IMG/VR virus record: IMGVR_UViG_3300026530_000001
Coordinates: 1 to 62,106 of that record
Length of the DNA stretch: 62,106 nt
From: a virus
Strand: one strand, 5' to 3'
Shown here piece by piece: positions 1 through 62,106 of the stretch. The translations under genes were made by a program, and so were the position numbers. The notes under the pieces are model-generated. The model saw nothing but the letters and a program-made list of their open reading frames with translations. It was not told the DNA's origin and ran no database searches. Position 1 is the stretch's first letter. The number at the start of each line of letters is the position of its first letter.

Positions 1-99
1 ACTGCGAGAGCGGTTTGAAAAGTCAGCGGCGGCTCAGGATAGCAATGGCGCGATCAAAAGTGGAGTCGTCAACATTAGCGTAGCGAAACGTCGTCACGA
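1..99. repeat. Terminal direct repeat, left copy (circle junction)
   Basis: This stretch is identical base for base to 62008-62106. Overlapping the copies closes the sequence into a circle of 62,007 bp. It lies at the 3' end of the integrase gene and inside the 3' part of the excisionase-like gene that starts at 61862. A repeat this short, falling inside two genes, looks like the overlap left when a circular molecule is assembled and cut, rather than a true packaging repeat. That interpretation is inference. Confidence 0.95.
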
Positions 100-1111
100 T
101 GGAAGAGTGGCCCAGAATGCGTGACACCTCAGCCAGTGGAAACCCGCCCTGCACTAATCGAGTGGCGCATGTATGTCTCAGGTCGTGGAACTTCAAATCT
201 TTGATGTCGGCAATCCGTTTAGCGGTCGCCCAGGATCGCTTTACTGTGTCGGTGATGCCAAACACTCGCGTCGCCGCATCGCGTTGCGGCAAGCCTTTAA
301 GTTCTTTCAGTAATCGGGGAGTAATCGGGACCGCTCGCGCCCGCAAGGTTTTAGTGTTCATAGCGTGGATGTTGATGCGATTGTTTTCAAAGTCAACGTC
401 GCGCCAGCGCAGCGAAAGAATCTCGCCCCGCCTCATGCCGGTATCGAGCGCACATATGATGATCGCCCGTAGCCGCTCGCGCGGACCGTCGCAAGCATCC
501 AGTAACAAGTCCTCTTCGGCGCGCGAGATTACGCGAGTGCGTTTCGTTTCGTCGGAGGTAGAGATGATCGTATCGGAGCCTGAGAACGGATGCCGGAGTA
601 TCCAGCCTTCGCGGAAAGCAATACTCAGCATTCTACGAAGCACCGTTAATTCCCTGTTCACGGTTGCGATTGATCGTTGCCGTGAGGGCGCTTTCTTAAA
701 CTTTACTTTCGCGTCGAGACGGCTGGCCCTGAATTGAAGGATATCGCCGTGCGTGATTGATCGAAGACGTTTAGAACCAAAATGACTTGTCAACACTTCA
801 ACGATTCGCTTCACTTCGGTATGGGACCGGAGGCCGCTTATCTTTCGGCTCTCAATGAATTGGGCGGGCGTGGCATAGCGTTCTTTGTAGTGTTTGGCGA
901 GTTGTGCAAATGTGAGGCGCGACGAATCGAGCGAGTCTTCGCCGCGCTCTTCAATCTCGCTCAGAAGCTCTTTGATGAGCTGGCGCGCGTGAGTTCGACT
1001 GAAGGCTTTGCGCTTAACGTCGCGTCGTTTTCCAAACTCATCGGTGAAGGTGATGCGGGCGAATATCTGCCCGTTAGATTTGAAGATCGATCCGGTACGA
1101 GGTCGGCCCAT
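23..1111 (-). CDS. int: Tyrosine recombinase integrase
   Basis: Phage integrase of 362 residues that would recombine attP with the host attB. The N-terminal region (about 1-60) is a basic arm-binding segment, a SAM-like core-binding domain follows (about 65-170), and the catalytic domain starts near 195. The expected catalytic set is visible: Arg227 in TGMRRGE, Lys254 in NTKT, His309 and Arg312 in HDLRH, His335 in LGHSS and the nucleophile Tyr344 in FRYAN. The length is normal and the gene looks intact. It reads leftward, away from the attP-like tRNA remnant at 1277-1318. A promoter with 17-bp spacing lies at 1149-1177. Its 3' end overlaps the convergent excisionase-like gene by about 100 bp once the circle is closed. 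Confidence 0.96.
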   Translation of the reverse strand: MGRPRTGSIFKSNGQIFARITFTDEFGKRRDVKRKAFSRTHARQLIKELLSEIEERGEDSLDSSRLTFAQLAKHYKERYATPAQFIESRKISGLRSHTEVKRIVEVLTSHFGSKRLRSITHGDILQFRASRLDAKVKFKKAPSRQRSIATVNRELTVLRRMLSIAFREGWILRHPFSGSDTIISTSDETKRTRVISRAEEDLLLDACDGPRERLRAIIICALDTGMRRGEILSLRWRDVDFENNRINIHAMNTKTLRARAVPITPRLLKELKGLPQRDAATRVFGITDTVKRSWATAKRIADIKDLKFHDLRHTCATRLVQGGFPLAEVSRILGHSSIVTTFRYANVDDSTFDRAIAILSRR

Positions 1112-1148
1112 TTATTCCACAAAAAACTACACAAACAGAGTGCGCGCG

Positions 1149-1177
1149 ATGCTACAATATCCCGCAGATTGCGGCAA
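1149..1177 (-). promoter_or_regulatory. Candidate sigma-70 promoter for integrase
   Basis: Read on the minus strand there is a -35 box TTGCCG (1172-1177), a 17-bp spacer and a -10 box TAGCAT (1149-1154). It sits 38 bp upstream of the integrase start, between the gene and attP. The boxes are near consensus, but expression was not tested. Confidence 0.45.
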
Positions 1178-1276
1178 GAAGTCGGAGCGTTAAGTGGTGA
1201 CGAGAACGGTTTTATCTTTGAACAGGCAGCAGGTCGCGGCAACGGTCCGCAGAGGGCCGCAGACGGCTTCCGAACC

Positions 1277-1318
1277 CTTTTAACCAGTGGGTCGCAGGTT
1301 CGAGTCCTGCTCGGCTCA
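1277..1318 (+). other. attP: attP core: 3' half of a tRNA-Lys(UUU) gene
   Basis: The sequence matches a bacterial tRNA-Lys from the anticodon loop to the discriminator base. It has loop CTTTTAA with anticodon TTT (1279-1281), the 3' side of the anticodon stem, a variable loop GGGTC, a perfect T-arm (GCAGG, TTCGAGT, CCTGC at 1294-1310), the acceptor 3' strand TCGGCTC and discriminator A1318. Upstream of 1277 the match is lost: no 5' anticodon stem, D-arm or acceptor 5' strand is present. This is the usual form of an attP crossover region that restores the 3' end of the host tRNA on integration. It lies 166 bp upstream of the integrase start. Confidence 0.85.
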
Positions 1319-1390
1319 ATTCCCTTCCCACTTAATTTCCACAAACTACGTCCGCAAACTAATCCCAAATTCAGCGCAGAGGTCTATCTA

Positions 1391-1567
1391 ATGGGCTGGG
1401 CAATCTTCATCGGCGGAATCTTATTGATCGCGGTGGTCGTCGTTTGCGTCCGCTATGCGATGCGTTCCACCGCGAAAGAGTGCGTCAACATTGCCTTAGC
1501 TCATGCCAGTGTAGAAGGAGTCGCGGAGAGGATCGCAGATGATATTCAAGAACGATTTGGAGTGTGA
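1391..1567 (+). CDS. Small single-pass membrane protein
   Basis: 58 residues. The N-terminus is one long hydrophobic helix (about residues 3-22), followed by a basic stretch and a soluble tail. The ATG is chosen because AGAGG lies about 8 bases upstream; the longer open frame runs back through attP and cannot be the gene. It is the first rightward gene after attP and is followed 3 bases later by a small zinc protein. No family recognised. Confidence 0.6.
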   Translation: MGWAIFIGGILLIAVVVVCVRYAMRSTAKECVNIALAHASVEGVAERIADDIQERFGV

Positions 1568-1570
1568 AAG

Positions 1571-1732
1571 ATGAACGATCCTGAACGCTGTCCATTCTGC
1601 GGGACACCTTATAGCCAACGGAGTTGGGCTTGTGATCGACTGATGTGCAAAGAGCCAGCTTCCCTCGTCAGATATCCTGAGAAGGTTCCTGAAGCTGTTG
1701 GCGAAGAGAGGAAGGATAAAGAATTTGCTTAA
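1571..1732 (+). CDS. Small zinc-ribbon protein
   Basis: 53 residues with two cysteine pairs: CPFC at 7-10 and Cys21/Cys26. This is a rubredoxin-like knuckle pattern expected to bind one zinc ion. The C-terminus is charged. It starts 3 bases after the preceding membrane-protein stop, so the two are probably one transcription unit. Its last 65 bases overlap the convergent HNH gene. No specific function can be assigned. Confidence 0.55.
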   Translation: MNDPERCPFCGTPYSQRSWACDRLMCKEPASLVRYPEKVPEAVGEERKDKEFA

Positions 1733-2240
1733 CTGCCGAAACACCCACGTTGTATTCCCGCGCAAGCCGCGGAGCGCCACAGCGCCAAGGGATAAAGCGA
1801 CTGCGAATTTCACCGACTTGTCGGGCGGTCAGCTTGTGGCAGTGGCTCGGTTTTCTAAACGGCACGGATTCCGCGATGTTGGCGCTATGAGTGTCCCATC
1901 GAAGATTTATCAGGCGTGCATCTTCTCGTTTATGGTTATTGTGGCATCCGTCAAAAGCCTTACCAGTGCGCTTGGGACGTGGGCCTTTAAACGATTCCAG
2001 AACCAAGATGTGAACCAGCTTCTGAAAGCGACCCGCGTCATTGGTGAGGGTTACAGACGTATATCCCCGCGATGCTGGAGCGGGCGTCAGGAAGTTTGGT
2101 TCACGCCTTCTTTGGATTCCTCTGTATCCTCGAAACGTGCGTACGCGGCCAAGGCTGCTGACTTCATAATCGACAAACCCTTCGATTGGTCGCCATTCTT
2201 CGTTTTCAAGTTCTTCTGCGGTAAATTCTTGAGTAGCCAT
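1668..2240 (-). CDS. NUMOD4/HNH homing endonuclease
   Basis: 190 residues with three parts. An N-terminal NUMOD4 motif (EEWRPIEGFVDYEVSSLGR, about 14-32) is followed by an HNH_3-type core, where CHNNHKREDARLINLRWDT supplies the His/Asn metal-binding set near 99-117. A C-terminal helix-turn-helix of the kind used for target recognition lies at about 135-175. This is the standard layout of free-standing phage homing endonucleases. It reads against its neighbours and overlaps the end of the upstream zinc gene, consistent with later insertion. The start is preceded by AAGGAGAA. Confidence 0.88.
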   Translation of the reverse strand: MATQEFTAEELENEEWRPIEGFVDYEVSSLGRVRTFRGYRGIQRRREPNFLTPAPASRGYTSVTLTNDAGRFQKLVHILVLESFKGPRPKRTGKAFDGCHNNHKREDARLINLRWDTHSANIAESVPFRKPSHCHKLTARQVGEIRSRFIPWRCGAPRLAREYNVGVSAVKQILYPSSLRQQLQEPSQDI

Positions 2241-2377
2241 TGCGAGTTCTCCTTATCCGAGAATGAGTTTTGGCAAGGCTCGTTCGGTGGTTCGCGCCAT
2301 CGTTCGAGCCGTTCGTATTTTAACACGGAATCGGTGCGCCGCATTCCTTCCTTCGCAGGTGGTTGTGGCGCGTCGAT

Positions 2378-2409
2378 AAGGCTCGACCATCCCCATGTGG
2401 TCGGGCCTT
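2378..2409 (+). terminator. Strong hairpin, possible terminator
   Basis: AAGGC (2378-2382) and CGACCA (2384-2389) pair with TGGTCG (2398-2403) and GCCTT (2405-2409), leaving one 1x1 internal mismatch and an 8-base loop. Only a weak T-run (AAGTTTTG) follows on the plus strand. It lies in the 276-bp gap between the HNH gene and the rightward accessory operon and may isolate the two units. Confidence 0.4.
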
Positions 2410-2516
2410 CTAAGTTTTGAAGATTTAGGGATCGAAGCCACGGGCGTTCACGGACGACCGATTAGCAAGGGTTCGTGGCCCACTATTTGTTCGCAAAAGA
2501 AAGAGAAAGGAGCGAG

Positions 2517-2690
2517 ATGGCGGACACAATCGCAATAGAGAACGCGGTGAGGGGCCTTTACGAGTTCGGCCAGCGCATTGAGCAGCATCGAGACGCAGTT
2601 AGGGAGATGGAGCTAAAGCCAATCGCGGAACGGATCGCTAAGTTAGAAAGCGAAGAGGAGAGGGATGACACAACGAAGTTGGAGATGTGA
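2517..2690 (+). CDS. Small charged helical protein
   Basis: 57 residues, rich in Glu, Arg and Lys with heptad-like spacing, so probably a coiled coil. The start follows a clear AAAGGAG site 6-7 bases upstream. It is the first gene of a rightward run of small accessory genes and overlaps the next one by 26 bases. No family recognised. Confidence 0.6.
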   Translation: MADTIAIENAVRGLYEFGQRIEQHRDAVREMELKPIAERIAKLESEEERDDTTKLEM

Positions 2691-3264
2691 TGACGGCGCG
2701 CACAGTCGATGTTCGCAGATGTCTTGTCGCTGTTTCTGTCACTTGTTTGATCGGGACATCTTCAGGTTTGGCACTGGCATTAAATGGCTGGTGCAGACCT
2801 TGGTTCGAGCACCTTATTGCTATGTCCGGGAATCGTTTCCTCTGCGCCGTGATGTGACGTGTCGGCGGGCAATAACGAAGGCGCAGGGCGAGCGCGATCA
2901 ACGAATCCGCGATCTGAACGCGCAGCATCGAAAAGAAATGGAAGCGGAGCGCGCGCAACTCGACAATCTTTTGCCGAAACTTATCAAGGTGACCGGGGGC
3001 TATCAGCGCGACAAGTTTTCAGGACGTTTCACTGTAATGACCGCGCTGTCTGAGGACTTTGTTTATCAAGTGCTGTCGGGCTACGCAAGAGACAATCGCG
3101 CAATGGACTACGTCGGGGAGCGAATGGCCTATGACATCGTGCGGCAAATCAGAACGATAGACTTCTCAAGGGTGAGGGCGTTAGCGGAATTCGACAATGG
3201 CCATCGCGAACGAATTTCGTGGATGAACCCTGACGGGTTGGACTTTCCACCAACACGAACCTAG
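2665..3264 (+). CDS. Hypothetical protein with Cys-rich N-terminus
   Basis: 199 residues. The first 30 residues contain six cysteines and two histidines (for example CSQMSCRCFCH), resembling a compact zinc-binding segment. Residues about 70-105 form a charged coiled coil, and the remaining third looks like a folded alpha/beta domain. The ATG lies inside the previous gene and is preceded by AGAGGAGAGGG. A later start that drops the Cys-rich part is possible. Function unknown. Confidence 0.5.
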   Translation: MTQRSWRCDDGAHSRCSQMSCRCFCHLFDRDIFRFGTGIKWLVQTLVRAPYCYVRESFPLRRDVTCRRAITKAQGERDQRIRDLNAQHRKEMEAERAQLDNLLPKLIKVTGGYQRDKFSGRFTVMTALSEDFVYQVLSGYARDNRAMDYVGERMAYDIVRQIRTIDFSRVRALAEFDNGHRERISWMNPDGLDFPPTRT

Positions 3265-3295
3265 ACCGCGCAAGCGGCCAACAGAAGGGAGAGAG

Positions 3296-3529
3296 ATGGC
3301 GAAAACTGTGACGCTGCCGATTCAGGATGCCGACGGCGCAATTTGGGAAGTTCACAGCGACATTCTCGCTGATGAGGTTGGCGAGTTTATGTGTACTGCG
3401 TGCTTCACGGTTGATGATGCGATGCTGACTCAGCGGTATTTAATGCTGACTTCTCACGCGCAGCGGCTTGTTCAACGGTGCGTCGCTCGCATGGCGCTGT
3501 GCATTCACCGGTCAGAGGTCGAGCAATGA
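3296..3529 (+). CDS. Hypothetical protein
   Basis: 77 residues, with GAAGGGAGAG just upstream. It is mixed in character, with two cysteines (CTAC) and a helical C-terminal half. The stop overlaps the next start as ATGA, indicating translational coupling. No family recognised. Confidence 0.6.
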   Translation: MAKTVTLPIQDADGAIWEVHSDILADEVGEFMCTACFTVDDAMLTQRYLMLTSHAQRLVQRCVARMALCIHRSEVEQ

Positions 3530-3909
3530 CGCCTGAAAAGTTTTGCGCCGCGATGGATGAATGGGCGGCACTCATGTCCGATCAGTCGAGCGGTCGCATT
3601 GCTAACCGTGAAGAATTCGCCGCCGCATGGCGAACGGTGCGGCTTGCGATTGATAAGAGTTGCCTTTTGAGTCGCACGATTTATGGAGGCGAGAAGCCGA
3701 GCCAAACGCCGTGTCCCATTCACCAAGGCAAATGGTCGGGCTGTCATTTTGGCCGCATCCCTCAAGAATGGATCGACGCTGGATGCCGATGTTCCCAGCA
3801 CCGCTCATGCGAGTGCACAACGGGATGGCAACCAGACGAAGCGTGTGGGTGCGTTAGCAACGCGCAACTTGATGCGACCGTTTCGGCGCTTCCCACGATC
3901 TCTGAATAG
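3526..3909 (+). CDS. Cys/His-rich hypothetical protein
   Basis: 127 residues. The N-terminal half is helical. The C-terminal half holds a dense set of possible zinc ligands (CPIH, GCHFG, CRCSQH, CECTTG, CGC). The start is set by the ATGA overlap with the upstream gene. It sits among small genes with similar zinc-knuckle composition. Function unknown. Confidence 0.58.
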   Translation: MTPEKFCAAMDEWAALMSDQSSGRIANREEFAAAWRTVRLAIDKSCLLSRTIYGGEKPSQTPCPIHQGKWSGCHFGRIPQEWIDAGCRCSQHRSCECTTGWQPDEACGCVSNAQLDATVSALPTISE

Positions 3910-3925
3910 AAGGGTTCTGTGCAGC

Positions 3926-4033
3926 ATGCAAACTGAATACGAATGGAATTCAATCCCCCGCAGGCGACGGTACGGTAGAAGATTACTAATTTCTTTGGCT
4001 GTGGGGATGATTGCTTGGTGGTGGACGAAATGA
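3926..4033 (+). CDS. Micro membrane protein
   Basis: 35 residues: a basic segment (RRRRYGRR) followed by one hydrophobic helix ending WWWTK, as expected for a small inner-membrane protein with a cytoplasmic N-terminus. Its TGA overlaps the next ATG as ATGA, which supports translation. A Shine-Dalgarno site (GAAGGG) lies somewhat far upstream. No family recognised. Confidence 0.4.
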   Translation: MQTEYEWNSIPRRRRYGRRLLISLAVGMIAWWWTK

Positions 4034-4827
4034 ATGTCAGCAAAGCGCTTGGAAAAACGTTTAGTGAGGGTCGCAAGCGGCGTCAGCGAGAGGGCTTCGC
4101 GCGGCTAAAGGCAGAGGGCCGCAAGTTCGGGGCGCCCGCCCACCCTTTGACTCACACAGAGACGCGGGTGTGTCGGTTGCCGACGTGTGGTATTGAATTC
4201 CCTTTTCGAGTGCGCCCTAAAACCGATCCGAGAGCGGGGCGTTATTGTCGCCAGAAACATGCTGTTCAGCATATCGCTATCCTGCGAATGAAAGTACCGG
4301 ATGATTACGATCTGCTTCTCGATTTGTACGTTACGAAAAGAATGAGCACGCCGGAGATCGGAGAGATGTTTGACACGACCCACGGTGCAGTTCGGCACCG
4401 ATTGAAGTATTTGGGAATTCTCACGCGCAAGGTTGGACACTCAAGGCACGTGACCTGCAAAGTCGAGGGCTGTCGCGTTCCGGTCTTCAGACTAAAGCAT
4501 CCGCAAAACGGCAGCAACTACGGAACGAGATGCGAAAAGCATTATTGGGAGCATCGCAAGTTTCTTCGCGTGTCTTGGTACACACGAAAGCAGCAATCAC
4601 GGGGCAACATTCCTGACGCTATCTGCCGCGTCCTCGTGAGCGGCGTTAGTTCCAGCGCGGAGATCGCGAAGCGATTGGGCGTAACGACTAAAACTGTTTC
4701 GACCACAATAGGCCACCTCAGACGAAACGGAAGAGTCGAACCCGCCGATACGATCCGTAACACCAAAGACAGGATGACGCGCCTTTTGTGGCGACTCACG
4801 CAAGAGCGAGGGGAATTAGCAGCATGA
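4030..4827 (+). CDS. Multi-domain DNA-binding protein (zinc fingers plus two HTHs)
   Basis: 265 residues. After a basic N-terminus resembling the hinge of serine resolvases, a Cys/His cluster (CRLPTCG ... CRQKH) is followed by a homeodomain-like HTH (STPEIGEMFDTTHGAVRHRL). A second zinc cluster (CKVEGC ... CEKHYWEH) then precedes a C-terminal winged HTH (SSAEIAKRLGVTTKTVSTTI). No catalytic motif is visible, so a regulator or origin-binding protein is most likely. Start and stop are both ATGA overlaps with neighbours, placing it in one coupled operon with the ParB-like gene. Confidence 0.65.
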   Translation: MNVSKALGKTFSEGRKRRQREGFARLKAEGRKFGAPAHPLTHTETRVCRLPTCGIEFPFRVRPKTDPRAGRYCRQKHAVQHIAILRMKVPDDYDLLLDLYVTKRMSTPEIGEMFDTTHGAVRHRLKYLGILTRKVGHSRHVTCKVEGCRVPVFRLKHPQNGSNYGTRCEKHYWEHRKFLRVSWYTRKQQSRGNIPDAICRVLVSGVSSSAEIAKRLGVTTKTVSTTIGHLRRNGRVEPADTIRNTKDRMTRLLWRLTQERGELAA

Positions 4828-5678
4828 ACGCGAGCGAACGATTAACGACATCGCTATGGCCGAATCCTGACAATCCGCGCCGGGATATTAGAGACGATCC
4901 CGACTTCGCAGGATTCGTCGCGTCGATCAGAAGTGAGGGGATTATTCAGCCGCTTCTGATCCGAGACGATGGCATGATCTGGGCCGGGCATCGACGTCTC
5001 GAGGCCGCGCTGGAGGTTGGGCTAGAGCGCGTTCCTGTAATGGTTCTGGCCGACTCGGATAATCGCGTGCTCATACCGCTGATTGAAAATCTTCAGCGTT
5101 CCGATCTTGACGTGTTAGAGGTTGCGGAATATTTGAAGCAGTGCAGCCGCGCTCACGGAATGACTCTCACGGCAATATCGGAAGTCACAGGTATTAGCGC
5201 CTCTACGATTGGTAAATACATCAAGCTTGCCGAAGCGCCGCTTGAACTGCGCGAGCGGATCGACCGCGATGAGATTCCATTAACCGCGGCGTTTGAATTG
5301 CTACGCCACGATGAAGCGTTTATCAAAGACGTTGTGGCCACGCCGCGTCTCACCAAAAAGATTGTTCGTGAGCGCGCGCAGAGAGTTTCCCCGGTTGTTG
5401 TCGATCATGAGGATTCACAACCGCGGATTTCTGGAATGACCACCGGAAGAAGGCAGCGCTGTCCGACGGAGCGGCACGCGCACTTGCGACACGCGATCAC
5501 CACGGTCGAAGAGTTGCTATGCGCCGCTCCAGACGAGGCTTTTGCGGCTCGCTACACCCGATGGCTTAATTTAATGAAGACCGATCTTGCTGAATACAAA
5601 AGCGCACTTGAAGATCCGACATTTCGAGGTGCGGTAAACGCTTTCCAACGGCAACCGCTCATCAGGACGCGCGCATAG
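4824..5678 (+). CDS. ParB/RepB-like partition domain protein
   Basis: 284 residues. The N-terminal ParB/Srx-type domain contains the expected box: NPRRDIRDD, then GIIQPLLIR, then AGHRRLEAAL at about 56-65 (the GxRRxxA motif that binds CTP or phosphate in this family). It is followed by IENLQRSDLDVLE and a KorB-like HTH (LTAISEVTGISASTIGKYIK). No ParA partner is seen, so a role as regulator or nuclease-type accessory is as likely as partition. It is coupled to the upstream gene through ATGA. Confidence 0.82.
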   Translation: MNASERLTTSLWPNPDNPRRDIRDDPDFAGFVASIRSEGIIQPLLIRDDGMIWAGHRRLEAALEVGLERVPVMVLADSDNRVLIPLIENLQRSDLDVLEVAEYLKQCSRAHGMTLTAISEVTGISASTIGKYIKLAEAPLELRERIDRDEIPLTAAFELLRHDEAFIKDVVATPRLTKKIVRERAQRVSPVVVDHEDSQPRISGMTTGRRQRCPTERHAHLRHAITTVEELLCAAPDEAFAARYTRWLNLMKTDLAEYKSALEDPTFRGAVNAFQRQPLIRTRA

Positions 5679-5711
5679 TTCTGCAATCAACGGAGACGAT
5701 CCAAAGACGAA

Positions 5712-6083
5712 ATGAACACAATCCAACGAATCGAATTCACCGTCCCGATCCGCACTGTCAGTGAGATGAATTCCCGCGATCATTGGCGAGTAAAGAACGC
5801 TCGCAAGAAAGCACAGCAGGAAGAGGTTGCGATAGCGATGCACAACGCAATGGTTCGGAGCCGGATCGAACTGCCGTGCAGCGTAAGAATGATCCGCTAC
5901 GGCCAGAAGGCGCTCGATTCGGACAACCTCGCAAGTTCATTCAAGGGCTGTCAGGACGTGATCGCGCAGAAGCTCGGTGTTGATGACGGCGACACGGCAA
6001 AGGTGAAGTGGCTTTACGAACAACAACCGACTGGCACGCGGAACTATTTCGTTCGAGTTGAAATCTGTTCGATTGGACGTTAA
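5712..6083 (+). CDS. rusA: RusA-family Holliday junction endonuclease
   Basis: 123 residues, the usual length for RusA, which resolves four-way junctions as a dimer. The diagnostic acidic segments are present: LDSDNLASSFKGCQDVIAQ (about 67-85), with the conserved Asp and Asn, then DDGD at 92-95. It lies downstream of the ParB-like gene, separate from the main recombination block at 52.8-55 kb, where its substrates would be made. Confidence 0.8.
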   Translation: MNTIQRIEFTVPIRTVSEMNSRDHWRVKNARKKAQQEEVAIAMHNAMVRSRIELPCSVRMIRYGQKALDSDNLASSFKGCQDVIAQKLGVDDGDTAKVKWLYEQQPTGTRNYFVRVEICSIGR

Positions 6084-6096
6084 GGGAGTTCAGATA

Positions 6097-6345
6097 ATGG
6101 CAGACGCGATCACCAAAGCAGAATTGAAGATGCTGGAAAAGATGTTCGCCTCAGAGATCGAGCAGGCATGTCACCATAAGAGTCTGCCGCGCTGCTTTCA
6201 ATCGAAAGCAAAGATTCTCGACGTGATGAAAGATAAGGGATTGGTTGAGCCCGTCGAATTCACCTTGGGCGGCCGCTTCCCAGTGACGATTAGCGGTTGG
6301 GTGCTGACGCACTTAGGCCGCATGAGTTATTGCGAAACGTGTTGA
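6097..6345 (+). CDS. Hypothetical protein, possible winged helix
   Basis: 82 residues. Two predicted helices are followed by VMKDKGLVEPVEF, which resembles the recognition helix and wing of a small winged-helix protein. The start follows AAGGGAG. It is followed directly by a minus-strand terminator-like hairpin. Function unknown. Confidence 0.6.
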   Translation: MADAITKAELKMLEKMFASEIEQACHHKSLPRCFQSKAKILDVMKDKGLVEPVEFTLGGRFPVTISGWVLTHLGRMSYCETC

Positions 6346-6387
6346 AAAGCAAAAAGACGCCAGAGAGCTGATAACTCCCTAGCGTCT
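6346..6387 (-). terminator. Minus-strand intrinsic terminator
   Basis: AGACGC (6355-6360) pairs with GCGTCT (6382-6387), and further pairing inside the stem leaves a 7-base loop. Read leftward the stem is followed by TTTTTGCTTTT (6345-6355), a good U-tract; rightward there is none. No leftward gene lies between here and 8706, so it may block antisense transcription entering from the right. Confidence 0.5.
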
Positions 6388-6394
6388 GTCCTGA

Positions 6395-6429
6395 CCGTGC
6401 TATTTGAGTGCCAACGAAATCTAGCACGG
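6395..6429 (+). promoter_or_regulatory. Inverted repeat abutting the ribosome site of the 6445 gene
   Basis: CCGTGCTA (6395-6402) is perfectly inverted as TAGCACGG (6422-6429) around a 19-base spacer. The last two bases of the right arm are also the first two of the Shine-Dalgarno sequence GGAGGG (6428-6433) for the gene at 6445. Either an RNA hairpin that limits ribosome access or a repressor operator would fit. Confidence 0.4.
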
Positions 6430-6444
6430 AGGGCAAAGATAAAA

Positions 6445-7482
6445 ATGGGAACAGTTCACAAGATGGCTGCGGCGCAACTGGATCCGCCGCCGGAGAAATG
6501 GTTTCGCCGTGAGAAGGATGGCGGAATTGTCTTCGCGGGTGAGACCTATGAAGATCACGTTGACGCTTGGGGCGACGCGCAAGTCCAGGTTGATGCTGGG
6601 CTGTGGGGGCAAGCCCAGATCGCCGCTTCTCTTTCGACCAACTACAACGAGCGAACGGTGATGCGGTTTGCGCATGATGTCCACCGAAGCGCGGCGTGGA
6701 TTTGGCAATTAGCACGCACGTACCGTGCCTTCCCTGAAAAACAAAGTCGCCTTGATTATTTGAGTTTCAGCCACCATGTAGAGGCGGCGAAGGCCGGCAC
6801 TAGCGGGGCAAGGGTTAAGGATCCGGTGAAAGCTCTGAACAAGGCTCACGACAAGGAATGGAGCACCAGAGAACTCGCGGAATACGTGGAGACGGGCGTA
6901 GAGCCTGGGCTAAAGGTTCAGAAGACGGTGAAGCTGCCGCCAGAGCTTCAGAAGCTGTACGATCGAGCGGTCAGAGAGCATCTGGACGCCACGATCGGGG
7001 CGGTGAGGCAACAGGCCGAGACGCCGCCGGATCCATTGCTTGGCTCCGTGTACCGGAAGGTGATCGAGATCATGGAGTGGCAGCGCGACCGGAATCTCGA
7101 GACCGATTGCATGGCGATAATGAAAATCTTCACGGCGGAAGAGGGAGCGGAGTCGCCTGAATCAGTGAGCGACGATTACATTGCCGCATGGCTGAACTCG
7201 CACGGCTGGATCATGGGTGACGCGGAACTCGATTCTCGCCTTGAATTGCTGGTCAAGCTTCGGATGGTGAGGATGCAGTCACGAGAGGGCAGTCGCGGGC
7301 CAACGCAACGAGGATCTATTCCTATCGTGTACGCCGCTGATGACGGCTATGCCGAGATACTTGATCGCGTATCATTGAACCCGCGGGCTCCAGAAAGATT
7401 GCTGGCAATTCGGAAGGACTGGATTGCTAGATTGACGCGACATGCGCCTGAGCTGCTGCCGAAAGAATCCGTCGCCGCTTAA
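6445..7482 (+). CDS. Hypothetical DNA-associated protein
   Basis: 345 residues. The region from about 45 to 150 has the shape of a DUF3102/ParB-like helical domain: SLSTNYNERTVMRFAHDVHRS, then WIWQLARTYRAFP. A helical middle follows, and a winged-helix-like C-terminus contains SHGWIMGDAELDSRL and LVKLRMVRMQ. ATG 6445 is chosen because of GGAGGG 11 bases upstream; a longer form from about 6397 would start inside the inverted repeat. No catalytic motif is visible. Confidence 0.6.
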   Translation: MGTVHKMAAAQLDPPPEKWFRREKDGGIVFAGETYEDHVDAWGDAQVQVDAGLWGQAQIAASLSTNYNERTVMRFAHDVHRSAAWIWQLARTYRAFPEKQSRLDYLSFSHHVEAAKAGTSGARVKDPVKALNKAHDKEWSTRELAEYVETGVEPGLKVQKTVKLPPELQKLYDRAVREHLDATIGAVRQQAETPPDPLLGSVYRKVIEIMEWQRDRNLETDCMAIMKIFTAEEGAESPESVSDDYIAAWLNSHGWIMGDAELDSRLELLVKLRMVRMQSREGSRGPTQRGSIPIVYAADDGYAEILDRVSLNPRAPERLLAIRKDWIARLTRHAPELLPKESVAA

Positions 7483-7550
7483 TTGAAGATTCAGCCTATG
7501 GTGAGATAAATGATCGTCGAATAGATATACATTTAACGGGAATTATATAC

Positions 7551-7579
7551 TTGACTTCCCGCTTTCTTTCGTGTATAGT
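7551..7579 (+). promoter_or_regulatory. Near-consensus sigma-70 promoter
   Basis: The -35 box TTGACT (7551-7556), 17-bp spacer and -10 box TATAGT (7574-7579) lie in an AT-rich patch. They would start transcription near 7586, giving a leader of about 70 bases. The leader contains two hairpins: CCGAC/GTCGG (7603-7607/7617-7621) and GCTC-GAAA-GAGC (7625-7636). The latter is a GNRA tetraloop directly before the ribosome site AAAGGGAG. Confidence 0.8.
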
Positions 7580-7654
7580 CTCTTTTGTTAGGAAAACACA
7601 GGCCGACGCTGAATCAGTCGGGGCGCTCGAAAGAGCAAAAAGGGAGATAAAACA

Positions 7655-8098
7655 GTGAAACTTACCAGCGAAACAACCACGAACGAAGAAACCTTCAGAT
7701 TCACGCTTGACCTCAACGACGAGGGCGAGATTACCGAAGCCACTCAGATTACCTATCACTGCCGCGCTTGCGGCGAGGAAGTCTCCGGCCCGAACGATAT
7801 AGAGGTTGCGGCCTGTGACGAACACCCCGACGCGATTATTGACAGCGTAATCAGTAAGGTCGAGCTGGTTGACACGCCCACCGCGATTGGCGACGAATCC
7901 GACACGGACGTTGTTTTGTTCACTTACGATAGCGCAACACTTGCGGGTTCCTTTGGCTTGCAGGTGCGCGACGAAGACGGCGGGTTGAAAGCGATTTGCG
8001 ACCTTGACGGCGAGACGATTTCCAGCAAGACCTCGTTTATTATTCCTGACAAGGTTCCTGCGAAGATCGCAGAGTACGCGCAAGCGATTTGCAGTTAA
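7655..8098 (+). CDS. Acidic zinc-knuckle protein under a strong promoter
   Basis: 147 residues, strongly acidic, with CRACG at about 37-41 and a later Cys (AACDEH), suggesting a zinc-binding knuckle inside a beta-rich protein. It starts with GTG after AAAGGGAGAT. It is the first gene behind the best promoter of the left half, so it is probably made at high level. A 345-codon open frame on the opposite strand has no start context and is taken as a shadow. Function unknown. Confidence 0.68.
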   Translation: MKLTSETTTNEETFRFTLDLNDEGEITEATQITYHCRACGEEVSGPNDIEVAACDEHPDAIIDSVISKVELVDTPTAIGDESDTDVVLFTYDSATLAGSFGLQVRDEDGGLKAICDLDGETISSKTSFIIPDKVPAKIAEYAQAICS

Positions 8099-8104
8099 TC
8101 TTAT

Positions 8105-8165
8105 CCCCGTCCCAAGTCTCCAACGCGAATGCGTGAGCGGCACGGGCCGCTCGCTTGGGACGGGG
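8105..8165 (+). other. Nested long hairpin between genes
   Basis: CCCCGTCCCAAG (8105-8116) is a perfect 12-base inverted match to CTTGGGACGGGG (8154-8165). Inside it, GAGCGG (8135-8140) pairs with CCGCTC (8147-8152). The structure fills most of the gap between the acidic protein and the transposase-like gene and ends 11 bases before the latter's GGAGG site. No T-run follows, so it is not a classic terminator. It could be an mRNA-stabilising or processing structure. Confidence 0.6.
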
Positions 8166-8185
8166 GCCAACCTTCGGAGGTCGTC

Positions 8186-8560
8186 GTGAGCAAAAGCACA
8201 ATCAGCACTTTCCAACTTTTCGAGCGGTTCCCGAATCAGGAGGCCGCTCGCGTTTATCTTGAGAGCCGTCTGTGGCCCGACGGTGTTCGCTGTCCGTGGT
8301 GCAAAGGCAGCGAGCGCATCACCATTCGTAAGGACGGATTCTATTCCTGCAATCCCTGTGGCAAAGCTAAGTTCACGGTTCGCACCGGCACGATATTCGA
8401 GCGCAGCCACGTTCCTCTGCACAAGTGGGTTTACGCGATGTACCTGCTCGTCACGGCGCGGAAGGGCATTAGCTCGCTGCAACTGGGCAAAGAGATCGGA
8501 ATCACTCAAAAGTCGGCGTGGTTCATGCTTCAACGATTGCGCGAGGCGTGTGCGCCATGA
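8186..8560 (+). CDS. IS1595-type transposase N-terminal domain, stand-alone
   Basis: 124 residues that match the start of IS1595/ISXO2-family transposases: FERFPNQEAARVYLESRLWP, a zinc ribbon (CPWC ... CNPC at about 33-36 and 52-55), then the conserved helix-turn-helix ending SAWFMLQRLREA. A full transposase would continue for about 170 more residues with a DDE nuclease; here the frame stops cleanly after EACAP. No terminal inverted repeats or DDE remnant are visible nearby. It has a good GGAGG site and GTG start, and its stop overlaps the next ATG as ATGA, so it looks like a used DNA-binding gene rather than debris. Confidence 0.72.
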   Translation: MSKSTISTFQLFERFPNQEAARVYLESRLWPDGVRCPWCKGSERITIRKDGFYSCNPCGKAKFTVRTGTIFERSHVPLHKWVYAMYLLVTARKGISSLQLGKEIGITQKSAWFMLQRLREACAP

Positions 8561-8703
8561 AGGACGAAGCCAAGCTGCATCAGATCGTGGATATAGTTCT
8601 CGCCTATCGCCCGGCGTCGAAAGGAAAGCCGCCGCGCAAGCCGAAGCCGCGCAAGAAACCTGCGAAGAAGAAAAGCAAAGAAACGACAGCGGAAAGCTCG
8701 TAA
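8557..8703 (+). CDS. Lys/Pro-rich basic small protein
   Basis: 48 residues: a short helix (residues 1-18) followed by a disordered tail of repeated KPKPRKK-like units, typical of nucleic-acid-binding tails. The ATGA overlap couples it to the transposase-derived domain upstream, so the two products may act together. It could be a tail split off from a longer fusion. No family recognised. Confidence 0.5.
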   Translation: MKDEAKLHQIVDIVLAYRPASKGKPPRKPKPRKKPAKKKSKETTAESS

Positions 8704-8705
8704 TC

Positions 8706-8879
8706 TCAACTTATAGCGTTTTCAAATCGCATCTCAATATCTTCCCGAGCATCACGCCTCAGCTTATCCAGATGTGCGAAATGATGAGGTTTGCATCGAA
8801 CGAATGGAGACTTAACCATTCGCGTGCAATCTAAGCACTTCGCTTTCGTTCGCTTCTGTTTCGGGCTACGTTGTTTCAT
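8706..8879 (-). CDS. Small zinc-finger-like protein
   Basis: 57 residues with a basic N-terminus, then Cys15, Cys18, Cys29 and His32/His33 (CLDC ... CKPHH), a plausible zinc finger followed by a charged helix. It starts at ATG with a weak AAGGGTAAG site. It converges on the Lys/Pro-rich gene, with 2 bases between the stops. The ligand spacing supports a real gene, but it borders a long region of RNA-like structure. Confidence 0.45.
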   Translation of the reverse strand: MKQRSPKQKRTKAKCLDCTRMVKSPFVRCKPHHFAHLDKLRRDAREDIEMRFENAIS

Positions 8880-8884
8880 CGCTT

Positions 8885-9600
8885 ACCCTTACCGCTTAGT
8901 TGGTGAACGGTGGACACACTGAGACCTACCTGCGTGGTCTCAGGAATACCGCTCAGTATGGAGCCACGGAGTTGTTTCCTGACGGGTTCTCTCAGCGGTG
9001 TAGACGCTTATTGTTCTTCACGTCCGGTCCGAATGATTTAACGTGCCTGTCCTGAGACGCGGGGCCGAATCTCTACTGACTGTTTATGCGCCCACAGAAT
9101 GAACCACGGCGGCTTAGAACTATGGCGTCAGCGAGCTTTTCGGCTTCGTATGCCGTAAGCGCTACCTTGACACGGTGATTAGTGGATTCGTAACTGGCTG
9201 GATAATCAGGCAGGGAATCCATTCTTTCAAACAACAATCACGAAATCAGGGTAGGCCAGAGTTGGACTTCGGCGTTAGACCAGTCGCTCCCAATCGCGAT
9301 GTTCAGTTGCTCGTCCCGCAGATGTTTCGGCCTTCTGAAGGAAAAGATTTGAAGTGCAAGGTGGTTGATAGTAAAGGTCGCGACGTGCGCCTTCATCTCC
9401 AACATATCATGGTACGCTTCCGGTAACACTTCAGGATTTGGTGTGATGTCTACCGCCTGAGCGCTGTAGCGCTGATCCTTCTTCTCATTACACTTGTACG
9501 AAGTCCGGTTGGCTCAAAAGTCAGCGCAGCGCATGGCCTCTGCTGTCATCGGGAAGCCCGTCGAAATTAAAGAGAACTGGGCGAATAGAATCAAGCCGTA
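8885..9600 (+). ncRNA. Candidate large structured RNA upstream of tRNA-Pro
   Basis: About 720 bases without a convincing gene on either strand but full of hairpins. CTGAGACC/GGTCTCAG (8919-8926/8936-8943) is perfect. ATACCGCT (8946-8953) pairs with AGCGGTGT (8994-9001) with one T-G wobble that favours the plus strand. At 9364-9403, GTTG, AAGG and CGC pair with GCG, CCTT and CAAC in one stem. At 9445-9550, GATG, GCC, GCGCT and GCGCTGA pair in order with TCAGCGC, AGCGC, GGC and CATC around a hairpin-bearing loop. The run ends beside a tRNA on the same strand. Large phage RNAs of the GOLLD and ROOL classes are known from such tRNA-neighbouring sites, but membership is not shown here. Confidence 0.55.
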
Positions 9601-9603
9601 AAT

Positions 9604-9680
9604 CGGGAAGTAGCGCAGTCAGGCAGCGCACTTGCCTTGGGAGCAAGGGGTCGAAGGTTCAAATCCTTCCTTCCCGACCA
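9604..9680 (+). tRNA. tRNA-Pro(UGG)
   Basis: The full cloverleaf can be drawn: acceptor CGGGAAG (9604-9610) with CTTCCCG, anticodon stem CTTGC/GCAAG with loop CTTGGGA giving anticodon TGG, and T-arm GAAGG-TTCAAAT-CCTTC. The discriminator is A and the CCA end is encoded. Phage tRNAs usually supplement host decoding or replace cleaved host tRNAs. It is flanked by hairpin-rich DNA on both sides. Confidence 0.95.
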
Positions 9681-9684
9681 GATT

Positions 9685-9753
9685 GACGCTTACGGCGTCT
9701 AATGCACGTCGGTGCTAAGGCCATCAGGGAAACTTGGTGGCCTGACGTGTTTT
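9685..9753 (+). terminator. Hairpins after tRNA-Pro ending in a terminator-like stem
   Basis: Five bases after the tRNA is a hairpin GACGC-TTACG-GCGTC (9685-9699). A larger stem follows: CACGTC (9705-9710) pairs with GACGTG (9744-9749), and AGGCCATCA (9718-9726) pairs with TGGTGGCCT (9735-9743) with one T-G wobble. TGTTTTC comes next. This could terminate the transcript carrying the structured RNA and tRNA, or be the 3' domain of the same RNA. Confidence 0.5.
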
Positions 9754-9766
9754 CACCTTCCCCGCC

Positions 9767-9777
9767 AACGTAAATCC
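9767..9777 (+). promoter_or_regulatory. AACGTAAATCC motif, copy 1
   Basis: Exact 11-base motif also found at 25923-25933 and 37310-37320, always on the plus strand in a gap ahead of a late gene set. Here it starts 36 bases before the endolysin ATG. A late promoter element or other regulator-binding site is the simplest idea; see findings. Confidence 0.45.
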
Positions 9778-9802
9778 TGAGTCCCGCCTATTCTGAAGGG
9801 AC

Positions 9803-10423
9803 ATGGCATGGCGTCTAGCGAAATCTCTAATCCAACTGCGCACTCAACTAAACGAGCAGTATCCGAATCGTGACCGAGTGAGCGACGGAAGTATTGGCGA
9901 CGCTGCCCACCAGGCGCGCAAGAGTGACCACGACCCAAATAGCGCCGGAGTCGTGACAGCTATCGACATCACGCATGACCCGAGACATCTCGACGGTAAG
10001 GTTCTCAGCCGCCAGTTAATCAAAGACTCACGAGTCAAATACGTCATTTTCTCAGGCAAAATCTACCGCAGCTATAAGCCTCAGATGGATTGGGCTGTAT
10101 ATACGGGTCCGAATGCCCACGAGCATCACGTTCACGTCTCGGTGCTCGGAGACGCAAGCAAGTACGACGATGCGGCGCCGTGGGATCTGGGTTCAACGCC
10201 TGCCCTTACGGGAGGGCAAGTTACACGCCCGATTCTGAAACATGGCGACCGTGGGCCGGACGTAGTGGAGTTACAGGCAGCTCTGGGGATGCCGACTGAG
10301 ACGATTGATGGCGTCTTCGGAAACAACACGGAGCATGCGGTGCGAGAGTTTCAGTCTGCGAACCATCTTAGGATTGATGGGATTTTCGGGCCTAAGTGCT
10401 GGGCCGCGATGCTGAAAAAATAA
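9803..10423 (+). CDS. Endolysin: metallopeptidase domain plus peptidoglycan-binding domain
   Basis: 206 residues. The N-terminal domain resembles the D,D-/L,D-peptidase-like (M15-type) fold in phage lysins: SDHD at 41-44, AID at 53-55 and HVHVS at 109-113 supply the expected zinc ligands. The C-terminal 65 residues are a PG_binding_1 domain (GDRGPDVVELQAALG ... IDGVFGNNTEHAVREFQ). It would cut cell-wall peptide cross-links at lysis. The start follows GAAGGG. It heads the lysis block, with a holin-like gene 12 bases downstream. Confidence 0.85.
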   Translation: MAWRLAKSLIQLRTQLNEQYPNRDRVSDGSIGDAAHQARKSDHDPNSAGVVTAIDITHDPRHLDGKVLSRQLIKDSRVKYVIFSGKIYRSYKPQMDWAVYTGPNAHEHHVHVSVLGDASKYDDAAPWDLGSTPALTGGQVTRPILKHGDRGPDVVELQAALGMPTETIDGVFGNNTEHAVREFQSANHLRIDGIFGPKCWAAMLKK

Positions 10424-10435
10424 AGGGGAATTTTT

Positions 10436-10726
10436 ATGGACACATCGACATCTGAATTAGTAAAGAACGCGGCCGGATCGTTTGTGCGCTGGATGCTGGT
10501 ATTGATTGCCGGAATTCTGGTGAAGAAAGGCATCATCACCAATGCTCAGGGCGAAACCTACGTTGCGACGGCGTTGCCGGTAGCGATAGGCGGTGTGATG
10601 GCCCTTATCGCGCTTGGATGGTCGCTCTATCAAAAGAAACTGGCGAACAAGAAGATCGACGTGGCGTTGACGTTACCCGCTGGCGCGAATCGCACCGTGC
10701 TTGAGAACAAGGTCGCAAGTCAGTAA
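10436..10726 (+). CDS. Holin-like membrane protein
   Basis: 96 residues with two hydrophobic segments (about 17-34 and 46-65) separated by a short polar turn, and a charged C-terminal tail. Size, topology and position straight after the endolysin fit a class II holin that opens the inner membrane for the lysin. AAGGGG lies upstream. Its stop overlaps the next ATG (TAATG). The assignment rests on topology and context. Confidence 0.7.
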   Translation: MDTSTSELVKNAAGSFVRWMLVLIAGILVKKGIITNAQGETYVATALPVAIGGVMALIALGWSLYQKKLANKKIDVALTLPAGANRTVLENKVASQ

Positions 10727-11082
10727 TGGAGACGATCCTTCGATGGGTTGCGCGATGGCTCGCCGCCATTCTAAACAAATATGGCGATCCGCAACTTCAA
10801 GCGAAGCTCGACAAGTACAAGGCTGATGCTGCGGCGCTATCGCAAAAGGTCAAAGAGGCCCAGGAAGCCGCAGTAGAATCAGCTCTCGAATACGACAACT
10901 CGGTAAAAAGTCGCACTGAATGGGAGAAGCTACTAAGAGAGTCTCGAGCGAAAGAGGATGCTCTAGAGCAGCAGTTGAGGTCCAGTCAGGATCGAGTCAA
11001 CCAGATTACCAATGAGGCGTCGAATCTCAAGAAAGCTATTGATTCTCGGTCTGATGCTGACGTGCTACGCGACCGGCTCTAA
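10726..11082 (+). CDS. Inner-membrane spanin-like coiled-coil protein
   Basis: 118 residues. A short hydrophobic or amphipathic N-terminus (WVARWLAAIL) is followed by a long coiled coil to the C-terminus, as in i-spanins (Rz type). The next gene starts inside its last 71 bases in another frame and encodes a signal-peptide protein, matching the overlapping Rz/Rz1 arrangement. The N-terminal segment is weak for a membrane anchor, so a cytoplasmic coiled-coil protein remains possible. Confidence 0.5.
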   Translation: METILRWVARWLAAILNKYGDPQLQAKLDKYKADAAALSQKVKEAQEAAVESALEYDNSVKSRTEWEKLLRESRAKEDALEQQLRSSQDRVNQITNEASNLKKAIDSRSDADVLRDRL

Positions 11083-11554
11083 GGCGCAAGCGGTTCGCGT
11101 GGTCGAAGCGTTGCCCGATGATTCGTTCATCGTTGAGATAAACGGCAAAGAGTATCGGGCCCTGAATGCCGATAAGGTTCGGGAGATCCAGAAGCAGAAG
11201 ATCGATCTTGATGCGGCCCAAAAGTTCAACGCGGAAAAGGATTCGCAAATTGCGACACTCAATCGCATGGTTCTTGTCCAGACAGAAAATGCGGAATTGC
11301 AGAAGCGGATCGCCGACTCATTCAAGGCTGATTTTGAACGCTCGCAGGTTGATTCAAAACGGAACTTTTCCCTGTTCATGAGCGAGCGAGATTTAAGAAT
11401 CGAGGGGCAGCAATTCATCCCGAAGGGCAACGCACACGGTTTCTGGGGAAAGACGCTGGACTTTCTCAATTCACAGGCGGGACAGGTCGGATTCAAATTT
11501 GTCCCGCCATTGGCGACGGCGGTGAGGGTATTCACTGCGAGGTGTCCGCAATGA
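11012..11554 (+). CDS. Exported coiled-coil protein, possible outer spanin partner
   Basis: 180 residues with a signal sequence: basic MRRRISRK, hydrophobic LLILGLMLTC, then a cleavage-like region around GSKAQ. Cys18 in LMLTC could be a lipobox, but Thr at -1 is unusual. The rest is charged and helical, with a hydrophobic patch near the C-terminus. The start lies within the preceding coiled-coil gene, as in spanin pairs. It is longer than known o-spanins (about 60-120 residues), so the role is tentative. Confidence 0.5.
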   Translation: MRRRISRKLLILGLMLTCYATGSKAQAVRVVEALPDDSFIVEINGKEYRALNADKVREIQKQKIDLDAAQKFNAEKDSQIATLNRMVLVQTENAELQKRIADSFKADFERSQVDSKRNFSLFMSERDLRIEGQQFIPKGNAHGFWGKTLDFLNSQAGQVGFKFVPPLATAVRVFTARCPQ

Positions 11555-11727
11555 TCGACGTTCACAGACTCAGAACACTCAACGAGGACATCGAAAAGTT
11601 CACGATCGAAGTCTGTGAAGGATTGTCACCCGCTGCTACTGCTGACCTCTTAGAAGCTGAAACTGTGTTCAAAGAGAAGTTGGCTGATGCAATTCTTTTG
11701 ACGACGAAACAGGATCAAGCGGAATAG
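11551..11727 (+). CDS. Small helical protein
   Basis: 58 residues, wholly helical by composition, coupled by ATGA to the exported coiled-coil protein. It sits within the lysis block between two membrane or exported proteins. No family recognised; a lysis-timing partner would be speculation. Confidence 0.55.
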   Translation: MIDVHRLRTLNEDIEKFTIEVCEGLSPAATADLLEAETVFKEKLADAILLTTKQDQAE

Positions 11728-11733
11728 AAATGA

Positions 11734-12153
11734 ATGTACTCCCGACTCCGAAAGTTCTTTGAAAGACAGGCAGTCGTCCCGTTCGAGACCATGCTTGCGT
11801 TTTGGTTCAGCTATGCAGCTATCGTAGCTATGGCGCATTTTGGGATTACCGTTAGTCCTCTTGCCAAGCTGATCGGGCCAAAGCTCGCAATAGGCTGTTA
11901 TTTGACTTATTTAGTAGCTGGACAGGCGTTGTATTTTGGGATCGGGCTCAGACGGGCCGACATAGAAGGGTTTGGGCTAATTCTACTGATCACGTTTCTA
12001 ATTGTGGTGACGATAGCAAACAGCTACTTCTTTGGCCTGACCGCGATGGCTGTTAATAGCTACGTGCTGAACGGCGCATTCGTATTTGCCTGCATGATCA
12101 GATTGAGAATGATTTGGAGGGGTCAACAAGCGCTTAACAATGGCACGTCATGA
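11734..12153 (+). CDS. Integral membrane protein, four segments
   Basis: 139 residues with about four hydrophobic helices (near 20-38, 48-68, 80-100 and 104-125). There is no export signal apart from the helices. It overlaps the next gene through ATGA. It may be a second holin or antiholin-type protein, or an unrelated inner-membrane protein; the sequence gives no motif to decide. Confidence 0.6.
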   Translation: MYSRLRKFFERQAVVPFETMLAFWFSYAAIVAMAHFGITVSPLAKLIGPKLAIGCYLTYLVAGQALYFGIGLRRADIEGFGLILLITFLIVVTIANSYFFGLTAMAVNSYVLNGAFVFACMIRLRMIWRGQQALNNGTS

Positions 12154-12413
12154 TCAGTCGCGAAGTCATAATCACGAGCATTACAGTTGTCGGTGGTGGT
12201 GGCTTGCTTACCGCGATCGTGGCGCTATTAAAATTCAGGCCGGAAGCCGGTCAGATCATGGTCACGACAGCCCAGGGAGTCGTAATTGTTCAAACCGGAG
12301 TAATAGAGACCTTACGAACTGAGATGGAGCGCCTTAGTGATGAACTTGCAGAGTTGAGAACGGAAAACGCGACGCTGAGAGCGCGCATCCACGAGCTTGA
12401 GGCTAAACCATGA
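12150..12413 (+). CDS. Membrane-anchored coiled-coil protein
   Basis: 87 residues: a hydrophobic segment at about 5-28 (with GGGG), a short linker, then a leucine-heptad coiled coil at about 55-85. It is coupled to the upstream membrane protein through ATGA. The arrangement again resembles an i-spanin, so this block may hold more than one candidate spanin. Confidence 0.55.
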   Translation: MISREVIITSITVVGGGGLLTAIVALLKFRPEAGQIMVTTAQGVVIVQTGVIETLRTEMERLSDELAELRTENATLRARIHELEAKP

Positions 12414-12445
12414 AGCCAGAGTATTTGAAAGATTGAGAGAGAGGC

Positions 12446-12471
12446 GGCTGGAAGCCCGCAAGCCTCCAGCC
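12446..12471 (+). other. GC-rich hairpin in a 206-bp gap
   Basis: GGCTGGA (12446-12452) pairs with TCCAGCC (12465-12471). A second inverted repeat, CCCGG/CCGGG, lies just downstream in the same gap. No T-run follows. Function unknown; possibly a processing or stabilising structure. Confidence 0.4.
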
Positions 12472-12619
12472 AGCCGCAACGCACCCGGCCAACTTGTGAC
12501 GGCTAACCGGGAACGTGCGGACGCAAGATAACCAATCCCCGCGAATGGGAGCAAAGAAAAACAGGGAATAATTACCAGATGACAACCCAACGTCTGTTTC
12601 CTGATTTCAAGATGAGCGC

Positions 12620-13084
12620 ATGAAAACGAATGCGAATGTACTTCACGGAACCCAGTGGGCGGCAACGCCGAGCGATAACGAAACCGGGCAAAGGTTGCCA
12701 AAATCGCAGCAAAGCCTACTTGGGAGAATTGCATCGAAGTTTCGATGGGAGGCGCTTATCGTGAGCGGGCGTGAGGTCAAGGGGTTTGTAGTAACGCCAG
12801 CTATGGCGGTAACGATCTGCGTCGTGCTTCTGACTACGTTCCTTGGCGCACTCGGATGGGCCTACAAATCCAGCACAGCAGATTCGCGCGAGACCAGGGA
12901 CTCCGTGATTCGCATGGAGACATTGCTGAATGAGCGCACCCGTAATTTCGAGCGTCAGCAGGACAAGGCAGAGGCGGATCTGAAAGACGAACGCAATCTC
13001 GCTAAACTACAGCGCGACAACCAAGACAAGAAATTAACCCAGATGGAATATGCCCTTAAATCGAAGGGCATTCATTTCGAATAA
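12620..13084 (+). CDS. Single-pass membrane protein with C-terminal coiled coil
   Basis: 154 residues. A polar N-terminal part (1-55) is followed by a clear membrane helix (about 57-78, TPAMAVTICVVLLTTFLGAL) and a charged coiled coil to the end. This gives a type II-like protein with its coiled coil outside the inner membrane, similar to a third spanin-like or lysis-associated protein. No catalytic motif. Confidence 0.55.
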   Translation: MKTNANVLHGTQWAATPSDNETGQRLPKSQQSLLGRIASKFRWEALIVSGREVKGFVVTPAMAVTICVVLLTTFLGALGWAYKSSTADSRETRDSVIRMETLLNERTRNFERQQDKAEADLKDERNLAKLQRDNQDKKLTQMEYALKSKGIHFE

Positions 13085-13097
13085 GGAGAATCCCCCG

Positions 13098-13349
13098 ATG
13101 GCAAATGGTGGAACTGAACCCTGTCCGGCCTGTGAAGAAAAGGTAATTCAAAACGGCGACGTGGCAGCGCGAGTTTTGGATGTGGTATGTGAGGCTATCG
13201 AGCGACATCTGGCAAACAACGGTACGTTTCCACATCCACTCAAACTGGTTGAGATGGCTAACAAGCTTGAGGACGACGCCTTCGCGTTTCAGAAGGAAGT
13301 TCTGAGCCAGATCGGATTCAAAGGGCCGTGGCCGAAGTCGATGGCCTAG
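13098..13349 (+). CDS. Small CxxC protein
   Basis: 83 residues with CPAC at 9-12 and a second Cys at 31, then a helical body. The start follows AAGGAGAA. It lies between membrane-protein genes just before the internal virion genes. No family recognised. Confidence 0.58.
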   Translation: MANGGTEPCPACEEKVIQNGDVAARVLDVVCEAIERHLANNGTFPHPLKLVEMANKLEDDAFAFQKEVLSQIGFKGPWPKSMA

Positions 13350-13394
13350 GCGGGGCGGGCCAGCGGCCTAGTGCTTTGTGAGAAGGGAGAAAGC

Positions 13395-13553
13395 ATGATT
13401 GCATTTCTATCACTCATTGTTTGCGTCATTGGATTGATAATCTACTTGGCGACAAACGGAAAACTGTCTGACGTTGGGCGGATTATGTTCGGGGCTGGGC
13501 TTCTCGCCTTCTTACTCGGATCGGCTGAGAAGATGGTTACGCTGCTTCGGTAA
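13395..13553 (+). CDS. Micro membrane protein, two segments
   Basis: 52 residues, almost entirely two hydrophobic helices (2-20 and 30-45) with a small polar turn (TNGKLSDVGR). The start follows AGAAGGGAGAAAG. It ends 5 bases before the first large virion gene. Possibly a holin-like or superinfection-related peptide; no evidence decides. Confidence 0.55.
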   Translation: MIAFLSLIVCVIGLIIYLATNGKLSDVGRIMFGAGLLAFLLGSAEKMVTLLR

Positions 13554-13558
13554 AGACG

Positions 13559-14824
13559 ATGGCATTTCTAACAAGACGCAAGCCGTGGGACGAGACTTTA
13601 CCGGACGGTCGAAACGTCTATGAGGCTGTGCGTGATCTATCTCGCCATCGCGACGAGCACCCAGTTGAGACGACGATACTTCCACCGATTAACACTCCAC
13701 TAATGCGCCAGCCGATTGAGACGCCGGCCGCCATAGTTCCTAGTGAGCCTGATTACGCTCCCGTTCTTAGTCGCCCACAACCCGTACTATCTCAGATGGC
13801 CCCCCCTCCTGTGATGATGCTCGAACGAGGCGGGCACGCAGTGAGCGCGACAGGAGGGATCGATCCGTTGGAAGCGGATCAAACACTCTTGAGGACGCAG
13901 CAAGCCGAGATTCCGCAACGTGAATCAAAGAAGCAAGTTTTGTTGAGAACTTTGGGCGGGTTAGTTTTTGGTGGCGTGCCGGGGGCTATCGGGACTCTTG
14001 CCACTGACCTGTCAGATCGGAGGGCACTGGACCGAGGACGAATCAATCAAAATATTGCGAGGACGCAGGGACAGATCAATCAAGGCATTCTAAGCCGGAG
14101 GGCTGCAACACAAGACGACTTGATTCGTTCTCAGATTCAAGAGAACCAGGCCCAGGCTTATGGAGCGTTGTCGCGAGCGAATCAACCTCCGAAATCAGAT
14201 TCTAAGTTTATCGAGCGTGGTGATGGGGTTTACGAAGTTTCCACTGCTTACCCTGACGGTCGGAAGGTGGGTAGCATCCCGCCAGAGGCGAAGACGAAGA
14301 ATGCAAACCCAACACGATATTTTGAACGCCCTGAAGGTGTTTACGGAATTAACGATGCACATCCTGAAGGCTTCAAAGTAGAGGGTGTTCCGGGTACGCC
14401 GGTTCCGAGTCTCACGCCTTATCAAACCGAGCAACTTAACCGAGAGGATGCAATACGCGGGAGTAAAGGTGAAGCACTCCGACAACAATCAGCAAGCGCG
14501 CGATCATTAGGCGACGCCCTGGACAAGCAACTCCGCGATGCTGGCGGTCTTTATGAACAGAGAGCGCAAGTTCAGACCGCGCTGGGCCGAGAAGGCGACG
14601 TAACCACGCCTGAGCAGAGAGTTGCCCACAGTACCTTAATGACTCAGCTATCCGCGTTGAATTCTCGCATTGCCCAGATCGAGCAAGGCCGAAACATTCA
14701 CTATTCACAAGCAGATAAACTGCGAGGGCAGGCCGCTGAATTCAATTCGTTGCCACAAACGCGCGGAAGTAAGTATGTAGCACCGAAAGTAAGCGCAGAT
14801 CGACTGCGAGAGCTTATGCAGTGA
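13559..14824 (+). CDS. Putative internal (ejected) virion protein
   Basis: 421 residues. The protein is Gln/Ala/Arg-rich with a glycine-zipper-like hydrophobic patch (LGGLVFGGVPGAIGTLA, about 130-147). A degenerate repeat appears in the middle (ERGDGVYEVSTAYPDGRKV and ERPEGVYGINDAHPEGFKV), with a coiled coil afterwards. This composition and its place directly before the transglycosylase-bearing protein fit ejection proteins of short-tailed phages. The assignment is by context and composition. Confidence 0.55.
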   Translation: MAFLTRRKPWDETLPDGRNVYEAVRDLSRHRDEHPVETTILPPINTPLMRQPIETPAAIVPSEPDYAPVLSRPQPVLSQMAPPPVMMLERGGHAVSATGGIDPLEADQTLLRTQQAEIPQRESKKQVLLRTLGGLVFGGVPGAIGTLATDLSDRRALDRGRINQNIARTQGQINQGILSRRAATQDDLIRSQIQENQAQAYGALSRANQPPKSDSKFIERGDGVYEVSTAYPDGRKVGSIPPEAKTKNANPTRYFERPEGVYGINDAHPEGFKVEGVPGTPVPSLTPYQTEQLNREDAIRGSKGEALRQQSASARSLGDALDKQLRDAGGLYEQRAQVQTALGREGDVTTPEQRVAHSTLMTQLSALNSRIAQIEQGRNIHYSQADKLRGQAAEFNSLPQTRGSKYVAPKVSADRLRELMQ

Positions 14825-14827
14825 AAC

Positions 14828-17800
14828 ATGACACCTCAAGAACAACTCACCCGTCAAAGCCCACCTCCACAGATTGATCTTGATTCTGCGATCGAACAGC
14901 TCCGCACTAAATTCAAAGTTCCGGCCATTGTTGTACAGCGCATGGTCAATCAAGAGTCAGGCGGTAACACGTCTGCTGTATCTCCAGTTGGCGCTTTTGG
15001 ACGTTTTCAGGTGATGCCAGAAACACTCAAAACGATCAATCAACAGACCGGAAAGAATCTCGATAACAGTAACCCTCTCGACAATGCGTATGCGGGTTTG
15101 TATTTGCTCAAACAGAACTATGACAAGTTTCGCCAGGGTGCGCCATCTGAACGAGGCGCATGGATGAGGGCGGTAGCTGCTTACCATGCCGGGGTCGGTA
15201 ATGTTCAGAAAGACCTGGCGAGTGGCGGGATGGGAATTCCCGATGTTGGGGATGGCTTAATAAACACTCGGGACCATGTTTTCAATATCTTTGAAGGGAC
15301 GAAGCCGGAAGATTTCGGACAAGCGGAGCGACCGGTCGATCAACCCAAACTGTTAACACCAAAGACAAGTGTAAGTCTTGGTGAGGGTGCTATTGACGAA
15401 ACGGTTAAACCTGAGCCGATTAAGTTCACGCCCGCGGATTCAACCGAATCGAATCTGAATCGACTGGCCCGGTCATCACAAAACTTAGCAGAGGTGGTTC
15501 GCGCTCAAGGCATTCAGTTGCCTGCGAACCATCCTGATCTTTTAGGGAAGCACATCGAGGCACGATTCGATCAACAACCTACCGCAGAGCAGGTTGACGA
15601 TGCGCTTCTGGAGAAGTTGGGAAAAGGCTATGGTGACGTCGCCCAGCGGTTCCGCGCAGAGATGGGCGTTCCGTTGAGTAGCGGGGCCGCGGTCGAGCAA
15701 CAGCCAGACGGATCATTTGTCGCGCACGCACGACCGACGCAGGGATTTATTGACGCTGTTAATGCTTATGCGCTCGGGGGTCGGCAGGCTTACGAAGCGA
15801 CTTTGAATGCGCAGACCGTAGGCAGGGCGGCGGTTGCTCGCGATATGCGGGCTGAATTGAAGCGCGGGGAAGGTATCGCGCAAGACATCGGGCAAGCCGG
15901 AACTCGGGAAACTCTAAGGTCGGCGCAATTCATGCAGAACCTTGCTGACCTCGCGCGATTGAAATCCCCTGAAGACGATCCGAACGCCCAAGCTATTGCG
16001 AGAGCGGCACAAACCATTCCTCAGCCGACAACGTGGACGGGATCGGGAGCCGAAGCGGGCCTTGGGACGCTGGGAGCAATGAACCGTGCGGAGGCTTTAG
16101 GCGGCGGTGCGGGCTTCCCAGCCAGTCAGGCGATTGAAGCATCTCAGAGAGGCCCAGAAGCCGCATACAAGGCTGGAATCCTGAGTCTGCCGATAATCGC
16201 TGCTCCGGCCATCGGGAGTGCCGTAGAAGCTAACTTGCTCACTCCGGCGCAGCGCCAAGTATTACTGCGGACTGCGGGTAGTGCAGGGCTGGCAGGCGGC
16301 GCGGCGGCTGGTGGTGCTACTCCACGCGAGATCGCTGAATCCGCGCTCACGGGCGCGGCATTTCCGGTTGGCGCCCGCGAAGGCAATCCTGACGTACCAA
16401 TGGACATTGCCGCTCGGGAAGCAACGACTCTCGGGGTTAATAGAGCGCAAACCGTGCCTGATTTCCAGCGTGAGATCGCGGCTCGTGAAGCATCCGTTAA
16501 TTCCCTGCCGAGTCCACGTGGCGTCAGAGTTCGCGATCAGTTGCGTGGCGTTCAGCCGGCAGAAATCTCAACGACACCGACACGACCTCCGGCGATGGAG
16601 CAAGTTCCTGAAAGTCTCGGAGTAGTTGGGCCAACGAAACCGGTTGTTCCCGTTGAGGAAGGTGCAAAACTAAATCGTTGGCAACATCGAGATTTCGGGT
16701 TGGTTACTGAATCAGCAAGTCAATCAGGGGTAACGCGCGGCAAGGTTCGAGTGCTCGCTGAGGACGGATCGGAGCATGTAATTCAGCGTCCGAACATGCG
16801 CGGCGAGGGCAATCAGATTGCCGTTCCGGTTAGGCAAAAGCCGATTGACGCTAGAGCCGAAGATACAGCAGCGCAGGCTGCGGAGAATGATCCGTTTAAG
16901 GTTATCGACCGCAGAATGTCCGCTCAGCCTGAAGCACCGCCAGAGACTTCAATTCAACCCGCACAATCCACGTCGCAAGAGGCTGTTCCCGTCGCAGCCT
17001 CCACGCCTTCTGAGGGTGGAGTATCTGTACCTCCAAAGACTGAAGGCAAACCTGTTGAGCCTGCGGTGCGCGCCCCTGAGCCGTTAACGCGCCAACGAAG
17101 CCTTCCCCAGACCCTAGAACGAGCGGGCTTGCAAGGCGGTACAGATCGAGACTACACGGTCGTGACAAATCCCGAAGCCTTGCAGCGCGCAACTCAGAGA
17201 ATAGAAACTGACGGAGTTGATCGTGCAGCGTCAGACTTGGCGGTTAAGAAAGACATTGGCGCAGAAGATACTGCGACCGGAATTCTATTGATCCGCCAAC
17301 TCCAAGAGCAAGGGAAGTTGGAAAAGGCTGTTGACGTTGCTAGTGATCTCTCTCGGAAACTGACGCAAGCGGGACAGGCAACCCAAGCCGCGTCAATCGT
17401 GTCTCGACTGTCCCCCGAAGGCGTGTTGCTTACCGTTCAAAGACAGTTACCCGAAGGGCAGAAATTAACCCGAGGGCAAACTCAGTCGTTAATAACGCAA
17501 GCTAAAGCCGTCGAGTCCGCAGAATCCCGAGTTGCTGCAACTGAGAAGGCGATACAAGACTCCGGCGCTTTACCTGTTACAGAAAGTGCGGCAAAGCAGA
17601 GGATCGGAAATCTTCAAGAGCGGTTAACCAGAATGGAACAGGAAGCCCGCGCGCGACTTGATGCTCGGAAGGCTCAAATGATTGCCGCCACCAAAGGGCC
17701 GAGGGGCCAGCGCGGAGCCGCCGTGAATCCTGCCGCAGTTGCGTTGGACATTGGAGACTATGCTGTTATTGGCGCTGCGAAGATAGCTCGAAAAGGAATT

Positions 17801-19273
17801 GATTACGGTCAATGGACCGCCGAGATGTTGAAAGACTTCGGCGACGATATCAGACCGCACTTGCGCCGAATCTATACTGATTCTTTTAGGCTCTACGAGG
17901 ATCAGCGAAAGCAGTTTCTTCAAGAGTCGAGGACTCGGGGCGCACTCAGAGCGCAGCCGGACGCGAAGAATATTCAGGCGGTTATCAACGACAGATTGGA
18001 TGCACAAACTGCCGCAAGAAAAGCCAGGGCAGACTTGGCGCGGACGTTCCGCGATCTCACCGCGACTCCTCTTCAGAGATTGGGACGCACGATCGTTGAC
18101 GTTACAGGATTGACGCGAGCATTGACGACGACCGCCGATCTTTCGTTCGGATTTCGTCAAGGTAAGATGGGTCTTGCGCGTCATCCTCGCATTTGGGCTG
18201 ATGCTTTTGTGAAGCAATTTAAGGCACTGAACACGAAACAATATGAACGATTGGTTTCCCAACTTGAAACTGATCCCGACTTCAAATATGCCCGCCGATT
18301 TGGGTTAGACATGACATCGGTGGGAGCTTCTGAACACGCGCCGCTAGGAGTCAGAGAAGAAGCGTTTCAATCGCGTTTTGTCCAAAAGTTGCCGATTGTT
18401 CGTCAATCCGAACAGGCATATTCCACGATGGCCGATCATCTTCGGATGGGGTGGTTCAAAGATTACATGGGGAATCTCAGGAAGCTTGGTCTTGATCCTG
18501 ATAACCCAAACGATCGTCCAGCATTTGAAGAGGGCGTGAGCCTAATCAACAATGCAACAGGAAGAGGCAATCTTGGAAAGAGATTACAGGGCGCATCCCC
18601 GGCTTTAGCTACTGTAGCTTTCAGTCCGCGATTCTGGGCCTCTCGATTGAAGATGTTGAGCCTTCCATTTGATCCGCGCACGTACACAACGATGTCTCGG
18701 CCGGCGCGCGTGGAAGCTTTCAAGACCTTGTTTGCTTACGGTGCTTTGGTCAGTTCACAACTTGCCCTAGCTAAAGCTTCTGGCGCTGAAGTGGATACAG
18801 ATCCAAACTCACCTGACTTTCTCAAAGCCCGTTGGGGTAAGTTGCACGTTGATTTCTCGGCCGGGTTTCAAAGTCATATTCGAGTGGCGTTGCGATTGAT
18901 GCGCGCCTTCTACGAGCGACAACAAGGGCGACCAAGTAAGACCGAACCACTGGACGTGCTGGAGCACTACGCGAGAGGTAAAGAGTCTCCTAACTTCTCA
19001 CTCATTCACGACCTATTCTTGAGTAAGAAAACGAAAGTCAGAGGCGAGACTTACGGAACTGATTTCAAGGGCGATCCCACTTCATTGGTTGGCGTTCCCG
19101 GCAATCGCAGAGATACGAGTGCTTTGGCTAATCGCCTTATCCCAATGGTTATTTCAGATGCTTCTGATGCTTATGATCAATCTGGCTTGACTGGCGTTGC
19201 GGAGGTATTGCCTTTGTCTGTTATCGGTGAAGGCGTTTCAACTTACGATCCGAAGAAAAAGCGCGGACATTAA
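14828..19273 (+). CDS. Giant internal virion protein with lytic transglycosylase domain
   Basis: 1481 residues. The first ~135 residues form an SLT (soluble lytic transglycosylase-like) domain: catalytic Glu43 in NQES, GAFGRFQVMP at 55-64 and AAYHAG at 117-122. The remaining ~1350 residues are Gln/Ala-rich, contain a glycine-rich hydrophobic patch (about 475-500), long helical stretches and a basic C-terminal third. Large multi-domain proteins like this (T7 gp16 type) are ejected into the cell and open a path through the wall. No tape measure is found elsewhere, which supports a short-tailed particle. It follows the 421-residue protein after 3 bases. Confidence 0.8.
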   Translation: MTPQEQLTRQSPPPQIDLDSAIEQLRTKFKVPAIVVQRMVNQESGGNTSAVSPVGAFGRFQVMPETLKTINQQTGKNLDNSNPLDNAYAGLYLLKQNYDKFRQGAPSERGAWMRAVAAYHAGVGNVQKDLASGGMGIPDVGDGLINTRDHVFNIFEGTKPEDFGQAERPVDQPKLLTPKTSVSLGEGAIDETVKPEPIKFTPADSTESNLNRLARSSQNLAEVVRAQGIQLPANHPDLLGKHIEARFDQQPTAEQVDDALLEKLGKGYGDVAQRFRAEMGVPLSSGAAVEQQPDGSFVAHARPTQGFIDAVNAYALGGRQAYEATLNAQTVGRAAVARDMRAELKRGEGIAQDIGQAGTRETLRSAQFMQNLADLARLKSPEDDPNAQAIARAAQTIPQPTTWTGSGAEAGLGTLGAMNRAEALGGGAGFPASQAIEASQRGPEAAYKAGILSLPIIAAPAIGSAVEANLLTPAQRQVLLRTAGSAGLAGGAAAGGATPREIAESALTGAAFPVGAREGNPDVPMDIAAREATTLGVNRAQTVPDFQREIAAREASVNSLPSPRGVRVRDQLRGVQPAEISTTPTRPPAMEQVPESLGVVGPTKPVVPVEEGAKLNRWQHRDFGLVTESASQSGVTRGKVRVLAEDGSEHVIQRPNMRGEGNQIAVPVRQKPIDARAEDTAAQAAENDPFKVIDRRMSAQPEAPPETSIQPAQSTSQEAVPVAASTPSEGGVSVPPKTEGKPVEPAVRAPEPLTRQRSLPQTLERAGLQGGTDRDYTVVTNPEALQRATQRIETDGVDRAASDLAVKKDIGAEDTATGILLIRQLQEQGKLEKAVDVASDLSRKLTQAGQATQAASIVSRLSPEGVLLTVQRQLPEGQKLTRGQTQSLITQAKAVESAESRVAATEKAIQDSGALPVTESAAKQRIGNLQERLTRMEQEARARLDARKAQMIAATKGPRGQRGAAVNPAAVALDIGDYAVIGAAKIARKGIDYGQWTAEMLKDFGDDIRPHLRRIYTDSFRLYEDQRKQFLQESRTRGALRAQPDAKNIQAVINDRLDAQTAARKARADLARTFRDLTATPLQRLGRTIVDVTGLTRALTTTADLSFGFRQGKMGLARHPRIWADAFVKQFKALNTKQYERLVSQLETDPDFKYARRFGLDMTSVGASEHAPLGVREEAFQSRFVQKLPIVRQSEQAYSTMADHLRMGWFKDYMGNLRKLGLDPDNPNDRPAFEEGVSLINNATGRGNLGKRLQGASPALATVAFSPRFWASRLKMLSLPFDPRTYTTMSRPARVEAFKTLFAYGALVSSQLALAKASGAEVDTDPNSPDFLKARWGKLHVDFSAGFQSHIRVALRLMRAFYERQQGRPSKTEPLDVLEHYARGKESPNFSLIHDLFLSKKTKVRGETYGTDFKGDPTSLVGVPGNRRDTSALANRLIPMVISDASDAYDQSGLTGVAEVLPLSVIGEGVSTYDPKKKRGH

Positions 19274-19479
19274 GCTCGGGATTTTGTGGCGAGGTAAGCG
19301 AAGAAGGTAACGAGCGCGACGGCGGCGATTTGAATAAAGAGTAACGAGACGTTCACGCTCTGACTGCCGGTTCGATAGAAAAAGTGGTATCCATAGGGAT
19401 AATGCCAGGGTGGGAACAAGAGCATTAGAGCTATGATCCCAGCTCCGATTAGGAATATCGCACGTTGCGCCTTTGTCAC
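19270..19479 (-). CDS. Small membrane protein on the opposite strand
   Basis: 69 residues with two hydrophobic helices (about 6-22 and 45-65) and the segment LLFPPWHYPYGYHFFYRTG between them, a pattern recurring in small bacterial membrane proteins of unknown role. It starts with GTG without a strong ribosome site. It reads against the virion operon between the giant internal protein and terminase, as accessory moron genes often do. It could be expressed from the prophage. Confidence 0.5.
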   Translation of the reverse strand: MTKAQRAIFLIGAGIIALMLLFPPWHYPYGYHFFYRTGSQSVNVSLLFIQIAAVALVTFFAYLATKSRA

Positions 19480-19521
19480 GAGGACAGAAGAGTATTCCCA
19501 CCCGCATTCTCTGTCAAATTT

Positions 19522-19539
19522 CTTCCGCCATGGCGGACA
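19522..19539. repeat. 18-bp repeat with 14-bp palindrome, copy 1
   Basis: CTTCCGCCATGGCGGACA occurs here and again at 56664-56681. Its centre TCCGCCATGGCGGA is a perfect 14-bp palindrome. This copy lies in the gap before the small terminase gene; the other is inside a coding sequence. Confidence 0.75.
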
Positions 19540-19592
19540 CTTTTCGTCTCGGTTCCAAGAAATAAAGGTAGAGAATCGGCTAGGCTTTTAGG

Positions 19593-20045
19593 GTGACGGA
19601 AGTTACACATAAAAGAGCCCGCAAAGGGCCAATGTTTCTTAAGGAATTGCGCGAGAATGGTGGGTTTGTTGGGAAAGCCTGCGAAGCTGTTGATGTCTCG
19701 AAACAGTCGGTTTACAGGTGGCGCGCAGAGGATAGTGAGTTCGCTGCTGATTGGGATCGCGCCGTTGACTTTGCGACCGAAGACCTAGAAAAAGAGGCGC
19801 GACGGCGTGCGCTTCACGGTGTTGATGAGCCCGTTTTTTATAAGGGAGAGCAATGTGGGCTGATTCGCAAGTATTCAGACACTCTGCTTATGTTCGCAAT
19901 TAAGGCTCGCAAACCTGAGTACCGCGACAGCATCAAGCTCACGATCGAAGATGCTGACAAGCTAATCGACAGTGCCGCGAAAACGCACGGATTACCCTTA
20001 CCTGAGACCTTCGGCGGCGAGCCGTTAGAGAAACCCGAAATGTAA
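19593..20045 (+). CDS. Terminase small subunit-like protein
   Basis: 150 residues. An N-terminal HTH (GGFVGKACEAVDVSKQSVYRW, about 24-44) is followed by the family's typical middle: EDLEKEARRRALHGVDEP, then RKYSDTLLMFAIKARKPEYRD. It would recognise the packaging site and load the large subunit. It starts with GTG. The large terminase follows after 43 bases. Confidence 0.85.
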   Translation: MTEVTHKRARKGPMFLKELRENGGFVGKACEAVDVSKQSVYRWRAEDSEFAADWDRAVDFATEDLEKEARRRALHGVDEPVFYKGEQCGLIRKYSDTLLMFAIKARKPEYRDSIKLTIEDADKLIDSAAKTHGLPLPETFGGEPLEKPEM

Positions 20046-20088
20046 GTCTCCCGCCTGTGGCGACCCGTAAGAACGCTCAGTAAAATGG

Positions 20089-21885
20089 ATGATTCCGCAA
20101 ATCCAACTAGGCCCGGATGTGAACACATGGCCGGAGCCTCTACGGAACCGATATTTCGAGAGGCTGAGAGCAAGTCGGTCGTCCATCACTGGCTATTCTC
20201 CGCACACTCCAACTCCCCGCCAGCAACTCTTTCTTGACCTCGAAGACCTTGAGGCTTTCTATGGCGGCGCGGCTGGCGGCGGTAAAACAGACGCCTTGTT
20301 AATGGCCGCACTTCAGTATGTTGATGTTCCCGGCTATTCAGCACTGTTGTTAATGAAAAGCTTTGCTGACCTGTCGAAGCCGGGAGCGTTGATGGATCGG
20401 GCGCATGAATGGCTAACAGGAACCGGCGCGCAGTGGCATTCACTAACGAAGAGTTGGGAGTTTCCGAACGTCGGAGGCAAGGCCGCGACCCTTAGTTTTG
20501 GCTATCTTCAGAATGACGCCGACAAGTACAATTACAGAACTGCGGAATATCAATTCATTGGAATAGACGAACTCACTCGCTTCCTCGAAAAGACCTACAC
20601 ATATCTCTTCTCTCGCCTGCGCCGATTAAAAACAGCTTCGCAAGTGCCAATCAGAATGCGGTCGGCTTCTAATCCCGCCCAACCTGGAGAGCCGGGGATG
20701 CAATGGGTTGAGGGTCGATTCATCCCGGAAGACTTCGATCCGCAAGTCGAAGCTCGATTGGCGCCGAGAGTGTTGACGAAGGAAGGTGTTGACGATCGAA
20801 CCAGTCGAGTGATTACGCGATCGTTCGTGTTCGCCCGTGTCGAAGACAATCCTTATCTCGACGCTGCTGAATACGATCTAGCCTTGTCGGAACTAGACGC
20901 GGTGAGTCATGCGCAGTTGCGTGAAGGTGACTGGAAGATCCGAGCGCGGGGCGACATCTACTGGATGTTCGATCCGCAGTATGTATTTGTCCCGTGGAGT
21001 CGATGGCAAGCAGCGATTGGAGTCAACCAGATTCCTGATCATTGGCTGCTTACAGTGTCTCAGGATCAAGGAACTTCAGATGAGCATATCGGCGCGACGG
21101 GATGGTTCGCTACTGCGGCAAAGGACAGTCCGGTACAAGATTTAGTTGCGATGTACCGGGCTCACATGGTCGTTGAGCAGTCCCCTTCCGAAGTTGGCGA
21201 CGCGATTCTAACGATGATGGGCGCGCGAACTCCGCAGGAAACAGTAAATGCTGCATTGCGCCCTGATGGCTTTGGAGGCACCGCGGAACGCTCTCGCGCA
21301 ACTCGCTGGCTGAACTCACACGAAGCCAAGTCAGAACGACTTGAATATCGGAAGATAGGAATTAACTTCTCGTCATGGGTTGCGGGTCCAAATATCGGCA
21401 TTGCCCAGATGCGCAACTACTTGGCAATCGTAGATCGAGATAAGCCGAACCCGTTCTTTCCTGAGGTGATGGGTCGATCTCGTTTCGTTTGCGTGGTTCC
21501 TGATGAAGACTGGCCGCGACGCCGGCCCGATTCTGTGTGGGCCAGAGTCGAAGCAGAGTTTTCAGCCTATCACTACAAGCAATTGACTTCGGGTGAGCCA
21601 ACTGCCCAAGTGGTGCCGCATCCGCTATTTAATGATTTCATGGACGTGATTCGAGAAGCCGCCTATTCAGCTTTCCCGCCAATCGTCCCTCTTACTCAGG
21701 CCCAACAGAACGAAGAAAAACTACGGCCGGAAATAAGACTCCCGGCGATTCGCAAGGAGGAAGACCCGCTAATTCAGCAGGCAAAGATACAAAGTCGTGA
21801 CTTATATCTGAAGAGAATGGAAGCGGAACAAGGGCGCGCAAAACATAAAACGGTGGTTCCCATTAAAATTCAGTTCCGTAGATAG
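20089..21885 (+). CDS. terL: Terminase large subunit
   Basis: 598 residues. The packaging ATPase is marked by Walker A GGAAGGGKT (59-67) and Walker B FIGIDE (156-161). The C-terminal nuclease domain starts near 320, with Asp326 in VSQDQGTSDE as a candidate catalytic acid of the RNase H-like fold. It would translocate DNA into the prohead and cut the concatemer. Length is normal. The start has only a weak ribosome site, so initiation may depend on the small subunit upstream. Confidence 0.92.
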   Translation: MIPQIQLGPDVNTWPEPLRNRYFERLRASRSSITGYSPHTPTPRQQLFLDLEDLEAFYGGAAGGGKTDALLMAALQYVDVPGYSALLLMKSFADLSKPGALMDRAHEWLTGTGAQWHSLTKSWEFPNVGGKAATLSFGYLQNDADKYNYRTAEYQFIGIDELTRFLEKTYTYLFSRLRRLKTASQVPIRMRSASNPAQPGEPGMQWVEGRFIPEDFDPQVEARLAPRVLTKEGVDDRTSRVITRSFVFARVEDNPYLDAAEYDLALSELDAVSHAQLREGDWKIRARGDIYWMFDPQYVFVPWSRWQAAIGVNQIPDHWLLTVSQDQGTSDEHIGATGWFATAAKDSPVQDLVAMYRAHMVVEQSPSEVGDAILTMMGARTPQETVNAALRPDGFGGTAERSRATRWLNSHEAKSERLEYRKIGINFSSWVAGPNIGIAQMRNYLAIVDRDKPNPFFPEVMGRSRFVCVVPDEDWPRRRPDSVWARVEAEFSAYHYKQLTSGEPTAQVVPHPLFNDFMDVIREAAYSAFPPIVPLTQAQQNEEKLRPEIRLPAIRKEEDPLIQQAKIQSRDLYLKRMEAEQGRAKHKTVVPIKIQFRR

Positions 21886-21930
21886 AACCCTCGAAGCGTT
21901 AAATCAGTAAACCACGGGAGATTAAAGAAA

Positions 21931-22425
21931 ATGGCAAAGACGAAAGCAGCATCGAAGAAACCAGTACCGGGCACACCGGGAGATCCGACCGATCATTCCA
22001 AGCCAGCAACCGCGATTGCGGCCCAGGTTGATCCGAAGGGGACATCGGGTGCCACGATTAACGCCAAAAGTACGGCAGCGACCGCGGTGAGCCGGGAAGA
22101 CCAAGCCGCCAAAGACAAGAAGAGCATGGAAGAGGATCAATCAATCGCCGGGAAGATTCTACGCTCTGGACTGTATTTCGTTCGCGACCATAGCACGGGC
22201 GAAGATTATGTGGGCATTAGTCCGCAAAACAATCCAGACTCGTCAGAAGCTTCCAAGCTGCGATCTGCGGTGACGCCGCTGGGTGTGGTCGCTCCTCGAA
22301 CCGGCATGGTGGTCAGACCGAAGGATGGGCCAGCGTTCACGATCGGTGAAGGGTTCGGCCCTGGCTCGAATCCGGGTGACTGGGCCAGGGTAACGAATCC
22401 CGACGGTAAGCCCCTGTTTGCGTAA
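21931..22425 (+). CDS. Hypothetical virion-region protein
   Basis: 164 residues: a low-complexity Ala/Lys/Thr/Pro N-terminal half (1-70) and a compact beta-rich C-terminal half (GLYFVRDHSTGEDYVG onward). It lies between terminase and portal and abuts the next start directly (TAAATG). No family recognised; a minor head protein is possible by position. Confidence 0.55.
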   Translation: MAKTKAASKKPVPGTPGDPTDHSKPATAIAAQVDPKGTSGATINAKSTAATAVSREDQAAKDKKSMEEDQSIAGKILRSGLYFVRDHSTGEDYVGISPQNNPDSSEASKLRSAVTPLGVVAPRTGMVVRPKDGPAFTIGEGFGPGSNPGDWARVTNPDGKPLFA

Positions 22426-22605
22426 ATGCCGAAAGACAGTCTTCATCGGTTTACTGACGCCGAGCATCGGCAGGCAATGAAGATCAGGGCGTCCTACATT
22501 AAGCGCGGTGTTTCAGAGGAAGAAGCCGAACGCCGCGCTTGGGCGACGGTGAACGCCGAGAAATCAGAAAAGAAGATCGGGTTAGGGAGTTTGAGAAAGA
22601 AATGA
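22426..22605 (+). CDS. Small EAER-motif protein, copy 1
   Basis: 59 residues containing RGVSEEEAERRAWATVN, a motif in small bacterial proteins often labelled plasmid-stabilisation or hypothetical. A second, shorter relative lies on the other side of the portal gene at 25434. It starts with the base after the preceding stop and ends in an ATGA overlap with the next gene. Confidence 0.65.
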   Translation: MPKDSLHRFTDAEHRQAMKIRASYIKRGVSEEEAERRAWATVNAEKSEKKIGLGSLRKK

Positions 22606-22907
22606 GACTCCCGCGCTTTATTCTAAATCCTTCCGTTCGTCCGTGGATTCTTTTATGGCAACGGGAGCGGAGAGCGAATGCTCGTCTTCGCGCAGAGTTG
22701 CGGGAGTGGCAAGGGAAATTCCTTGAGAAAGTGAACACGCGCCCGCTATTCACGCCTGCCCCGAAACCAATAGACCTGGTTGATCGTCCGCCGATTGGCC
22801 CCACGGCGAAAGCGGCATATCTAAAAACTCACGTTTCGCCAAACGCCGTGCCTACTGCGGAAGACATTCTCGCAAGCGCGGAGAGAGCGAAGAATGGTAA
22901 CGGATGA
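22602..22907 (+). CDS. Hypothetical protein before portal
   Basis: 101 residues with a basic helical region (RERRANARLRAELREWQGKFLEK, about 21-43) and a Pro-rich middle. Both ends overlap neighbours by ATGA, so it is translationally tied to the portal gene. Unknown function; a minor head factor by position. Confidence 0.58.
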   Translation: MRLPRFILNPSVRPWILLWQRERRANARLRAELREWQGKFLEKVNTRPLFTPAPKPIDLVDRPPIGPTAKAAYLKTHVSPNAVPTAEDILASAERAKNGNG

Positions 22908-25447
22908 CGCCAGCGGCACAATTTGAGACTCACGCCGGGGCGCTTGCGCCTCGCAATCCTAATGAGCCTAAAGACCGTCTTGAGCAAGAGCGCGCAGAAG
23001 AGCGAGTCACCGCGCCCAAACTCCACGCTTACCTGAATCGGACACTCGATTCAATTGCCAATCTGGATCAAAGCGAAAATCTTAAGATTCATAACACGAT
23101 GATCCGTGCCGTTGCTTACTACGACGGGCGCTGTGACGGACAGATTCGCAATGGCGAGTGGGTTGATAATTCACCCATCACAGGTGAAATTCTGCCTAAA
23201 GATAATGAGGTCAAACGACAAGTTGACAAGCTCCAGATGGAGATGTGCCGAGGTCGGATTGAATACCATCCCGAAGCAGTAAACAAGTTTAGCGCAGAGA
23301 TGCGCGAAGCGGCCCAATTTGCCGAACGAAGGATCAGGGTCAATCAGGATCGGATCGAAACAGAGCCTTTTATCCAGCGGGAAAATATGTCGCTTCTGTT
23401 GAAGACGTGGGCATTGAGATACACATTTTTCGATCAGGATGCCGACAGCCAGGAAAAGACCGTAGAGATGCGGGCCATGCGGCAAATGACCGCTGGCTCG
23501 CAGATGCAGGTGTGCCGAACGTGTGGGATTACCAAAACAGAACCGGTCTGTCCTAACTGTGGCGACACAGAAGCCAAGGTTCTTTCCTCTCCCGACTCGG
23601 AAGGCATCAAGACTGAGCAGAGCCAAAAGTCGGCAGGACGGGTTGTTACGGTGCAACCTGATGCCACAATGGTTCAGCTTGATCTGAATGGTCGAGATGT
23701 TGAATCAAGCTCTTTTGTTCGCTGGCGATTAGTCCTTAGACGGTGCGACTGGGAAGCGTTTTTCCCCAATACTCGAATTCCTTCCAGTGATGAATCGACA
23801 GAGGCGCGACATCGCGCAGAAAATCAAAACCAACCATCCCAGTCGAATTGGGGCGTCTCTTCTGAATACAGTTCAGGGGGCGATCAGTTTGAGAAGATTG
23901 AAGGCGAGTTAGTTTGGCTCGATCCGAAAGTCTATCAGCGATATGTCAATAAAGAAACCGAGACTTTAGGTAATGGTCGGACACTTCCAGCGGGCACGAA
24001 GTACGTTGAGCAGTACCCCTCGGGGTGTTGTGTTGCGCGCATCGGCAAGACAATTCTTGACGTTTTCCCTTCCAACAAAAACAAGTGCTGGACGATGTGT
24101 GTCTACGGACTCAGAGAACACGCCCTGCACGGATCGGGAATTACGGCGCTGCTTGGTCTTCAGGACATTATCAACGAGGAAAATGCGGCAATCATAGCAA
24201 GCCATATCTACGGAGCTGCTGGCCGGGAGTTGATTCGCTCAGGCGCGATTCAGGGCGGGCAACTTCCAGCGTTGGATCAGGTAGCGTACATTGACGCACC
24301 GCCGGACGTTATGAATATCGCGCAGTGGGCAGCGGGAAGAATACAGCCGAATCCCCTGACCGGCGACGTTTATGGCTTCCGCGAAGCTGTGCGGGGAAGC
24401 CTTCAGGATGCTGCCGGCACGTCGTCCCTTTCTCTCCAGGGCGCCGCGGACATAAAGGCTTTGGGTACGGCTACGGGGGTCGAAGCCTCTCGCGATCAAG
24501 CTGTCGGCCGGATGATCCCAAATCGTAAACTTCAGGCTTCCATGGGCACGGACTGGATCAAGCAAGTGCTCGACTTGGAACGCGAGCACTACTCGCCTGA
24601 GATGTTTCTTGAGATGGCTGGTAAGTGCGATGAAAAGGGCGAGATTGAATACACGGAACGGGGAGTAAGAGCATTCTTTGAATGCGAGGTCAGAAACGAT
24701 CTAATCATCAAGCCTGTCGAGGGGTCTTGGATGCCAACTACCGCGGCCCAAGAGAGAGCGAACGCGGCGGGATTTGCGCAGGCTGTTTCGCAGGTAAAAG
24801 ACCCGCAACTTATCTCCGTGCTGGCGCCGAGCTTTGGGGTTGATTTCTCCGTTGATGAGTGGGGGGCGGCCCAAAGAAACGCCAGCATGAGACTGGAAGA
24901 ATACGCTCGCGTATCAAAGATCGTCTCTGGTGGTGGCTATACAGCTTCGCCGGAAATGGTTCAGGTTGTGCTGGCGAATATTCGCGAGTGGGCCAGAGTT
25001 GATCCGTTGATGGACGATCATCCGGCATTCAGAGACTTCTATCAGGATTGGTGGATATCCGACGAGGGCCGCAACGCCGACTCTCTGTTGCGATTAGTGG
25101 TTAAGACCGTCCACGGCCTCCACCTGAACAAAGGCATGGTTGCCCAAGCTCAGGAACAAAGCGCAGCCTCAATCGCCGCCAAAGCGCCAGAAATGGCTAT
25201 GCAGGAGCAGATGGCAAACCAGCAGAAAGACCAGCAAGCCGCAGAGACGGCCCAAGCTGACGATCAGGGTAAACAGGATGTGGTCACTCAGGCTATTGGT
25301 CAGCAGATGCTCAAGGAAAGAGATCGCGAGCACGAGGCCCAGACACAAGCCGAGTTGAAGGATCACGAAACAGAAAGTCAATCGGATTTGGCTACTCATC
25401 AAGCAATGCTGGACGCCGCACAAGGAGGAAATCATGCCCAAGGGTAA
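22904..25447 (+). CDS. Portal protein with internal zinc ribbon
   Basis: 847 residues, in the size range of short-tailed phage portals. Position (after terminase, before scaffold and capsid), helical content and the long Gln-rich coiled-coil C-terminus (about 740-847) fit a portal ring subunit. An unusual insertion near 205-225 carries CRTCG ... CPNCG, a zinc ribbon. No nuclease or ATPase motif is seen. The identification is by size, context and general resemblance rather than by a catalytic site. Confidence 0.75.
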   Translation: MTPAAQFETHAGALAPRNPNEPKDRLEQERAEERVTAPKLHAYLNRTLDSIANLDQSENLKIHNTMIRAVAYYDGRCDGQIRNGEWVDNSPITGEILPKDNEVKRQVDKLQMEMCRGRIEYHPEAVNKFSAEMREAAQFAERRIRVNQDRIETEPFIQRENMSLLLKTWALRYTFFDQDADSQEKTVEMRAMRQMTAGSQMQVCRTCGITKTEPVCPNCGDTEAKVLSSPDSEGIKTEQSQKSAGRVVTVQPDATMVQLDLNGRDVESSSFVRWRLVLRRCDWEAFFPNTRIPSSDESTEARHRAENQNQPSQSNWGVSSEYSSGGDQFEKIEGELVWLDPKVYQRYVNKETETLGNGRTLPAGTKYVEQYPSGCCVARIGKTILDVFPSNKNKCWTMCVYGLREHALHGSGITALLGLQDIINEENAAIIASHIYGAAGRELIRSGAIQGGQLPALDQVAYIDAPPDVMNIAQWAAGRIQPNPLTGDVYGFREAVRGSLQDAAGTSSLSLQGAADIKALGTATGVEASRDQAVGRMIPNRKLQASMGTDWIKQVLDLEREHYSPEMFLEMAGKCDEKGEIEYTERGVRAFFECEVRNDLIIKPVEGSWMPTTAAQERANAAGFAQAVSQVKDPQLISVLAPSFGVDFSVDEWGAAQRNASMRLEEYARVSKIVSGGGYTASPEMVQVVLANIREWARVDPLMDDHPAFRDFYQDWWISDEGRNADSLLRLVVKTVHGLHLNKGMVAQAQEQSAASIAAKAPEMAMQEQMANQQKDQQAAETAQADDQGKQDVVTQAIGQQMLKERDREHEAQTQAELKDHETESQSDLATHQAMLDAAQGGNHAQG

Positions 25448-25592
25448 AGGACATCAATTCAGCCAGAAGCAGGATCGTCAGGCGCAGCACGTCAAACAGT
25501 CGGAAGAGAAATCCGGCAAGTCGGCGAAAGAAGCTGAGCGGATAGCTTACGCGACGGTCAACAAACAGAAGAGCAGCAAAGGTAAGAAATGA
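25434..25592 (+). CDS. Small EAER-motif protein, copy 2
   Basis: 52 residues ending in EAERIAYATVNKQKSSKGKK, clearly related to the protein at 22426 (EAERRAWATVN). It overlaps the portal stop by 14 bases and has an excellent AAGGAGG site inside the portal gene. Its stop overlaps a 25-residue open frame by ATGA. Function unknown. Confidence 0.65.
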   Translation: MPKGKGHQFSQKQDRQAQHVKQSEEKSGKSAKEAERIAYATVNKQKSSKGKK

Positions 25593-25666
25593 GACATCGC
25601 CGACGAACTACCAAGCGGTGTCTATGTCGTCATTGTCTTGAGTTTGAAGAGGACGAGGACGGCTAA
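25589..25666 (+). CDS. 25-residue Cys-rich microprotein
   Basis: Arg-rich N-terminus, then CLCRHC and an acidic tail. It overlaps the upstream stop as ATGA, the operon's usual coupling signal. The length is at the limit of what can be trusted; the CxCxxC spacing hints at a single metal knuckle. Confidence 0.35.
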   Translation: MRHRRRTTKRCLCRHCLEFEEDEDG

Positions 25667-25693
25667 GTCTTTGGATCAGGAGTCCAGTCCAAG

Positions 25694-25915
25694 TCAAAAG
25701 TAACAGTACGTTCTGCGTTGGCCTACTTTCGTGACCTTCCAGGTAAGCCCTTGCGTTGGCTCCGCTTTCGGTAAGAACTCCGGCGACAATAAACCCATCG
25801 CTACTAATTCCTCGGTGTCATAGCACCGTCCGGTGATTATCCTTTTCGTATCGCCCGCGCCCATCGACTCGTAGACAGGCGCAGAGCCGTCACCGTCGCC
25901 CGTCCTCAAAACCAC
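25694..25915 (-). CDS. Possible opposite-strand gene in the virion operon
   Basis: 73 residues from a GTG start, with protein-like composition (TKRIITGRCYDTEELVAMG and TWKVTKVG). It reads leftward inside the 331-bp gap between portal and scaffold genes, which otherwise holds only the AACGTAAATCC motif. There is no ribosome site and no related gene that I recognise. It may be chance or a moron gene. Confidence 0.3.
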   Translation of the reverse strand: MVLRTGDGDGSAPVYESMGAGDTKRIITGRCYDTEELVAMGLLSPEFLPKAEPTQGLTWKVTKVGQRRTYCYF

Positions 25916-25922
25916 ACGTAAA

Positions 25923-25933
25923 AACGTAAATCC
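25923..25933 (+). promoter_or_regulatory. AACGTAAATCC motif, copy 2
   Basis: Exact copy of the 11-base motif, in the 331-bp gap between portal-associated small genes and the scaffold gene. It starts 75 bases before the scaffold ATG and 39 bases before an out-of-frame ATG at 25962. The same sequence precedes the endolysin and tail-fibre genes. Confidence 0.45.
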
Positions 25934-25997
25934 CAATTTCGTGGTTTCCTTCTGGCGACATGAATTCTGCCCCGCTTGATGCGGAAAGGGATTACAA

Positions 25998-27218
25998 ATG
26001 CCAGAAAATGCCACTTGGGAATCAGCCGCGACTCCGACGCCCGAACCCGTTGCTCCGGTAACGGAAACTCCGGTAGTTGAAGCACCTGTTGTTCCCGCCG
26101 CTGAAGCCGCAACGCTTGAAACAACGGTAGCCCCTCAGCTTGAAGTTGAGCCTGCTGCCGCGCGTGAGACTGTAAGCGAACCGCAGATCACCGAACCCGA
26201 AAAGGTAGAAACAAAGCCAAAGGATGATTACGTTGCGGAGACGGACGATCCGCCCGAGATTGCCGCGCTATCAAGTGCCGCCTCAAAGCGGTGGGCAAAG
26301 CGACAATTCAAGGACGCTGTTCCTGTTCACAACTTCCTCGACTTTGAGAAGCCTATTTCGACCGTAGGGGACGATCTGCACCGCCTTTCGCCGTCTCGGT
26401 ACACCGAGCATGTAAACGACATCTTCAGACGCCACAGCAAAGACTTGCTTGGCGTGCCTTTTGACGAGGTAAAGATTCGGTTACAGACGAACGGCCAACC
26501 CGCCACTACCACTCCAGCGACTGCTGAAGCCATATCTTCGCGGTCTGTTTCTCTGCCTACTGAGGCCGAACTAAGCCAAATGACTGATGAGCAAGTTGCT
26601 CAGCGGTTTGCTCAAGTTCAAGAGCAGGCAAAACAGCAAGCAGCGACTGAATTCCAAAAGCAAATTGACGATCTCAAGTCACAGTTTGACGCTGTGAATG
26701 GGGAGGTTAAGACGCAGAAGGAATCAGCCGTGCAAGCAGAGATCGGGCAAAAGCAGCACGAGCTTTACACGAAAGTTTGGAGCGTGGTTGAGGACGGGAT
26801 TCGCGATTCTGGATTGGAAGTCTTACCAACCGATCCGCCGAAGATTGCCAGCCTGAAACGGGCCGCATCCGGGCTTCTGGACAAACACAACGTAGAGGCC
26901 GCCTTTGATGCCGTTGACGACAACACAAAGCTCGTCAAGTACGTGTATGAAGCAACGAACCGCAGGGAATTTCAGAACGCTTTCCGCGAGGAAGACAACC
27001 TGAAAGTTCGTGCGCGCGCGGCTTTTGAAACTGTGAAGCAAAGTCCAGAGGTCAAAGCAATCCTTGATGAGATCGAAGCGTATGCCAACCAGTCTAAAGG
27101 AAATTCACGCGCGGCTAATCCTATCCCGCCCGCTCCAGGTTCAAGTTTAGGAGTCACAATTAAGGCTCCGATAAGCTGGGACGAGGCAGAGCGAGCGCCA
27201 TCGGTCATAGCTGCCTAA
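25998..27218 (+). CDS. Scaffold-like protein
   Basis: 406 residues: an Ala/Pro/Glu/Val-rich disordered N-terminus (1-85), a middle with a short conserved-looking domain, and a long Gln/Glu coiled coil (about 190-250). It lies directly before the capsid gene, and its acidic, helical character is typical of head scaffolding proteins that shape the procapsid and then leave. The start follows GAAAGGG. Confidence 0.65.
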   Translation: MPENATWESAATPTPEPVAPVTETPVVEAPVVPAAEAATLETTVAPQLEVEPAAARETVSEPQITEPEKVETKPKDDYVAETDDPPEIAALSSAASKRWAKRQFKDAVPVHNFLDFEKPISTVGDDLHRLSPSRYTEHVNDIFRRHSKDLLGVPFDEVKIRLQTNGQPATTTPATAEAISSRSVSLPTEAELSQMTDEQVAQRFAQVQEQAKQQAATEFQKQIDDLKSQFDAVNGEVKTQKESAVQAEIGQKQHELYTKVWSVVEDGIRDSGLEVLPTDPPKIASLKRAASGLLDKHNVEAAFDAVDDNTKLVKYVYEATNRREFQNAFREEDNLKVRARAAFETVKQSPEVKAILDEIEAYANQSKGNSRAANPIPPAPGSSLGVTIKAPISWDEAERAPSVIAA

Positions 27219-27237
27219 CTTTAGGGAGAATTCAAAC

Positions 27238-28506
27238 ATGGCATTCACAGTTGCGAACGCCTCGATCGTAATGACCGAGAAGATCGAACCCGTACTGCGA
27301 AATGCGTTCTTGATTGGCACAGACCTTGAAGCCCCAACCTTCGATCTCTTTATGAAGGGCGAGAAGGAACGGACCAACGAACTCGGCCGGCGAGTTCCGA
27401 TCATGGTCGTGCCGAACGCGTCGTATGGTGCAATCACTGAAGGTGGTCAACTCCCGCTCGCGGGAACTCCGGCCATCGTCCAACTCAGAATCTACTACCT
27501 CAATCAGTTCATGATGGGGGAAATCAACCGCTCCGTTCTCGATCAGGAAACGGAAAGCGATCTGATCAAGTTTGCCCGCTTCCCGATGGAAGCCGATCAG
27601 AAGAAGTTCCGCCACTGGCAGAACCTCTGGATGCACGGCACTGGAAATGGCGCACTCGGAGTGGCCGGAACCGTCGTTACCGGCGCATCGGGCACCGTCA
27701 CCTTCGTAGGAGACTACGGCGCAGAGAATATCGACATCGGCGCGCGGCTGGTGTTCTATTCGTCCGCCGGCGTTGCTCATAACCAGTCAGGGGCCGTTAC
27801 CGTTTCGACGGTGACAGCGATTGCGGGTGATGTGGTTACGTTCGACACCGTTCCTACTGATGCTGTAGCCACGGACACTGCCCACCACTATGGCTCTTAC
27901 GGCTTGATGCCTCACGGCATTGCCTACCACGTCAGCGCGGTCTCTTCCACCTATCTTGGGGTCAACACTGCGACCTACGGCGGCATCAAGTCCACCACGA
28001 TTGACGCTGGAGCGGCCACGGGTACGGGCGGAACGGCATTGACACCAGGCATGTTGGATTTGATGGCGGCACGGCGCCGGAGAATGAGCGGTGCGAACGT
28101 AAGCAAGGAAGGCCGAACTTACATCTCTCACTCAACTCAGGAGTTCAATTACCGCCAGCTCGGCTACACCTCCACTTACGGCATCCAGCGGATCATCGGA
28201 ATGAACCAGGGCAAGTTCGACTTGGGCATTGGTGTTGCGTCGCACAATGGGCAGGCGTGGATCGTGGATAATCAGGCTCCGAAGTCTGTTATCTGGGATC
28301 TCTATCTGCCTGACTGGACCGTTGAGTATGTCAAGTTGCCGAGCTTCTACGACGACGGCAACGGCAACAAGATGTGGATGAAGAGCGGGTCCGGTGCTCC
28401 CTATGACGCACTTCAGTACGGCGTCTATGCGAGGTACGATTTGCTCTGCAAAAACAGATCGAATCAGTCGGCGATTCTTAACCTGCCGTATGTCAGCGGC
28501 TTCTAA
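27238..28506 (+). CDS. Major capsid protein
   Basis: 422 residues with the features of an HK97-like capsid subunit: an N-terminal arm, long central helix region (EADQKKFRHWQNLWMHGTG), a beta-rich insertion (about 145-215) and a C-terminal half ending in a compact beta segment. It follows the scaffold gene after 19 bases with GGGAGAA upstream and is followed by a decoration-like gene. Composition (low Cys, Gly/Ala/Thr-rich) fits an abundant virion protein. Confidence 0.8.
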   Translation: MAFTVANASIVMTEKIEPVLRNAFLIGTDLEAPTFDLFMKGEKERTNELGRRVPIMVVPNASYGAITEGGQLPLAGTPAIVQLRIYYLNQFMMGEINRSVLDQETESDLIKFARFPMEADQKKFRHWQNLWMHGTGNGALGVAGTVVTGASGTVTFVGDYGAENIDIGARLVFYSSAGVAHNQSGAVTVSTVTAIAGDVVTFDTVPTDAVATDTAHHYGSYGLMPHGIAYHVSAVSSTYLGVNTATYGGIKSTTIDAGAATGTGGTALTPGMLDLMAARRRRMSGANVSKEGRTYISHSTQEFNYRQLGYTSTYGIQRIIGMNQGKFDLGIGVASHNGQAWIVDNQAPKSVIWDLYLPDWTVEYVKLPSFYDDGNGNKMWMKSGSGAPYDALQYGVYARYDLLCKNRSNQSAILNLPYVSGF

Positions 28507-28526
28507 TCACCTGAAGGAGAGACAAA

Positions 28527-29060
28527 ATGCCAAGTCCGTTTAATGACACTACCGGCGCTCTCGCTACGGGTGCGCGAAACAAATCAGTTCAGGCGGCTTT
28601 TACTCGCCCGGCTGACACGACCGCTTATACAAGCGGTGATGCGGTCAACAACTCAACTACTGCGCCAGTCCCGCTGACCTTTTCAAGCGTTGTCGATAAG
28701 GTCGGCGGCACGGGAACGATCCGCGGAGCGCAGATACTGACAAACAACTTAACGGTCACTAACGGAGATTTTGAACTCATCATCTCCAAGCTGACCTATA
28801 CGCCTGCAAACGATAACGCGGTGGCAACCATTCTGACTTACGCTCGGGCCGCCAACATCGTTGCTCGTCTTACATTGCCAACTCTAACCGTTAACGCGGC
28901 GGGCGGCGACTCAGCTTATGCTCAAGTCGATTCCAAGGTGATTCCGTTCGTTGCGGCGGCGGGCGACACTGCCCTGTACGGGTTTCTTGTCGCTAAGGGC
29001 GCATACACTCCGGCGAGCGCGCAGACGTTTACCGTCACGTTGCTGGTGGAGCGTGACTAA
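28527..29060 (+). CDS. Capsid decoration or stabilising protein candidate
   Basis: 177 residues, Thr/Ala/Val-rich and all-beta in appearance, with no Cys. It has a strong GAAGGAGAG ribosome site and sits directly behind the major capsid gene, the usual place for capsid accessory proteins. A terminator-like stem follows at 29095. Confidence 0.6.
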   Translation: MPSPFNDTTGALATGARNKSVQAAFTRPADTTAYTSGDAVNNSTTAPVPLTFSSVVDKVGGTGTIRGAQILTNNLTVTNGDFELIISKLTYTPANDNAVATILTYARAANIVARLTLPTLTVNAAGGDSAYAQVDSKVIPFVAAAGDTALYGFLVAKGAYTPASAQTFTVTLLVERD

Positions 29061-29094
29061 CTTCACGTTGCTTTGAAACGTGGTCGTGGGATCG

Positions 29095-29125
29095 TGGCGA
29101 TTCATCGGGGATCGCCACTTCCCTT
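29095..29125 (+). terminator. Terminator-like stem after the capsid genes
   Basis: GTGGCGAT (29095-29102) pairs perfectly with ATCGCCAC (29112-29119) around a 9-base loop, followed by TTCCCTTT. It could reduce transcription past the capsid genes, which are needed in the largest amounts. Confidence 0.5.
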
Positions 29126-29131
29126 TAACTC

Positions 29132-29416
29132 ATGCACAGCTTACAGAACGCACTCGTAGAGCAGTGGTGCAAGGTCACAGTGAATGACGCTGTAAAGCTC
29201 TTTCATAAGGCCAGAACTCATCCCGACAACGAAGCTGACTCTTTGGAACAGATTGCCATCCGCTGCGCCAACTCTGCCTTTGCTCACGTCTCAGCAACGA
29301 TTGTTGGGGACAAAGACGCGACAGCCAGGAGGTATGGCGAGCTTTGTTATGCAAGGTTCAGACGGGAGATTCAGAAGGTAATCACTGAACCGGAAGCTGA
29401 GGAATTGGTGTGCTAG
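29132..29416 (+). CDS. Hypothetical head-region protein
   Basis: 94 residues, helical, with three scattered cysteines. It overlaps the next gene by 7 bases. The position after capsid and decoration genes suggests a head-completion or packaging-related role, but no motif supports that. Confidence 0.55.
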   Translation: MHSLQNALVEQWCKVTVNDAVKLFHKARTHPDNEADSLEQIAIRCANSAFAHVSATIVGDKDATARRYGELCYARFRREIQKVITEPEAEELVC

Positions 29417-30156
29417 CGATCCCTGAGATACATCCCGACCTTCCAGAGACTCACATTGTTCTCACTGAGGATGACGTGATCAGCCAGACCGAAGCCGCAT
29501 GGTTTCGCAGGCAACTAAAGAGGATTGCGGGGAAGAACCGTTTTGGTAAATCAAATCTTCGCATGGTCTGGGGACCAACGCATGAAGACGAAATGGAGAT
29601 AGATCGTCCAATCAAGTACCAGGACTTCACCGATGGTCTTGGTCGGGTCTTCGGTGAGCGAAGATTCTTCATTGAGATATGGAGATCGCCTGAATTCCTC
29701 CGCAGAAGCAGCCGGTACAAGGTCATCAATGATCCCGACGTTGTAGTGGAGTTCTACTTCTGCAAAGCCTGTGACGCGCAGATTGAATGTGACAAGCAGG
29801 CTTTGGAAATGATGGGCAGCGTTCCCGCGTGCCCCAGATGTGGATCGACGCGCTCACGAACTGAACTAATCCGCGAGGCAGGGAAAGGCCAGTTCTTATG
29901 TGAGTTTCCAAACCAAGGCTGTTACGACTATTGGTTGCGACTTGAGCGGGCAGACTTAACCTATCATCCGCCGGATAACGAAATTCTTGAGATCGCCAAA
30001 GCTCTTTGGAAGTTTGAACAATTACCCCAGAACCAAAGAGACGCGCTTGAACAAGCTGACAGGGAGATTGAGCGCCGGATGATGATTGCGGCCCAGAGAC
30101 AAAACGGAACAATCTATACCGGGGCTGTCCATCCGCTAATGATTCCAACTCTTTAA
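29410..30156 (+). CDS. Zinc-ribbon hypothetical virion-region protein
   Basis: 248 residues from a GTG start. A four-cysteine zinc ribbon lies in the middle (CKACD ... CPRCG, about 118-142). The part before it is alpha/beta and the part after is helical (QADREIERRMMIA). It is the second zinc ribbon inside a virion-block gene after the portal. No family recognised. Confidence 0.58.
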   Translation: MLAIPEIHPDLPETHIVLTEDDVISQTEAAWFRRQLKRIAGKNRFGKSNLRMVWGPTHEDEMEIDRPIKYQDFTDGLGRVFGERRFFIEIWRSPEFLRRSSRYKVINDPDVVVEFYFCKACDAQIECDKQALEMMGSVPACPRCGSTRSRTELIREAGKGQFLCEFPNQGCYDYWLRLERADLTYHPPDNEILEIAKALWKFEQLPQNQRDALEQADREIERRMMIAAQRQNGTIYTGAVHPLMIPTL

Positions 30157-30164
30157 GGAGATAT

Positions 30165-31079
30165 ATGCAAACACAGACCGCTATTCCAACTGAACTGCCA
30201 CCGATGGGAAGTTTGACCCCTCAACAGAGTGCCACCAAAAGCCAAACGCATTGGGTGTGGACGCCCTACAAAGACATCACCAATATGGGGCCGTTCGGCA
30301 TCAACTCTCAATTGGGGTACAGAGACCAGCGATGGGCTGAACTCAAGCGGTGTGTTCCTTACCCGTTGGGCAACTTGATTTCATACGAGACTGATCGTTC
30401 CATCGCGGCCGAACAATCTACATCGATGCTGCTCGACGCCGAGTCACTGCCGAAGATCGAATACGTCAAATATGCCCGCGATCAAGCCGTTGAATTGACG
30501 GACAACTACAAAGACGTGGGACTTCGGATTCTCATTCCGCTGATGGGCATGAACGATCCTGAATTAGTAAATCAGATCGTGCAGACCGTCCAGCCTTTTC
30601 AGTACCTAATTCACGAAATGGCTTATGAGTTCTCAGAAGGCGCTGAGAAGCGAATCCGTAAGAGTAATCTGTCGGATGAGGACAAAGATAAAGCCCGCGA
30701 GCTGGCGAAGATTATGCTTAACGGCTCGAGAGATGCCGAGACCAAGGGTCTGGCCGAGTATGAAGCCCTGATCTCTTCAATGAGCGACAAGATGGCCGGT
30801 CAGCCGGGTATTGCCAATCCCACAAAGTTCCACGAGTGGATTTGTCGGCAATTAGACAAACCCGTTCCCGCGCGAATTGATCGGACTGGCGGACAGACTA
30901 ACCAAAGCACCGCAATTGACATTCTGGCAAAACGAGCATTGCAGGAAGAGTCTGCAGCCGAGTCAATGGCGGCACAGCTCGCCGAGGAGCGCGCCGCGAG
31001 ATTACGCCTTGAGAAGCAAGTAGCTGAATTGGCCGCGCAGCAGGAAACGTCGAAGTCCGGCAAGCAAGCAAGAGTATGA
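30165..31079 (+). CDS. Hypothetical virion-region protein with C-terminal coiled coil
   Basis: 304 residues with AAGGAGA directly upstream. After a Pro/Thr/Gln-rich start it is largely helical, ending in an Ala/Glu/Arg coiled coil (about 255-295). It overlaps the next gene by ATGA. Possibly a minor head protein; no motif recognised. Confidence 0.58.
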   Translation: MQTQTAIPTELPPMGSLTPQQSATKSQTHWVWTPYKDITNMGPFGINSQLGYRDQRWAELKRCVPYPLGNLISYETDRSIAAEQSTSMLLDAESLPKIEYVKYARDQAVELTDNYKDVGLRILIPLMGMNDPELVNQIVQTVQPFQYLIHEMAYEFSEGAEKRIRKSNLSDEDKDKARELAKIMLNGSRDAETKGLAEYEALISSMSDKMAGQPGIANPTKFHEWICRQLDKPVPARIDRTGGQTNQSTAIDILAKRALQEESAAESMAAQLAEERAARLRLEKQVAELAAQQETSKSGKQARV

Positions 31080-31774
31080 GCGTTTTACGATCTCAATTAG
31101 TTGGAGAGGTCTATGAATATTGCGGCAATCCTGATGATTGTCCGCTGAAGGATAAGGGTCTTCCTCAGCAATTTGTCTTTCAAGTTCTAACGGAAAATGA
31201 AGACGAGCTATTGAGAGACCTGGAACTCTCCAATCAAGGGAGAAGGATCGCAAAGCAGGAAGTCGAACTCTCGGAAAACAACTTTGAGTTTACGCTTAAT
31301 GCCGATGCGGTCGCCCCTGCTTATGCCTTATTGCAAACCGACCCCTCATCGAACATTTGGTATCCAGTGGAGATTGTTACGCCTGACGCTCTGGCGCAAG
31401 CAAGCGCGAACGGGGTCATGGCGGTGACATTTCGAGGTAATCAAGCTGAAGTGTCGTGGCAACCAGATTCCAATCACAATCTGGTTGTTTGGTACGAGCG
31501 ATCAAGAGACGACAATCCGCAGTTAGCAGCCTCGACTGAATTGGGCAATCTCTACGATTCCTATTTGAAACTGAGGACGGCTGCTCAATGCCGAGAGATG
31601 ATGGGGTTGCCCGTGGGAACAATTCTCAGTTCTCGGATCGAACAAAGTGAGAGTCAATGGCAACGATATTCCCGCCGAGGTAATCAACGAGGATTGGCAA
31701 CCAAGACTCCGGTATTCAGGACGCGAGCTTGGCGATATCCATTTGTTGATCGGACTAGATTCTTCATTCCGTAG
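31076..31774 (+). CDS. Head-tail connection protein candidate
   Basis: 232 residues. Position between head genes and tail genes, a mixed alpha/beta N-terminal half, and a helical C-terminal half with an Arg-rich end (RYSRRGNQRG, RTRAWRYPF) suggest an adaptor ring protein below the portal. It is coupled by ATGA to the preceding gene. No decisive motif. Confidence 0.5.
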   Translation: MSVLRSQLVGEVYEYCGNPDDCPLKDKGLPQQFVFQVLTENEDELLRDLELSNQGRRIAKQEVELSENNFEFTLNADAVAPAYALLQTDPSSNIWYPVEIVTPDALAQASANGVMAVTFRGNQAEVSWQPDSNHNLVVWYERSRDDNPQLAASTELGNLYDSYLKLRTAAQCREMMGLPVGTILSSRIEQSESQWQRYSRRGNQRGLATKTPVFRTRAWRYPFVDRTRFFIP

Positions 31775-31783
31775 GAGGCCATG

Positions 31784-32086
31784 ATGCCGCGAGTCAGCGT
31801 ACCAGCCGACGCCACTAATAAGAACGTCCAGACACTGCTCGGGGCTAGTGCTCCGATCACCGGATGGGTGACAGGCCAGATACTTTCCGATCCAGACAAC
31901 ACAGAGCCTGTGACATTGAAGATCGGGAGTTCAACGATGACTGCGACTAACTACGACAACGAGCTAGCCCCAGGAGAAAGTGCGCCGTTAAGCCAAAACG
32001 GGCTGCCGATGTTTTTGCCGTCGCTCTACGTTCGGAACGATGGTGCTGCGGCGGTCGATGTCGTTTTCAACATTAAAAACACCTGA
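31784..32086 (+). CDS. Small beta-rich virion protein
   Basis: 100 residues, predicted all-beta (VTLKIGSSTMTATNYDNELAPGE), like small head fibres or tail accessory proteins. Two adjacent ATGs exist; 31784 is favoured because it is 5 bases from AGGAGG (31773-31778). It follows the connector candidate directly. Confidence 0.55.
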   Translation: MPRVSVPADATNKNVQTLLGASAPITGWVTGQILSDPDNTEPVTLKIGSSTMTATNYDNELAPGESAPLSQNGLPMFLPSLYVRNDGAAAVDVVFNIKNT

Positions 32087-32095
32087 AGGTGATCT

Positions 32096-32788
32096 GTGGC
32101 GATTACGAGATGTGACCTAATAAAGGTTCACGGCCGCTTGATCGCTGCCGTCAATGCTGCGCCGGCGGCGACGTGGGCAACGACCATTTCGTCAGCAAAC
32201 GATGGGCGCAGAAATGACACTGAACTCGACAACATCATCCTTGCTGCTGATGCACGTATTTGCGCCGCCAGAGCGTCTAAAGTTGGAGATGGCTATCGCT
32301 CGCTCTTCCTCGGCCTTTCGGACAGTATAGCCCATGCAGGGATGATTCCTGACCATCTGGGGCCAATCGAACAAGTCACCATCAAAGCCGCAACTATTGA
32401 CCCTACATATCGCGCGGGGAAGTTCGATGCTTCTTTGTCTCTCGCTGACATTGAGCGATGGCGGGCCAATCTTGGCAATCGGTACACGATCGATCATGGG
32501 ATTACTAATTCGCCGCTTGCGGGCTATTACCTCCGCCGTGGAAACCAGCTTTTCTATACAGGCGCCGACGCTAAATGCCTGATAGCGACGTTTACACGCT
32601 CTGGGGCTTGTCAGGCGCCCGAGACGGATGAAGACATGCTCTTAGGTCTGTCTCTCGGTGACGCCTTAAAGGAGGGCGATACGGGGCCATTTATCGCAAC
32701 GATAGTGGCGGACGCTCGGGCGGAGTACGCAATGCTTCTCAAGCAGGACGAACCAGCGCCAAGCGAAACATTGGTCTTAGCAGCTTAA
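32096..32788 (+). CDS. Hypothetical head/tail completion protein
   Basis: 230 residues from a GTG start after GAAGGTG. It is mainly helical with a beta-rich centre (YYLRRGNQLFYTGADAKCLI) that resembles short-tailed phage adaptor proteins. The next gene starts on the base after its stop. Assignment is by position and overall look. Confidence 0.5.
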   Translation: MAITRCDLIKVHGRLIAAVNAAPAATWATTISSANDGRRNDTELDNIILAADARICAARASKVGDGYRSLFLGLSDSIAHAGMIPDHLGPIEQVTIKAATIDPTYRAGKFDASLSLADIERWRANLGNRYTIDHGITNSPLAGYYLRRGNQLFYTGADAKCLIATFTRSGACQAPETDEDMLLGLSLGDALKEGDTGPFIATIVADARAEYAMLLKQDEPAPSETLVLAA

Positions 32789-33349
32789 ATGAGCTACACG
32801 GAAACGACATTAGTGAACGATGTTTATGAGCGTCTGCGCTCATCGGGCGCGAATGTTCCCGTGTCGATCATCCCGCGTCTCATTACCCTCATTCCCTCCG
32901 CGCTTCGGATGCTTCCGATAAGAGTGAGAGAGCGATTTGGTGAAGCGGAAGCAGAACTTTATCGGAAAGATTACGCCGTTGCTTTAACGAGCGGGGCGGG
33001 TACTCTTTCACCCCATACAGACTTAACAAGCGAACCAATGATCCCTTCAGAGATCGTAAAGGTCACTCATCCTGATGTTGTTTCCGGCACGAACACTGAA
33101 GGAAAATTGAGACGACTGGGAAGTTCGAGTGCGCTGGATCTGTCGCGTTCAACTGAATACTCGTATTTCGCGATTGAAAACAACACCCTATTCACGATGA
33201 GCAATAATGATCGATCTATGTTGTCAGGAGATGCGACGGCGCGAGCTGCTTTCCCTCCGCTAATTGCAAATGTGAAATTTTCGCATGAACCCATGTTGCT
33301 GGAATTGATGGTCGAACTCTCGCAAGGACTGCTCGCCAAGGCTGCGTGA
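32789..33349 (+). CDS. Hypothetical head-tail adaptor-like protein
   Basis: 186 residues: an N-terminal helical part (VNDVYERLRSSGANVPVSIIPRLITLIPSALRML), beta strands in the middle, and a C-terminal helix. Together with the 32096 protein it has the feel of a gp4/gp10-type completion pair. Its stop overlaps the next ATG by one base. Confidence 0.5.
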   Translation: MSYTETTLVNDVYERLRSSGANVPVSIIPRLITLIPSALRMLPIRVRERFGEAEAELYRKDYAVALTSGAGTLSPHTDLTSEPMIPSEIVKVTHPDVVSGTNTEGKLRRLGSSSALDLSRSTEYSYFAIENNTLFTMSNNDRSMLSGDATARAAFPPLIANVKFSHEPMLLELMVELSQGLLAKAA

Positions 33350-33951
33350 TGGCAAAGACGTTTAATCATCCGATCTGGCTTACCGGCACTCCCGAAGAAC
33401 AAGCCGCCGAAGAGAAAAAACAGGCGCTACTTAGGGCGTCGTTCACTCGCGCCAGGATGACCGACGAAGAAAGACTGGTCGGGCGCGGGGCATTGTTAGA
33501 AGCCACGGCCAGGGGCAATCTCGATCAGTCAAAAGGCAAGAACAAAGAGGCGCGAATACTCGCCGAGAATCAGTTGGCTGATGCGATGGCCGACCAGGGA
33601 AAGTTTGCTGAAGCTGCCAAGACTCACCACGACAAACACAAACGAAAGTATTTCCGCGACGTTATCAAGGCGATAGAGAAATCAGATGACGAGAAATGTT
33701 CCTGCAAGGACAGCAAAGCAAAGATTGGCGATACAGAGATCGCGGTCACGCCTCGTTTTGAGCGAGCAAGAATCTTTTCGCCCTTACACGGCGAACTCGT
33801 AAGCCTGATTGAGTGCCACAAGTGCGGACATTTGAATGCTCGATTACCGCGATCCAGATTGTTACCAATGCAAGCCGCGTTGAGTCAGAGCGAGGCTCTG
33901 AAACGGCCAGTGCTCAACGATGTTCAGGTGCTAAGTGCAACCGCTAAGTGA
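33349..33951 (+). CDS. Hypothetical protein with CxC and CxxC pairs
   Basis: 200 residues. The basic helical N-terminal half is followed by CSCKD and ECHKCGHLNA, which together could bind zinc. The last 17 bases overlap the next gene. It belongs to the tail-proximal part of the virion block. Function unknown. Confidence 0.55.
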   Translation: MAKTFNHPIWLTGTPEEQAAEEKKQALLRASFTRARMTDEERLVGRGALLEATARGNLDQSKGKNKEARILAENQLADAMADQGKFAEAAKTHHDKHKRKYFRDVIKAIEKSDDEKCSCKDSKAKIGDTEIAVTPRFERARIFSPLHGELVSLIECHKCGHLNARLPRSRLLPMQAALSQSEALKRPVLNDVQVLSATAK

Positions 33952-35719
33952 AACCGTATTTAATCATTACCTCAGTAACGCCAGCCTGATCGGTGGCGAG
34001 CGCGGGGCGTGTAGTCCGGGCTCAAAGAACCTCATCTTCTTAGGCGGAGGCCGATCGCAAGCATTCAAGGGTCCCGCAATCATAAATTCAGTCAGCGGAT
34101 CACGCCTCATGTTCAATGTCATCGACGGCGGCTATGCGGGTTTGGGAAATCCAACGACCGCAGGCATCGGAAATATCATCGGCCTCATTGCTCGCGCTCT
34201 CGGAATCATCGGAAGCGGACAGGTTTTTATCAACGGCGTCGATCGATCCATCTCCGCATCTACCGCCTTACAACTTCTTCTTTATGTGTCAGGCTCATAT
34301 TCTGGCGCTGGCACTGGCCCATTTACTGCTGGTCTATCTCAATCTACAGCACCAACACTGGCGGTCACGCCCACCGCATCAACGATCATGGCCGGCACTT
34401 ACTCTGCTGTGATCTGGTTTGTTCGTGGAGCGACGGGAGGTCGAGGCCGTCGCAGTCTACCTTCAGCGGTCATCGTCAATTCAGGTTTTAAGATGCGACT
34501 AACGGTCGCGGGCGCAGACTTAACCACCGCCTCAACAAATGGCTATGATCGGATCGGGATTGGGGTTACTGCTGCCGGGTTCGGCGCTACGGGTCCGCAC
34601 TACGAAGAAACAGAGATTGCTATCTCGTCTTTAACAACCGTTGACACAGTTGCAAATTCGGTTGAATTGGAATGGTCTGATGGGTCTTTAGTCGGCAAAG
34701 ACCTTGCCCCTATTCTTGACTATCCTCCTCCTGCCGCTCCGTTTGCTGCTGCACTTGAAGATGTTGTCGCGGTGATTGGTTGTTATGGCGATATTGGAAC
34801 TCCAGTAACTTCGACAACCCCAGGTACGGCAATATCGGTCAGCCTGCCGGTATTCATTGAATCCTTTCCGCCTGACTCCCTTCTCTTTTTACCAGCACCA
34901 CCAAAGGGTGTTTTGTCCCGCGCTGCTGATGGTTATGTGTTCATCGGAGGCGAAGGGTATGTAGCGGCACTCTTGTACACGGGCGGGAAGAATCCGTTGT
35001 CATTGAGAGTCATCTGGCCGACTACTGGAATTCAAAACGCTAACAATTGGTTTCTTGGGGAAGGCGGGAGATTGTATGCAGCCACGGCTAAACGTGGACT
35101 CGTAAGGATCGACGCTTCGGGCGAGCCAGATACAAGCTTTGCAGAGGATGTTGTAGACGATACCGCATCGTGGACAATGGCTAATGTTATCGGCGGCTTC
35201 GATGCAGATCATAATCGAGACGTTTTCGGACATGCTCAAACTCTGTTTTGCTTCAATCCGCAAAGGGAAAAGTGGGACACGCCGATCGACCTGAGTTCAA
35301 AGATAACTGGAAACCTTTGCGCCTGCGTCCCTGTTTCTGGTGGACTGCTGTTAGCCGCGAACGATGGCGCAACCATCCGTCTCTACACATTCAATTCAAG
35401 CACTGGCATGACATACACAGCGATAGGTGAGGTTCATCTGTCTCAAGCCGAAGCGGATCAACTATTGAGGGTCGAAATCGGGGTGCGCTCCGATACTACA
35501 AATGCAATCACGGTCAAGATTTTCACTAACGGTGATCTGACTACCGCGAAAGATACGCGGACGATTACGCCTACGGCGACACGTCAACATCTGCCAACTC
35601 AGCGTCCTAATGTCCGCTCTGCAAAGTCACATCAAATATCAATTTCCCAAGCTTGTGGAACCGGCGATGCGGGCGTTGATTTCGTAAGGGTAAAAGGCGT
35701 TAGTTCCAATGTGGTTTAG
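33935..35719 (+). CDS. Tail needle/hub-type beta-propeller protein candidate
   Basis: 594 residues from a GTG start. It is rich in Gly, Thr, Ser and short beta strands, with repeated turns such as FIGGEGYVAALLYTGGKN and GRLYAATAKRGLVRIDASG, resembling propeller blades. Similar proteins sit in the tail machine of short-tailed phages. No enzyme motif. It starts inside the preceding gene. Confidence 0.55.
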   Translation: MQPLSETVFNHYLSNASLIGGERGACSPGSKNLIFLGGGRSQAFKGPAIINSVSGSRLMFNVIDGGYAGLGNPTTAGIGNIIGLIARALGIIGSGQVFINGVDRSISASTALQLLLYVSGSYSGAGTGPFTAGLSQSTAPTLAVTPTASTIMAGTYSAVIWFVRGATGGRGRRSLPSAVIVNSGFKMRLTVAGADLTTASTNGYDRIGIGVTAAGFGATGPHYEETEIAISSLTTVDTVANSVELEWSDGSLVGKDLAPILDYPPPAAPFAAALEDVVAVIGCYGDIGTPVTSTTPGTAISVSLPVFIESFPPDSLLFLPAPPKGVLSRAADGYVFIGGEGYVAALLYTGGKNPLSLRVIWPTTGIQNANNWFLGEGGRLYAATAKRGLVRIDASGEPDTSFAEDVVDDTASWTMANVIGGFDADHNRDVFGHAQTLFCFNPQREKWDTPIDLSSKITGNLCACVPVSGGLLLAANDGATIRLYTFNSSTGMTYTAIGEVHLSQAEADQLLRVEIGVRSDTTNAITVKIFTNGDLTTAKDTRTITPTATRQHLPTQRPNVRSAKSHQISISQACGTGDAGVDFVRVKGVSSNVV

Positions 35720-35721
35720 CC

Positions 35722-36339
35722 ATGCAATCAGGATACGAAGCTCCAGACATTGATACGACCATAGCTCAGCGAATCGCCGGAGCTAACGAGGATGCGGTTG
35801 CGAACTTTGTTGCGCCGCGCTCTGTCGTTTCAGGGACGGGAGTGTTGAGCACTGGCAATCGCGCCTCAAAACCATCGGGCGCCGCACTCAACGATCTCTA
35901 CTTTGAAACTGACACCCTGACTTTGTATTACTGGGCCGGAACTGCGTGGAAATATCTCGCCGGGGTGAATAGCGGAACTGATGCGGCACGAGCGGCCATA
36001 ACCGTGACGGCAAATGATAATGGCGCCTGGTTCTTCACTAACGATCAAAACAAACTCTGGAGAGTAGAAGGTGGCGCTTGGGTTGATAAGTTCACCACTC
36101 TGGACTTAGCGACATCTTTGAAAATTGCCGGGACGAAGGTTATCGGTGCTCGTGAGACTGGCTGGACAGCAGGAACGGGAACGGCCAACAAGGGGGCGTA
36201 TGCCACCTATGCAGGCCAAGCAGTATCCGCTGCTTATGTACAGGCGGAAGCGCAACAGACCGATGACGCGACCAAGGCCAATTCTCAGCGAATCAAAGCC
36301 CTTGAGGACGCGGTGAGAACACACGGGTTAATAAATTGA
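35722..36339 (+). CDS. Tail protein with small adhesin-like repeats
   Basis: 205 residues. Segments such as LYFETDTLTLYYWAGTAWKYLAG and WFFTNDQNKLWRVEGGAWV are typical of phage tail fibres and baseplate-associated proteins. The C-terminus is a helical or coiled-coil stretch. It starts 2 bases after the propeller-like gene and overlaps the GNAT gene (TTGA). Confidence 0.6.
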   Translation: MQSGYEAPDIDTTIAQRIAGANEDAVANFVAPRSVVSGTGVLSTGNRASKPSGAALNDLYFETDTLTLYYWAGTAWKYLAGVNSGTDAARAAITVTANDNGAWFFTNDQNKLWRVEGGAWVDKFTTLDLATSLKIAGTKVIGARETGWTAGTGTANKGAYATYAGQAVSAAYVQAEAQQTDDATKANSQRIKALEDAVRTHGLIN

Positions 36340-36698
36340 AGATTGAACTTCTACCAGTTGAGCGTTGGCCGGAACTCCGGCGTGCGTTTACTGAGTGCCG
36401 ATCTGAAGATCCGCTGCCGCTACCTAAACCTGAGCATTCGATTATTCTTGGAGCGTTTGAAGGTGATCGGATTATAGGAGTTGCCGGAGCTGAGAGAACT
36501 TGGCAAGTATCGCCATTCTGGATTGACAAAGAGCATCGCGGGAATGGCCTTGCCGTACATCTCGCAACTGAGATCGAAAAGCAGAACGTAGAAGGTTTTG
36601 ACGAGTTGCTGGTGACGACGAATCCGCATATTGAATCGCTCGTCTACCGTATGGGCTTTCTCCCCGTGCCGGGAGTGATTTGGAGACGTAGTAAATGA
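36336..36698 (+). CDS. GNAT-family acetyltransferase
   Basis: 120 residues from a TTG start coupled to the upstream stop. The acetyl-CoA loop is seen as VSPFWIDKEHRGNGLAVHLA (HRGNGL, motif A), followed by a strand and an asparagine-containing segment (TTNPHIESLVYRMGF) as in GNAT enzymes. It lies inside the tail block, coupled on both sides, so it may modify a virion or host surface protein; the substrate is unknown. Confidence 0.75.
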   Translation: MKIELLPVERWPELRRAFTECRSEDPLPLPKPEHSIILGAFEGDRIIGVAGAERTWQVSPFWIDKEHRGNGLAVHLATEIEKQNVEGFDELLVTTNPHIESLVYRMGFLPVPGVIWRRSK

Positions 36699-37309
36699 AG
36701 AATCGCACAGACACGAAAAAACTCGCATTACTTGAACAGCAGCAGGCTGAAGATCGCGCTCGCGCTGTCGCCGCTCAAACCGCTGCTGCCGCACCTAAAC
36801 CTCTGGAAACCGCGCTCGACACTCAATCTCAGGACTGGCTGAACGCCACATCAGGAAAGAATGGGCCGTTAGACATCACAACGCTCTCGGCGATGAAGCC
36901 GAATCTATCCTTGTACGACAACGCCGTAAACAGACAGCAAGGCGAGCGAATGGGCATAGGGGCTCTTGCTCTCGGCGCGCAGAATACCAATCCAGGCTTG
37001 GGCCAACTACTTCGCCAACAGTCTGAGGACCAAAGACAGCAGGCAGCAGCAGGCCAGTTGGAAAACGCTTATCGAACTACGGATGCGCAAATGCGCGGCA
37101 GCATTCTTCCGCTTCTCGGTTTACAGCAGAATCGCACTATGGGACTTGCTGGTTTGGCGTCAAACGCCTCGCAGAACGCAACAAATCAATATGCCAACTT
37201 CCGGCCAGCCCCCTCGTTTTGGAGCCAACTCCTCCTAAGTGGGATCGGCGGCGCTGCTCAGATCGGTCAGGGAATGGCAACCGGCGGCACAGGATTGTTC
37301 AGACCGTAA
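36695..37309 (+). CDS. Virion-associated protein with hydrophobic C-terminus
   Basis: 204 residues, Gln/Ala/Asn-rich, ending in a glycine-zipper-like hydrophobic stretch (LLLSGIGGAAQIGQGMATGG). This resembles small injected or internal virion proteins of short-tailed phages that can insert in membranes. It is coupled by ATGA to the GNAT gene. Its stop codon directly abuts the third AACGTAAATCC motif. Confidence 0.52.
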   Translation: MKNRTDTKKLALLEQQQAEDRARAVAAQTAAAAPKPLETALDTQSQDWLNATSGKNGPLDITTLSAMKPNLSLYDNAVNRQQGERMGIGALALGAQNTNPGLGQLLRQQSEDQRQQAAAGQLENAYRTTDAQMRGSILPLLGLQQNRTMGLAGLASNASQNATNQYANFRPAPSFWSQLLLSGIGGAAQIGQGMATGGTGLFRP

Positions 37310-37320
37310 AACGTAAATCC
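37310..37320 (+). promoter_or_regulatory. AACGTAAATCC motif, copy 3
   Basis: Begins on the first base after the upstream stop codon and 35 bases before the GTG of the tail-fibre gene, nearly the same distance as copy 1 before the endolysin (36). Bases just downstream are also partly shared with copy 1 (T at the next position, then GT two bases later). Confidence 0.5.
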
Positions 37321-37344
37321 TCCGTTTGAATTAGGCTGTGAGCC

Positions 37345-39039
37345 GTGAAAATTAAACGGCTACTCGGCGCTCTTATTCTTCTCGGAGTCGCGATCACTGC
37401 TCACGCAACTACGATCACGATTTCCTCTACTACGGTCGGTAACTCAACAAACTATCCCGGCTCAACTTGCACTCTGAGGATTTATAGTTCGATCACTTTC
37501 ACCGCCTCTGATGGAACCGTAGTCATGGCCGGTACGCCGGGAAGTGGCGCGTTTTTCAAGTCAGTAGCCTGCACGATCTCCGCTGGAATAATCTCGATCC
37601 CGTCATTTACGATCCCTTCAACCACTGATGCCAGTGATAACCAAAACGCGAAGTACACGGCCGTATTCTTCGACTCGAAGGGTGTTAAGAGAGACACGTT
37701 CTTTGCTGATTTTCCCCTAACCAACACACTGGGGACAACGGTGACGTGGGGACAGATCAGGGTTTACAAGGCTGGGCAGCAACCATTAAGGGACACGTCG
37801 GTCTATACGAAGATTCAAACTGACTTTCAGATTTTGACAGCATTGGGAACGGCTAATGATGCGTCAGATACAGTTAAAGGTCGGACGAAACTCAGCGTTG
37901 CGCCTGCGGTTGCTGCTAATCCGATTGCGGTCGGTAACAACGATCCGCTCTTTACGGGCTCCGCCCAAAAATCCGCAAACCTTTCCGATTTGGCGAGCGC
38001 GTCAACGGCGCGAACGAATTTAGGACTCGGCAACTCTGCCACAAAAAACGTCGGAACAACCGCAGGAACCGTAGCGGCGGGCGATGACTCGCGCATTACA
38101 GGCGCAGCAAACAACACGCTTTCGAATCTCGGAACGACGGCCGTGAACGCGGACTTGCTGCCGGGATCGGCCGACTCGGTTTCTGTTGGCGCGCAAGCAA
38201 ATCGCCTCCTGAGCGTGTCGGCAGACCGGCTCAAGGCTGGAAATCGGGTGAACCATGACCCCGCGCTCATGCCGTCACCCTACGCCTTTTTACCGTCTAC
38301 GTTGCAGGTGTGGGCGAACGATTCAAGTCCGGGCTTAAGTAACAGTAATTGGCTGGTTTGGTTCAGATGTGAAAGCGTTGCCGTCAATAATGAATGTCTA
38401 TTCAGACATCAACATTTCTCGTCAACCCAGGTTCCGCAGCCCATCTTCGCGTTCCTTGCAGCACGCGGGACCGCCGACGTTCCGGTCGGGCTCGTATCAG
38501 GTGATTACCTCGGCATCCTTGACGGTCGAGGGTTCGACGGCTCAGCAGTAGCAACTGCGGAGTACGCCCCAGGCTGGTCAGACACTTCTGCCCAGATGGC
38601 TTTCCAGGCCACGGGAACGTGGAGCGGTACTTCACACCCTTCACGGATAATGTTTAAGACGACCGCGAGCGGATCGATTTCCCCGGTTGAACGAATGGTC
38701 ATCAGCCCCAGCGGCAATGTCGGCATTGGAGATTGGAGCGGCGGCGATCCGGGATCGTCCTTATCCGTCATAGGCTCGGTCACGATGTATACGGGTCACT
38801 TTAATTTCGGCGAAACTCCCAACGACAACGCGGGAACGCTCGTTATTAGCAGCGCAACATCCGTTACCAAAACCTTTGCGAGCGCCTTCAATTCAGCCCC
38901 CGCGTGTACCGTGACCCCGTTGCAAGATATGAGTACGGTGCGTTACTGGATTTCACGGGGCACGACGACAATGACGATCAACGTCTCGTCAAGCGGGACT
39001 TACACGTTCGATTTTCATTGCCTTGGAAATCCTTTCTAA
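37345..39039 (+). CDS. Tail-fibre-like protein with Sec signal peptide
   Basis: 564 residues from a GTG start. Residues 1-21 (MKIKRLLGALILLGVAITAH, then A) form a textbook signal peptide with a cleavage site after AHA. Later come tail-fibre signatures: LGLGNSATKNVGTTAGTVAAG, then DDSRITGAA at about 215-255, and a beta-rich C-terminal head. The AAGDDSR box is typical of phage tail fibres. An export signal on a virion fibre is unusual; the protein may be secreted as an adhesin or inserted in the envelope. The gene has the AACGTAAATCC motif upstream. Confidence 0.72.
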   Translation: MKIKRLLGALILLGVAITAHATTITISSTTVGNSTNYPGSTCTLRIYSSITFTASDGTVVMAGTPGSGAFFKSVACTISAGIISIPSFTIPSTTDASDNQNAKYTAVFFDSKGVKRDTFFADFPLTNTLGTTVTWGQIRVYKAGQQPLRDTSVYTKIQTDFQILTALGTANDASDTVKGRTKLSVAPAVAANPIAVGNNDPLFTGSAQKSANLSDLASASTARTNLGLGNSATKNVGTTAGTVAAGDDSRITGAANNTLSNLGTTAVNADLLPGSADSVSVGAQANRLLSVSADRLKAGNRVNHDPALMPSPYAFLPSTLQVWANDSSPGLSNSNWLVWFRCESVAVNNECLFRHQHFSSTQVPQPIFAFLAARGTADVPVGLVSGDYLGILDGRGFDGSAVATAEYAPGWSDTSAQMAFQATGTWSGTSHPSRIMFKTTASGSISPVERMVISPSGNVGIGDWSGGDPGSSLSVIGSVTMYTGHFNFGETPNDNAGTLVISSATSVTKTFASAFNSAPACTVTPLQDMSTVRYWISRGTTTMTINVSSSGTYTFDFHCLGNPF

Positions 39040-39061
39040 AGAATGCTGGAAGGCTAACCCA

Positions 39062-39709
39062 ATGAAACGACTTACAATTCTAATCTTCATTCTTGCCTGT
39101 GCAGGGACGGTATCGGCGCAGAATGCAAGTAAAAACGCTCGCCGCCTCCCTGATAAAAACGGCGTTCCGAGTGGAGCATGTGTCTCTGGGCCTCCGTTCG
39201 TTGATGTGCAACTTGATATTAGTACGACCCCACCGACGCTCCATGTTTGCAAGGCAGGATCGTTTACAGCGACAGCGGGCGGCATCCTCGACGTGGACCA
39301 AACGGCGTGGGCTTCGTGGGCGCCTACATGGACGAATCTAACCGTAGGAAACGGAACCGTCGTTGCGAAGTACAAGCAGATTGGCAAGACGGTTTATTGC
39401 CGTCTCTCAATTGTGCTGGGTAGCACGAGTTCAATCAGCGGCTATGTTCAATTTACACTGCCCGTAACGAGTGTGAGTTATCCAGGTGCCGGCGGGAGTG
39501 GTACGAGCCTAGGTGACGCTGTTATGAACGATGCTGGCGTTGGTGGCTATTCAGGGCACGTACATTGGGTGTCAACGACAACGGTGGGCGTGGTCGCTCT
39601 CGTCGCCAGCGGCACCTATTTAACCTATACAGGAATTTCGGCGACCGTTCCGTTCACCTTCGGCACGAGCGATGAAATCAACGTCCAGTTTTTCTATGAA
39701 GCTGCATAA
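39062..39709 (+). CDS. Exported receptor-binding-like protein
   Basis: 215 residues. MKRLTILIFILACAGTVSA is a clear signal peptide (cleavage before QNAS). The C-terminal 120 residues (WTNLTVGNGTVVAKYKQIGKTVYCRLS onward) are of the beta-sandwich type seen at the tips of phage fibres and tailspikes. It follows the other signal-bearing fibre after 22 bases. Its end overlaps the convergent methyltransferase gene by 16 bases. Confidence 0.68.
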   Translation: MKRLTILIFILACAGTVSAQNASKNARRLPDKNGVPSGACVSGPPFVDVQLDISTTPPTLHVCKAGSFTATAGGILDVDQTAWASWAPTWTNLTVGNGTVVAKYKQIGKTVYCRLSIVLGSTSSISGYVQFTLPVTSVSYPGAGGSGTSLGDAVMNDAGVGGYSGHVHWVSTTTVGVVALVASGTYLTYTGISATVPFTFGTSDEINVQFFYEAA

Positions 39710-40722
39710 GGTGAGAACCATCCCGTCCGCCGAGACAGAGAGCGCACCAGCGCCGAAAGCGTAAAGACTAGCCCGCCATTTCGATAATAGGCGGGTATCC
39801 GTCTAGCGAGCGCCTGCGGGTATATTCCCTGAGCGGCTAATTCGTTTTCCACTTGCTGAACGTCCCACTCTAGAACTCGATCCATGTGTGGTGAAGCCGT
39901 AACTTCAGAGACAATCCCAGACGCTGCCGCAAAGCATGAGCGTCCCGCTAAAAGATGCGCGTGAGCCAATCGGACAAACAGAGGCCAGAAGCCCTCGTAT
40001 GATCTGCCAGCGGCATCCATCAACCGAGTCGTTTCACCAACGGACAATTGCCGCAGATCAACTGCAAGCCTTTCGGGTGGAATCGGTCTTACGACCTTGA
40101 ATCCCACTGTTCCACCAGAGGCTGGCCCGTGCGCGATCTCAAAATATTCTTTCAAGAACTCCATCTGCAAGTGTATCCACGGACAGCCGTAATGGAAGTA
40201 GTCTTGCTGAACGACGATCGCGCCCGGAATTAACGCGCGAAAGAATTCTCGATTGATATGGTTATGAATGTCCCAGTCTTTGTCACAATCGATGAACAGA
40301 AGCTCTATCGGCCCACCTTCCCAGCGTTCCTTTGTAATATCACCTGAATGAATCTCGATGATTTCGCGATACATTGAAGTGTTTTCAAGGAACAGCGGCA
40401 AGAGACTGTCGCCTTGCTTCAGTGTGGACCGTGGTAAAAGTCGCTCCTTAAAATCTGGGAAATATTCAAACAGATCGTAGCTGTGAATGCGCTTTTTGTC
40501 GGGTACTCTGTCGTTATTTGCGAGGCCCGAGGCAAGCGATACGGTCGATCCTCCCAGTAGTGGCCCGGCATCAACTATTTCGCCGTGGCCCTGGTAAACC
40601 TCTCGGGCCAACCAGTGAAGATAGAGCGATTCATCTTCGCAAATCATTGAGGGAATTGGATTGACGCCGTGAACGCCCATTTGAAGCCACGGCGTCGGAT
40701 GGTTTGGGAGTTTAGAAACCAC
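39694..40722 (-). CDS. Class I SAM-dependent methyltransferase
   Basis: 342 residues. The nucleotide-binding part shows GEIVDAGPLLGGSTVSLASGL (about 47-67, motif I), then IHSYDLFEYFPDF (acidic residue after strand 2) and IELLFIDCDKDWD (motif IV-like). It resembles sugar O-methyltransferase (TylF/Methyltransf_24) enzymes. The C-terminal third is helical and unknown. It is the last gene of the leftward accessory operon; targets could be surface sugars, which is inference. Confidence 0.72.
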   Translation of the reverse strand: MVSKLPNHPTPWLQMGVHGVNPIPSMICEDESLYLHWLAREVYQGHGEIVDAGPLLGGSTVSLASGLANNDRVPDKKRIHSYDLFEYFPDFKERLLPRSTLKQGDSLLPLFLENTSMYREIIEIHSGDITKERWEGGPIELLFIDCDKDWDIHNHINREFFRALIPGAIVVQQDYFHYGCPWIHLQMEFLKEYFEIAHGPASGGTVGFKVVRPIPPERLAVDLRQLSVGETTRLMDAAGRSYEGFWPLFVRLAHAHLLAGRSCFAAASGIVSEVTASPHMDRVLEWDVQQVENELAAQGIYPQALARRIPAYYRNGGLVFTLSALVRSLSRRTGWFSPYAAS

Positions 40723-40756
40723 GGGTTCGGATGCTACCTCTTACTCTCGATTTCAA

Positions 40757-41230
40757 TCAAGCTCGGTCAGCTTCAGAGCGGAGAGCAATGTGTTCTTTGG
40801 CGAGTTGCCGCACCCACGATAAAACGTAGTCGGCGTGGAGGTCTTTATTTGTGACGATAGCCGCATCTCCGAGCGCAGGGATGATCGCCACCAACATCTG
40901 CATTAGTTGCTCCGCGATCCATGTCTCGCCTTCCTGAAGCCTCTCAATCTCTTCTGCTTGTTCAGTTACGAGAGTTGAGAGGCGGCGGAGGTCTTTAGGT
41001 GCGTGGGCGATTAACTTAGCGTTGGCTGCGTGTTCTTTCTCGTCGCGGGCACTGTCATCAAATCCGGGCCACGCAACCACGGCACAACTATCACCATTAG
41101 AGCGAACCTCATTGATGCGGGTTCCAAACTGCGGGCGCAATTTCCCTCGACAGTGCTCCCATGTTCCAGGTGTTGCCTTCTCAAGTCTCGCTCTAACTTC
41201 TTGTAGCCACTTCTCATCTTCAGGATTCAT
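40757..41230 (-). CDS. Ead/Ea22-like phage protein
   Basis: 157 residues. RARLEKATPGTWEH at the start and HAANAKLIAHAPKDLRRLSTLV are hallmarks of a widespread phage family (Ead/Ea22-like) of unknown role, usually in early accessory operons. The C-terminal half is helical. It is coupled to the next upstream gene by ATGA. Confidence 0.7.
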   Translation of the reverse strand: MNPEDEKWLQEVRARLEKATPGTWEHCRGKLRPQFGTRINEVRSNGDSCAVVAWPGFDDSARDEKEHAANAKLIAHAPKDLRRLSTLVTEQAEEIERLQEGETWIAEQLMQMLVAIIPALGDAAIVTNKDLHADYVLSWVRQLAKEHIALRSEADRA

Positions 41231-41658
41231 GGTTGCTCCGTTTCTGTTTGGGTGGTGATCGTTCGGGTTAAGATGCGAAACCCCAGAATCTTCAAGCCTC
41301 GAATTGGCTTATCAAATATCAGCCCTTCTGCCGCAAATTTGTAGGCGCGGGATTTTATTAAATCTGCCTGTTCGGGTGTCGGCTTCTCTGTGAAGTGGAT
41401 TGCCACGCTATTGTTCTCGTGAAAGTTTGGTGGTGTGCACTCTAAGTGCTGAGGCATCATCCATCCATGATCGCCGATTGGCCGCAATTCAATTACATCA
41501 TCCTGAAATGGATCATCTGCAACTTCACGCTCAAATACCGCCGCCTGATCGCCACCGTGCGTTTCCTCATCCCAAACACCTGTCACATAGCCACACAGCT
41601 CGCGCTCGAAATTGCCGGCGTACAGGTTGGTGTCTATCACAAAATCATATTCAACCAT
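41227..41658 (-). CDS. Hypothetical accessory protein
   Basis: 143 residues. The N-terminal part MVEYDFVIDTNLYAGNFERE is conserved-looking, the middle is acidic, and the C-terminus (GLKILGFRILTRTI) is beta-strand-like. AAGGAGAAAT precedes the start. The family (a phage protein of unknown role) seems familiar, but I cannot name it. Confidence 0.6.
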   Translation of the reverse strand: MVEYDFVIDTNLYAGNFERELCGYVTGVWDEETHGGDQAAVFEREVADDPFQDDVIELRPIGDHGWMMPQHLECTPPNFHENNSVAIHFTEKPTPEQADLIKSRAYKFAAEGLIFDKPIRGLKILGFRILTRTITTQTETEQP

Positions 41659-41702
41659 TACAATTTCTCCTTAGCTCGCCACTCGCGGATGGCTTGCATT
41701 GC

Positions 41703-42857
41703 TTAAAGAGGCATCCATCTATCTATCTCACGGCGCAATATTTCTCTGTGAGCGTGATCGAACCATCCGTCAAAAGGTGGTTGGCACTCTCCACTATAAT
41801 CCTGTGCCCAATGCCCTTCGACTGTTGATCCGTCTTTCAATTTCAAGAGTACATAAGTAGCATTCTTCGGTGCTGACTCCATCGATTGCCACGCCCTCTC
41901 TACTTCATCATCAGCGGTGGAGGCGGCTATTCTTTCAATGTCCGCAAGGCTCACTGGTTGAATCTGTTTCTGTTTGCCAACCTGAACGACTTGATTGAAC
42001 GTAACTCCCGCCTCTGACAAGTTAGATAGCCAACGTCGAAGGTCAGAGCGAGCGGCTATGTCAGCACGGGCGGCGATGTCCCAACTCTTCCTGTGCCAGT
42101 CGGACAGGCGTTCGTCCATTTGTGCTTCTGTTTCAGGGTTGCAGTGGAGGTTCTTAACGCATTCCAGATAGAAGTCTAGCCATCGTCTGCGAAATCGCTC
42201 ATCAGGATGTTTGTAGCCGAGAATCTCGCAGCCAAGCATTAAGTGCTGATAGCCATGATGAGGCAAACCATCAACGCCATCGAAGAAGTCGGCTACATCC
42301 TGTGACCACAGCACATCGTCAGCAAACCGATCCAGACTCATAAAGGAATCAGCCTTCTCTCCATAGTCAAGTAGTCGGCCACACTTCGCAGCCTTGAATA
42401 CGGTCGCTCGATAAGCGCGTTGAATAGCCTTACAACGATGTACTTTCTCGATTCCATCCGAACCACGCGCACCTAAAAACAGCACGCTCTGTTGCTGCAA
42501 AGGCAAACTCAGACACCATTCCGGCTGAACTGAAATTCGCTCTGGCGGCGGTGCGTCGGGTACTGTGCTACATCGTTCGCACGGATCGCTTTCAGTGAAT
42601 CCTAATCCTTCACGACATACAGAGCATTTGCGACGTTTGTATCCCGCGTCGGGTACTGTGTTACTCGCTACTGGTTTTTGAGGTGTTGGCTCAATTGTCT
42701 CTTTGCATATTCGCCGCGCATCTTCGATGTTGTTAGCTAGAACACGTGACCACGCTTTGCCCCAATCCTTCGTCTCGCCTCCCTGCGAAATGAAAAAGTC
42801 CAAGTCTTTAACGAAGCATGCACCAGCCCAATTCTTATGAACCATGAAAACAGGCAT
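41703..42857 (-). CDS. Hypothetical protein with zinc ribbon and DUF551-like C-terminus
   Basis: 384 residues. CSVC ... CERC (about 78-95) form a zinc ribbon, and a helical middle follows. The C-terminus, AWQSMESAPKNATYVLLKLKD and then STVEGHW, matches a domain at the ends of many phage proteins (DUF551-like). It looks like a fusion of modules. It overlaps the MazG-like gene stop by one base. Confidence 0.6.
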   Translation of the reverse strand: MPVFMVHKNWAGACFVKDLDFFISQGGETKDWGKAWSRVLANNIEDARRICKETIEPTPQKPVASNTVPDAGYKRRKCSVCREGLGFTESDPCERCSTVPDAPPPERISVQPEWCLSLPLQQQSVLFLGARGSDGIEKVHRCKAIQRAYRATVFKAAKCGRLLDYGEKADSFMSLDRFADDVLWSQDVADFFDGVDGLPHHGYQHLMLGCEILGYKHPDERFRRRWLDFYLECVKNLHCNPETEAQMDERLSDWHRKSWDIAARADIAARSDLRRWLSNLSEAGVTFNQVVQVGKQKQIQPVSLADIERIAASTADDEVERAWQSMESAPKNATYVLLKLKDGSTVEGHWAQDYSGECQPPFDGWFDHAHREILRREIDRWMPL

Positions 42858-43180
42858 TAGATTCTCTTCTTTCCGCCGTGATGGTAGCCACGGCCTCGAT
42901 TAACTTTCAGTTTTGCGGCCACAGTCGCGTCGAAATCAGGATCGACAGCAACAACACAGTCAAGAACTCTAATAAGCACGTCTGCCATTTCCTCCTTGAA
43001 ATGCTCAACGTCGCCTTCGCGGAACGCTTCAAGTGCCTCGGCTGCTTCCGAGACGATCAACATCAACACAGCAGGAAATTTATACTTATCCGCAAACTCT
43101 TCAGCCTTCGTTACGCTCCAGCCATTCGCTGCGTTAATTTCTCGAATCTCGTTAGCTAATTGCTGTAACGGTTTGCTCAT
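42857..43180 (-). CDS. MazG-like nucleotide pyrophosphohydrolase
   Basis: 107 residues, the length of single-domain MazG/dUTPase-like all-alpha enzymes. The metal-binding motif is visible: SEAAEALEAFREGD (ExxE) followed by KEEMADVLIRVLD (ExxD). It would hydrolyse nucleoside triphosphates, or (p)ppGpp-like signals, to monophosphates. Phages use it to adjust nucleotide pools or starvation responses. AAGGAGAAAT precedes the start. Confidence 0.85.
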   Translation of the reverse strand: MSKPLQQLANEIREINAANGWSVTKAEEFADKYKFPAVLMLIVSEAAEALEAFREGDVEHFKEEMADVLIRVLDCVVAVDPDFDATVAAKLKVNRGRGYHHGGKKRI

Positions 43181-43265
43181 CTATTTCTCCTTGTCAATCA
43201 AACGCACTCGGCATTCGTAGGCGTCAGTTAATCCGCCCCGACCGCGCGCTTGTCACCGCTTGCCT

Positions 43266-43532
43266 TCATAGGCCCATTGCGGCCAACGCATCGCTTGCTA
43301 ATTGCAGGCTCAGTGAGTCTTTCACGTGCCGCGTTACTGCGTACATTGTCCATCCGCAGTTTGTTTTGCTCGGCCTAGAAAGAGCTTTCGATAGACGCTC
43401 GCGATCTTGCCGCGACATCCCCTTGATTTTTGAATCGACGGCAATCAGCATCTTGCAATATTCTTCATCGAAAGGGCGCAGGATGTCTTTCCACGTCTGC
43501 CGCTTCTGGCGAATCTTTTTCTTGGCTGTCAT
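43266..43532 (-). CDS. Small basic helical protein
   Basis: 88 residues with a basic N-terminus (KKKIRQKRQTW) and helical body. The start follows a GAAGGAAAT-type site. Located between MazG-like and a larger hypothetical gene. No family recognised. Confidence 0.5.
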   Translation of the reverse strand: MTAKKKIRQKRQTWKDILRPFDEEYCKMLIAVDSKIKGMSRQDRERLSKALSRPSKTNCGWTMYAVTRHVKDSLSLQLASDALAAMGL

Positions 43533-43552
43533 TTCCTTCTCCCCTCGCCGCT

Positions 43553-44089
43553 TCAGCGGCTGCGTATCAAAATCAGATCAAAGTTAATGCTGCCGTGGTC
43601 TAGCACGTGTAGCAAGTACAGCGCATCCTCGATTTCCTCGGCAGTCAAGTCACGTTTCCGCGCGTCCTCGGTTAGTCCGATTGAAAACACGATATTTCCG
43701 TGACGTGGCCCCATGCCGTATCGATGATCTTCGCGCTGATCTCCGAAACTGTCGTAATTTTTGACGCCGATGTATTTCTCTTTTAGTTTGGCGGGCGATT
43801 CGGCGAGTAATTGCTTTGCGTAGGCGATTGCGTTTGGGCGAGTATCGCGGCCGTGCGTTCCGTCTCGGTCGAGAACGGCCTTGGTGCTGTCGCCGCTCAC
43901 GCGAAGAACCTTGCAGGCGCGATCTATGCGCATAACGTCAACGCCCTGCGTTAATAGCGATGTTCGCTGAATAAGTTCGGATATATGGGCTTCATAGGCA
44001 GCTAACCACGATTGATGTTCAGCGGTGCGCTTGTCTTTCTCGCGGAGCAAATCCGCCTTGGCTCGTTCAATTTCAGCAAATGTATTCAT
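43553..44089 (-). CDS. Hypothetical protein
   Basis: 178 residues. An N-terminal coiled coil (about 3-35) is followed by a mixed domain (RACKVLRVSGD ... RHGNIVFSIGL) and EEIEDALYLLHVLDHG at the end. ATG 44089 is chosen because GGAGGTAGAGAG lies directly upstream; the longer frame extends into the previous gene's spacer. No family recognised. Confidence 0.6.
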   Translation of the reverse strand: MNTFAEIERAKADLLREKDKRTAEHQSWLAAYEAHISELIQRTSLLTQGVDVMRIDRACKVLRVSGDSTKAVLDRDGTHGRDTRPNAIAYAKQLLAESPAKLKEKYIGVKNYDSFGDQREDHRYGMGPRHGNIVFSIGLTEDARKRDLTAEEIEDALYLLHVLDHGSINFDLILIRSR

Positions 44090-44159
44090 CTCTCTACCTC
44101 CGGCGCAAAGCGCCCTCAATTACTTTCCAGAATCGGTCGTCCTAATCGACCCTTTGGTT

Positions 44160-44420
44160 TCAGACCTCGAATCCCTTGAACTCGCTTTCGCTCGAAATCT
44201 CAGTAACAACATCCCCCCGAAGTCGCAGAGCGTAGCCAGTGAGTCTGCCGCCGCTTGTCAGTAGTACGTCCTCGCCACGCTCAAGCGCAGCGTCCGCTTC
44301 GCAGCAAGCCAACTCGTTCACGGCAATTCCGCGTCCGGCATGGAACTCAAGCAGAACACCCTCACTCCATTTAACGTATTCAGCGCGTTCTACTGTTAGC
44401 GCCCGCATTGCTGTTGCCAT
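44160..44420 (-). CDS. Small beta-rich hypothetical protein
   Basis: 86 residues. The protein alternates short strands and helices (VLLEFHAGRGIAVNELACCEADAAL). GAGGAGGAAAG upstream is one of the best ribosome sites in the operon. Function unknown. Confidence 0.58.
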   Translation of the reverse strand: MATAMRALTVERAEYVKWSEGVLLEFHAGRGIAVNELACCEADAALERGEDVLLTSGGRLTGYALRLRGDVVTEISSESEFKGFEV

Positions 44421-44473
44421 CTTTCCTCCTCGCGCGTTCACGCGCACAAACTTACTTTCACAATAACGGGCGT

Positions 44474-44854
44474 CTAAGAATGCCCTTTGGTTTCATTCCC
44501 TGAATCTGTCTTTACCGCTGCTAGAGCCTTGCGAGCGGCGTCCCGCGCTTGCGCGTTATATACAGAGCCGAACGGATTAATCATCGCGGCCTTTTCCAGT
44601 GCTGCTACTACTTCATCAAAGTGGGCGTCTCGGTTTACTGCGCGAACGATCAACTCCGCGTTGGCTTTCGATGTGTGGCCATATTTATTTTCGTAGGTGT
44701 GATGAACTTCGCACACGTCGCTAGCGGACTTATCCGTAGCCGACTTAATGAAGTAGCGATCCCCTGAGCGCGGACTTTCGTGGTCAAGGCGATGCTGCGC
44801 ATCTTCTGGCATCAACCCGAATGTCCACGGTCGCGGTGTTGCTTTATCTGTCAT
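44474..44854 (-). CDS. Phage NAELIVRAVN-motif protein
   Basis: 126 residues. The opening TPRPWTF and the later KANAELIVRAVNRDAHFDEVVAALE are typical of a common phage accessory family (related to Ead-type proteins) of unknown role. It is coupled to the upstream winged-helix gene by ATGA. Confidence 0.65.
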   Translation of the reverse strand: MTDKATPRPWTFGLMPEDAQHRLDHESPRSGDRYFIKSATDKSASDVCEVHHTYENKYGHTSKANAELIVRAVNRDAHFDEVVAALEKAAMINPFGSVYNAQARDAARKALAAVKTDSGNETKGHS

Positions 44855-45102
44855 GATTGCTCCTCAACCTTTCCTTGCGCGCTCAACAACTTCCCTTCAA
44901 TTAACTTCAATCCTTTGTCTGTAACTACTGCCTGCGATCCTTCTCTTTCAATCAAGCCCCTCTCCAAGAAGTCATGGATGATCGCATTAGAGATGAATCG
45001 GTTAGGTTTTATGAATCCTGTATCGGCATAGACAATCTCGGCGGGACCGCGATCAGCAATTAACGATAGGATTTCTAAGCGTCCGTTGAGAGGTTTGCTC
45101 AT
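44851..45102 (-). CDS. Small winged-helix protein
   Basis: 83 residues. It fits a winged-helix DNA-binding fold: GRLEILSLIADRGPAEI, then SNAIIHDFLERGLIEREGSQAVVTDKGLKLI, with the wing ending in the usual TDKG. It is probably a regulator or DNA-associated factor of the leftward operon. Coupled on both sides by ATGA. Confidence 0.6.
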   Translation of the reverse strand: MSKPLNGRLEILSLIADRGPAEIVYADTGFIKPNRFISNAIIHDFLERGLIEREGSQAVVTDKGLKLIEGKLLSAQGKVEEQS

Positions 45103-45539
45103 GCTGCTTTCTTTGCGGCCTCCATCGCCGGAGTGATCATTCCGCCGTGTCGATTGATGGCGTGCATGACGGCAACTTCCATCGTTTCATGGTCGTATTT
45201 CTCGTCCAAAATTCTATGAACCTTTCGGCATCCCAGGGCCACGGCGTAGATGTCGTCACCCTCCATTTCGCGACGCTTCTTTGAGTGGCACGGATCGAGC
45301 GGTCCCTCGCATTCATGGATGATGAAATCGAATTCACAATGCGTTCTGCCGGCAGCTTCGAGACGGGGCTTCAACCAAGCCCAGACGCGACGCCATTCCT
45401 TCATGCGACGCCCCGCACCGATGCGCCTTGCCCGCTCAGGGCGTCCATTTCGCGGAAGGGACTCGGTAGCCTTGCGACGGGCTAGAGCCTTCTCAAGAGC
45501 CGCTTTGTAATCGAGTTTTTGGAATCCGCTGCGTTTCAT
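45099..45539 (-). CDS. HNH-like phage nuclease candidate
   Basis: 146 residues. A basic N-terminal half is followed by CEFDFIIHECEGPLDPCHSKKR and ALGCRKVHRILDEKYD. This resembles the zinc-stabilised His-metal core of phage HNH proteins such as those in lambda-type nin regions. A recombination or packaging endonuclease is possible. The final histidine of a classic HNH is not certain by eye. Confidence 0.55.
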   Translation of the reverse strand: MKRSGFQKLDYKAALEKALARRKATESLPRNGRPERARRIGAGRRMKEWRRVWAWLKPRLEAAGRTHCEFDFIIHECEGPLDPCHSKKRREMEGDDIYAVALGCRKVHRILDEKYDHETMEVAVMHAINRHGGMITPAMEAAKKAA

Positions 45540-45617
45540 TTATGCGCAACCAAAGGGAACTCTCAAGGCGTCCGTTTACTGTCTAGTTGTGTGGCGAGCT
45601 TTCCGCTCGCAAAGTCC

Positions 45618-46487
45618 TCACTTGCCGCAGAGCAACCCGCAGCTTGTTAAGGCAATCTCCGTGTCGCCAGTCTCACCCCACAGATTCACCGTGAACCATT
45701 GTTGAATTTCTAAGGCAACCTCTTTCGCGCGGCGATCAAGAATCTGCTTTCTGCGGTTTACGATTTCATCGAAGAAATATCCATCACGAAACGAGTAGGA
45801 ATTCTTGCGCCGTTTCCCCGTTGTGCGCTCAAGCCAGCTTGTTCGCCACAGTAAGTCAGGGTGCGTTTCGGCAAGCCAAAGAATTTCGTACTGACGTTGA
45901 TAAAAACAAAAGAAGCAATTCGCGCGAGTCCGTCCTGAAAATAGTTGTCTGAATTTCCATTCGGGCAACTCGTCGCAATAATGAGCACCAAACCAAAGCA
46001 ATTCTTTGACGCGGTAGTAAAGCGAAGTCCAAAAGAAATCTGGCGGCAATAACCCTTGATTCTTAAGGATTAGCCAAACACCATTCAGATCGATTCCTGA
46101 TTCCATGAGAGGATAAATGTGTGTCCAGCCGTCTGAGGGGCGCGCGCCAACGCGATTTTCATCGGCTCTTAGGCCGTAATAAACCGTCACGTCCGACTTG
46201 CCGTAGTAGCGCTCCATTGGTTCGATCTTGCTTCGCCGCGTACAAAACCGAATCTGGCTGGACGGCAACATATCCTCGTCTTGAATGATCGCCTCCAGCG
46301 ACTTCCCGATGCGCGTTAAAGTCCATCCGGTCTGAATCTCAACCCGATCTAGCCAGTCGTAGGTTTCGGGCAATTCACAACCTGTATCATTAAAGAAAAA
46401 CTCGTAAGGCAAGTCGGGTTGCCGCGCGGTTTGGATCAACGCGCAAGCAAGTGAGTCTTTTCCTGAAATTGGAATTAGATGGCGCAC
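45618..46487 (-). CDS. PAPS-reductase-like PP-loop ATPase
   Basis: 289 residues from a GTG start. The PP-loop is reduced to SGKDS at 8-12, followed by FFNDTGCELPETY (about 35-47) and RFCTRRSKIEPM near 80, as in phosphoadenosine-phosphosulfate reductase/FAD-synthetase-like proteins. Extra cysteines (ANCFFCFYQRQYE) near 185 could hold a metal. These enzymes adenylate a substrate and often mobilise sulfur. In phages they are common but mostly uncharacterised. A 31-residue CxxC protein ends one base upstream. Confidence 0.75.
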   Translation of the reverse strand: MRHLIPISGKDSLACALIQTARQPDLPYEFFFNDTGCELPETYDWLDRVEIQTGWTLTRIGKSLEAIIQDEDMLPSSQIRFCTRRSKIEPMERYYGKSDVTVYYGLRADENRVGARPSDGWTHIYPLMESGIDLNGVWLILKNQGLLPPDFFWTSLYYRVKELLWFGAHYCDELPEWKFRQLFSGRTRANCFFCFYQRQYEILWLAETHPDLLWRTSWLERTTGKRRKNSYSFRDGYFFDEIVNRRKQILDRRAKEVALEIQQWFTVNLWGETGDTEIALTSCGLLCGK

Positions 46488-46488
46488 C

Positions 46489-46584
46489 TTAATAACTTCT
46501 TTCGCGGCGTCCGCAAAGCCGACAAACGCTTAACGTAAATTCCTTTGAGTAGAATAAATGGCCCCACTTGTCGCGGTAGGGCAT
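46489..46584 (-). CDS. 31-residue CxxC microprotein
   Basis: Short protein ending VCRLCGRRERSY, with one Cys pair on a basic tail. It starts with ATG, ends one base before the GTG of the PAPS-reductase-like gene, and shares its strand and frame spacing. Possibly a small partner of that enzyme or a lone metal knuckle; too short for confident assignment. Confidence 0.42.
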   Translation of the reverse strand: MPYRDKWGHLFYSKEFTLSVCRLCGRRERSY

Positions 46585-46627
46585 CGGCCCCACGACATCA
46601 AAATGACCAAACAAAAAACAGATTTCT

Positions 46628-46792
46628 TTAATCAGCGCCTTCAACATCGTAATCACACGCGCAACAATGGCCTTCCACGAACGCTAATTCATTGCACATC
46701 GGGCAGTAATCTTCCTTTTCATCTTCTGGCTCGCTCTCGTCCAGAAAATGTGGATCGTTATCAGTTACGCCCGCAGGATAATTGCCGCTCAT
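46628..46792 (-). CDS. Small acidic zinc-ribbon protein with YPAGV motif
   Basis: 54 residues. The N-terminus NYPAGVTDNDPHF is nearly the same as that of the protein at 49229-49714 (MYPAGVSDNDPHF). The C-terminal half has CPMC and CCAC, a four-cysteine ribbon, in a strongly acidic context. The start has an AAGCAAATG-type context with a weak ribosome site. Role unknown. Confidence 0.58.
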   Translation of the reverse strand: MSGNYPAGVTDNDPHFLDESEPEDEKEDYCPMCNELAFVEGHCCACDYDVEGAD

Positions 46793-46946
46793 TTGCTTTA
46801 CCTCTGCCGTTTACGGCTCGTGCTCCCCAAAGGCAACCACGCGCCCTAATCCACCGCGGTGTTCTACACTGCTTCTCTCTCTGCTCTACGTGCGAAAAAC
46901 TACTATTCAAGTTAATGCTGCAAACTACCCTCGGCTGCTATCGTCG

Positions 46947-47051
46947 TTATCCCCGCGTCCCGCGCTTCAGCCCGTAACGACGATCTGACGTGTCGTTTAG
47001 CTTGTGGCGTTTGAAGCCCTTTTGTTTGAATGTGCTATTGAAACGATTCAT
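46947..47051 (-). CDS. 34-residue basic microprotein
   Basis: Lys/Arg-rich short protein (KQKGFKRHKLNDTSDRRYG). Its ATG overlaps the stop of the 47048-47374 gene as ATGA, the coupling signal used through this operon, which is the main reason to accept it. No family recognised. Confidence 0.42.
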   Translation of the reverse strand: MNRFNSTFKQKGFKRHKLNDTSDRRYGLKRGTRG

Positions 47052-47374
47052 ACGAGATTGCCTTCGTAGTCCACCTGGAAATTAACAACTCGCTTCACGC
47101 CGCGAACGTTTTCAAGTGGCTTGATCGTGTCAAGAATCTGGCGGGATTCCTCGCTGTCCCACCACGCAGCGTGTTCTTTGCTTCCCATGAACTTTGAAGG
47201 GATGCCGCCATTCGGCGCGAGCGTGATTAGCCACGGCGGGCCTTGCGCGTCGATGCGGATAAAGCATCGGTGCTTATCTGAGTACCCATAGCCGAGACGA
47301 AAGCCGCGCAGAACACTCCCGAACGTGACAAACCGTTCAGCCATGCCGCCCTTAAACGGTGGGTGCTTTGCCAT
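47048..47374 (-). CDS. Hypothetical accessory protein
   Basis: 108 residues, mixed alpha/beta, with a Gly-rich N-terminal part (VLRGFRLGYGYSDKHRCFIRID) and AWWDSEESRQILDTIK later. The gene lies directly after the SWIM protein gene and is coupled downstream to a microprotein. Function unknown. Confidence 0.58.
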   Translation of the reverse strand: MAKHPPFKGGMAERFVTFGSVLRGFRLGYGYSDKHRCFIRIDAQGPPWLITLAPNGGIPSKFMGSKEHAAWWDSEESRQILDTIKPLENVRGVKRVVNFQVDYEGNLV

Positions 47375-47677
47375 CTAAGCTGCCTTCCTCTTTGCTCTTT
47401 GCGCTCTCTTAACTGCATGTTGGTAGACCTTCGCAATGTGATAACAAGCATTTCCAAAAACGTAAGCCTCACAATCGCATGAGACGTGAAGCGTCGATCC
47501 GGCAATTGAGAATTGAACGAAGTGTGGACGCCATGCTTTATCTTTGTCCGTCGGCCGACGAGCTGCTCGATACAGTCCTTCTCCGACCCGTCGAATCCAG
47601 GGACGACGAATTTTCGCGTGAGCAAGCGCCGCTTCCCATCGTTCTCTGTGGTTGGAAATGAAGTAATCGAGATTCAT
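47375..47677 (-). CDS. SWIM zinc-finger protein
   Basis: 100 residues. The SWIM signature CDCEAYVFGNACYHIA (CxCx(n)CxH) lies near 68-83, after a beta-hairpin segment (FVQFSIAGSTLHVS) as in SWIM domains. The C-terminus is very basic. Such domains bind DNA or proteins in transposases, helicases and recombination factors; a stand-alone phage copy is probably a DNA-binding accessory. Confidence 0.72.
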   Translation of the reverse strand: MNLDYFISNHRERWEAALAHAKIRRPWIRRVGEGLYRAARRPTDKDKAWRPHFVQFSIAGSTLHVSCDCEAYVFGNACYHIAKVYQHAVKRAQRAKRKAA

Positions 47678-47758
47678 CTATTGACCGTTAGCCTCAATTC
47701 CGCGAATGATTTTCTTGAGCAGTTTTTTCCTTGCGTTACGCACGGGCGCGTCCGGTAG

Positions 47759-48772
47759 TCATGCCTTCTCTCCGAAGCGATTTACCTCGTAAAGAACCTC
47801 ACCGGCTAAAAATCCGATCTTGTGTGGATAGTCAGGATTCGGCCATGCGTACATATCCGACTTCTTAATTTTGATTGCGATGTATTTGTCGCCATTCCTA
47901 CTGCGAAATTCGTCGCAGAAGTAGGGGCGCGAACAGGCGTGGTATTTACCCGCTCCGCACTCTTGCGATTTAAGATCGGGATTCGGGTGTTTCAACTTTG
48001 CGCCGACGCCCCACAGGGTTTCCCACGGTTGACCTTCCTGCGTTTTGAAGTCGGCAGAAACTCGCTTGAAGAGGATCACTGACGCAGCGGGTTTGATAGC
48101 CTGAGATTCCAGCCAACCGCCCGTTCCCTTGACCTGAACAGGAACGATGATCGTGGCCGTCTTGGACTTCTTTTGAATCTTGGCTTTGACGAGATTGAAG
48201 GCACAGGCGAATGCGAACAGCAGGACGGTTGCATAATCAGAATGAACGTGAACCGCAACCGATCCCCTCGCTACGACGTGAGACGATCCCCACGCTTCGA
48301 CGTGAGACGATCCCCACGCTTCGACGTGAGACGATCCCCACGCTTCGACGTGAGACGATCCCCTCGCTACGACGTGAGACGATTCCCTCGCTTCGACGTG
48401 AGACGATTCCCACGCTTCGACGTGAGACGATCCCCACGCTACGACGTGAGACGATCCCCTCGCTACGACGTGAGACGATCCCCTCGCTTCGACGTGAGAC
48501 GATTCCCACGCTTCGACGTGAGACGATCCCCTCGCTTCGACGTGAGACGATTCCCTCGCTTCGACGTGAGACGATTCCCACGCTTCGACGTGAGACGATC
48601 CCCACGCTTCGACGTGAGACGATCCCCACGCTACGACGTGAGCGTTCTCTATTTGCCGATTCACACTCAGTTGAATGCTCGAGTCCGACTTGATATAAAC
48701 GTAAGTGAACTCGTCAAACTTCGCCGGAAGGGCGTCGAATTCTTTTTGGGTTGTAACTGTAACTTCTGCCAT
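47759..48772 (-). CDS. Protein with fifteen 8-residue SSHV repeats
   Basis: 337 residues. An N-terminal segment (1-49) leads into 15 uninterrupted units of the form (G/E)SSHV(E/V)A(W/R), residues 50-169. A C-terminal domain of ~165 residues follows, with Cys/His residues (CGAGKYHACSRPYFC). The repeat is exactly 24 bp with only three variable codons, giving an octapeptide beta-solenoid-like stack. The C-terminal part seems well folded. GAAAGGGA precedes the start. Similar octapeptide repeats occur in other phage proteins, but I know no function. Confidence 0.72.
   Translation of the reverse strand: MAEVTVTTQKEFDALPAKFDEFTYVYIKSDSSIQLSVNRQIENAHVVAWGSSHVEAWGSSHVEAWESSHVEARESSHVEARGSSHVEAWESSHVEARGSSHVVARGSSHVVAWGSSHVEAWESSHVEARESSHVVARGSSHVEAWGSSHVEAWGSSHVEAWGSSHVVARGSVAVHVHSDYATVLLFAFACAFNLVKAKIQKKSKTATIIVPVQVKGTGGWLESQAIKPAASVILFKRVSADFKTQEGQPWETLWGVGAKLKHPNPDLKSQECGAGKYHACSRPYFCDEFRSRNGDKYIAIKIKKSDMYAWPNPDYPHKIGFLAGEVLYEVNRFGEKA
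48266..48625. repeat. Fifteen tandem 24-bp repeats
   Basis: The tract encodes the SSHV octapeptides on the minus strand. On the plus strand the unit reads close to GACGTGAGACGATCCCCACG plus CTTC. Units differ only at three sites: GGA/GAA, GAA/GTA and TGG/AGG in coding sense. The unit length is a multiple of three, so other frames stay open as well; these are not genes. Confidence 0.95.
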
Positions 48773-48782
48773 GTTCCCTTTC

Positions 48783-49010
48783 CTACGCGGCTACTGCCCC
48801 GCTTTGCAACCGTTCATTGTCATCTGCGTCGAATTCTTGTTCGCACCAGACACACCGGACGATCTCTTTCGCTCCGATTCGATCCTGAGCTTCAATCGAA
48901 AACTCATCGGTAATTGTCTCGAGGTTTCCGCCACAAGGGCAGATGATTCCCACTTTGCTGCCTTCCCAGTCGGGAAGTTCGCTAACTGCTGAAAGCATTT
49001 CCATTATCAT
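48783..49010 (-). CDS. Zinc-ribbon protein
   Basis: 75 residues with CPCGG (24-28) and CVWC (about 52-55), a clean four-cysteine ribbon. The start overlaps the preceding stop as ATGA. It is one of several such small proteins in this operon. It could bind nucleic acid or a host factor. Confidence 0.65.
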   Translation of the reverse strand: MIMEMLSAVSELPDWEGSKVGIICPCGGNLETITDEFSIEAQDRIGAKEIVRCVWCEQEFDADDNERLQSGAVAA

Positions 49011-49228
49011 GATGTTTGTCTTTGAACCTCCAACACGGCGTCGAGATGTGATTCGTTGGTGTGTTCGCCGATCACCGCGTATTCCGTTCCCGCAGCAAGT
49101 CCGGCCGTTCTGCCTTTGAGCCAGCCAAGTGCATAGATTGCTCGCACCGTCGCAGAGCCTTTCAGTAAAGCCTTGTCTCGCTGATAGTCCTCTTCTATGC
49201 GCCGATCTAATTCGTCAGGTGTGTCCAT
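49007..49228 (-). CDS. Small helical accessory protein
   Basis: 73 residues, helical, with an acidic N-terminus (MDTPDELDRRIEEDYQRD) and ALGWLKGRTAGLAAG in the middle. It abuts the previous gene (stop then ATG) and overlaps the next by ATGA. No family recognised. Confidence 0.6.
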   Translation of the reverse strand: MDTPDELDRRIEEDYQRDKALLKGSATVRAIYALGWLKGRTAGLAAGTEYAVIGEHTNESHLDAVLEVQRQTS

Positions 49229-49714
49229 TTATGCAGCCTCCCGTTTCGCTTCGCGCTGCCCCTCAAGAAATCCCTTCGCGCCGGCCAGTGTGTTTTGCGC
49301 TTGCCTTAGCCCGCCGTTCATGCACGGAAAGAATCCGCTATAGCCGTAGATTCTGGCCTTCGTGATGATTGAATTCTCGCGCTCAGTCAGTTCAGGAAAA
49401 CTCCAGATCGGAGAAGGAACGGGCAGATATCCAAACTCGATCTGTGACTTCGCGCAGTCATCGCAAACTTGTATTCGGAATCGCCCCGGCGTGTAGGGCT
49501 CCTCAACCGTCTGCGTGGCCCGATTCGGACACCGATCCTCGCCTTCGCGAAGCTCGCAACGATCATCGTCGCAGGGGTGCACCCCCCCGTTGCTGAACTC
49601 AACGCACCCGCAATCCAGTTCTCGCGCTTCCGGCTCATCATCATTTGCGCTTGCCAAATTAAAATGAGGATCGTTATCGGATACGCCTGCTGGATACATA
49701 GAATCTTGTGGCAT
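49229..49714 (-). CDS. Cys-rich protein with YPAGV N-terminus
   Basis: 161 residues. It opens with MYPAGVSDNDPHF, shared with the 46628 protein. Several cysteines follow in two clusters (CGC ... CDDDRC ... CPN, and CDDC), probably two zinc sites, then a helical end. AAGGAGAAAC lies upstream. The shared N-terminal peptide suggests a common partner or targeting role, which is inference. Confidence 0.65.
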   Translation of the reverse strand: MPQDSMYPAGVSDNDPHFNLASANDDEPEARELDCGCVEFSNGGVHPCDDDRCELREGEDRCPNRATQTVEEPYTPGRFRIQVCDDCAKSQIEFGYLPVPSPIWSFPELTERENSIITKARIYGYSGFFPCMNGGLRQAQNTLAGAKGFLEGQREAKREAA

Positions 49715-49723
49715 CGTTTCTCC

Positions 49724-49828
49724 TTAATGTCCGCAGCACGGATAATCTTCACAGTTGCAAGGTCGATAACCTTCATCGTCTTGCGGGTACTCGTCGTCGT
49801 ATGCGGTTTCGGTTTGGTTGGTACTCAT
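49724..49828 (-). CDS. 34-residue acidic Cys-rich microprotein
   Basis: Acidic, Tyr-rich N-terminus followed by CNCEDYPCCGH, with four cysteines and a final histidine that could bind one metal ion. It is the first gene behind the strong leftward promoter at 49893-49921, with GGAAGCGAG upstream, so it would be the most strongly expressed member of the operon. Confidence 0.52.
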   Translation of the reverse strand: MSTNQTETAYDDEYPQDDEGYRPCNCEDYPCCGH

Positions 49829-49892
49829 TAGCTGCTCGCTTCCCTTTCAGGCTGCTGCCTCTTCGCAAGTCCGTCGTGGCATGGCAAGGACT

Positions 49893-49921
49893 ACTATATG
49901 CGCTGAAACGCAGTGTGTCAA
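49893..49921 (-). promoter_or_regulatory. Near-consensus leftward promoter
   Basis: Read leftward: -35 TTGACA (49916-49921), 17-bp spacer, -10 TATAGT (49893-49898). The -35 box matches consensus fully and the -10 at five of six positions. It drives the accessory operon starting at 49828. An operator-like sequence occupies its spacer (49897-49914). Confidence 0.85.
49897..49914. promoter_or_regulatory. Operator-like site in the leftward promoter
   Basis: TATGCGC-TGAA-ACGCAGT. The right half ACGCAGT (49908-49914) is identical to that of the perfect palindrome at 49989-50006, while the left half matches it at four of seven bases. It covers the -10/-35 spacer, so a bound repressor would block the promoter. 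Confidence 0.6.
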
Positions 49922-49982
49922 CTAAAATCGTTGAGTAGAACGCAACGTCATAATAGGCGGGCAGTTTACCTCAGAATAATGC

Positions 49983-50011
49983 TTGCGCACTGCGTCAAAA
50001 CGCAGTACCCT
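49983..50011 (+). promoter_or_regulatory. Rightward promoter giving a leaderless start
   Basis: -35-like TTGCGC (49983-49988), 17-bp spacer, -10-like TACCCT (50006-50011). Transcription would begin near 50018-50020, at the ATG (50020) of the HTH gene, with no room for a ribosome site. The boxes are weaker than those of the leftward promoter, as in promoters that need an activator. Confidence 0.45.
49989..50006. promoter_or_regulatory. Perfect 18-bp operator palindrome
   Basis: ACTGCGT-CAAA-ACGCAGT, two perfect 7-bp inverted arms around 4 bp. It fills the spacer of the rightward promoter. A related site lies in the spacer of the leftward promoter about 90 bp away, giving a two-operator divergent switch. 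Confidence 0.78.
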
Positions 50012-50019
50012 AGCGGGCT

Positions 50020-50208
50020 ATGGATAACCGATGGGGCACAGTCAAGGACGCGGCAAAGTTAATGGGCTGCGAAGTGCGGTGGGTGCAGACCCTTCTCAAA
50101 GCGGGCGACAAGCGCCTACGCTATGAGCGGCTAGGTCGTCAGTATCTAGTGTGGCTGCCTTCTGCTCGCGCCTTTAAGAACGGACGCGGGAAGCGAGCTA
50201 CGGCTTAA
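50020..50208 (+). CDS. Small HTH regulator (AlpA/excisionase-like)
   Basis: 62 residues: VKDAAKLMGCEVRWVQTLL (about 8-26) is a MerR/AlpA-type helix-turn-helix, followed by RLGRQYLVWLPSARAF and a basic tail. It probably binds the operators beside its own start. The ATG lies at the predicted transcription start, so the mRNA is likely leaderless. Its 3' end overlaps a convergent small exported-protein gene by 11 bases. Confidence 0.7.
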   Translation: MDNRWGTVKDAAKLMGCEVRWVQTLLKAGDKRLRYERLGRQYLVWLPSARAFKNGRGKRATA

Positions 50209-50350
50209 TAGCAATCGTGACTAGGCCGACAATCAGGCTCAGCGGAATCGGGGAGCTTGACTCGGCGCATGGAGGCGAGTTGGTGTCGCCAGCAAACAGC
50301 ACAGTTGAGAATGTCAGAATTAGCAGGGCAGTCAGGGTTAGCTTTTTCAT
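50198..50350 (-). CDS. Small exported or membrane peptide
   Basis: 50 residues. MKKLTLTALLILTFSTVLFA is a clear signal sequence, followed by GDTNSPPCAESS and a second hydrophobic segment (LSLIVGLVTIAI). It lies alone, leftward, between two rightward genes, as an accessory moron would. There is no ribosome site of note (CGCATGAAA context). Confidence 0.52.
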   Translation of the reverse strand: MKKLTLTALLILTFSTVLFAGDTNSPPCAESSSPIPLSLIVGLVTIAIKP

Positions 50351-50383
50351 GCGGAGATTTTAGATAGAGACGGGAGTTTATTT

Positions 50384-50746
50384 TTGCCGAAACGAATTCA
50401 GAGAAAGCGAACTAAAGGCTGGAGAATGCCGCGGAACACTGTTTATGTCGGGCGTCCGGGCGCATGGGGAAACCCGTTCCGATTGGGCGATTTCGTTCTT
50501 AAGGGCGATCCCGATCCGAACTATCGCGGACAGTTTGCGATGCTGTATGTGAAGACTTCAGCGAAACACGCGGACGCGCGATTTACCGAACTCAAGACAG
50601 GCGAGCAAGTGCTGGAATGGTATCGCTGGTATATGAGCGTTACCACGCACCCGCTGGCCTTACTGCGCGGCAAAGACTTGGCTTGCTGGTGCAAGGAAGG
50701 ATCGCCGTGTCACGCGGATATTCTTTTAGAGTTAGCGAACCGATGA
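50384..50746 (+). CDS. DUF4326 protein
   Basis: 120 residues from a TTG start after GACGGGAG. The pattern is characteristic: YVGRPGAWGNPFRLGD (about 21-36) near the start, and GKDLACWCKEGSPCHADILLELAN at the end, with CWC and CH suggesting a metal or thiol site. This is the DUF4326 family, common in phages and without known function. The next gene overlaps by ATGA. Confidence 0.8.
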   Translation: MPKRIQRKRTKGWRMPRNTVYVGRPGAWGNPFRLGDFVLKGDPDPNYRGQFAMLYVKTSAKHADARFTELKTGEQVLEWYRWYMSVTTHPLALLRGKDLACWCKEGSPCHADILLELANR

Positions 50747-51627
50747 TCGCAGCGACCACAGAAGAATTAACCGGAGTTGAAGGTGAAGTCCGCTCGCTGA
50801 TTGCTCGGGCCGTTGCTCTACGAATGGCCGGCGATTCTCAAGGATCGTTTGATCTACTTACAGCATCGGAGCGATTAGTTGAATCTGTTTCGGTAAGTCG
50901 TCAAGGGCGCTTCTATAATCAACGCGCATTAGCCCTCAAAGACCTGAAGGAATACGACCGCGCCATTCTCGAGTTCGACCGCGCGGCCTATTGCTTTGAA
51001 GAATCGGGCGAGGTTGAGTTGCAGGGAATGGTTCATAACAATATCGCTCGCGCGTATTCCCTGTCAGGCAACTATACTCGCGCTCGCGAAAGCGTTAACA
51101 AGGCGATCGGGCTTACGACAAATCCAACGCTACTGGCCCAGTGGGGCGATCAGTTGGCGAATGTTTTACTTGACGAGGGGAAATTTGAACTTGCGGAAAT
51201 CGAGGTTGACAAAGCCCTGTCGCTACTAGTTGACAGGGAACAGGTTGCCCTACTTGCGGAATGCTTAGATACCAAAAATCGGTGCATGCAACAAAAAAAT
51301 GGCACTTGCAGGGATTCTGTGTACATGGTAAGCACTAACTCTCGATTATCTTCTAATTTGTTTCGCAGCCCCCGAGGTGAACAAATGCCCCGCACGATCC
51401 TCGAATGCGCTCAACGAATTATTCGCGACGATCATGAACTTGCCATGCCTCTACTTACGTTAATGGCTTTAGCCGTCGATCCAAACGGAGATCCCGATCG
51501 CTACGGGTCCGCAGATGAGGCAATGCAATTTCTGGCCGTTAAGACGCCGGACGGTGAGGCGTTTTGTCGTTCGTTGATTGACTCGCTGGCGAATAGTCCG
51601 CAGGAAATAAGCGATTCTAGCTCCTAG
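50743..51627 (+). CDS. TPR-repeat protein
   Basis: 294 residues. Tandem TPR units are seen from about 40 to 185: RFYNQRALALKDLKEYDRAI, then VHNNIARAYSLSGNYTRARE, then LANVLLDEGKFELAEIEV. The C-terminal third is a separate helical part containing DPNGDPDRYGSADEAMQFLA. TPR proteins act as protein-protein scaffolds; some phage-borne ones bind signalling peptides. Coupled to DUF4326, and converges with the XRE repressor gene, overlapping it by 11 bases. Confidence 0.72.
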   Translation: MIAATTEELTGVEGEVRSLIARAVALRMAGDSQGSFDLLTASERLVESVSVSRQGRFYNQRALALKDLKEYDRAILEFDRAAYCFEESGEVELQGMVHNNIARAYSLSGNYTRARESVNKAIGLTTNPTLLAQWGDQLANVLLDEGKFELAEIEVDKALSLLVDREQVALLAECLDTKNRCMQQKNGTCRDSVYMVSTNSRLSSNLFRSPRGEQMPRTILECAQRIIRDDHELAMPLLTLMALAVDPNGDPDRYGSADEAMQFLAVKTPDGEAFCRSLIDSLANSPQEISDSSS

Positions 51628-52078
51628 CAGTCCTTCTCTGGATATCGCGTTTTACCACATCGATTAAGACGCGCACTTCTTTCTTGTCGGTCTCGGATTC
51701 CAATCGCTCGCATTCCTGATAGAGAGCGAAGGCCGCACTCTTTTTGAATCCAGTATCTGAGGGAACAATCCGCCCGAGATAGATGGCGAGTAGGTCTTCT
51801 ACGGGCTCTCCCAAGCCCAAAGACAGGCTGTAGATCATGTCGATGCTTGGGCTCTTGACGTGCCCCTGGATTATAGAATTGACATAGCCAGGGCTCAGCT
51901 CCCCGCCTAGTTTCTTCGCTCTTTGGGCAACTTTAACGTGAGAGAGACCCTTCTCCGCGATGACGCGGCGCACGTAATCTTGTGGAGTTTCGCCTGTGGT
52001 TTTTGGCAAGCCGCACAGACTAGCATCTCGCCCGCCTAAATAATTATCTTTTATAGATACGATTGTTGTTGCATCCAT
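51617..52078 (-). CDS. XRE-family repressor (CI-like candidate)
   Basis: 153 residues. An HTH of the XRE type covers about 37-95 (LSHVKVAQRAKKLGGELSPGYVNSIIQGHVKSPS). After it, a short C-terminal helical region replaces the peptidase domain found in LexA-like CI. It diverges from the Cro-like gene at 52112, with 33 bp between starts. It is the best candidate for the lysogeny repressor, although whether it binds the ACTGCGT operators is not shown. Confidence 0.68.
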   Translation of the reverse strand: MDATTIVSIKDNYLGGRDASLCGLPKTTGETPQDYVRRVIAEKGLSHVKVAQRAKKLGGELSPGYVNSIIQGHVKSPSIDMIYSLSLGLGEPVEDLLAIYLGRIVPSDTGFKKSAAFALYQECERLESETDKKEVRVLIDVVKRDIQRRTARS

Positions 52079-52111
52079 CAGAATTCCATGCTAGGGTGCG
52101 CCTACCATCGT

Positions 52112-52405
52112 ATGCGGAACACATCAGATATTAGGCAGCGCTACCGAGGCGACCTATTGATTTGGCGGGCGAACCAGCTTGGTCTGAACTATCAGGCCGT
52201 ATCTCGAATTATCGCCGCTCAGCCAAACGATCTCATAGTCAACGGCGCGACAGTCAAGCGGATCTTCTCAGGCGCGAACGCGACATTTGACACCGTTTGG
52301 GCAATCGCCGACGCGCTGAATATCGACCGTCATGCGATGACTGATTTCAAATTGAAAGAGCGTGATTTCTCTCGTGCGGTAGTCAATGGAAAGGCTGCGC
52401 GATGA
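52112..52405 (+). CDS. Cro-like HTH regulator
   Basis: 97 residues. An XRE-like HTH is seen in LLIWRANQLGLNYQAVSRII and then NGATVKRIFSGANATFDTVWAIADALNI. ATG 52112 is preferred; an upstream ATG at 52088 lies within the divergent promoter zone. A strong terminator follows at 52410. The arrangement with the leftward repressor resembles a cI/cro pair. Confidence 0.65.
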   Translation: MRNTSDIRQRYRGDLLIWRANQLGLNYQAVSRIIAAQPNDLIVNGATVKRIFSGANATFDTVWAIADALNIDRHAMTDFKLKERDFSRAVVNGKAAR

Positions 52406-52409
52406 GGGG

Positions 52410-52443
52410 CGGGGTGGTCTCTGGCCGAGCTGCCCCGTTTTTT
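52410..52443 (+). terminator. Intrinsic terminator after the Cro-like gene
   Basis: CGGGG (52410-52414) pairs with CCCCG (52433-52437), with further GC pairing possible inside, followed directly by six T residues (52438-52443). It ends the rightward regulatory transcript before the recombination genes. Confidence 0.82.
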
Positions 52444-52529
52444 GAATACCGCAGGGTAACACGGGAACGCGGCCAGCACACATAAGAATCTACTTTAACT
52501 TCCAGAGACGAGAACGTAAGGAGAATCGG

Positions 52530-52763
52530 ATGATGCGCGAGCGATTCAAACTCATGTCCATGCTTCACGCGGCTGCGGCATTCTTTGGCTTTCGGCAGGC
52601 CGTGCAGCAGTTAGCGCCCGAACCGGCCCCTCATGACGAGTTTCACCATTCACGAGGTAATCGGCAACTGCATAGCGCGGCACATATTCGCAAACATCGG
52701 CGTGAGCGAAATATCCGAAACGAAATAGCATTTCAGTCGCGCAAGCGTAATCGAGCCAACTGA
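52530..52763 (+). CDS. Basic His/Arg-rich small protein
   Basis: 77 residues with a short hydrophobic patch (MLHAAAAFFGF) and a very basic, His-rich C-terminus (AAHIRKHRRERNIRNE). GTAAGGAGAATC lies upstream of two adjacent ATGs. It precedes the Sak4-like gene by about 100 bp. Function unknown; nucleic-acid binding is plausible. Confidence 0.5.
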   Translation: MMRERFKLMSMLHAAAAFFGFRQAVQQLAPEPAPHDEFHHSRGNRQLHSAAHIRKHRRERNIRNEIAFQSRKRNRAN

Positions 52764-52869
52764 AGGCAGAAGTAACTCGGGCGGTTGAGTGTTTGGAGCC
52801 GGAGGCGGGGAGGGAACGACCTGACCCAAAGTTACGAAACGCGGTAGCAGCCTTAAAGGAGAAAAGACA

Positions 52870-53979
52870 ATGCTACGAATCACAAAATCAACAGAACCGA
52901 TCACGGTAGATCGGTTAATCGTCACCATTTATTCCCCGCCAGGAGTGGGTAAAACCTCTCTCGCCTTTACGGCTGAAAAGCCTTTGCTGCTGGATTTTGA
53001 CGGCGGCGCATATCGAGCAGCGAATCGAGCGGACATCGTTGCTATCAATTCGTGGTCAGATGTTGGCGCAATCAACGCTGCGGATTTGGCCGGGTACAAA
53101 ACTCTAGTTATCGACACCGCCGGTCGCGCTCTTGACTGCCTGACCGCTGACATCATCGCGGGCAATCCGAAGCTTGGACGAAGCGGCGGCGCCCTGACCT
53201 TGCAGGGGTTTGGTGAACTGAAGTCTCGCTTTATCTCATTCACGAAATTAGTCCGTTCGTTTGGGTTGGATCTCGTTTTACTAGCGCACTCTGATGAGCA
53301 GCGCAATGGCGACGAGTTGATCGAGCGAATCGACGTGCAGGGCGGATCGAAGAATGAGATATACAAAGCCGCCGATGTCATGGGGCGGCTGCGAATAACC
53401 AACGGCAAGCGCCTTCTGAATTTCAGCCCAACGGACACGGCGTTTGGAAAGAATCCTGCCGGCCTGGGTGAGTTGAATGTCCCAGTCTTTACTGACGAAC
53501 CGGGTTTTCTCGCGAGCGTTATCGGCCAGATCAAGTCTTCACTAAACAGGCTCACCGCCGATCAGCAGACAGCGGCGAACGAAATGGCTGACTGGCAAAA
53601 GAAGTTTGAGGCCACGTCATCGCCGGCGGAACTGAATGCGCTCATTGCCACCATTGCCGATGATGTTGATCCGAACATCAAGCGATTGTTGGTTAAGACC
53701 GGCAAGGTCAAAGGCTTTGAGTGGGACAAAGACGCCAAACACTTCAAGTCGAACGGCAACGGCTTCGACCCGCTATCCAAAACCGCTAAGGATGGAGTTA
53801 CCTCCAAGCAAGCAAAGCAGATTATGACGCTGACCGGAGAACTCGAGATTGACCCGGACGAGGCGGTTTCAAAGCTGTTCAAGCTTCCGGTCAAAGTTGA
53901 CGAGATTTCCAAAGAAGCTGCGGATCGGTTTATCGCCGACCTGACTACGCGGGCAGACAACCTCGGGGAGGCGTTCTAA
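52870..53979 (+). CDS. Sak4-like RecA-fold ATPase
   Basis: 369 residues. Walker A PPGVGKTS at 23-30, Walker B-like TLVIDTAG, and a later LVLLAHSDEQ match the phage nucleotide-binding family related to Sak4 single-strand annealing ATPases. The C-terminal part (about 230-369) includes a helical region ending RFIADLTTRADN. It would act with the nuclease and SSB encoded next in double-strand-break repair and annealing. AAAGGAGAAAAG precedes the start. The next ATG overlaps its stop by one base. Confidence 0.82.
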   Translation: MLRITKSTEPITVDRLIVTIYSPPGVGKTSLAFTAEKPLLLDFDGGAYRAANRADIVAINSWSDVGAINAADLAGYKTLVIDTAGRALDCLTADIIAGNPKLGRSGGALTLQGFGELKSRFISFTKLVRSFGLDLVLLAHSDEQRNGDELIERIDVQGGSKNEIYKAADVMGRLRITNGKRLLNFSPTDTAFGKNPAGLGELNVPVFTDEPGFLASVIGQIKSSLNRLTADQQTAANEMADWQKKFEATSSPAELNALIATIADDVDPNIKRLLVKTGKVKGFEWDKDAKHFKSNGNGFDPLSKTAKDGVTSKQAKQIMTLTGELEIDPDEAVSKLFKLPVKVDEISKEAADRFIADLTTRADNLGEAF

Positions 53980-54602
53980 TGCGAATCTCAGTCAGCGACC
54001 TTGACACCTACCGGTACTACAAGGCTGCGGAGGAAATGACGCTTGAGGACTGTCTGGCGCGACTGCGCAGAGAGACCCCGCCAACTCCCGCAATGCTCGC
54101 TGGTCGTGCGCTCCACGGCATTCTCGAACACTCTAGCTATGACGACGAGGCTATGTCCGTGGAATGTGACGGGTTTCGATTTTACTTTGACTGCGAAGTC
54201 GATTTGGAGGTGCCACTCGTTCGCGAACTGAAAGGCGAGCTTGAAATCGCAACGCCTTCGGGTCCGGTGACGCTGGTTGGTGTCGTAGACGCAATGGACA
54301 CGTCGGTCTATGACTACAAGCTTACCGGCCGATTCGACGCCGAACGGTTCGCCGATAGCTATCAATGGCGATGCTACCTCTCGATGTTTGGACGCAACCG
54401 GTTTGTCTATCGCGTCTTTGTTGGGCAAGAGAATTCGGCGGGAGCAGGCTTCGATGGTCGACCATTTTCTGAGTGGACGATTCGCGAGTACCACGAGCTT
54501 CCCGTCTACCGATATCCAGGCATGGAGCAAGACGTGATCAGGGAAGTGACGGAGTTTGCCGCGTTCATTAAGCAACACCTGAGACTAGCGGAGGCGGCAT
54601 GA
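53979..54602 (+). CDS. PD-(D/E)XK family exonuclease
   Basis: 207 residues. GVVDAMDTSVYDYKLTGRF (about 99-117) supplies the core acidic residues and the (D/E)xK signature (DYK), after a helix containing AGRALHGILEH that matches the family's N-terminal part. It probably resects DNA ends for the annealing ATPase upstream. Coupled to SSB through ATGA. Confidence 0.8.
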   Translation: MRISVSDLDTYRYYKAAEEMTLEDCLARLRRETPPTPAMLAGRALHGILEHSSYDDEAMSVECDGFRFYFDCEVDLEVPLVRELKGELEIATPSGPVTLVGVVDAMDTSVYDYKLTGRFDAERFADSYQWRCYLSMFGRNRFVYRVFVGQENSAGAGFDGRPFSEWTIREYHELPVYRYPGMEQDVIREVTEFAAFIKQHLRLAEAA

Positions 54603-55024
54603 GCTTCAACAAAATCACCATCGTCGGAAACCTCGGGCGCGATCCTGAACTTCGCTACACGCCGCAAGGGACTCCTGTTTGTTCTTTCAGCATGGCAAGC
54701 AATGAGAAGCGGAAGAATCGCGATACCGGAGACGCCGACGAGGTTGTGACTTGGTTTCGCATAACTCTGTGGGGGCGACAAGCTGAAACCGCCTCTCAGT
54801 ATCTAACCAAAGGCAAGCCCGTTTACATTGAAGGCCGCTTGCGCGTCGAAGAATTCACCGACCGCGATGGCAACAAGCGGCATTCCCTGGAAGTCAACGC
54901 AACCGATATGCAGTTCATCGGCGGCGGAGACCGCGGGCAAACGGCAGCGCCACAATCAACACGAACCGAAGCGAAGCCGGCGGCTAAGCCTGATCCGGTT
55001 GACGATGACGATATTCCGTTTTGA
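54599..55024 (+). CDS. ssb: Single-stranded DNA-binding protein
   Basis: 141 residues. The OB fold begins MSFNKITIVGNLGRDPELRY, includes TWFRITLWGRQAETASQYLTKG and YIEGRLRVEEFTDRDG, and ends in an acidic tail with the typical DDDDIPF tip used to contact partner proteins. It is full length and is the last of the three coupled recombination genes. Confidence 0.95.
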   Translation: MSFNKITIVGNLGRDPELRYTPQGTPVCSFSMASNEKRKNRDTGDADEVVTWFRITLWGRQAETASQYLTKGKPVYIEGRLRVEEFTDRDGNKRHSLEVNATDMQFIGGGDRGQTAAPQSTRTEAKPAAKPDPVDDDDIPF

Positions 55025-55032
55025 GGATTGAA

Positions 55033-55101
55033 ATCTGACGGCCAAGGGGAAACCGTCAGATCGGGGAGCGCGGGCCACCTGGGGTACGCGGCTCGCGCTC
55101 C
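55033..55101 (+). other. Two perfect hairpins downstream of ssb
   Basis: ATCTGACGG/CCGTCAGAT (55033-55041/55053-55061) with an 11-base loop is followed 3 bases later by GGAGCGCG/CGCGCTCC (55065-55072/55094-55101) with a 21-base loop. No T-run follows. They open a 319-bp gap (55025-55343) without a gene on the plus strand; the rest of that gap holds no other feature I can name except the palindrome at its right end. Confidence 0.6.
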
Positions 55102-55324
55102 AAGGATATTTGAAATCAGTTTGCAGTCCGTGCTGGTGCTGGCCGATTACCCGAAACGAGTTGAGAGACTTCGCGGTAGGTTGAGCGCGACGAGCACTAG
55201 AGTCTGAGCAGACCAAACGTAAAGTCGCGGCGGGCTGCAATTCATCTTTGACGAGTTTGCGCGGCTTGGAGCCAAAGCGATAAGCACCTCGAAAGAGAGG
55301 CTGTGAAGGGTCGCGCAATTCAAT

Positions 55325-55340
55325 TTCTGAACGTTCAGAA
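55325..55340. promoter_or_regulatory. 16-bp palindrome at a start codon
   Basis: TTCTGAACGTTCAGAA is a perfect palindrome ending 3 bases before the ATG at 55344 and occupying the place of its ribosome site. It could be an operator or a translation-blocking stem. Confidence 0.55.
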
Positions 55341-55343
55341 CCC

Positions 55344-55529
55344 ATGTGTCACAAACGAGGCCACGAAAGCAGAGGAAAGGCTGAGGCTCACATTCGATCA
55401 CTATTACGAGCACAACCTTTCAATCGGGATTGGAAAGACCCTGAGAAGCTGCATGTTTACATCTGCGCTGACTCTCGATGCCGAGCGCGGCCCTACAAAG
55501 TTGGTCACGGTAAGCGAGTGAAAACGTAA
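55344..55529 (+). CDS. Small zinc-binding phage protein
   Basis: 61 residues in the pattern of a common phage microprotein: CHKRGHESRGKAEAHIRSLL, then KLHVYICADSRC and VGHGKR. Paired Cys and a His form a zinc site. An alternative frame starting with GTG at 55303 has a better ribosome site (AGAGAGG) but not this family pattern. A 16-bp palindrome lies directly upstream. Confidence 0.6.
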   Translation: MCHKRGHESRGKAEAHIRSLLRAQPFNRDWKDPEKLHVYICADSRCRARPYKVGHGKRVKT

Positions 55530-55551
55530 ACAGTCGAAAGGTTGTAGAAGA

Positions 55552-55599
55552 ATGAAGTTGACAAATTGGCCGGTTGAATTGGGAAGCGACCGCGACTGA
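55552..55599 (+). CDS. Possible 15-residue leader peptide
   Basis: Open frame MKLTNWPVELGSDRD between two genes, with GTAGAAG before the ATG. Its codons 10-12 (TTG GGA AGC) are exactly the 5' arm of a 9-bp helix with GCTTCCCAA (55652-55660), and its stop lies 2 bases before the 5' arm of a terminator stem. This is how attenuation leader peptides are placed. Translation is inferred only. Confidence 0.4.
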   Translation: MKLTNWPVELGSDRD

Positions 55600-55689
55600 G
55601 ACCCCTTAGCGGGGTGCTCTGGTTACTAATTCTTATCTTCGGATTTGAATTGCTTCCCAAAGCGCCAGGCATCTCGCTAAGGGGTTTTT
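55579..55689 (+). promoter_or_regulatory. Attenuator-like alternating RNA structure
   Basis: Two exclusive pairings can form. TTGGGAAGC (55579-55587) pairs with GCTTCCCAA (55652-55660), enclosing a local CCCC/GGGG hairpin (55602-55605/55611-55614). Alternatively CCCCTTAGC (55602-55610) pairs with GCTAAGGGG (55676-55684), followed by TTTTTG: an intrinsic terminator 8 bases before the next ATG. A short leader frame spans the first arm. Confidence 0.55.
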
Positions 55690-55696
55690 GTTTTAT

Positions 55697-55888
55697 ATGG
55701 AAACGGCAACGAATAGGTGCGGTCATGCGTTGCGGGAGCCTAAGTGCAAAGGATGCACCGGCCTCGTGGTCAAGCGGCCTCGACCTGCCACTAACTACAA
55801 AAAATTAGTGTCCGAAGCTCCAGTTGTTTCGTGTGGACACTTGGAATGCGCAAGAGCGCTCGGATGCCTGAAGTGTGGGCGGAAATGA
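55697..55888 (+). CDS. Cys/His-rich small protein behind the attenuator
   Basis: 63 residues with CGH, CKGC, CGH, C and CLKC arranged as two likely zinc sites around a basic middle (KRPRPATNYKK). ATG 55697 is the only good start; it directly follows the T-run of the terminator-like stem, so its expression and that of the replication genes behind it would depend on read-through. Confidence 0.6.
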   Translation: METATNRCGHALREPKCKGCTGLVVKRPRPATNYKKLVSEAPVVSCGHLECARALGCLKCGRK

Positions 55889-55895
55889 TCGCGGC

Positions 55896-56264
55896 ATGAA
55901 AGACAAACTGCCCGCAGTCCTTTGGTATGCAAGTGACTGGCTCGGAAGCAATACGCGAGCGCGAATGACGCATCAACAGCGGGACGTTTACCTGACACTT
56001 TTGTTCCGCTCTTGGTATGAGGAGCCAATCGGCACGCTCCCAAACATTCCCGAAGAACTGGCTCTGATGGGCGGCGTAGATTTTGAAACATGGGAACAAA
56101 TCAAGGGGCCGATTATTGCGAAATTTACAAGCGACGGCAACGGTCGGGTATTCAATCCGCGCATGTTGAAAGAGGCCCGCAAAGTACGCGGACGCCAAAT
56201 GGCGGGGGCGATTGGCGGCAAGCAAACGCAAAGCAAACCGTCAAGCAAAAAGAAAGCAAAGTGA
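55896..56264 (+). CDS. DUF1376-type replication-associated protein
   Basis: 122 residues. PAVLWYASDWLGSNTRARMTH, then QQRDVYLTLLFRSWYEE and IGTLPN match the DUF1376 module in phage replication initiator-like proteins. The C-terminus is short and Lys-rich. It lies ahead of the helicase and primase genes, consistent with a replication role. The next 92 bases hold no gene. Confidence 0.75.
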   Translation: MKDKLPAVLWYASDWLGSNTRARMTHQQRDVYLTLLFRSWYEEPIGTLPNIPEELALMGGVDFETWEQIKGPIIAKFTSDGNGRVFNPRMLKEARKVRGRQMAGAIGGKQTQSKPSSKKKAK

Positions 56265-56356
56265 GCGGCGAGTAGGGCGGCAAACATTCAACTTTTGCTT
56301 CAGCCTCTTGGTTTAACTTTAGATTGGATTAAGAAGATCAGGGGAACACGTTACTT

Positions 56357-57217
56357 ATGATTAACCTAGCACGAAGAGAGAGCAAAGCACCGTTATTGAA
56401 ACCGGGCGAACGAAACGGGAAACCTGTACAGGCAAAGTCCCGCCACCTGAAAGCGCCTCGCTACGAAGTTCTGAAAGACAAAATCAGAACGTGGTGGAAC
56501 GATCGGCTAAAGATCGGCGAAGCCCTTGCGGAGATAAGAGACGAAAAACTCTACAAGGCCGAGTATTCAACCTTTGAAGAATTCTGTACTGATGAATTCG
56601 GCCTCAAGCACTCTCAAGCCTACGGATTGATCGCCGCGGTAGCGGTTAAAGAGTCTCTAAAACCTTCCGCCATGGCGGACAAAATCACGAACGAGCGGCA
56701 GGCCCGAGCGCTCGCCGCCGTGCCCCAAGAAAAGCGCGTCGAGGTTTTAACCGAAGCCGCGAAAGCGCCAGGTCCGGTTACTGCGAAACGAATCACCGCA
56801 GCCGCAAAATCAAACGGTCACGTTGCGAAGGTGGAACCTCCGAAGCCCGCCGCGCGTCTCGACAAAACCGGATACGCGATCCCTGAAACGATTCTGGAAG
56901 ATTGGGATCGGGCTGAGGAAACCGCGCGGCGAATGCTGAGTGCGGTAAGCAGTCTCCGATCTGAATTGAAGAACGCGAAGGACGAGAACGATCCGATCTT
57001 CGCGGAAGTGACCAATTCCACCATTGCCGATCTCAACAACGCTTACACGAGTTTCAAGTGCGTCGTTCCGTATGCGGTTTGCACAAGCTGTCAAGGTCGT
57101 GCGCCGAAGAAATGCTCGCTCTGTCGCGGTCGCGGATTTATGAGTGAGTTTGCCTGGAGAAGTTATGTGCCGGCAGAGGCGAAGGCCATGCGCGAGGCGG
57201 TAAGCAAAAAGAAATGA
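56357..57217 (+). CDS. Hypothetical replication-region protein with zinc knuckles
   Basis: 286 residues. An N-terminal helical domain (RTWWNDRLKIGEALAEIRD ... FEEFCTDEFGLKHSQAYGLI, about 37-95) resembles DUF3102/ParB-associated domains. The C-terminus has CTSC ... CSLCRGRGF (about 237-256), a DnaJ-like zinc knuckle. Its coding sequence contains the second copy of the 18-bp palindromic repeat, read as PSAMAD. Coupled to the helicase by ATGA. Confidence 0.62.
   Translation: MINLARRESKAPLLKPGERNGKPVQAKSRHLKAPRYEVLKDKIRTWWNDRLKIGEALAEIRDEKLYKAEYSTFEEFCTDEFGLKHSQAYGLIAAVAVKESLKPSAMADKITNERQARALAAVPQEKRVEVLTEAAKAPGPVTAKRITAAAKSNGHVAKVEPPKPAARLDKTGYAIPETILEDWDRAEETARRMLSAVSSLRSELKNAKDENDPIFAEVTNSTIADLNNAYTSFKCVVPYAVCTSCQGRAPKKCSLCRGRGFMSEFAWRSYVPAEAKAMREAVSKKK
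56664..56681. repeat. 18-bp repeat with 14-bp palindrome, copy 2
   Basis: Exact match to 19522-19539, here inside the gene at 56357 where it encodes part of KPSAMADK. The rest of the surrounding sequence is unrelated to copy 1. Confidence 0.75.
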
Positions 57218-58911
57218 GCGAAATCACCTTACGTCCGTATCAGCAAACAGCGGTCGCGGCTGCTTTTTCTGAGTGGGCCGACAACGACTCGACGTTGATC
57301 GTCATGCCGACCGGGACCGGAAAGTCCGTCGTGTTTGCTGACATCATTTCTCGCGTTCAACCAAAGCGCGTGTTAGTTCTGGCCCACCGTTCCGAACTGA
57401 TCGATCAAGCGCGTCGGCACGTAGAGAAAATCGGGTTGCCCGTCGCTGTTGAGATGGCAGATATGTACGCGGAGGATTGTTTCTGGGCAGACACGCCGAT
57501 CATCGTTTCGACTGTTCAAACTCAGATTGCCGGCAATGCTGGCGCTGGAAGAATGACGAGATTCGATCCATATGATTTTGGTTTAGTGATCTGTGACGAA
57601 GCCCACCACTTCACCGCGAAGAGTTTTGCCAAAGTTCTAAATCACTATCGTCAGAATCCCGATCTGAAAATCCTCGGAGTTACCGCCACGCCTGACCGAG
57701 CTGACGAGGCTGCGTTGGGTCAGGTCTTTCAAAGCGTCGCGTATGACTACGAGATTCTTGATGCGATCAATGACGGATGGTTAGTTCCGATCGAACAGCA
57801 AATGGTAACGATCGACGGGTTGGATTTTTCTCAGATTAGAACTACCGCAGGAGACTTAAACGGGGCAGACCTTGCGGCGATCATGGAGGCAGAAAAGAAC
57901 CTTCATGGAATCGTTTCTGCCTCACTCGACATCATCGGAGATCGGCGCACGTTGGTTTTCGCTGTGACCGTCAAGCAAGCCGAAATGTACGCGGAGATTT
58001 TCAATCGACATAAGCCGGGAATGGCTGATTGGGTTTGCGGCAAGACTCCGAAAGATCAGCGTCACGAGACGTTCAGAAAGTTCGGTAATGGGAACACTCA
58101 GATTCTCGTGAACGTCGGCGTTGCAACCGAGGGCTACGACAATCCAGCCGTCGAGGTAATCGTGCAAGCCAGGCCGACGAAGAGCCGGTGTCTCTATTCG
58201 CAGATGGTCGGACGTGCCACAAGACCGTTGCCGGGGATTGTCGATCGATACGACACGCCGGAAGAGCGCCGTTTCGCAATGGCGAATAGCGCGAAGCCAA
58301 ACTGTTTGGTGATTGATTTCGTGGGCAACTCAGGCCGTCACAAGCTGATGACGACCGCGGACATTCTCGGCGGTCGTGTATCGGACGAAGCAGTCGAACG
58401 AGCCATAGCAAAAGCAAAGGCCCAAGGGAAAGCCGTAAACATGGCCGAAGCGGTTGAAGATGAAGAGCGGATTCTCCGCGAAGAAGTTGAAGAACGAAAG
58501 AGACGCGAAGCCGCACGCAAGGCTCGGATAGTCGGCAAAGCGCAGTTCTCATCCCGATCAATCAATCCGTTTGATGTTTTCCAGTTGGAACCGGCAAGGT
58601 CACGAGGTTGGGATGATGGGAAAGTTCTAACCGAGAAACAGGCGAATCTTTTGCGTAAGCAAGGGATTGATCCAGCCGAGATGACCTACAGCCAAAGCCG
58701 CCAAGTAGTCAACGAAATGTTCCGACGCTGGAAAGGTGGTCTCTGTACTTTGAAGCAGGCGAACCTTTTGAACAAGCACGGCTATGAGACCAAGGACCTG
58801 ACGATGAAAGACGCCTCCGGCCTGATCGATGCGCTCGCAAAAAACGGATGGCGACGCCCGACGAATCCTCCGCCGATTGAAAGCAGACAGGAGGCTCCGC
58901 CGTGGGCATGA
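57214..58911 (+). CDS. Superfamily II DNA/RNA helicase
   Basis: 565 residues. Motif I PTGTGKS (32-38), motif II DEAH (128-131), motif III GVTATPDR, and motif VI QMVGRATRP are all present, as in DEAD/DEAH (UvsW/RecG-like) helicases. The ~100-residue C-terminal part carries two related segments (TEKQANLLRKQGIDPAEMT and TLKQANLLNKHGYETKDLT), a short repeat seen in phage helicases. It is the likely replication or branch-migration helicase. Coupled to primase. Confidence 0.9.
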   Translation: MSEITLRPYQQTAVAAAFSEWADNDSTLIVMPTGTGKSVVFADIISRVQPKRVLVLAHRSELIDQARRHVEKIGLPVAVEMADMYAEDCFWADTPIIVSTVQTQIAGNAGAGRMTRFDPYDFGLVICDEAHHFTAKSFAKVLNHYRQNPDLKILGVTATPDRADEAALGQVFQSVAYDYEILDAINDGWLVPIEQQMVTIDGLDFSQIRTTAGDLNGADLAAIMEAEKNLHGIVSASLDIIGDRRTLVFAVTVKQAEMYAEIFNRHKPGMADWVCGKTPKDQRHETFRKFGNGNTQILVNVGVATEGYDNPAVEVIVQARPTKSRCLYSQMVGRATRPLPGIVDRYDTPEERRFAMANSAKPNCLVIDFVGNSGRHKLMTTADILGGRVSDEAVERAIAKAKAQGKAVNMAEAVEDEERILREEVEERKRREAARKARIVGKAQFSSRSINPFDVFQLEPARSRGWDDGKVLTEKQANLLRKQGIDPAEMTYSQSRQVVNEMFRRWKGGLCTLKQANLLNKHGYETKDLTMKDASGLIDALAKNGWRRPTNPPPIESRQEAPPWA

Positions 58912-59714
58912 TTCGCGTCAACGCACGCAGAAAAATACTTTGCCCGATCTGTAATCACGGCGATTGGTGTGGACTCTCTGGGGATCGAAGCATTGCGATA
59001 TGTATGCGGATCGAATCAGACAAGCCAACACAAAACGGCGGATGGTTGCATAGATTGTCCGATCCGATCGCGTTTCAACCTAAGCCCGTTCCGCGTCCCG
59101 CGATTCAAGAACGCGCGCCGGACTTGATGAGCCTCTGGAATCGCTGGCAACGAGAAACCGATCCTTACTACCTGGACGGCTTTGCAATGACCCTGAACGT
59201 CGATACCGAAGCGTTACGTTCAATCGGCTGCGCGTGGACCGGCAGAGCGTGGGCCTTCCCGATGAAAGACGCGAGCGGAAAGATGATCGGGATTCGACTC
59301 AGAGCAGAGTCAGGATCGAAATGGGCCGTAACCGGATCACATCAAGGTCTTTTCTTTTCGGATATCGAGGACGCAAAAACAGTATTTCTCGTGGAAGGAC
59401 CGACAGACTTAGCGGCGGCATTGACACTCGGGTTGAAGGCTTTCGCACGTCCCGCCTGTCTCGGCCAAGAGCAAATGCTTCTCGATTACGTCCGACGTGT
59501 ACGCGCGAATCGACTGGTGATCGTTTCGGACAATGACTTGCCAGGGCTACGAGGTGCGGAAAAACTCCAAGGCATGTTGCCGATCATGAATTGCGTCTAC
59601 GTCCCGCCGGCGAAAGACCTCCGCGAGTTCGTTTCCCTTGGTGGAACGAAAGATTTAATCGAATCGAGTATCAGAGATTTGGTTTGGACCCGACCGAGGG
59701 CAATAGCAGCATGA
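58902..59714 (+). CDS. TOPRIM primase-like protein
   Basis: 270 residues. An N-terminal zinc-binding segment (CPICNHGDWC ... CMR) is followed by a TOPRIM core: VFLVEGPTDLAAALTLG (conserved Glu) and LVIVSDNDLPGLRGAEKL (DxD-type). It resembles bacteriophage primases and DnaG-like TOPRIM proteins that work with a helicase. GTG 58902 is chosen because AGGAGG is 7 bases away; ATG 58908 overlaps the helicase stop (ATGA) and is also possible. Confidence 0.82.
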   Translation: MGMIRVNARRKILCPICNHGDWCGLSGDRSIAICMRIESDKPTQNGGWLHRLSDPIAFQPKPVPRPAIQERAPDLMSLWNRWQRETDPYYLDGFAMTLNVDTEALRSIGCAWTGRAWAFPMKDASGKMIGIRLRAESGSKWAVTGSHQGLFFSDIEDAKTVFLVEGPTDLAAALTLGLKAFARPACLGQEQMLLDYVRRVRANRLVIVSDNDLPGLRGAEKLQGMLPIMNCVYVPPAKDLREFVSLGGTKDLIESSIRDLVWTRPRAIAA

Positions 59715-59908
59715 TCTGTCTTAACAATCACTCATTCCCTGAGTCCGACATCGGAGCAGTACAACTGGAAAGTGGTGCGCATCTTTGCGGTCGCTGTGTT
59801 GATGCTCTGCTGAGTAAGCCAGCTTATGACTCTATGCCTGAAAGAGTAACAAGAAGATCGGCAGAGTCTGTAGGTGGGGAAGTTAGATCGAGGCCGGTGG
59901 AGAAGTGA
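59711..59908 (+). CDS. Small CxxC protein
   Basis: 65 residues with Cys3 and CGRC near 26-29, then a basic C-terminus (RVTRRSAE). Coupled to primase by ATGA. One of many single-knuckle small proteins in this genome. Function unknown. Confidence 0.55.
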   Translation: MICLNNHSFPESDIGAVQLESGAHLCGRCVDALLSKPAYDSMPERVTRRSAESVGGEVRSRPVEK

Positions 59909-59993
59909 ATTCTTTGTTTCAAAGCCAAGGGCGGATTGAGTCGCCCGTTACGTTAATGATCGTGAGCGCGCTTCGCGCGAGGGGAAAAGAAAG

Positions 59994-60413
59994 ATGCCGT
60001 GTCGAACTGTCAAGGACGAGCAAAACCAGACGACGATGATCGTTTGTAGTCGCGGCCAGCAGAGTCAGAAATGCGAGATTTGCGGTGGCTATGGAGCCAC
60101 GCGCCTCTGTGATTATCCGACCAGCAAAGGCAAGACCTGTGATCGGCGCATGTGCCCGAATTGCAGTGCGCGACCCAAAGGCAAAGACGAGGACTACTGC
60201 CCCGACCACCGCGAGCGCGCAGGCCTCGGCAAGTCAGAACCGAAGTTTGATCTTGAGGGTGCGCGATCCATCGCGGCGCGTTACGACGGGCGATGCAAAA
60301 AGTGCCACGTAGAAGTTTGCGCGGGCGATCAAGTTTTCTACATGCCGCGCGAGAAGTCTGTGCTTTGCGAGCCGTGTACGGCTGAGACGGCGGGACAGGG
60401 ACGGTTGGCATGA
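59994..60413 (+). CDS. Multi-zinc-site protein
   Basis: 139 residues with three groups of Cys/His pairs (CEICG ... CDYP; CDRRMCPNC ... YCPDH; CKKC ... CEPC). It could bind three zinc ions. A hairpin, GCGCG-CTT-CGCGC, lies just upstream, then GAGGGGAAAAGAAAG. The family is a phage zinc protein; nothing points to a catalytic role. Confidence 0.65.
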   Translation: MPCRTVKDEQNQTTMIVCSRGQQSQKCEICGGYGATRLCDYPTSKGKTCDRRMCPNCSARPKGKDEDYCPDHRERAGLGKSEPKFDLEGARSIAARYDGRCKKCHVEVCAGDQVFYMPREKSVLCEPCTAETAGQGRLA

Positions 60414-60688
60414 GTGCACGAATCGGAACATCCACGTGTCATTGCTGCGGCGAGCCTGAATCTCGCGGCGGTTGCGTTCTCGGGTTCCGCTGCGACTGTC
60501 AGTCGCGCCCTGAATGCGATCTTTGTAAGCACTGCACGGATCACCATGTCGAGAATTGTTCCGAACAGATAAGGAATGTATTTGATGTCTTGATGATTAC
60601 AACCGTGTGCGAGTTCCGAAAGAAATACAACATCAACATCTTCGGGAGGCCAACCAATGTTTCACGTTCCAGAACCCTACCGACTTAG
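60410..60688 (+). CDS. Cys-rich small protein
   Basis: 92 residues: CHCCG, CVLGFRCDC, CDLCKHC and HH in the first 50 residues suggest two zinc sites. The C-terminal third (FDVLMITTVCEFRKKYNIN) is hydrophobic and different in character. It overlaps its neighbour upstream as ATGA and the next gene by 32 bases. Confidence 0.52.
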   Translation: MSARIGTSTCHCCGEPESRGGCVLGFRCDCQSRPECDLCKHCTDHHVENCSEQIRNVFDVLMITTVCEFRKKYNINIFGRPTNVSRSRTLPT

Positions 60689-61142
60689 GGGCGGGCCGAT
60701 GGCGACAGATCGCACTTACGGCAATAACGGAGCGTTCGCATTTCGATCTGTGATTGCTGGCCGCAATCTGGCAGTTATCGCTAGTGACGGCGCGGAATGG
60801 AAAGCGTCCGGCTTGGAAGGCGAGCCGTGGGAGCACGTAAGCGTTCACGTCTACCAAGGCAAGAAGGAATATACACCAACATGGATCGAGATGTGCCAAG
60901 CCAAAGATATGTTTTGGGACAAGGACGATCTCGTTATTCAGTTTCACCCGCGCGAGTCTGACTACGTTAACAACCACGCGCACACCTTGCATCTGTGGCG
61001 ACCGATTGGCCAAGAGATACCCGCGCCGCCGCCGCTAACCGTGGGCCTAAAGGACGCGGGCACGATCACGACGCGCGAGCAAGCGGCGAAATTAGTGAGA
61101 GACGTTCAGAGTCAGATTGCGAGCGAAAGCTCGCGGTCATGA
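60657..61142 (+). CDS. Conserved phage protein (DUF7694-like)
   Basis: 161 residues. YGNNGAFAFRS, WEHVSVHV, PTWIEMCQAKDMFWDKDD and SDYVNNHAHTLHLWRP are strongly patterned and match a widely seen phage protein (DUF7694-type, unknown function). The start follows GGGAGG inside the upstream gene. The C-terminal 30 residues look flexible. Confidence 0.72.
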   Translation: MFHVPEPYRLRGGPMATDRTYGNNGAFAFRSVIAGRNLAVIASDGAEWKASGLEGEPWEHVSVHVYQGKKEYTPTWIEMCQAKDMFWDKDDLVIQFHPRESDYVNNHAHTLHLWRPIGQEIPAPPPLTVGLKDAGTITTREQAAKLVRDVQSQIASESSRS

Positions 61143-61277
61143 AAGAAGGAAACGGACGCCACAGTTAGCCCTTTGGTTGCAGAAAAAGAAAGATCGGATT
61201 CAGAGATTGAAGCCACGGTAGTTCGTCGGGGTTCGTTAAGGTCAAAGATTGAGCGGGGTAAAGCGGGAAGGGAAAAC

Positions 61278-61793
61278 ATGAGCGCGGCAGCACATCAACT
61301 CATAAATCAAACGAGCGGCGAGGTCGAGTACTACACGCCCGTTGAAATCATCGAGGCCGCGCGGCGCGTGATGGGGCGAATCGATCTCGATCCGGCAAGC
61401 AGTGAGAATGCAAACCGGATCGTCAGAGCATCGCGAATCTTCACTGAGGCTGATGACGGACTAGCTCAAGACTGGTTCGGCAAAGTATGGATGAATCACC
61501 CGTTTGGCCTCGTTCAAAATCGCAAATGGCCGACAAAGCTGGAGCGCGAATACTTTGAGGGCCGCGTGATTGAAGCGTGCTGCATCACCTATGCATGTAC
61601 GTCTGAGAACTGGTTTCAAATACTCGCCAAGCATCCGCAATGCTATCTGACGCCGCGCACGAACTACCGCCTACCGGATGGCACGATCAAGAAAGGCGTC
61701 TCAAAGGGAAGCGTGATCACGTACCACGGGAGCGATGTCGAGAAGTTTGCGAATGAGTTTCGCGCATTCGGACAGGTGAAGGTCGCAGTCTAG
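61278..61793 (+). CDS. Phage DNA N6-adenine methyltransferase (Dam-like)
   Basis: 171 residues. EYYTPVEIIEAARRVMGRIDLDPASSENAN (about 16-45) and VWMNHPFG (about 70-77, the NPPY-like catalytic box in NHPF form) match the phage N-6-adenine-methyltransferase family. It would methylate adenines in phage DNA, probably against host restriction. AAGGGAAAAC precedes the start. The last residues are standard for the family. Confidence 0.8.
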   Translation: MSAAAHQLINQTSGEVEYYTPVEIIEAARRVMGRIDLDPASSENANRIVRASRIFTEADDGLAQDWFGKVWMNHPFGLVQNRKWPTKLEREYFEGRVIEACCITYACTSENWFQILAKHPQCYLTPRTNYRLPDGTIKKGVSKGSVITYHGSDVEKFANEFRAFGQVKVAV

Positions 61794-61861
61794 CGGATAG
61801 TGAGTCACGAAACCAATTTGTAATGACAGGGTAGGACATGGGAGCAGTAAGAGGGTGAGTT

Positions 61862-62106
61862 ATGGAAGAAACCTTCACAGATAAAGAATTCTGTAAGCAA
61901 TGGAAGATTGATCGGGCTACGTCTTTACGTTGGCGTGACGACGGGATCGTTGGCTACATCAAACTTCCGAACGGGCAGATTCGATATCTGCAACGACACA
62001 TAGACGAACTGCGAGAGCGGTTTGAAAAGTCAGCGGCGGCTCAGGATAGCAATGGCGCGATCAAAAGTGGAGTCGTCAACATTAGCGTAGCGAAACGTCG
62101 TCACGA
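61862..62106 (+). CDS. Excisionase-like HTH protein crossing the circle junction
   Basis: The reading frame starts at ATG 61862 after GAGGGTGAG and runs off the window. Joined through the 99-bp repeat it continues to a TGA at 122-124, giving 89 residues. FTDKEFCKQWKIDRATSLRW is a MerR/excisionase-type HTH, followed by LPNGQIRYLQRHIDEL. It converges on integrase and overlaps its 3' end by about 100 bp. As a DNA-binding protein next to integrase it is the best excisionase candidate. Confidence 0.68.
   Translation, partial: MEETFTDKEFCKQWKIDRATSLRWRDDGIVGYIKLPNGQIRYLQRHIDELRERFEKSAAAQDSNGAIKSGVVNISVAKRRH
62008..62106. repeat. Terminal direct repeat, right copy (circle junction)
   Basis: Identical to 1-99. 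This copy lies within the excisionase-like gene; the left copy overlaps the same bases of integrase when the circle is closed. Confidence 0.95.

Follow-up and report, generated by a model that had tools for sequence, protein, structure and literature searches.

Does the interval 8885–9600 of this viral DNA, which lies beside a tRNA gene, encode a structured RNA, and, if so, on which strand, over what extent, and of which family? The window (the whole stretch of DNA analyzed, 62,106 bases) is an IMG/VR-type virus record in which a terminase, a lytic transglycosylase-like protein, and an endolysin-like gene lie near the locus. A first-pass annotation had interpreted the interval as a giant, hairpin-rich RNA that runs on the plus strand into a tRNA-Pro, and that belongs either to the GOLLD or ROOL RNAs or to a new class. 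Conserved RNA structure does lie inside the interval, most of which holds no convincing conserved gene, as that annotation had stated; the proposed strand, extent, showcase hairpin, and GOLLD/ROOL assignment do not stand. A conserved structured RNA is very probably encoded on the minus strand, and we assign a probability of roughly 0.5 to the reading that it represents an undescribed phage RNA family that serves as a structured leader of variable genes.

Members of the RNA Family

Comparison with the DNA of related phages gave three short ordered matches in a genome (G002) whose terminase is 80% identical to that of the window; all three follow the minus strand, between 9250 and 8706. With the most conserved piece (GTCCACCGTTCACCAACTA) as the query, two more contigs (G007 and G008) were recovered from IMG/VR, and a looser search (16 fixed bases) recovered G009 amid many chance matches; an 18-base motif located just upstream of the most conserved piece also retrieves these three contigs. 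No relative of the window's terminase was found in G007, G008, or G009, and therefore the RNA is common to phages that are otherwise not recognizably close. The five clear members (the window, G002, G007, G008, and G009, the last with the 3′ half only) fall in three lineages (two pairs plus one).

Covariance models of the 3′ half (R1) and the 5′ half (R2), built solely from G007 and G008 and given a shortened calibration that makes their E-values rough, match the window at 9047–8897 (R1; 69.7 bits, E = 1.1e-15) and at 9243–9035 (R2; 61.6 bits, E = 4.7e-15), with the two matches overlapping and in the correct order, and match G002 with 54.7 bits (3′ half, E = 9e-12) and 53.0 bits (5′ half, E = 1e-12). 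G009 is matched by the 3′ model (36.8 bits, approximate E = 3.9e-7) and unmatched by the 5′ model; chance carriers of the motif reach at best 17.8 bits (model R3), far under the scores of G009, G002, and the window. A further genome (G004), with a terminase 53% identical to that of the window, contains two correctly ordered matches of 10.6 and 13.6 bits, as well as a 31-nt match (E = 1.3e-4) at the position of helices P3–P4 (see below); because the best chance carrier outscores both bit values, G004 is regarded as a probable, diverged member.

Other searches returned little. Pattern TTGTTTGAAAGAATGGAT gave chance matches only, apart from G002, and pattern TGTCCACCGTTN{0,2}ACCAAC gave nothing beyond the members already known. 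Among 84,980 prokaryote genomes, pattern AAACAAYTCCGTGGCTCC found no RNA member, the matches being due to chance and mainly to one Lachnospiraceae ribosomal-protein gene, which we take to be rplP. Model R3, run on samples of 396 and 399 genomes from two phyla, had no match, an empty answer of little weight. Against isolated phages and plasmids, the G008 RNA had no match, and the window and G009 stretches had weak short matches only.

Structure of the RNA

Together, the R1 and R2 matches delimit an RNA of ~350 nt on the minus strand (8897–9243), with its 5′ end near 9243 and its last conserved base near 8897. It does not extend across 8885–9600 into the tRNA: a separation of ~360 bases, with no detectable conservation in 9241–9601, lies between it and the neighboring tRNA-Pro (TGG) gene (9604–9680), which ARAGORN places on the plus strand, as annotated in the first pass, and thus opposite to the RNA rather than on the RNA's own strand. 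The "more stems" recorded past the tRNA include a terminator-like hairpin (9718–9743, plus strand) that is a plausible intrinsic terminator.

The fold has two parts, and all coordinates given for it are on the minus strand. In the 5′ half, helix P1 (9241–9236 with 9180–9175; GUGAUU/AAUCAC) encloses the conserved single strand GUUGUUUGAAAG (9235–9224) and hairpin P2 (9220–9215 with 9189–9184; GGAUUC/GAAUCC). P1 has six of six pairs in four members with differing letters (ACGAUU/AAUCGU, GCUUGA/UCAGGC, and GCUU(A)GG/CCAAGC in the others), and P2 is compensated in G002 (GGAUCA/UGAUCC) and G008 (GAAUUC/GAAUUC). The long-range helix P3 (9174–9169 with 9047–9042; CGUGUC/GGCACG) joins arms about 115–130 nt apart, and is likewise compensated (CGUCUC/GAGACG in G002; CGUGUU/AACACG in G008). 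P3 holds helix P3b, found by eye (9162–9159 with 9060–9057; GCGC/GCGU in the window, GCAC/GUGU in G002, GAGC/GCUU in G007 and G008); hairpin P4 (9155–9152 with 9144–9141; CGGC/GCCG, with CAGU/GCUG in G008 and a single A-C mismatch in G007); and helix P5 (9110–9107 with 9067–9064; GCCG/CGGC), which is weakly tested because it is nearly invariant.

P3 is followed by CACGUUAAA and then by the 3′ half, which comprises hairpins P6 and P7 together with invariant single-stranded motifs on both sides of P7. P6 (9025–9020 with 9007–9002; GGACGU/GCGUCU) reads UAUCGC/GCGAUA in G002 and GUUCGC/GCGAAU in G007, and shows double changes in five of its six pairs. The invariant motif GGAAACAACUCCGUGGCUCC (8960–8979) comes next, with AACAAYTCCGTGGCTCC common to the window, G007, G008, and G009, and AGAGACAATTACGTTGGCTCC in G002. 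P7 (helix 2 of alignment A11; 8942–8936 with 8926–8920; UGAGACC/GGUCUCA) is UGUGACC/GGUCACA in G002, AGUAACC/GGUUACU in G007 and G008, and AGAGG/CCUCU in G009. It is succeeded by GUGUGUCCACCGUUCACCAACUAA and then by an ATG; the invariant 3′ motif UCCACCGUUCACCAAC (8899–8914) is identical in the window, G007, G008, and G009, and has one extra U in G002. In the unaligned sequences of the window, G002, G007, and G008, helices P1, P2, P3, P6, and P7 are complete, with differing letters. Inspection by eye also suggested a pairing of UUGUUU with AAACAA between the 5′ and 3′ ends, present in the window, G002, and G008; it is broken in G007 and was left out of the fold.

Covariation, Strand, and Coding Potential

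Covariation in the alignments of homologues is strong, and supports the earlier proposal of a sizeable structured RNA beside the tRNA. Compensatory double changes occur in 24 of 42 scored pairs (13 of 27 in alignment A10, 11 of 15 in A11); 95–96% of cells are standard pairs, the observed values were reached by none of 500 shuffles, and pairing falls to 26–41% when the partners are slid by 1–3 columns. Because covariance-model alignments lean towards structure, the count was repeated on a structure-blind MAFFT alignment, in which 96.9% of cells in 24 pairs are paired and 10 pairs have double changes, with no shuffle of 500 as high; P3 is paired in 100% of cells in this alignment as well. From the MAFFT alignment, RNAalifold by itself proposed P2, P3, P4, P5, and most of P6. 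The covariation rests on few independent events, because the sure members amount to two pairs plus one.

Folding energy alone is uninformative about the strand, because neither strand of the whole 716-nt interval is set apart from shuffles (z = −1.56 plus, −1.04 minus). The slightly stabler plus-strand value is what can be said for a plus-strand giant RNA extending into the tRNA, and one of the 20 shuffles is equally stable. The nested helices at 9445–9550, which had been its showcase, can indeed be drawn, and are at chance level (z = 0.05 plus and −0.06 minus for 9440–9555); there is no Rfam match, and the wobbles of the conserved pairs sit on the opposite strand. We therefore regard the plus-strand reading as extremely improbable. 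Read on the minus strand, the conserved pairs comprise 10 G-U and two A-C cells (p = 0.019). Taken alone, this asymmetry is modest evidence for the minus strand; it agrees with the promoter-like site of G007 and with the same-strand genes that follow the RNA (see below).

The same asymmetry counts against a DNA element with inverted repeats that would act as DNA (a site of replication, packaging, or attachment), as do the distance between the P3 arms, the RNA-like alternation of helices with invariant unpaired motifs, and the promoter-like site ahead of P1 in G007. Such an element would fit a locus that is noncoding, conserved across phages, and intergenic in every genome examined; overall, we consider it improbable.

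Small minus-strand protein genes (9237–9073 and 9495–9241) might also explain the conservation, since codon bias locally favors both frames. The reading frames across the RNA are not conserved: the 9237–9073 frame is broken in G002, where the helices persist and the aligned peptides differ, and even G007 and G008 are separated by single-base indels inside the RNA. The second frame is a stop-free run with coding-like codon use that sits between the RNA and tRNA-Pro, beyond the bounds of the RNA; no homologue of it was found in IMG/VR. Coding would in any case leave the base-pair covariation unaccounted for. This reading is already largely refuted, and we give it very little credence.

Comparison With Known RNA Families

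In a search of 8700–9800 against all Rfam families, including GOLLD and ROOL, the RNA had no match at E up to 10; tRNA-Pro alone (69.7 bits) was above threshold, and the sole extra match was a snoRNA far under its cut-off. The homologous loci of G002, G007, and G008 also had no match at E = 5. The suggested GOLLD/ROOL membership is thus not upheld, and the alternative offered in the first pass, a new RNA class, is favored by the evidence; because Rfam lacks some of the motifs ever proposed, an earlier unnamed description is possible. A self-splicing group I or II intron was considered and rejected: there is no Rfam match, and in the five clear members the RNA lies between reading frames, not inside a recognized gene.

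GOLLD RNAs have a conserved 3′ region and a changeable 5′ region, and ROOL RNAs are large structured RNAs of phages and prophages that often occur near tRNAs (PMC12286853). The family described here resembles GOLLD in combining a conserved 3′ part with a changeable 5′ part, as shown by G009, but its conserved span is about 350 nt, whereas GOLLD often exceeds 800 nt; moreover, a gene begins directly after the RNA, and the GOLLD covariance model does not match it. Like ROOL, it is a large structured phage RNA, but it is smaller, has another helix plan, and is unmatched by the ROOL model. A tRNA neighbor is present in two of six members (counting the probable G004).

The HK022 put RNA is an anti-termination leader that acts in cis at the start of transcribed units (PMC9378689). 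The two are alike as phage RNAs that head transcribed units, with both this placement and the cis action being proposals in the present case. They differ in that a single short ORF follows the RNA in the window; because a transcript in the window would serve this one ORF only, there would be little for an anti-termination mechanism to do. The put RNA is also far smaller than the ~350-nt RNA of the window.

Genomic Setting and Possible Function

The existence of the RNA is well supported; from its genomic position, we infer a function. Conserved structure lies directly before the start codon of a same-strand ORF in all five clear members, with the ATG 10–26 nt past the invariant 3′ motif (from CACCAAC: 19 nt in the window, 17 in G002, 22 in G007, 10 in G008, and 26 in G009). 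By chance, an ATG that opens an ORF of 40 aa or more would fall within 26 nt with a probability of 0.11–0.17 per genome; across about three independent lineages, the joint chance is roughly 0.002, and the placement is less striking where genes are packed. In the window, the RNA is followed by a basic 57-aa ORF (8706–8879, minus strand) with no Pfam or PHROG match. This ORF and its G002 counterpart (L066 6053–6394, plus strand) share the end MRFENAI, at which 24 of 28 DNA bases match, and are otherwise dissimilar. In G004, genes for endonuclease VII and then an N6/N4 DNA methylase (together L067 4204–5349, minus strand) directly follow the probable RNA.

On the other side of the 57-aa ORF in the window, a plus-strand ORF (8129–8560; PHROG 25593) encodes an IS1595-type zinc-ribbon (Pfam E = 1.1e-9) without the catalytic part, and is either what remains of a transposase or a stand-alone phage protein; a short lysine/arginine-rich ORF (8518–8703) comes after it.

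Evidence for a promoter varies between members. In G007, a promoter scan picked out the promoter-like site TGCACA-17-TATATT, ending about 6 nt ahead of P1; a possible −10 element in the window (TACCCT, 9248–9253, minus strand, upstream of P1) is weak, and aligns with this TATATT and with TACACT in G008. Just upstream of the G007 and G008 RNAs, a conserved terminator-like hairpin is present on the opposite strand (L071 3243–3270; L072 2940–2963).

We propose that a promoter of its own drives the RNA as a 5′ leader, co-transcribed with a small interchangeable gene (here the 57-aa ORF), and that the folded leader would control, in cis, either transcription read-through or translation of the downstream gene. 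We put the odds of a leader that acts mainly in cis at about even. Against such a leader, the promoter scan had no match in the window or G002, and a nearby start codon is expected anyway in the tightly packed operons of G007, G008, and G009; the RNAs of G007 and G008 are each embedded in a long run of same-strand genes, among them YqaJ, helicase, and methylase genes. A further argument against control of a single pathway is that the ORFs after the RNA are mostly unrelated between phages.

Unrelated downstream genes would instead suit the main rival of the leader reading, to which we give a somewhat lower probability: a free trans-acting noncoding RNA, either directed at the host or its ribosomes or forming a GOLLD/ROOL-like RNA-only assembly, with the following gene incidental. 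Its size, complexity, and long-range pairing are in keeping with a trans-acting RNA, as is the conservation of the 3′ half alongside a changeable 5′ half, seen in GOLLD (PMC12286853). A tRNA adjoins the RNA on the opposite strand in the window and on the same strand in G009, which also favors action in trans, but no tRNA turned up in the inspected stretches of G002, G004, G007, and G008. Further against a free RNA are the start codon that closely follows the motif in each of the five clear members, and the lack, on the strand of the RNA, of a terminator-like hairpin past the 3′ motif. In G009, the RNA is preceded by amidase and tRNA-Glu genes; the latter (L144 1954–2030, plus strand) has an imperfect acceptor stem, lies directly 5′ of the 3′ half, and might share one transcript with the RNA, by analogy with the tRNAs in some GOLLD RNAs.

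Implications

To our knowledge, few large structured phage RNAs are known. There is an evenly balanced prospect that this is a new class of large phage RNA with a function unseen in described families, namely, a portable structured leader (or a trans-acting RNA) that may be passed between unrelated phages and placed before changing cargo genes. It is smaller than GOLLD and ROOL, is common to phages without recognizably related terminases, and has a constant place relative to a start codon, so that action in cis versus trans is directly testable with ordinary reporters. The locus also illustrates that single-sequence folding can mislead on strand, and that very few sequences can suffice to find rare RNA families of uncultured phages.
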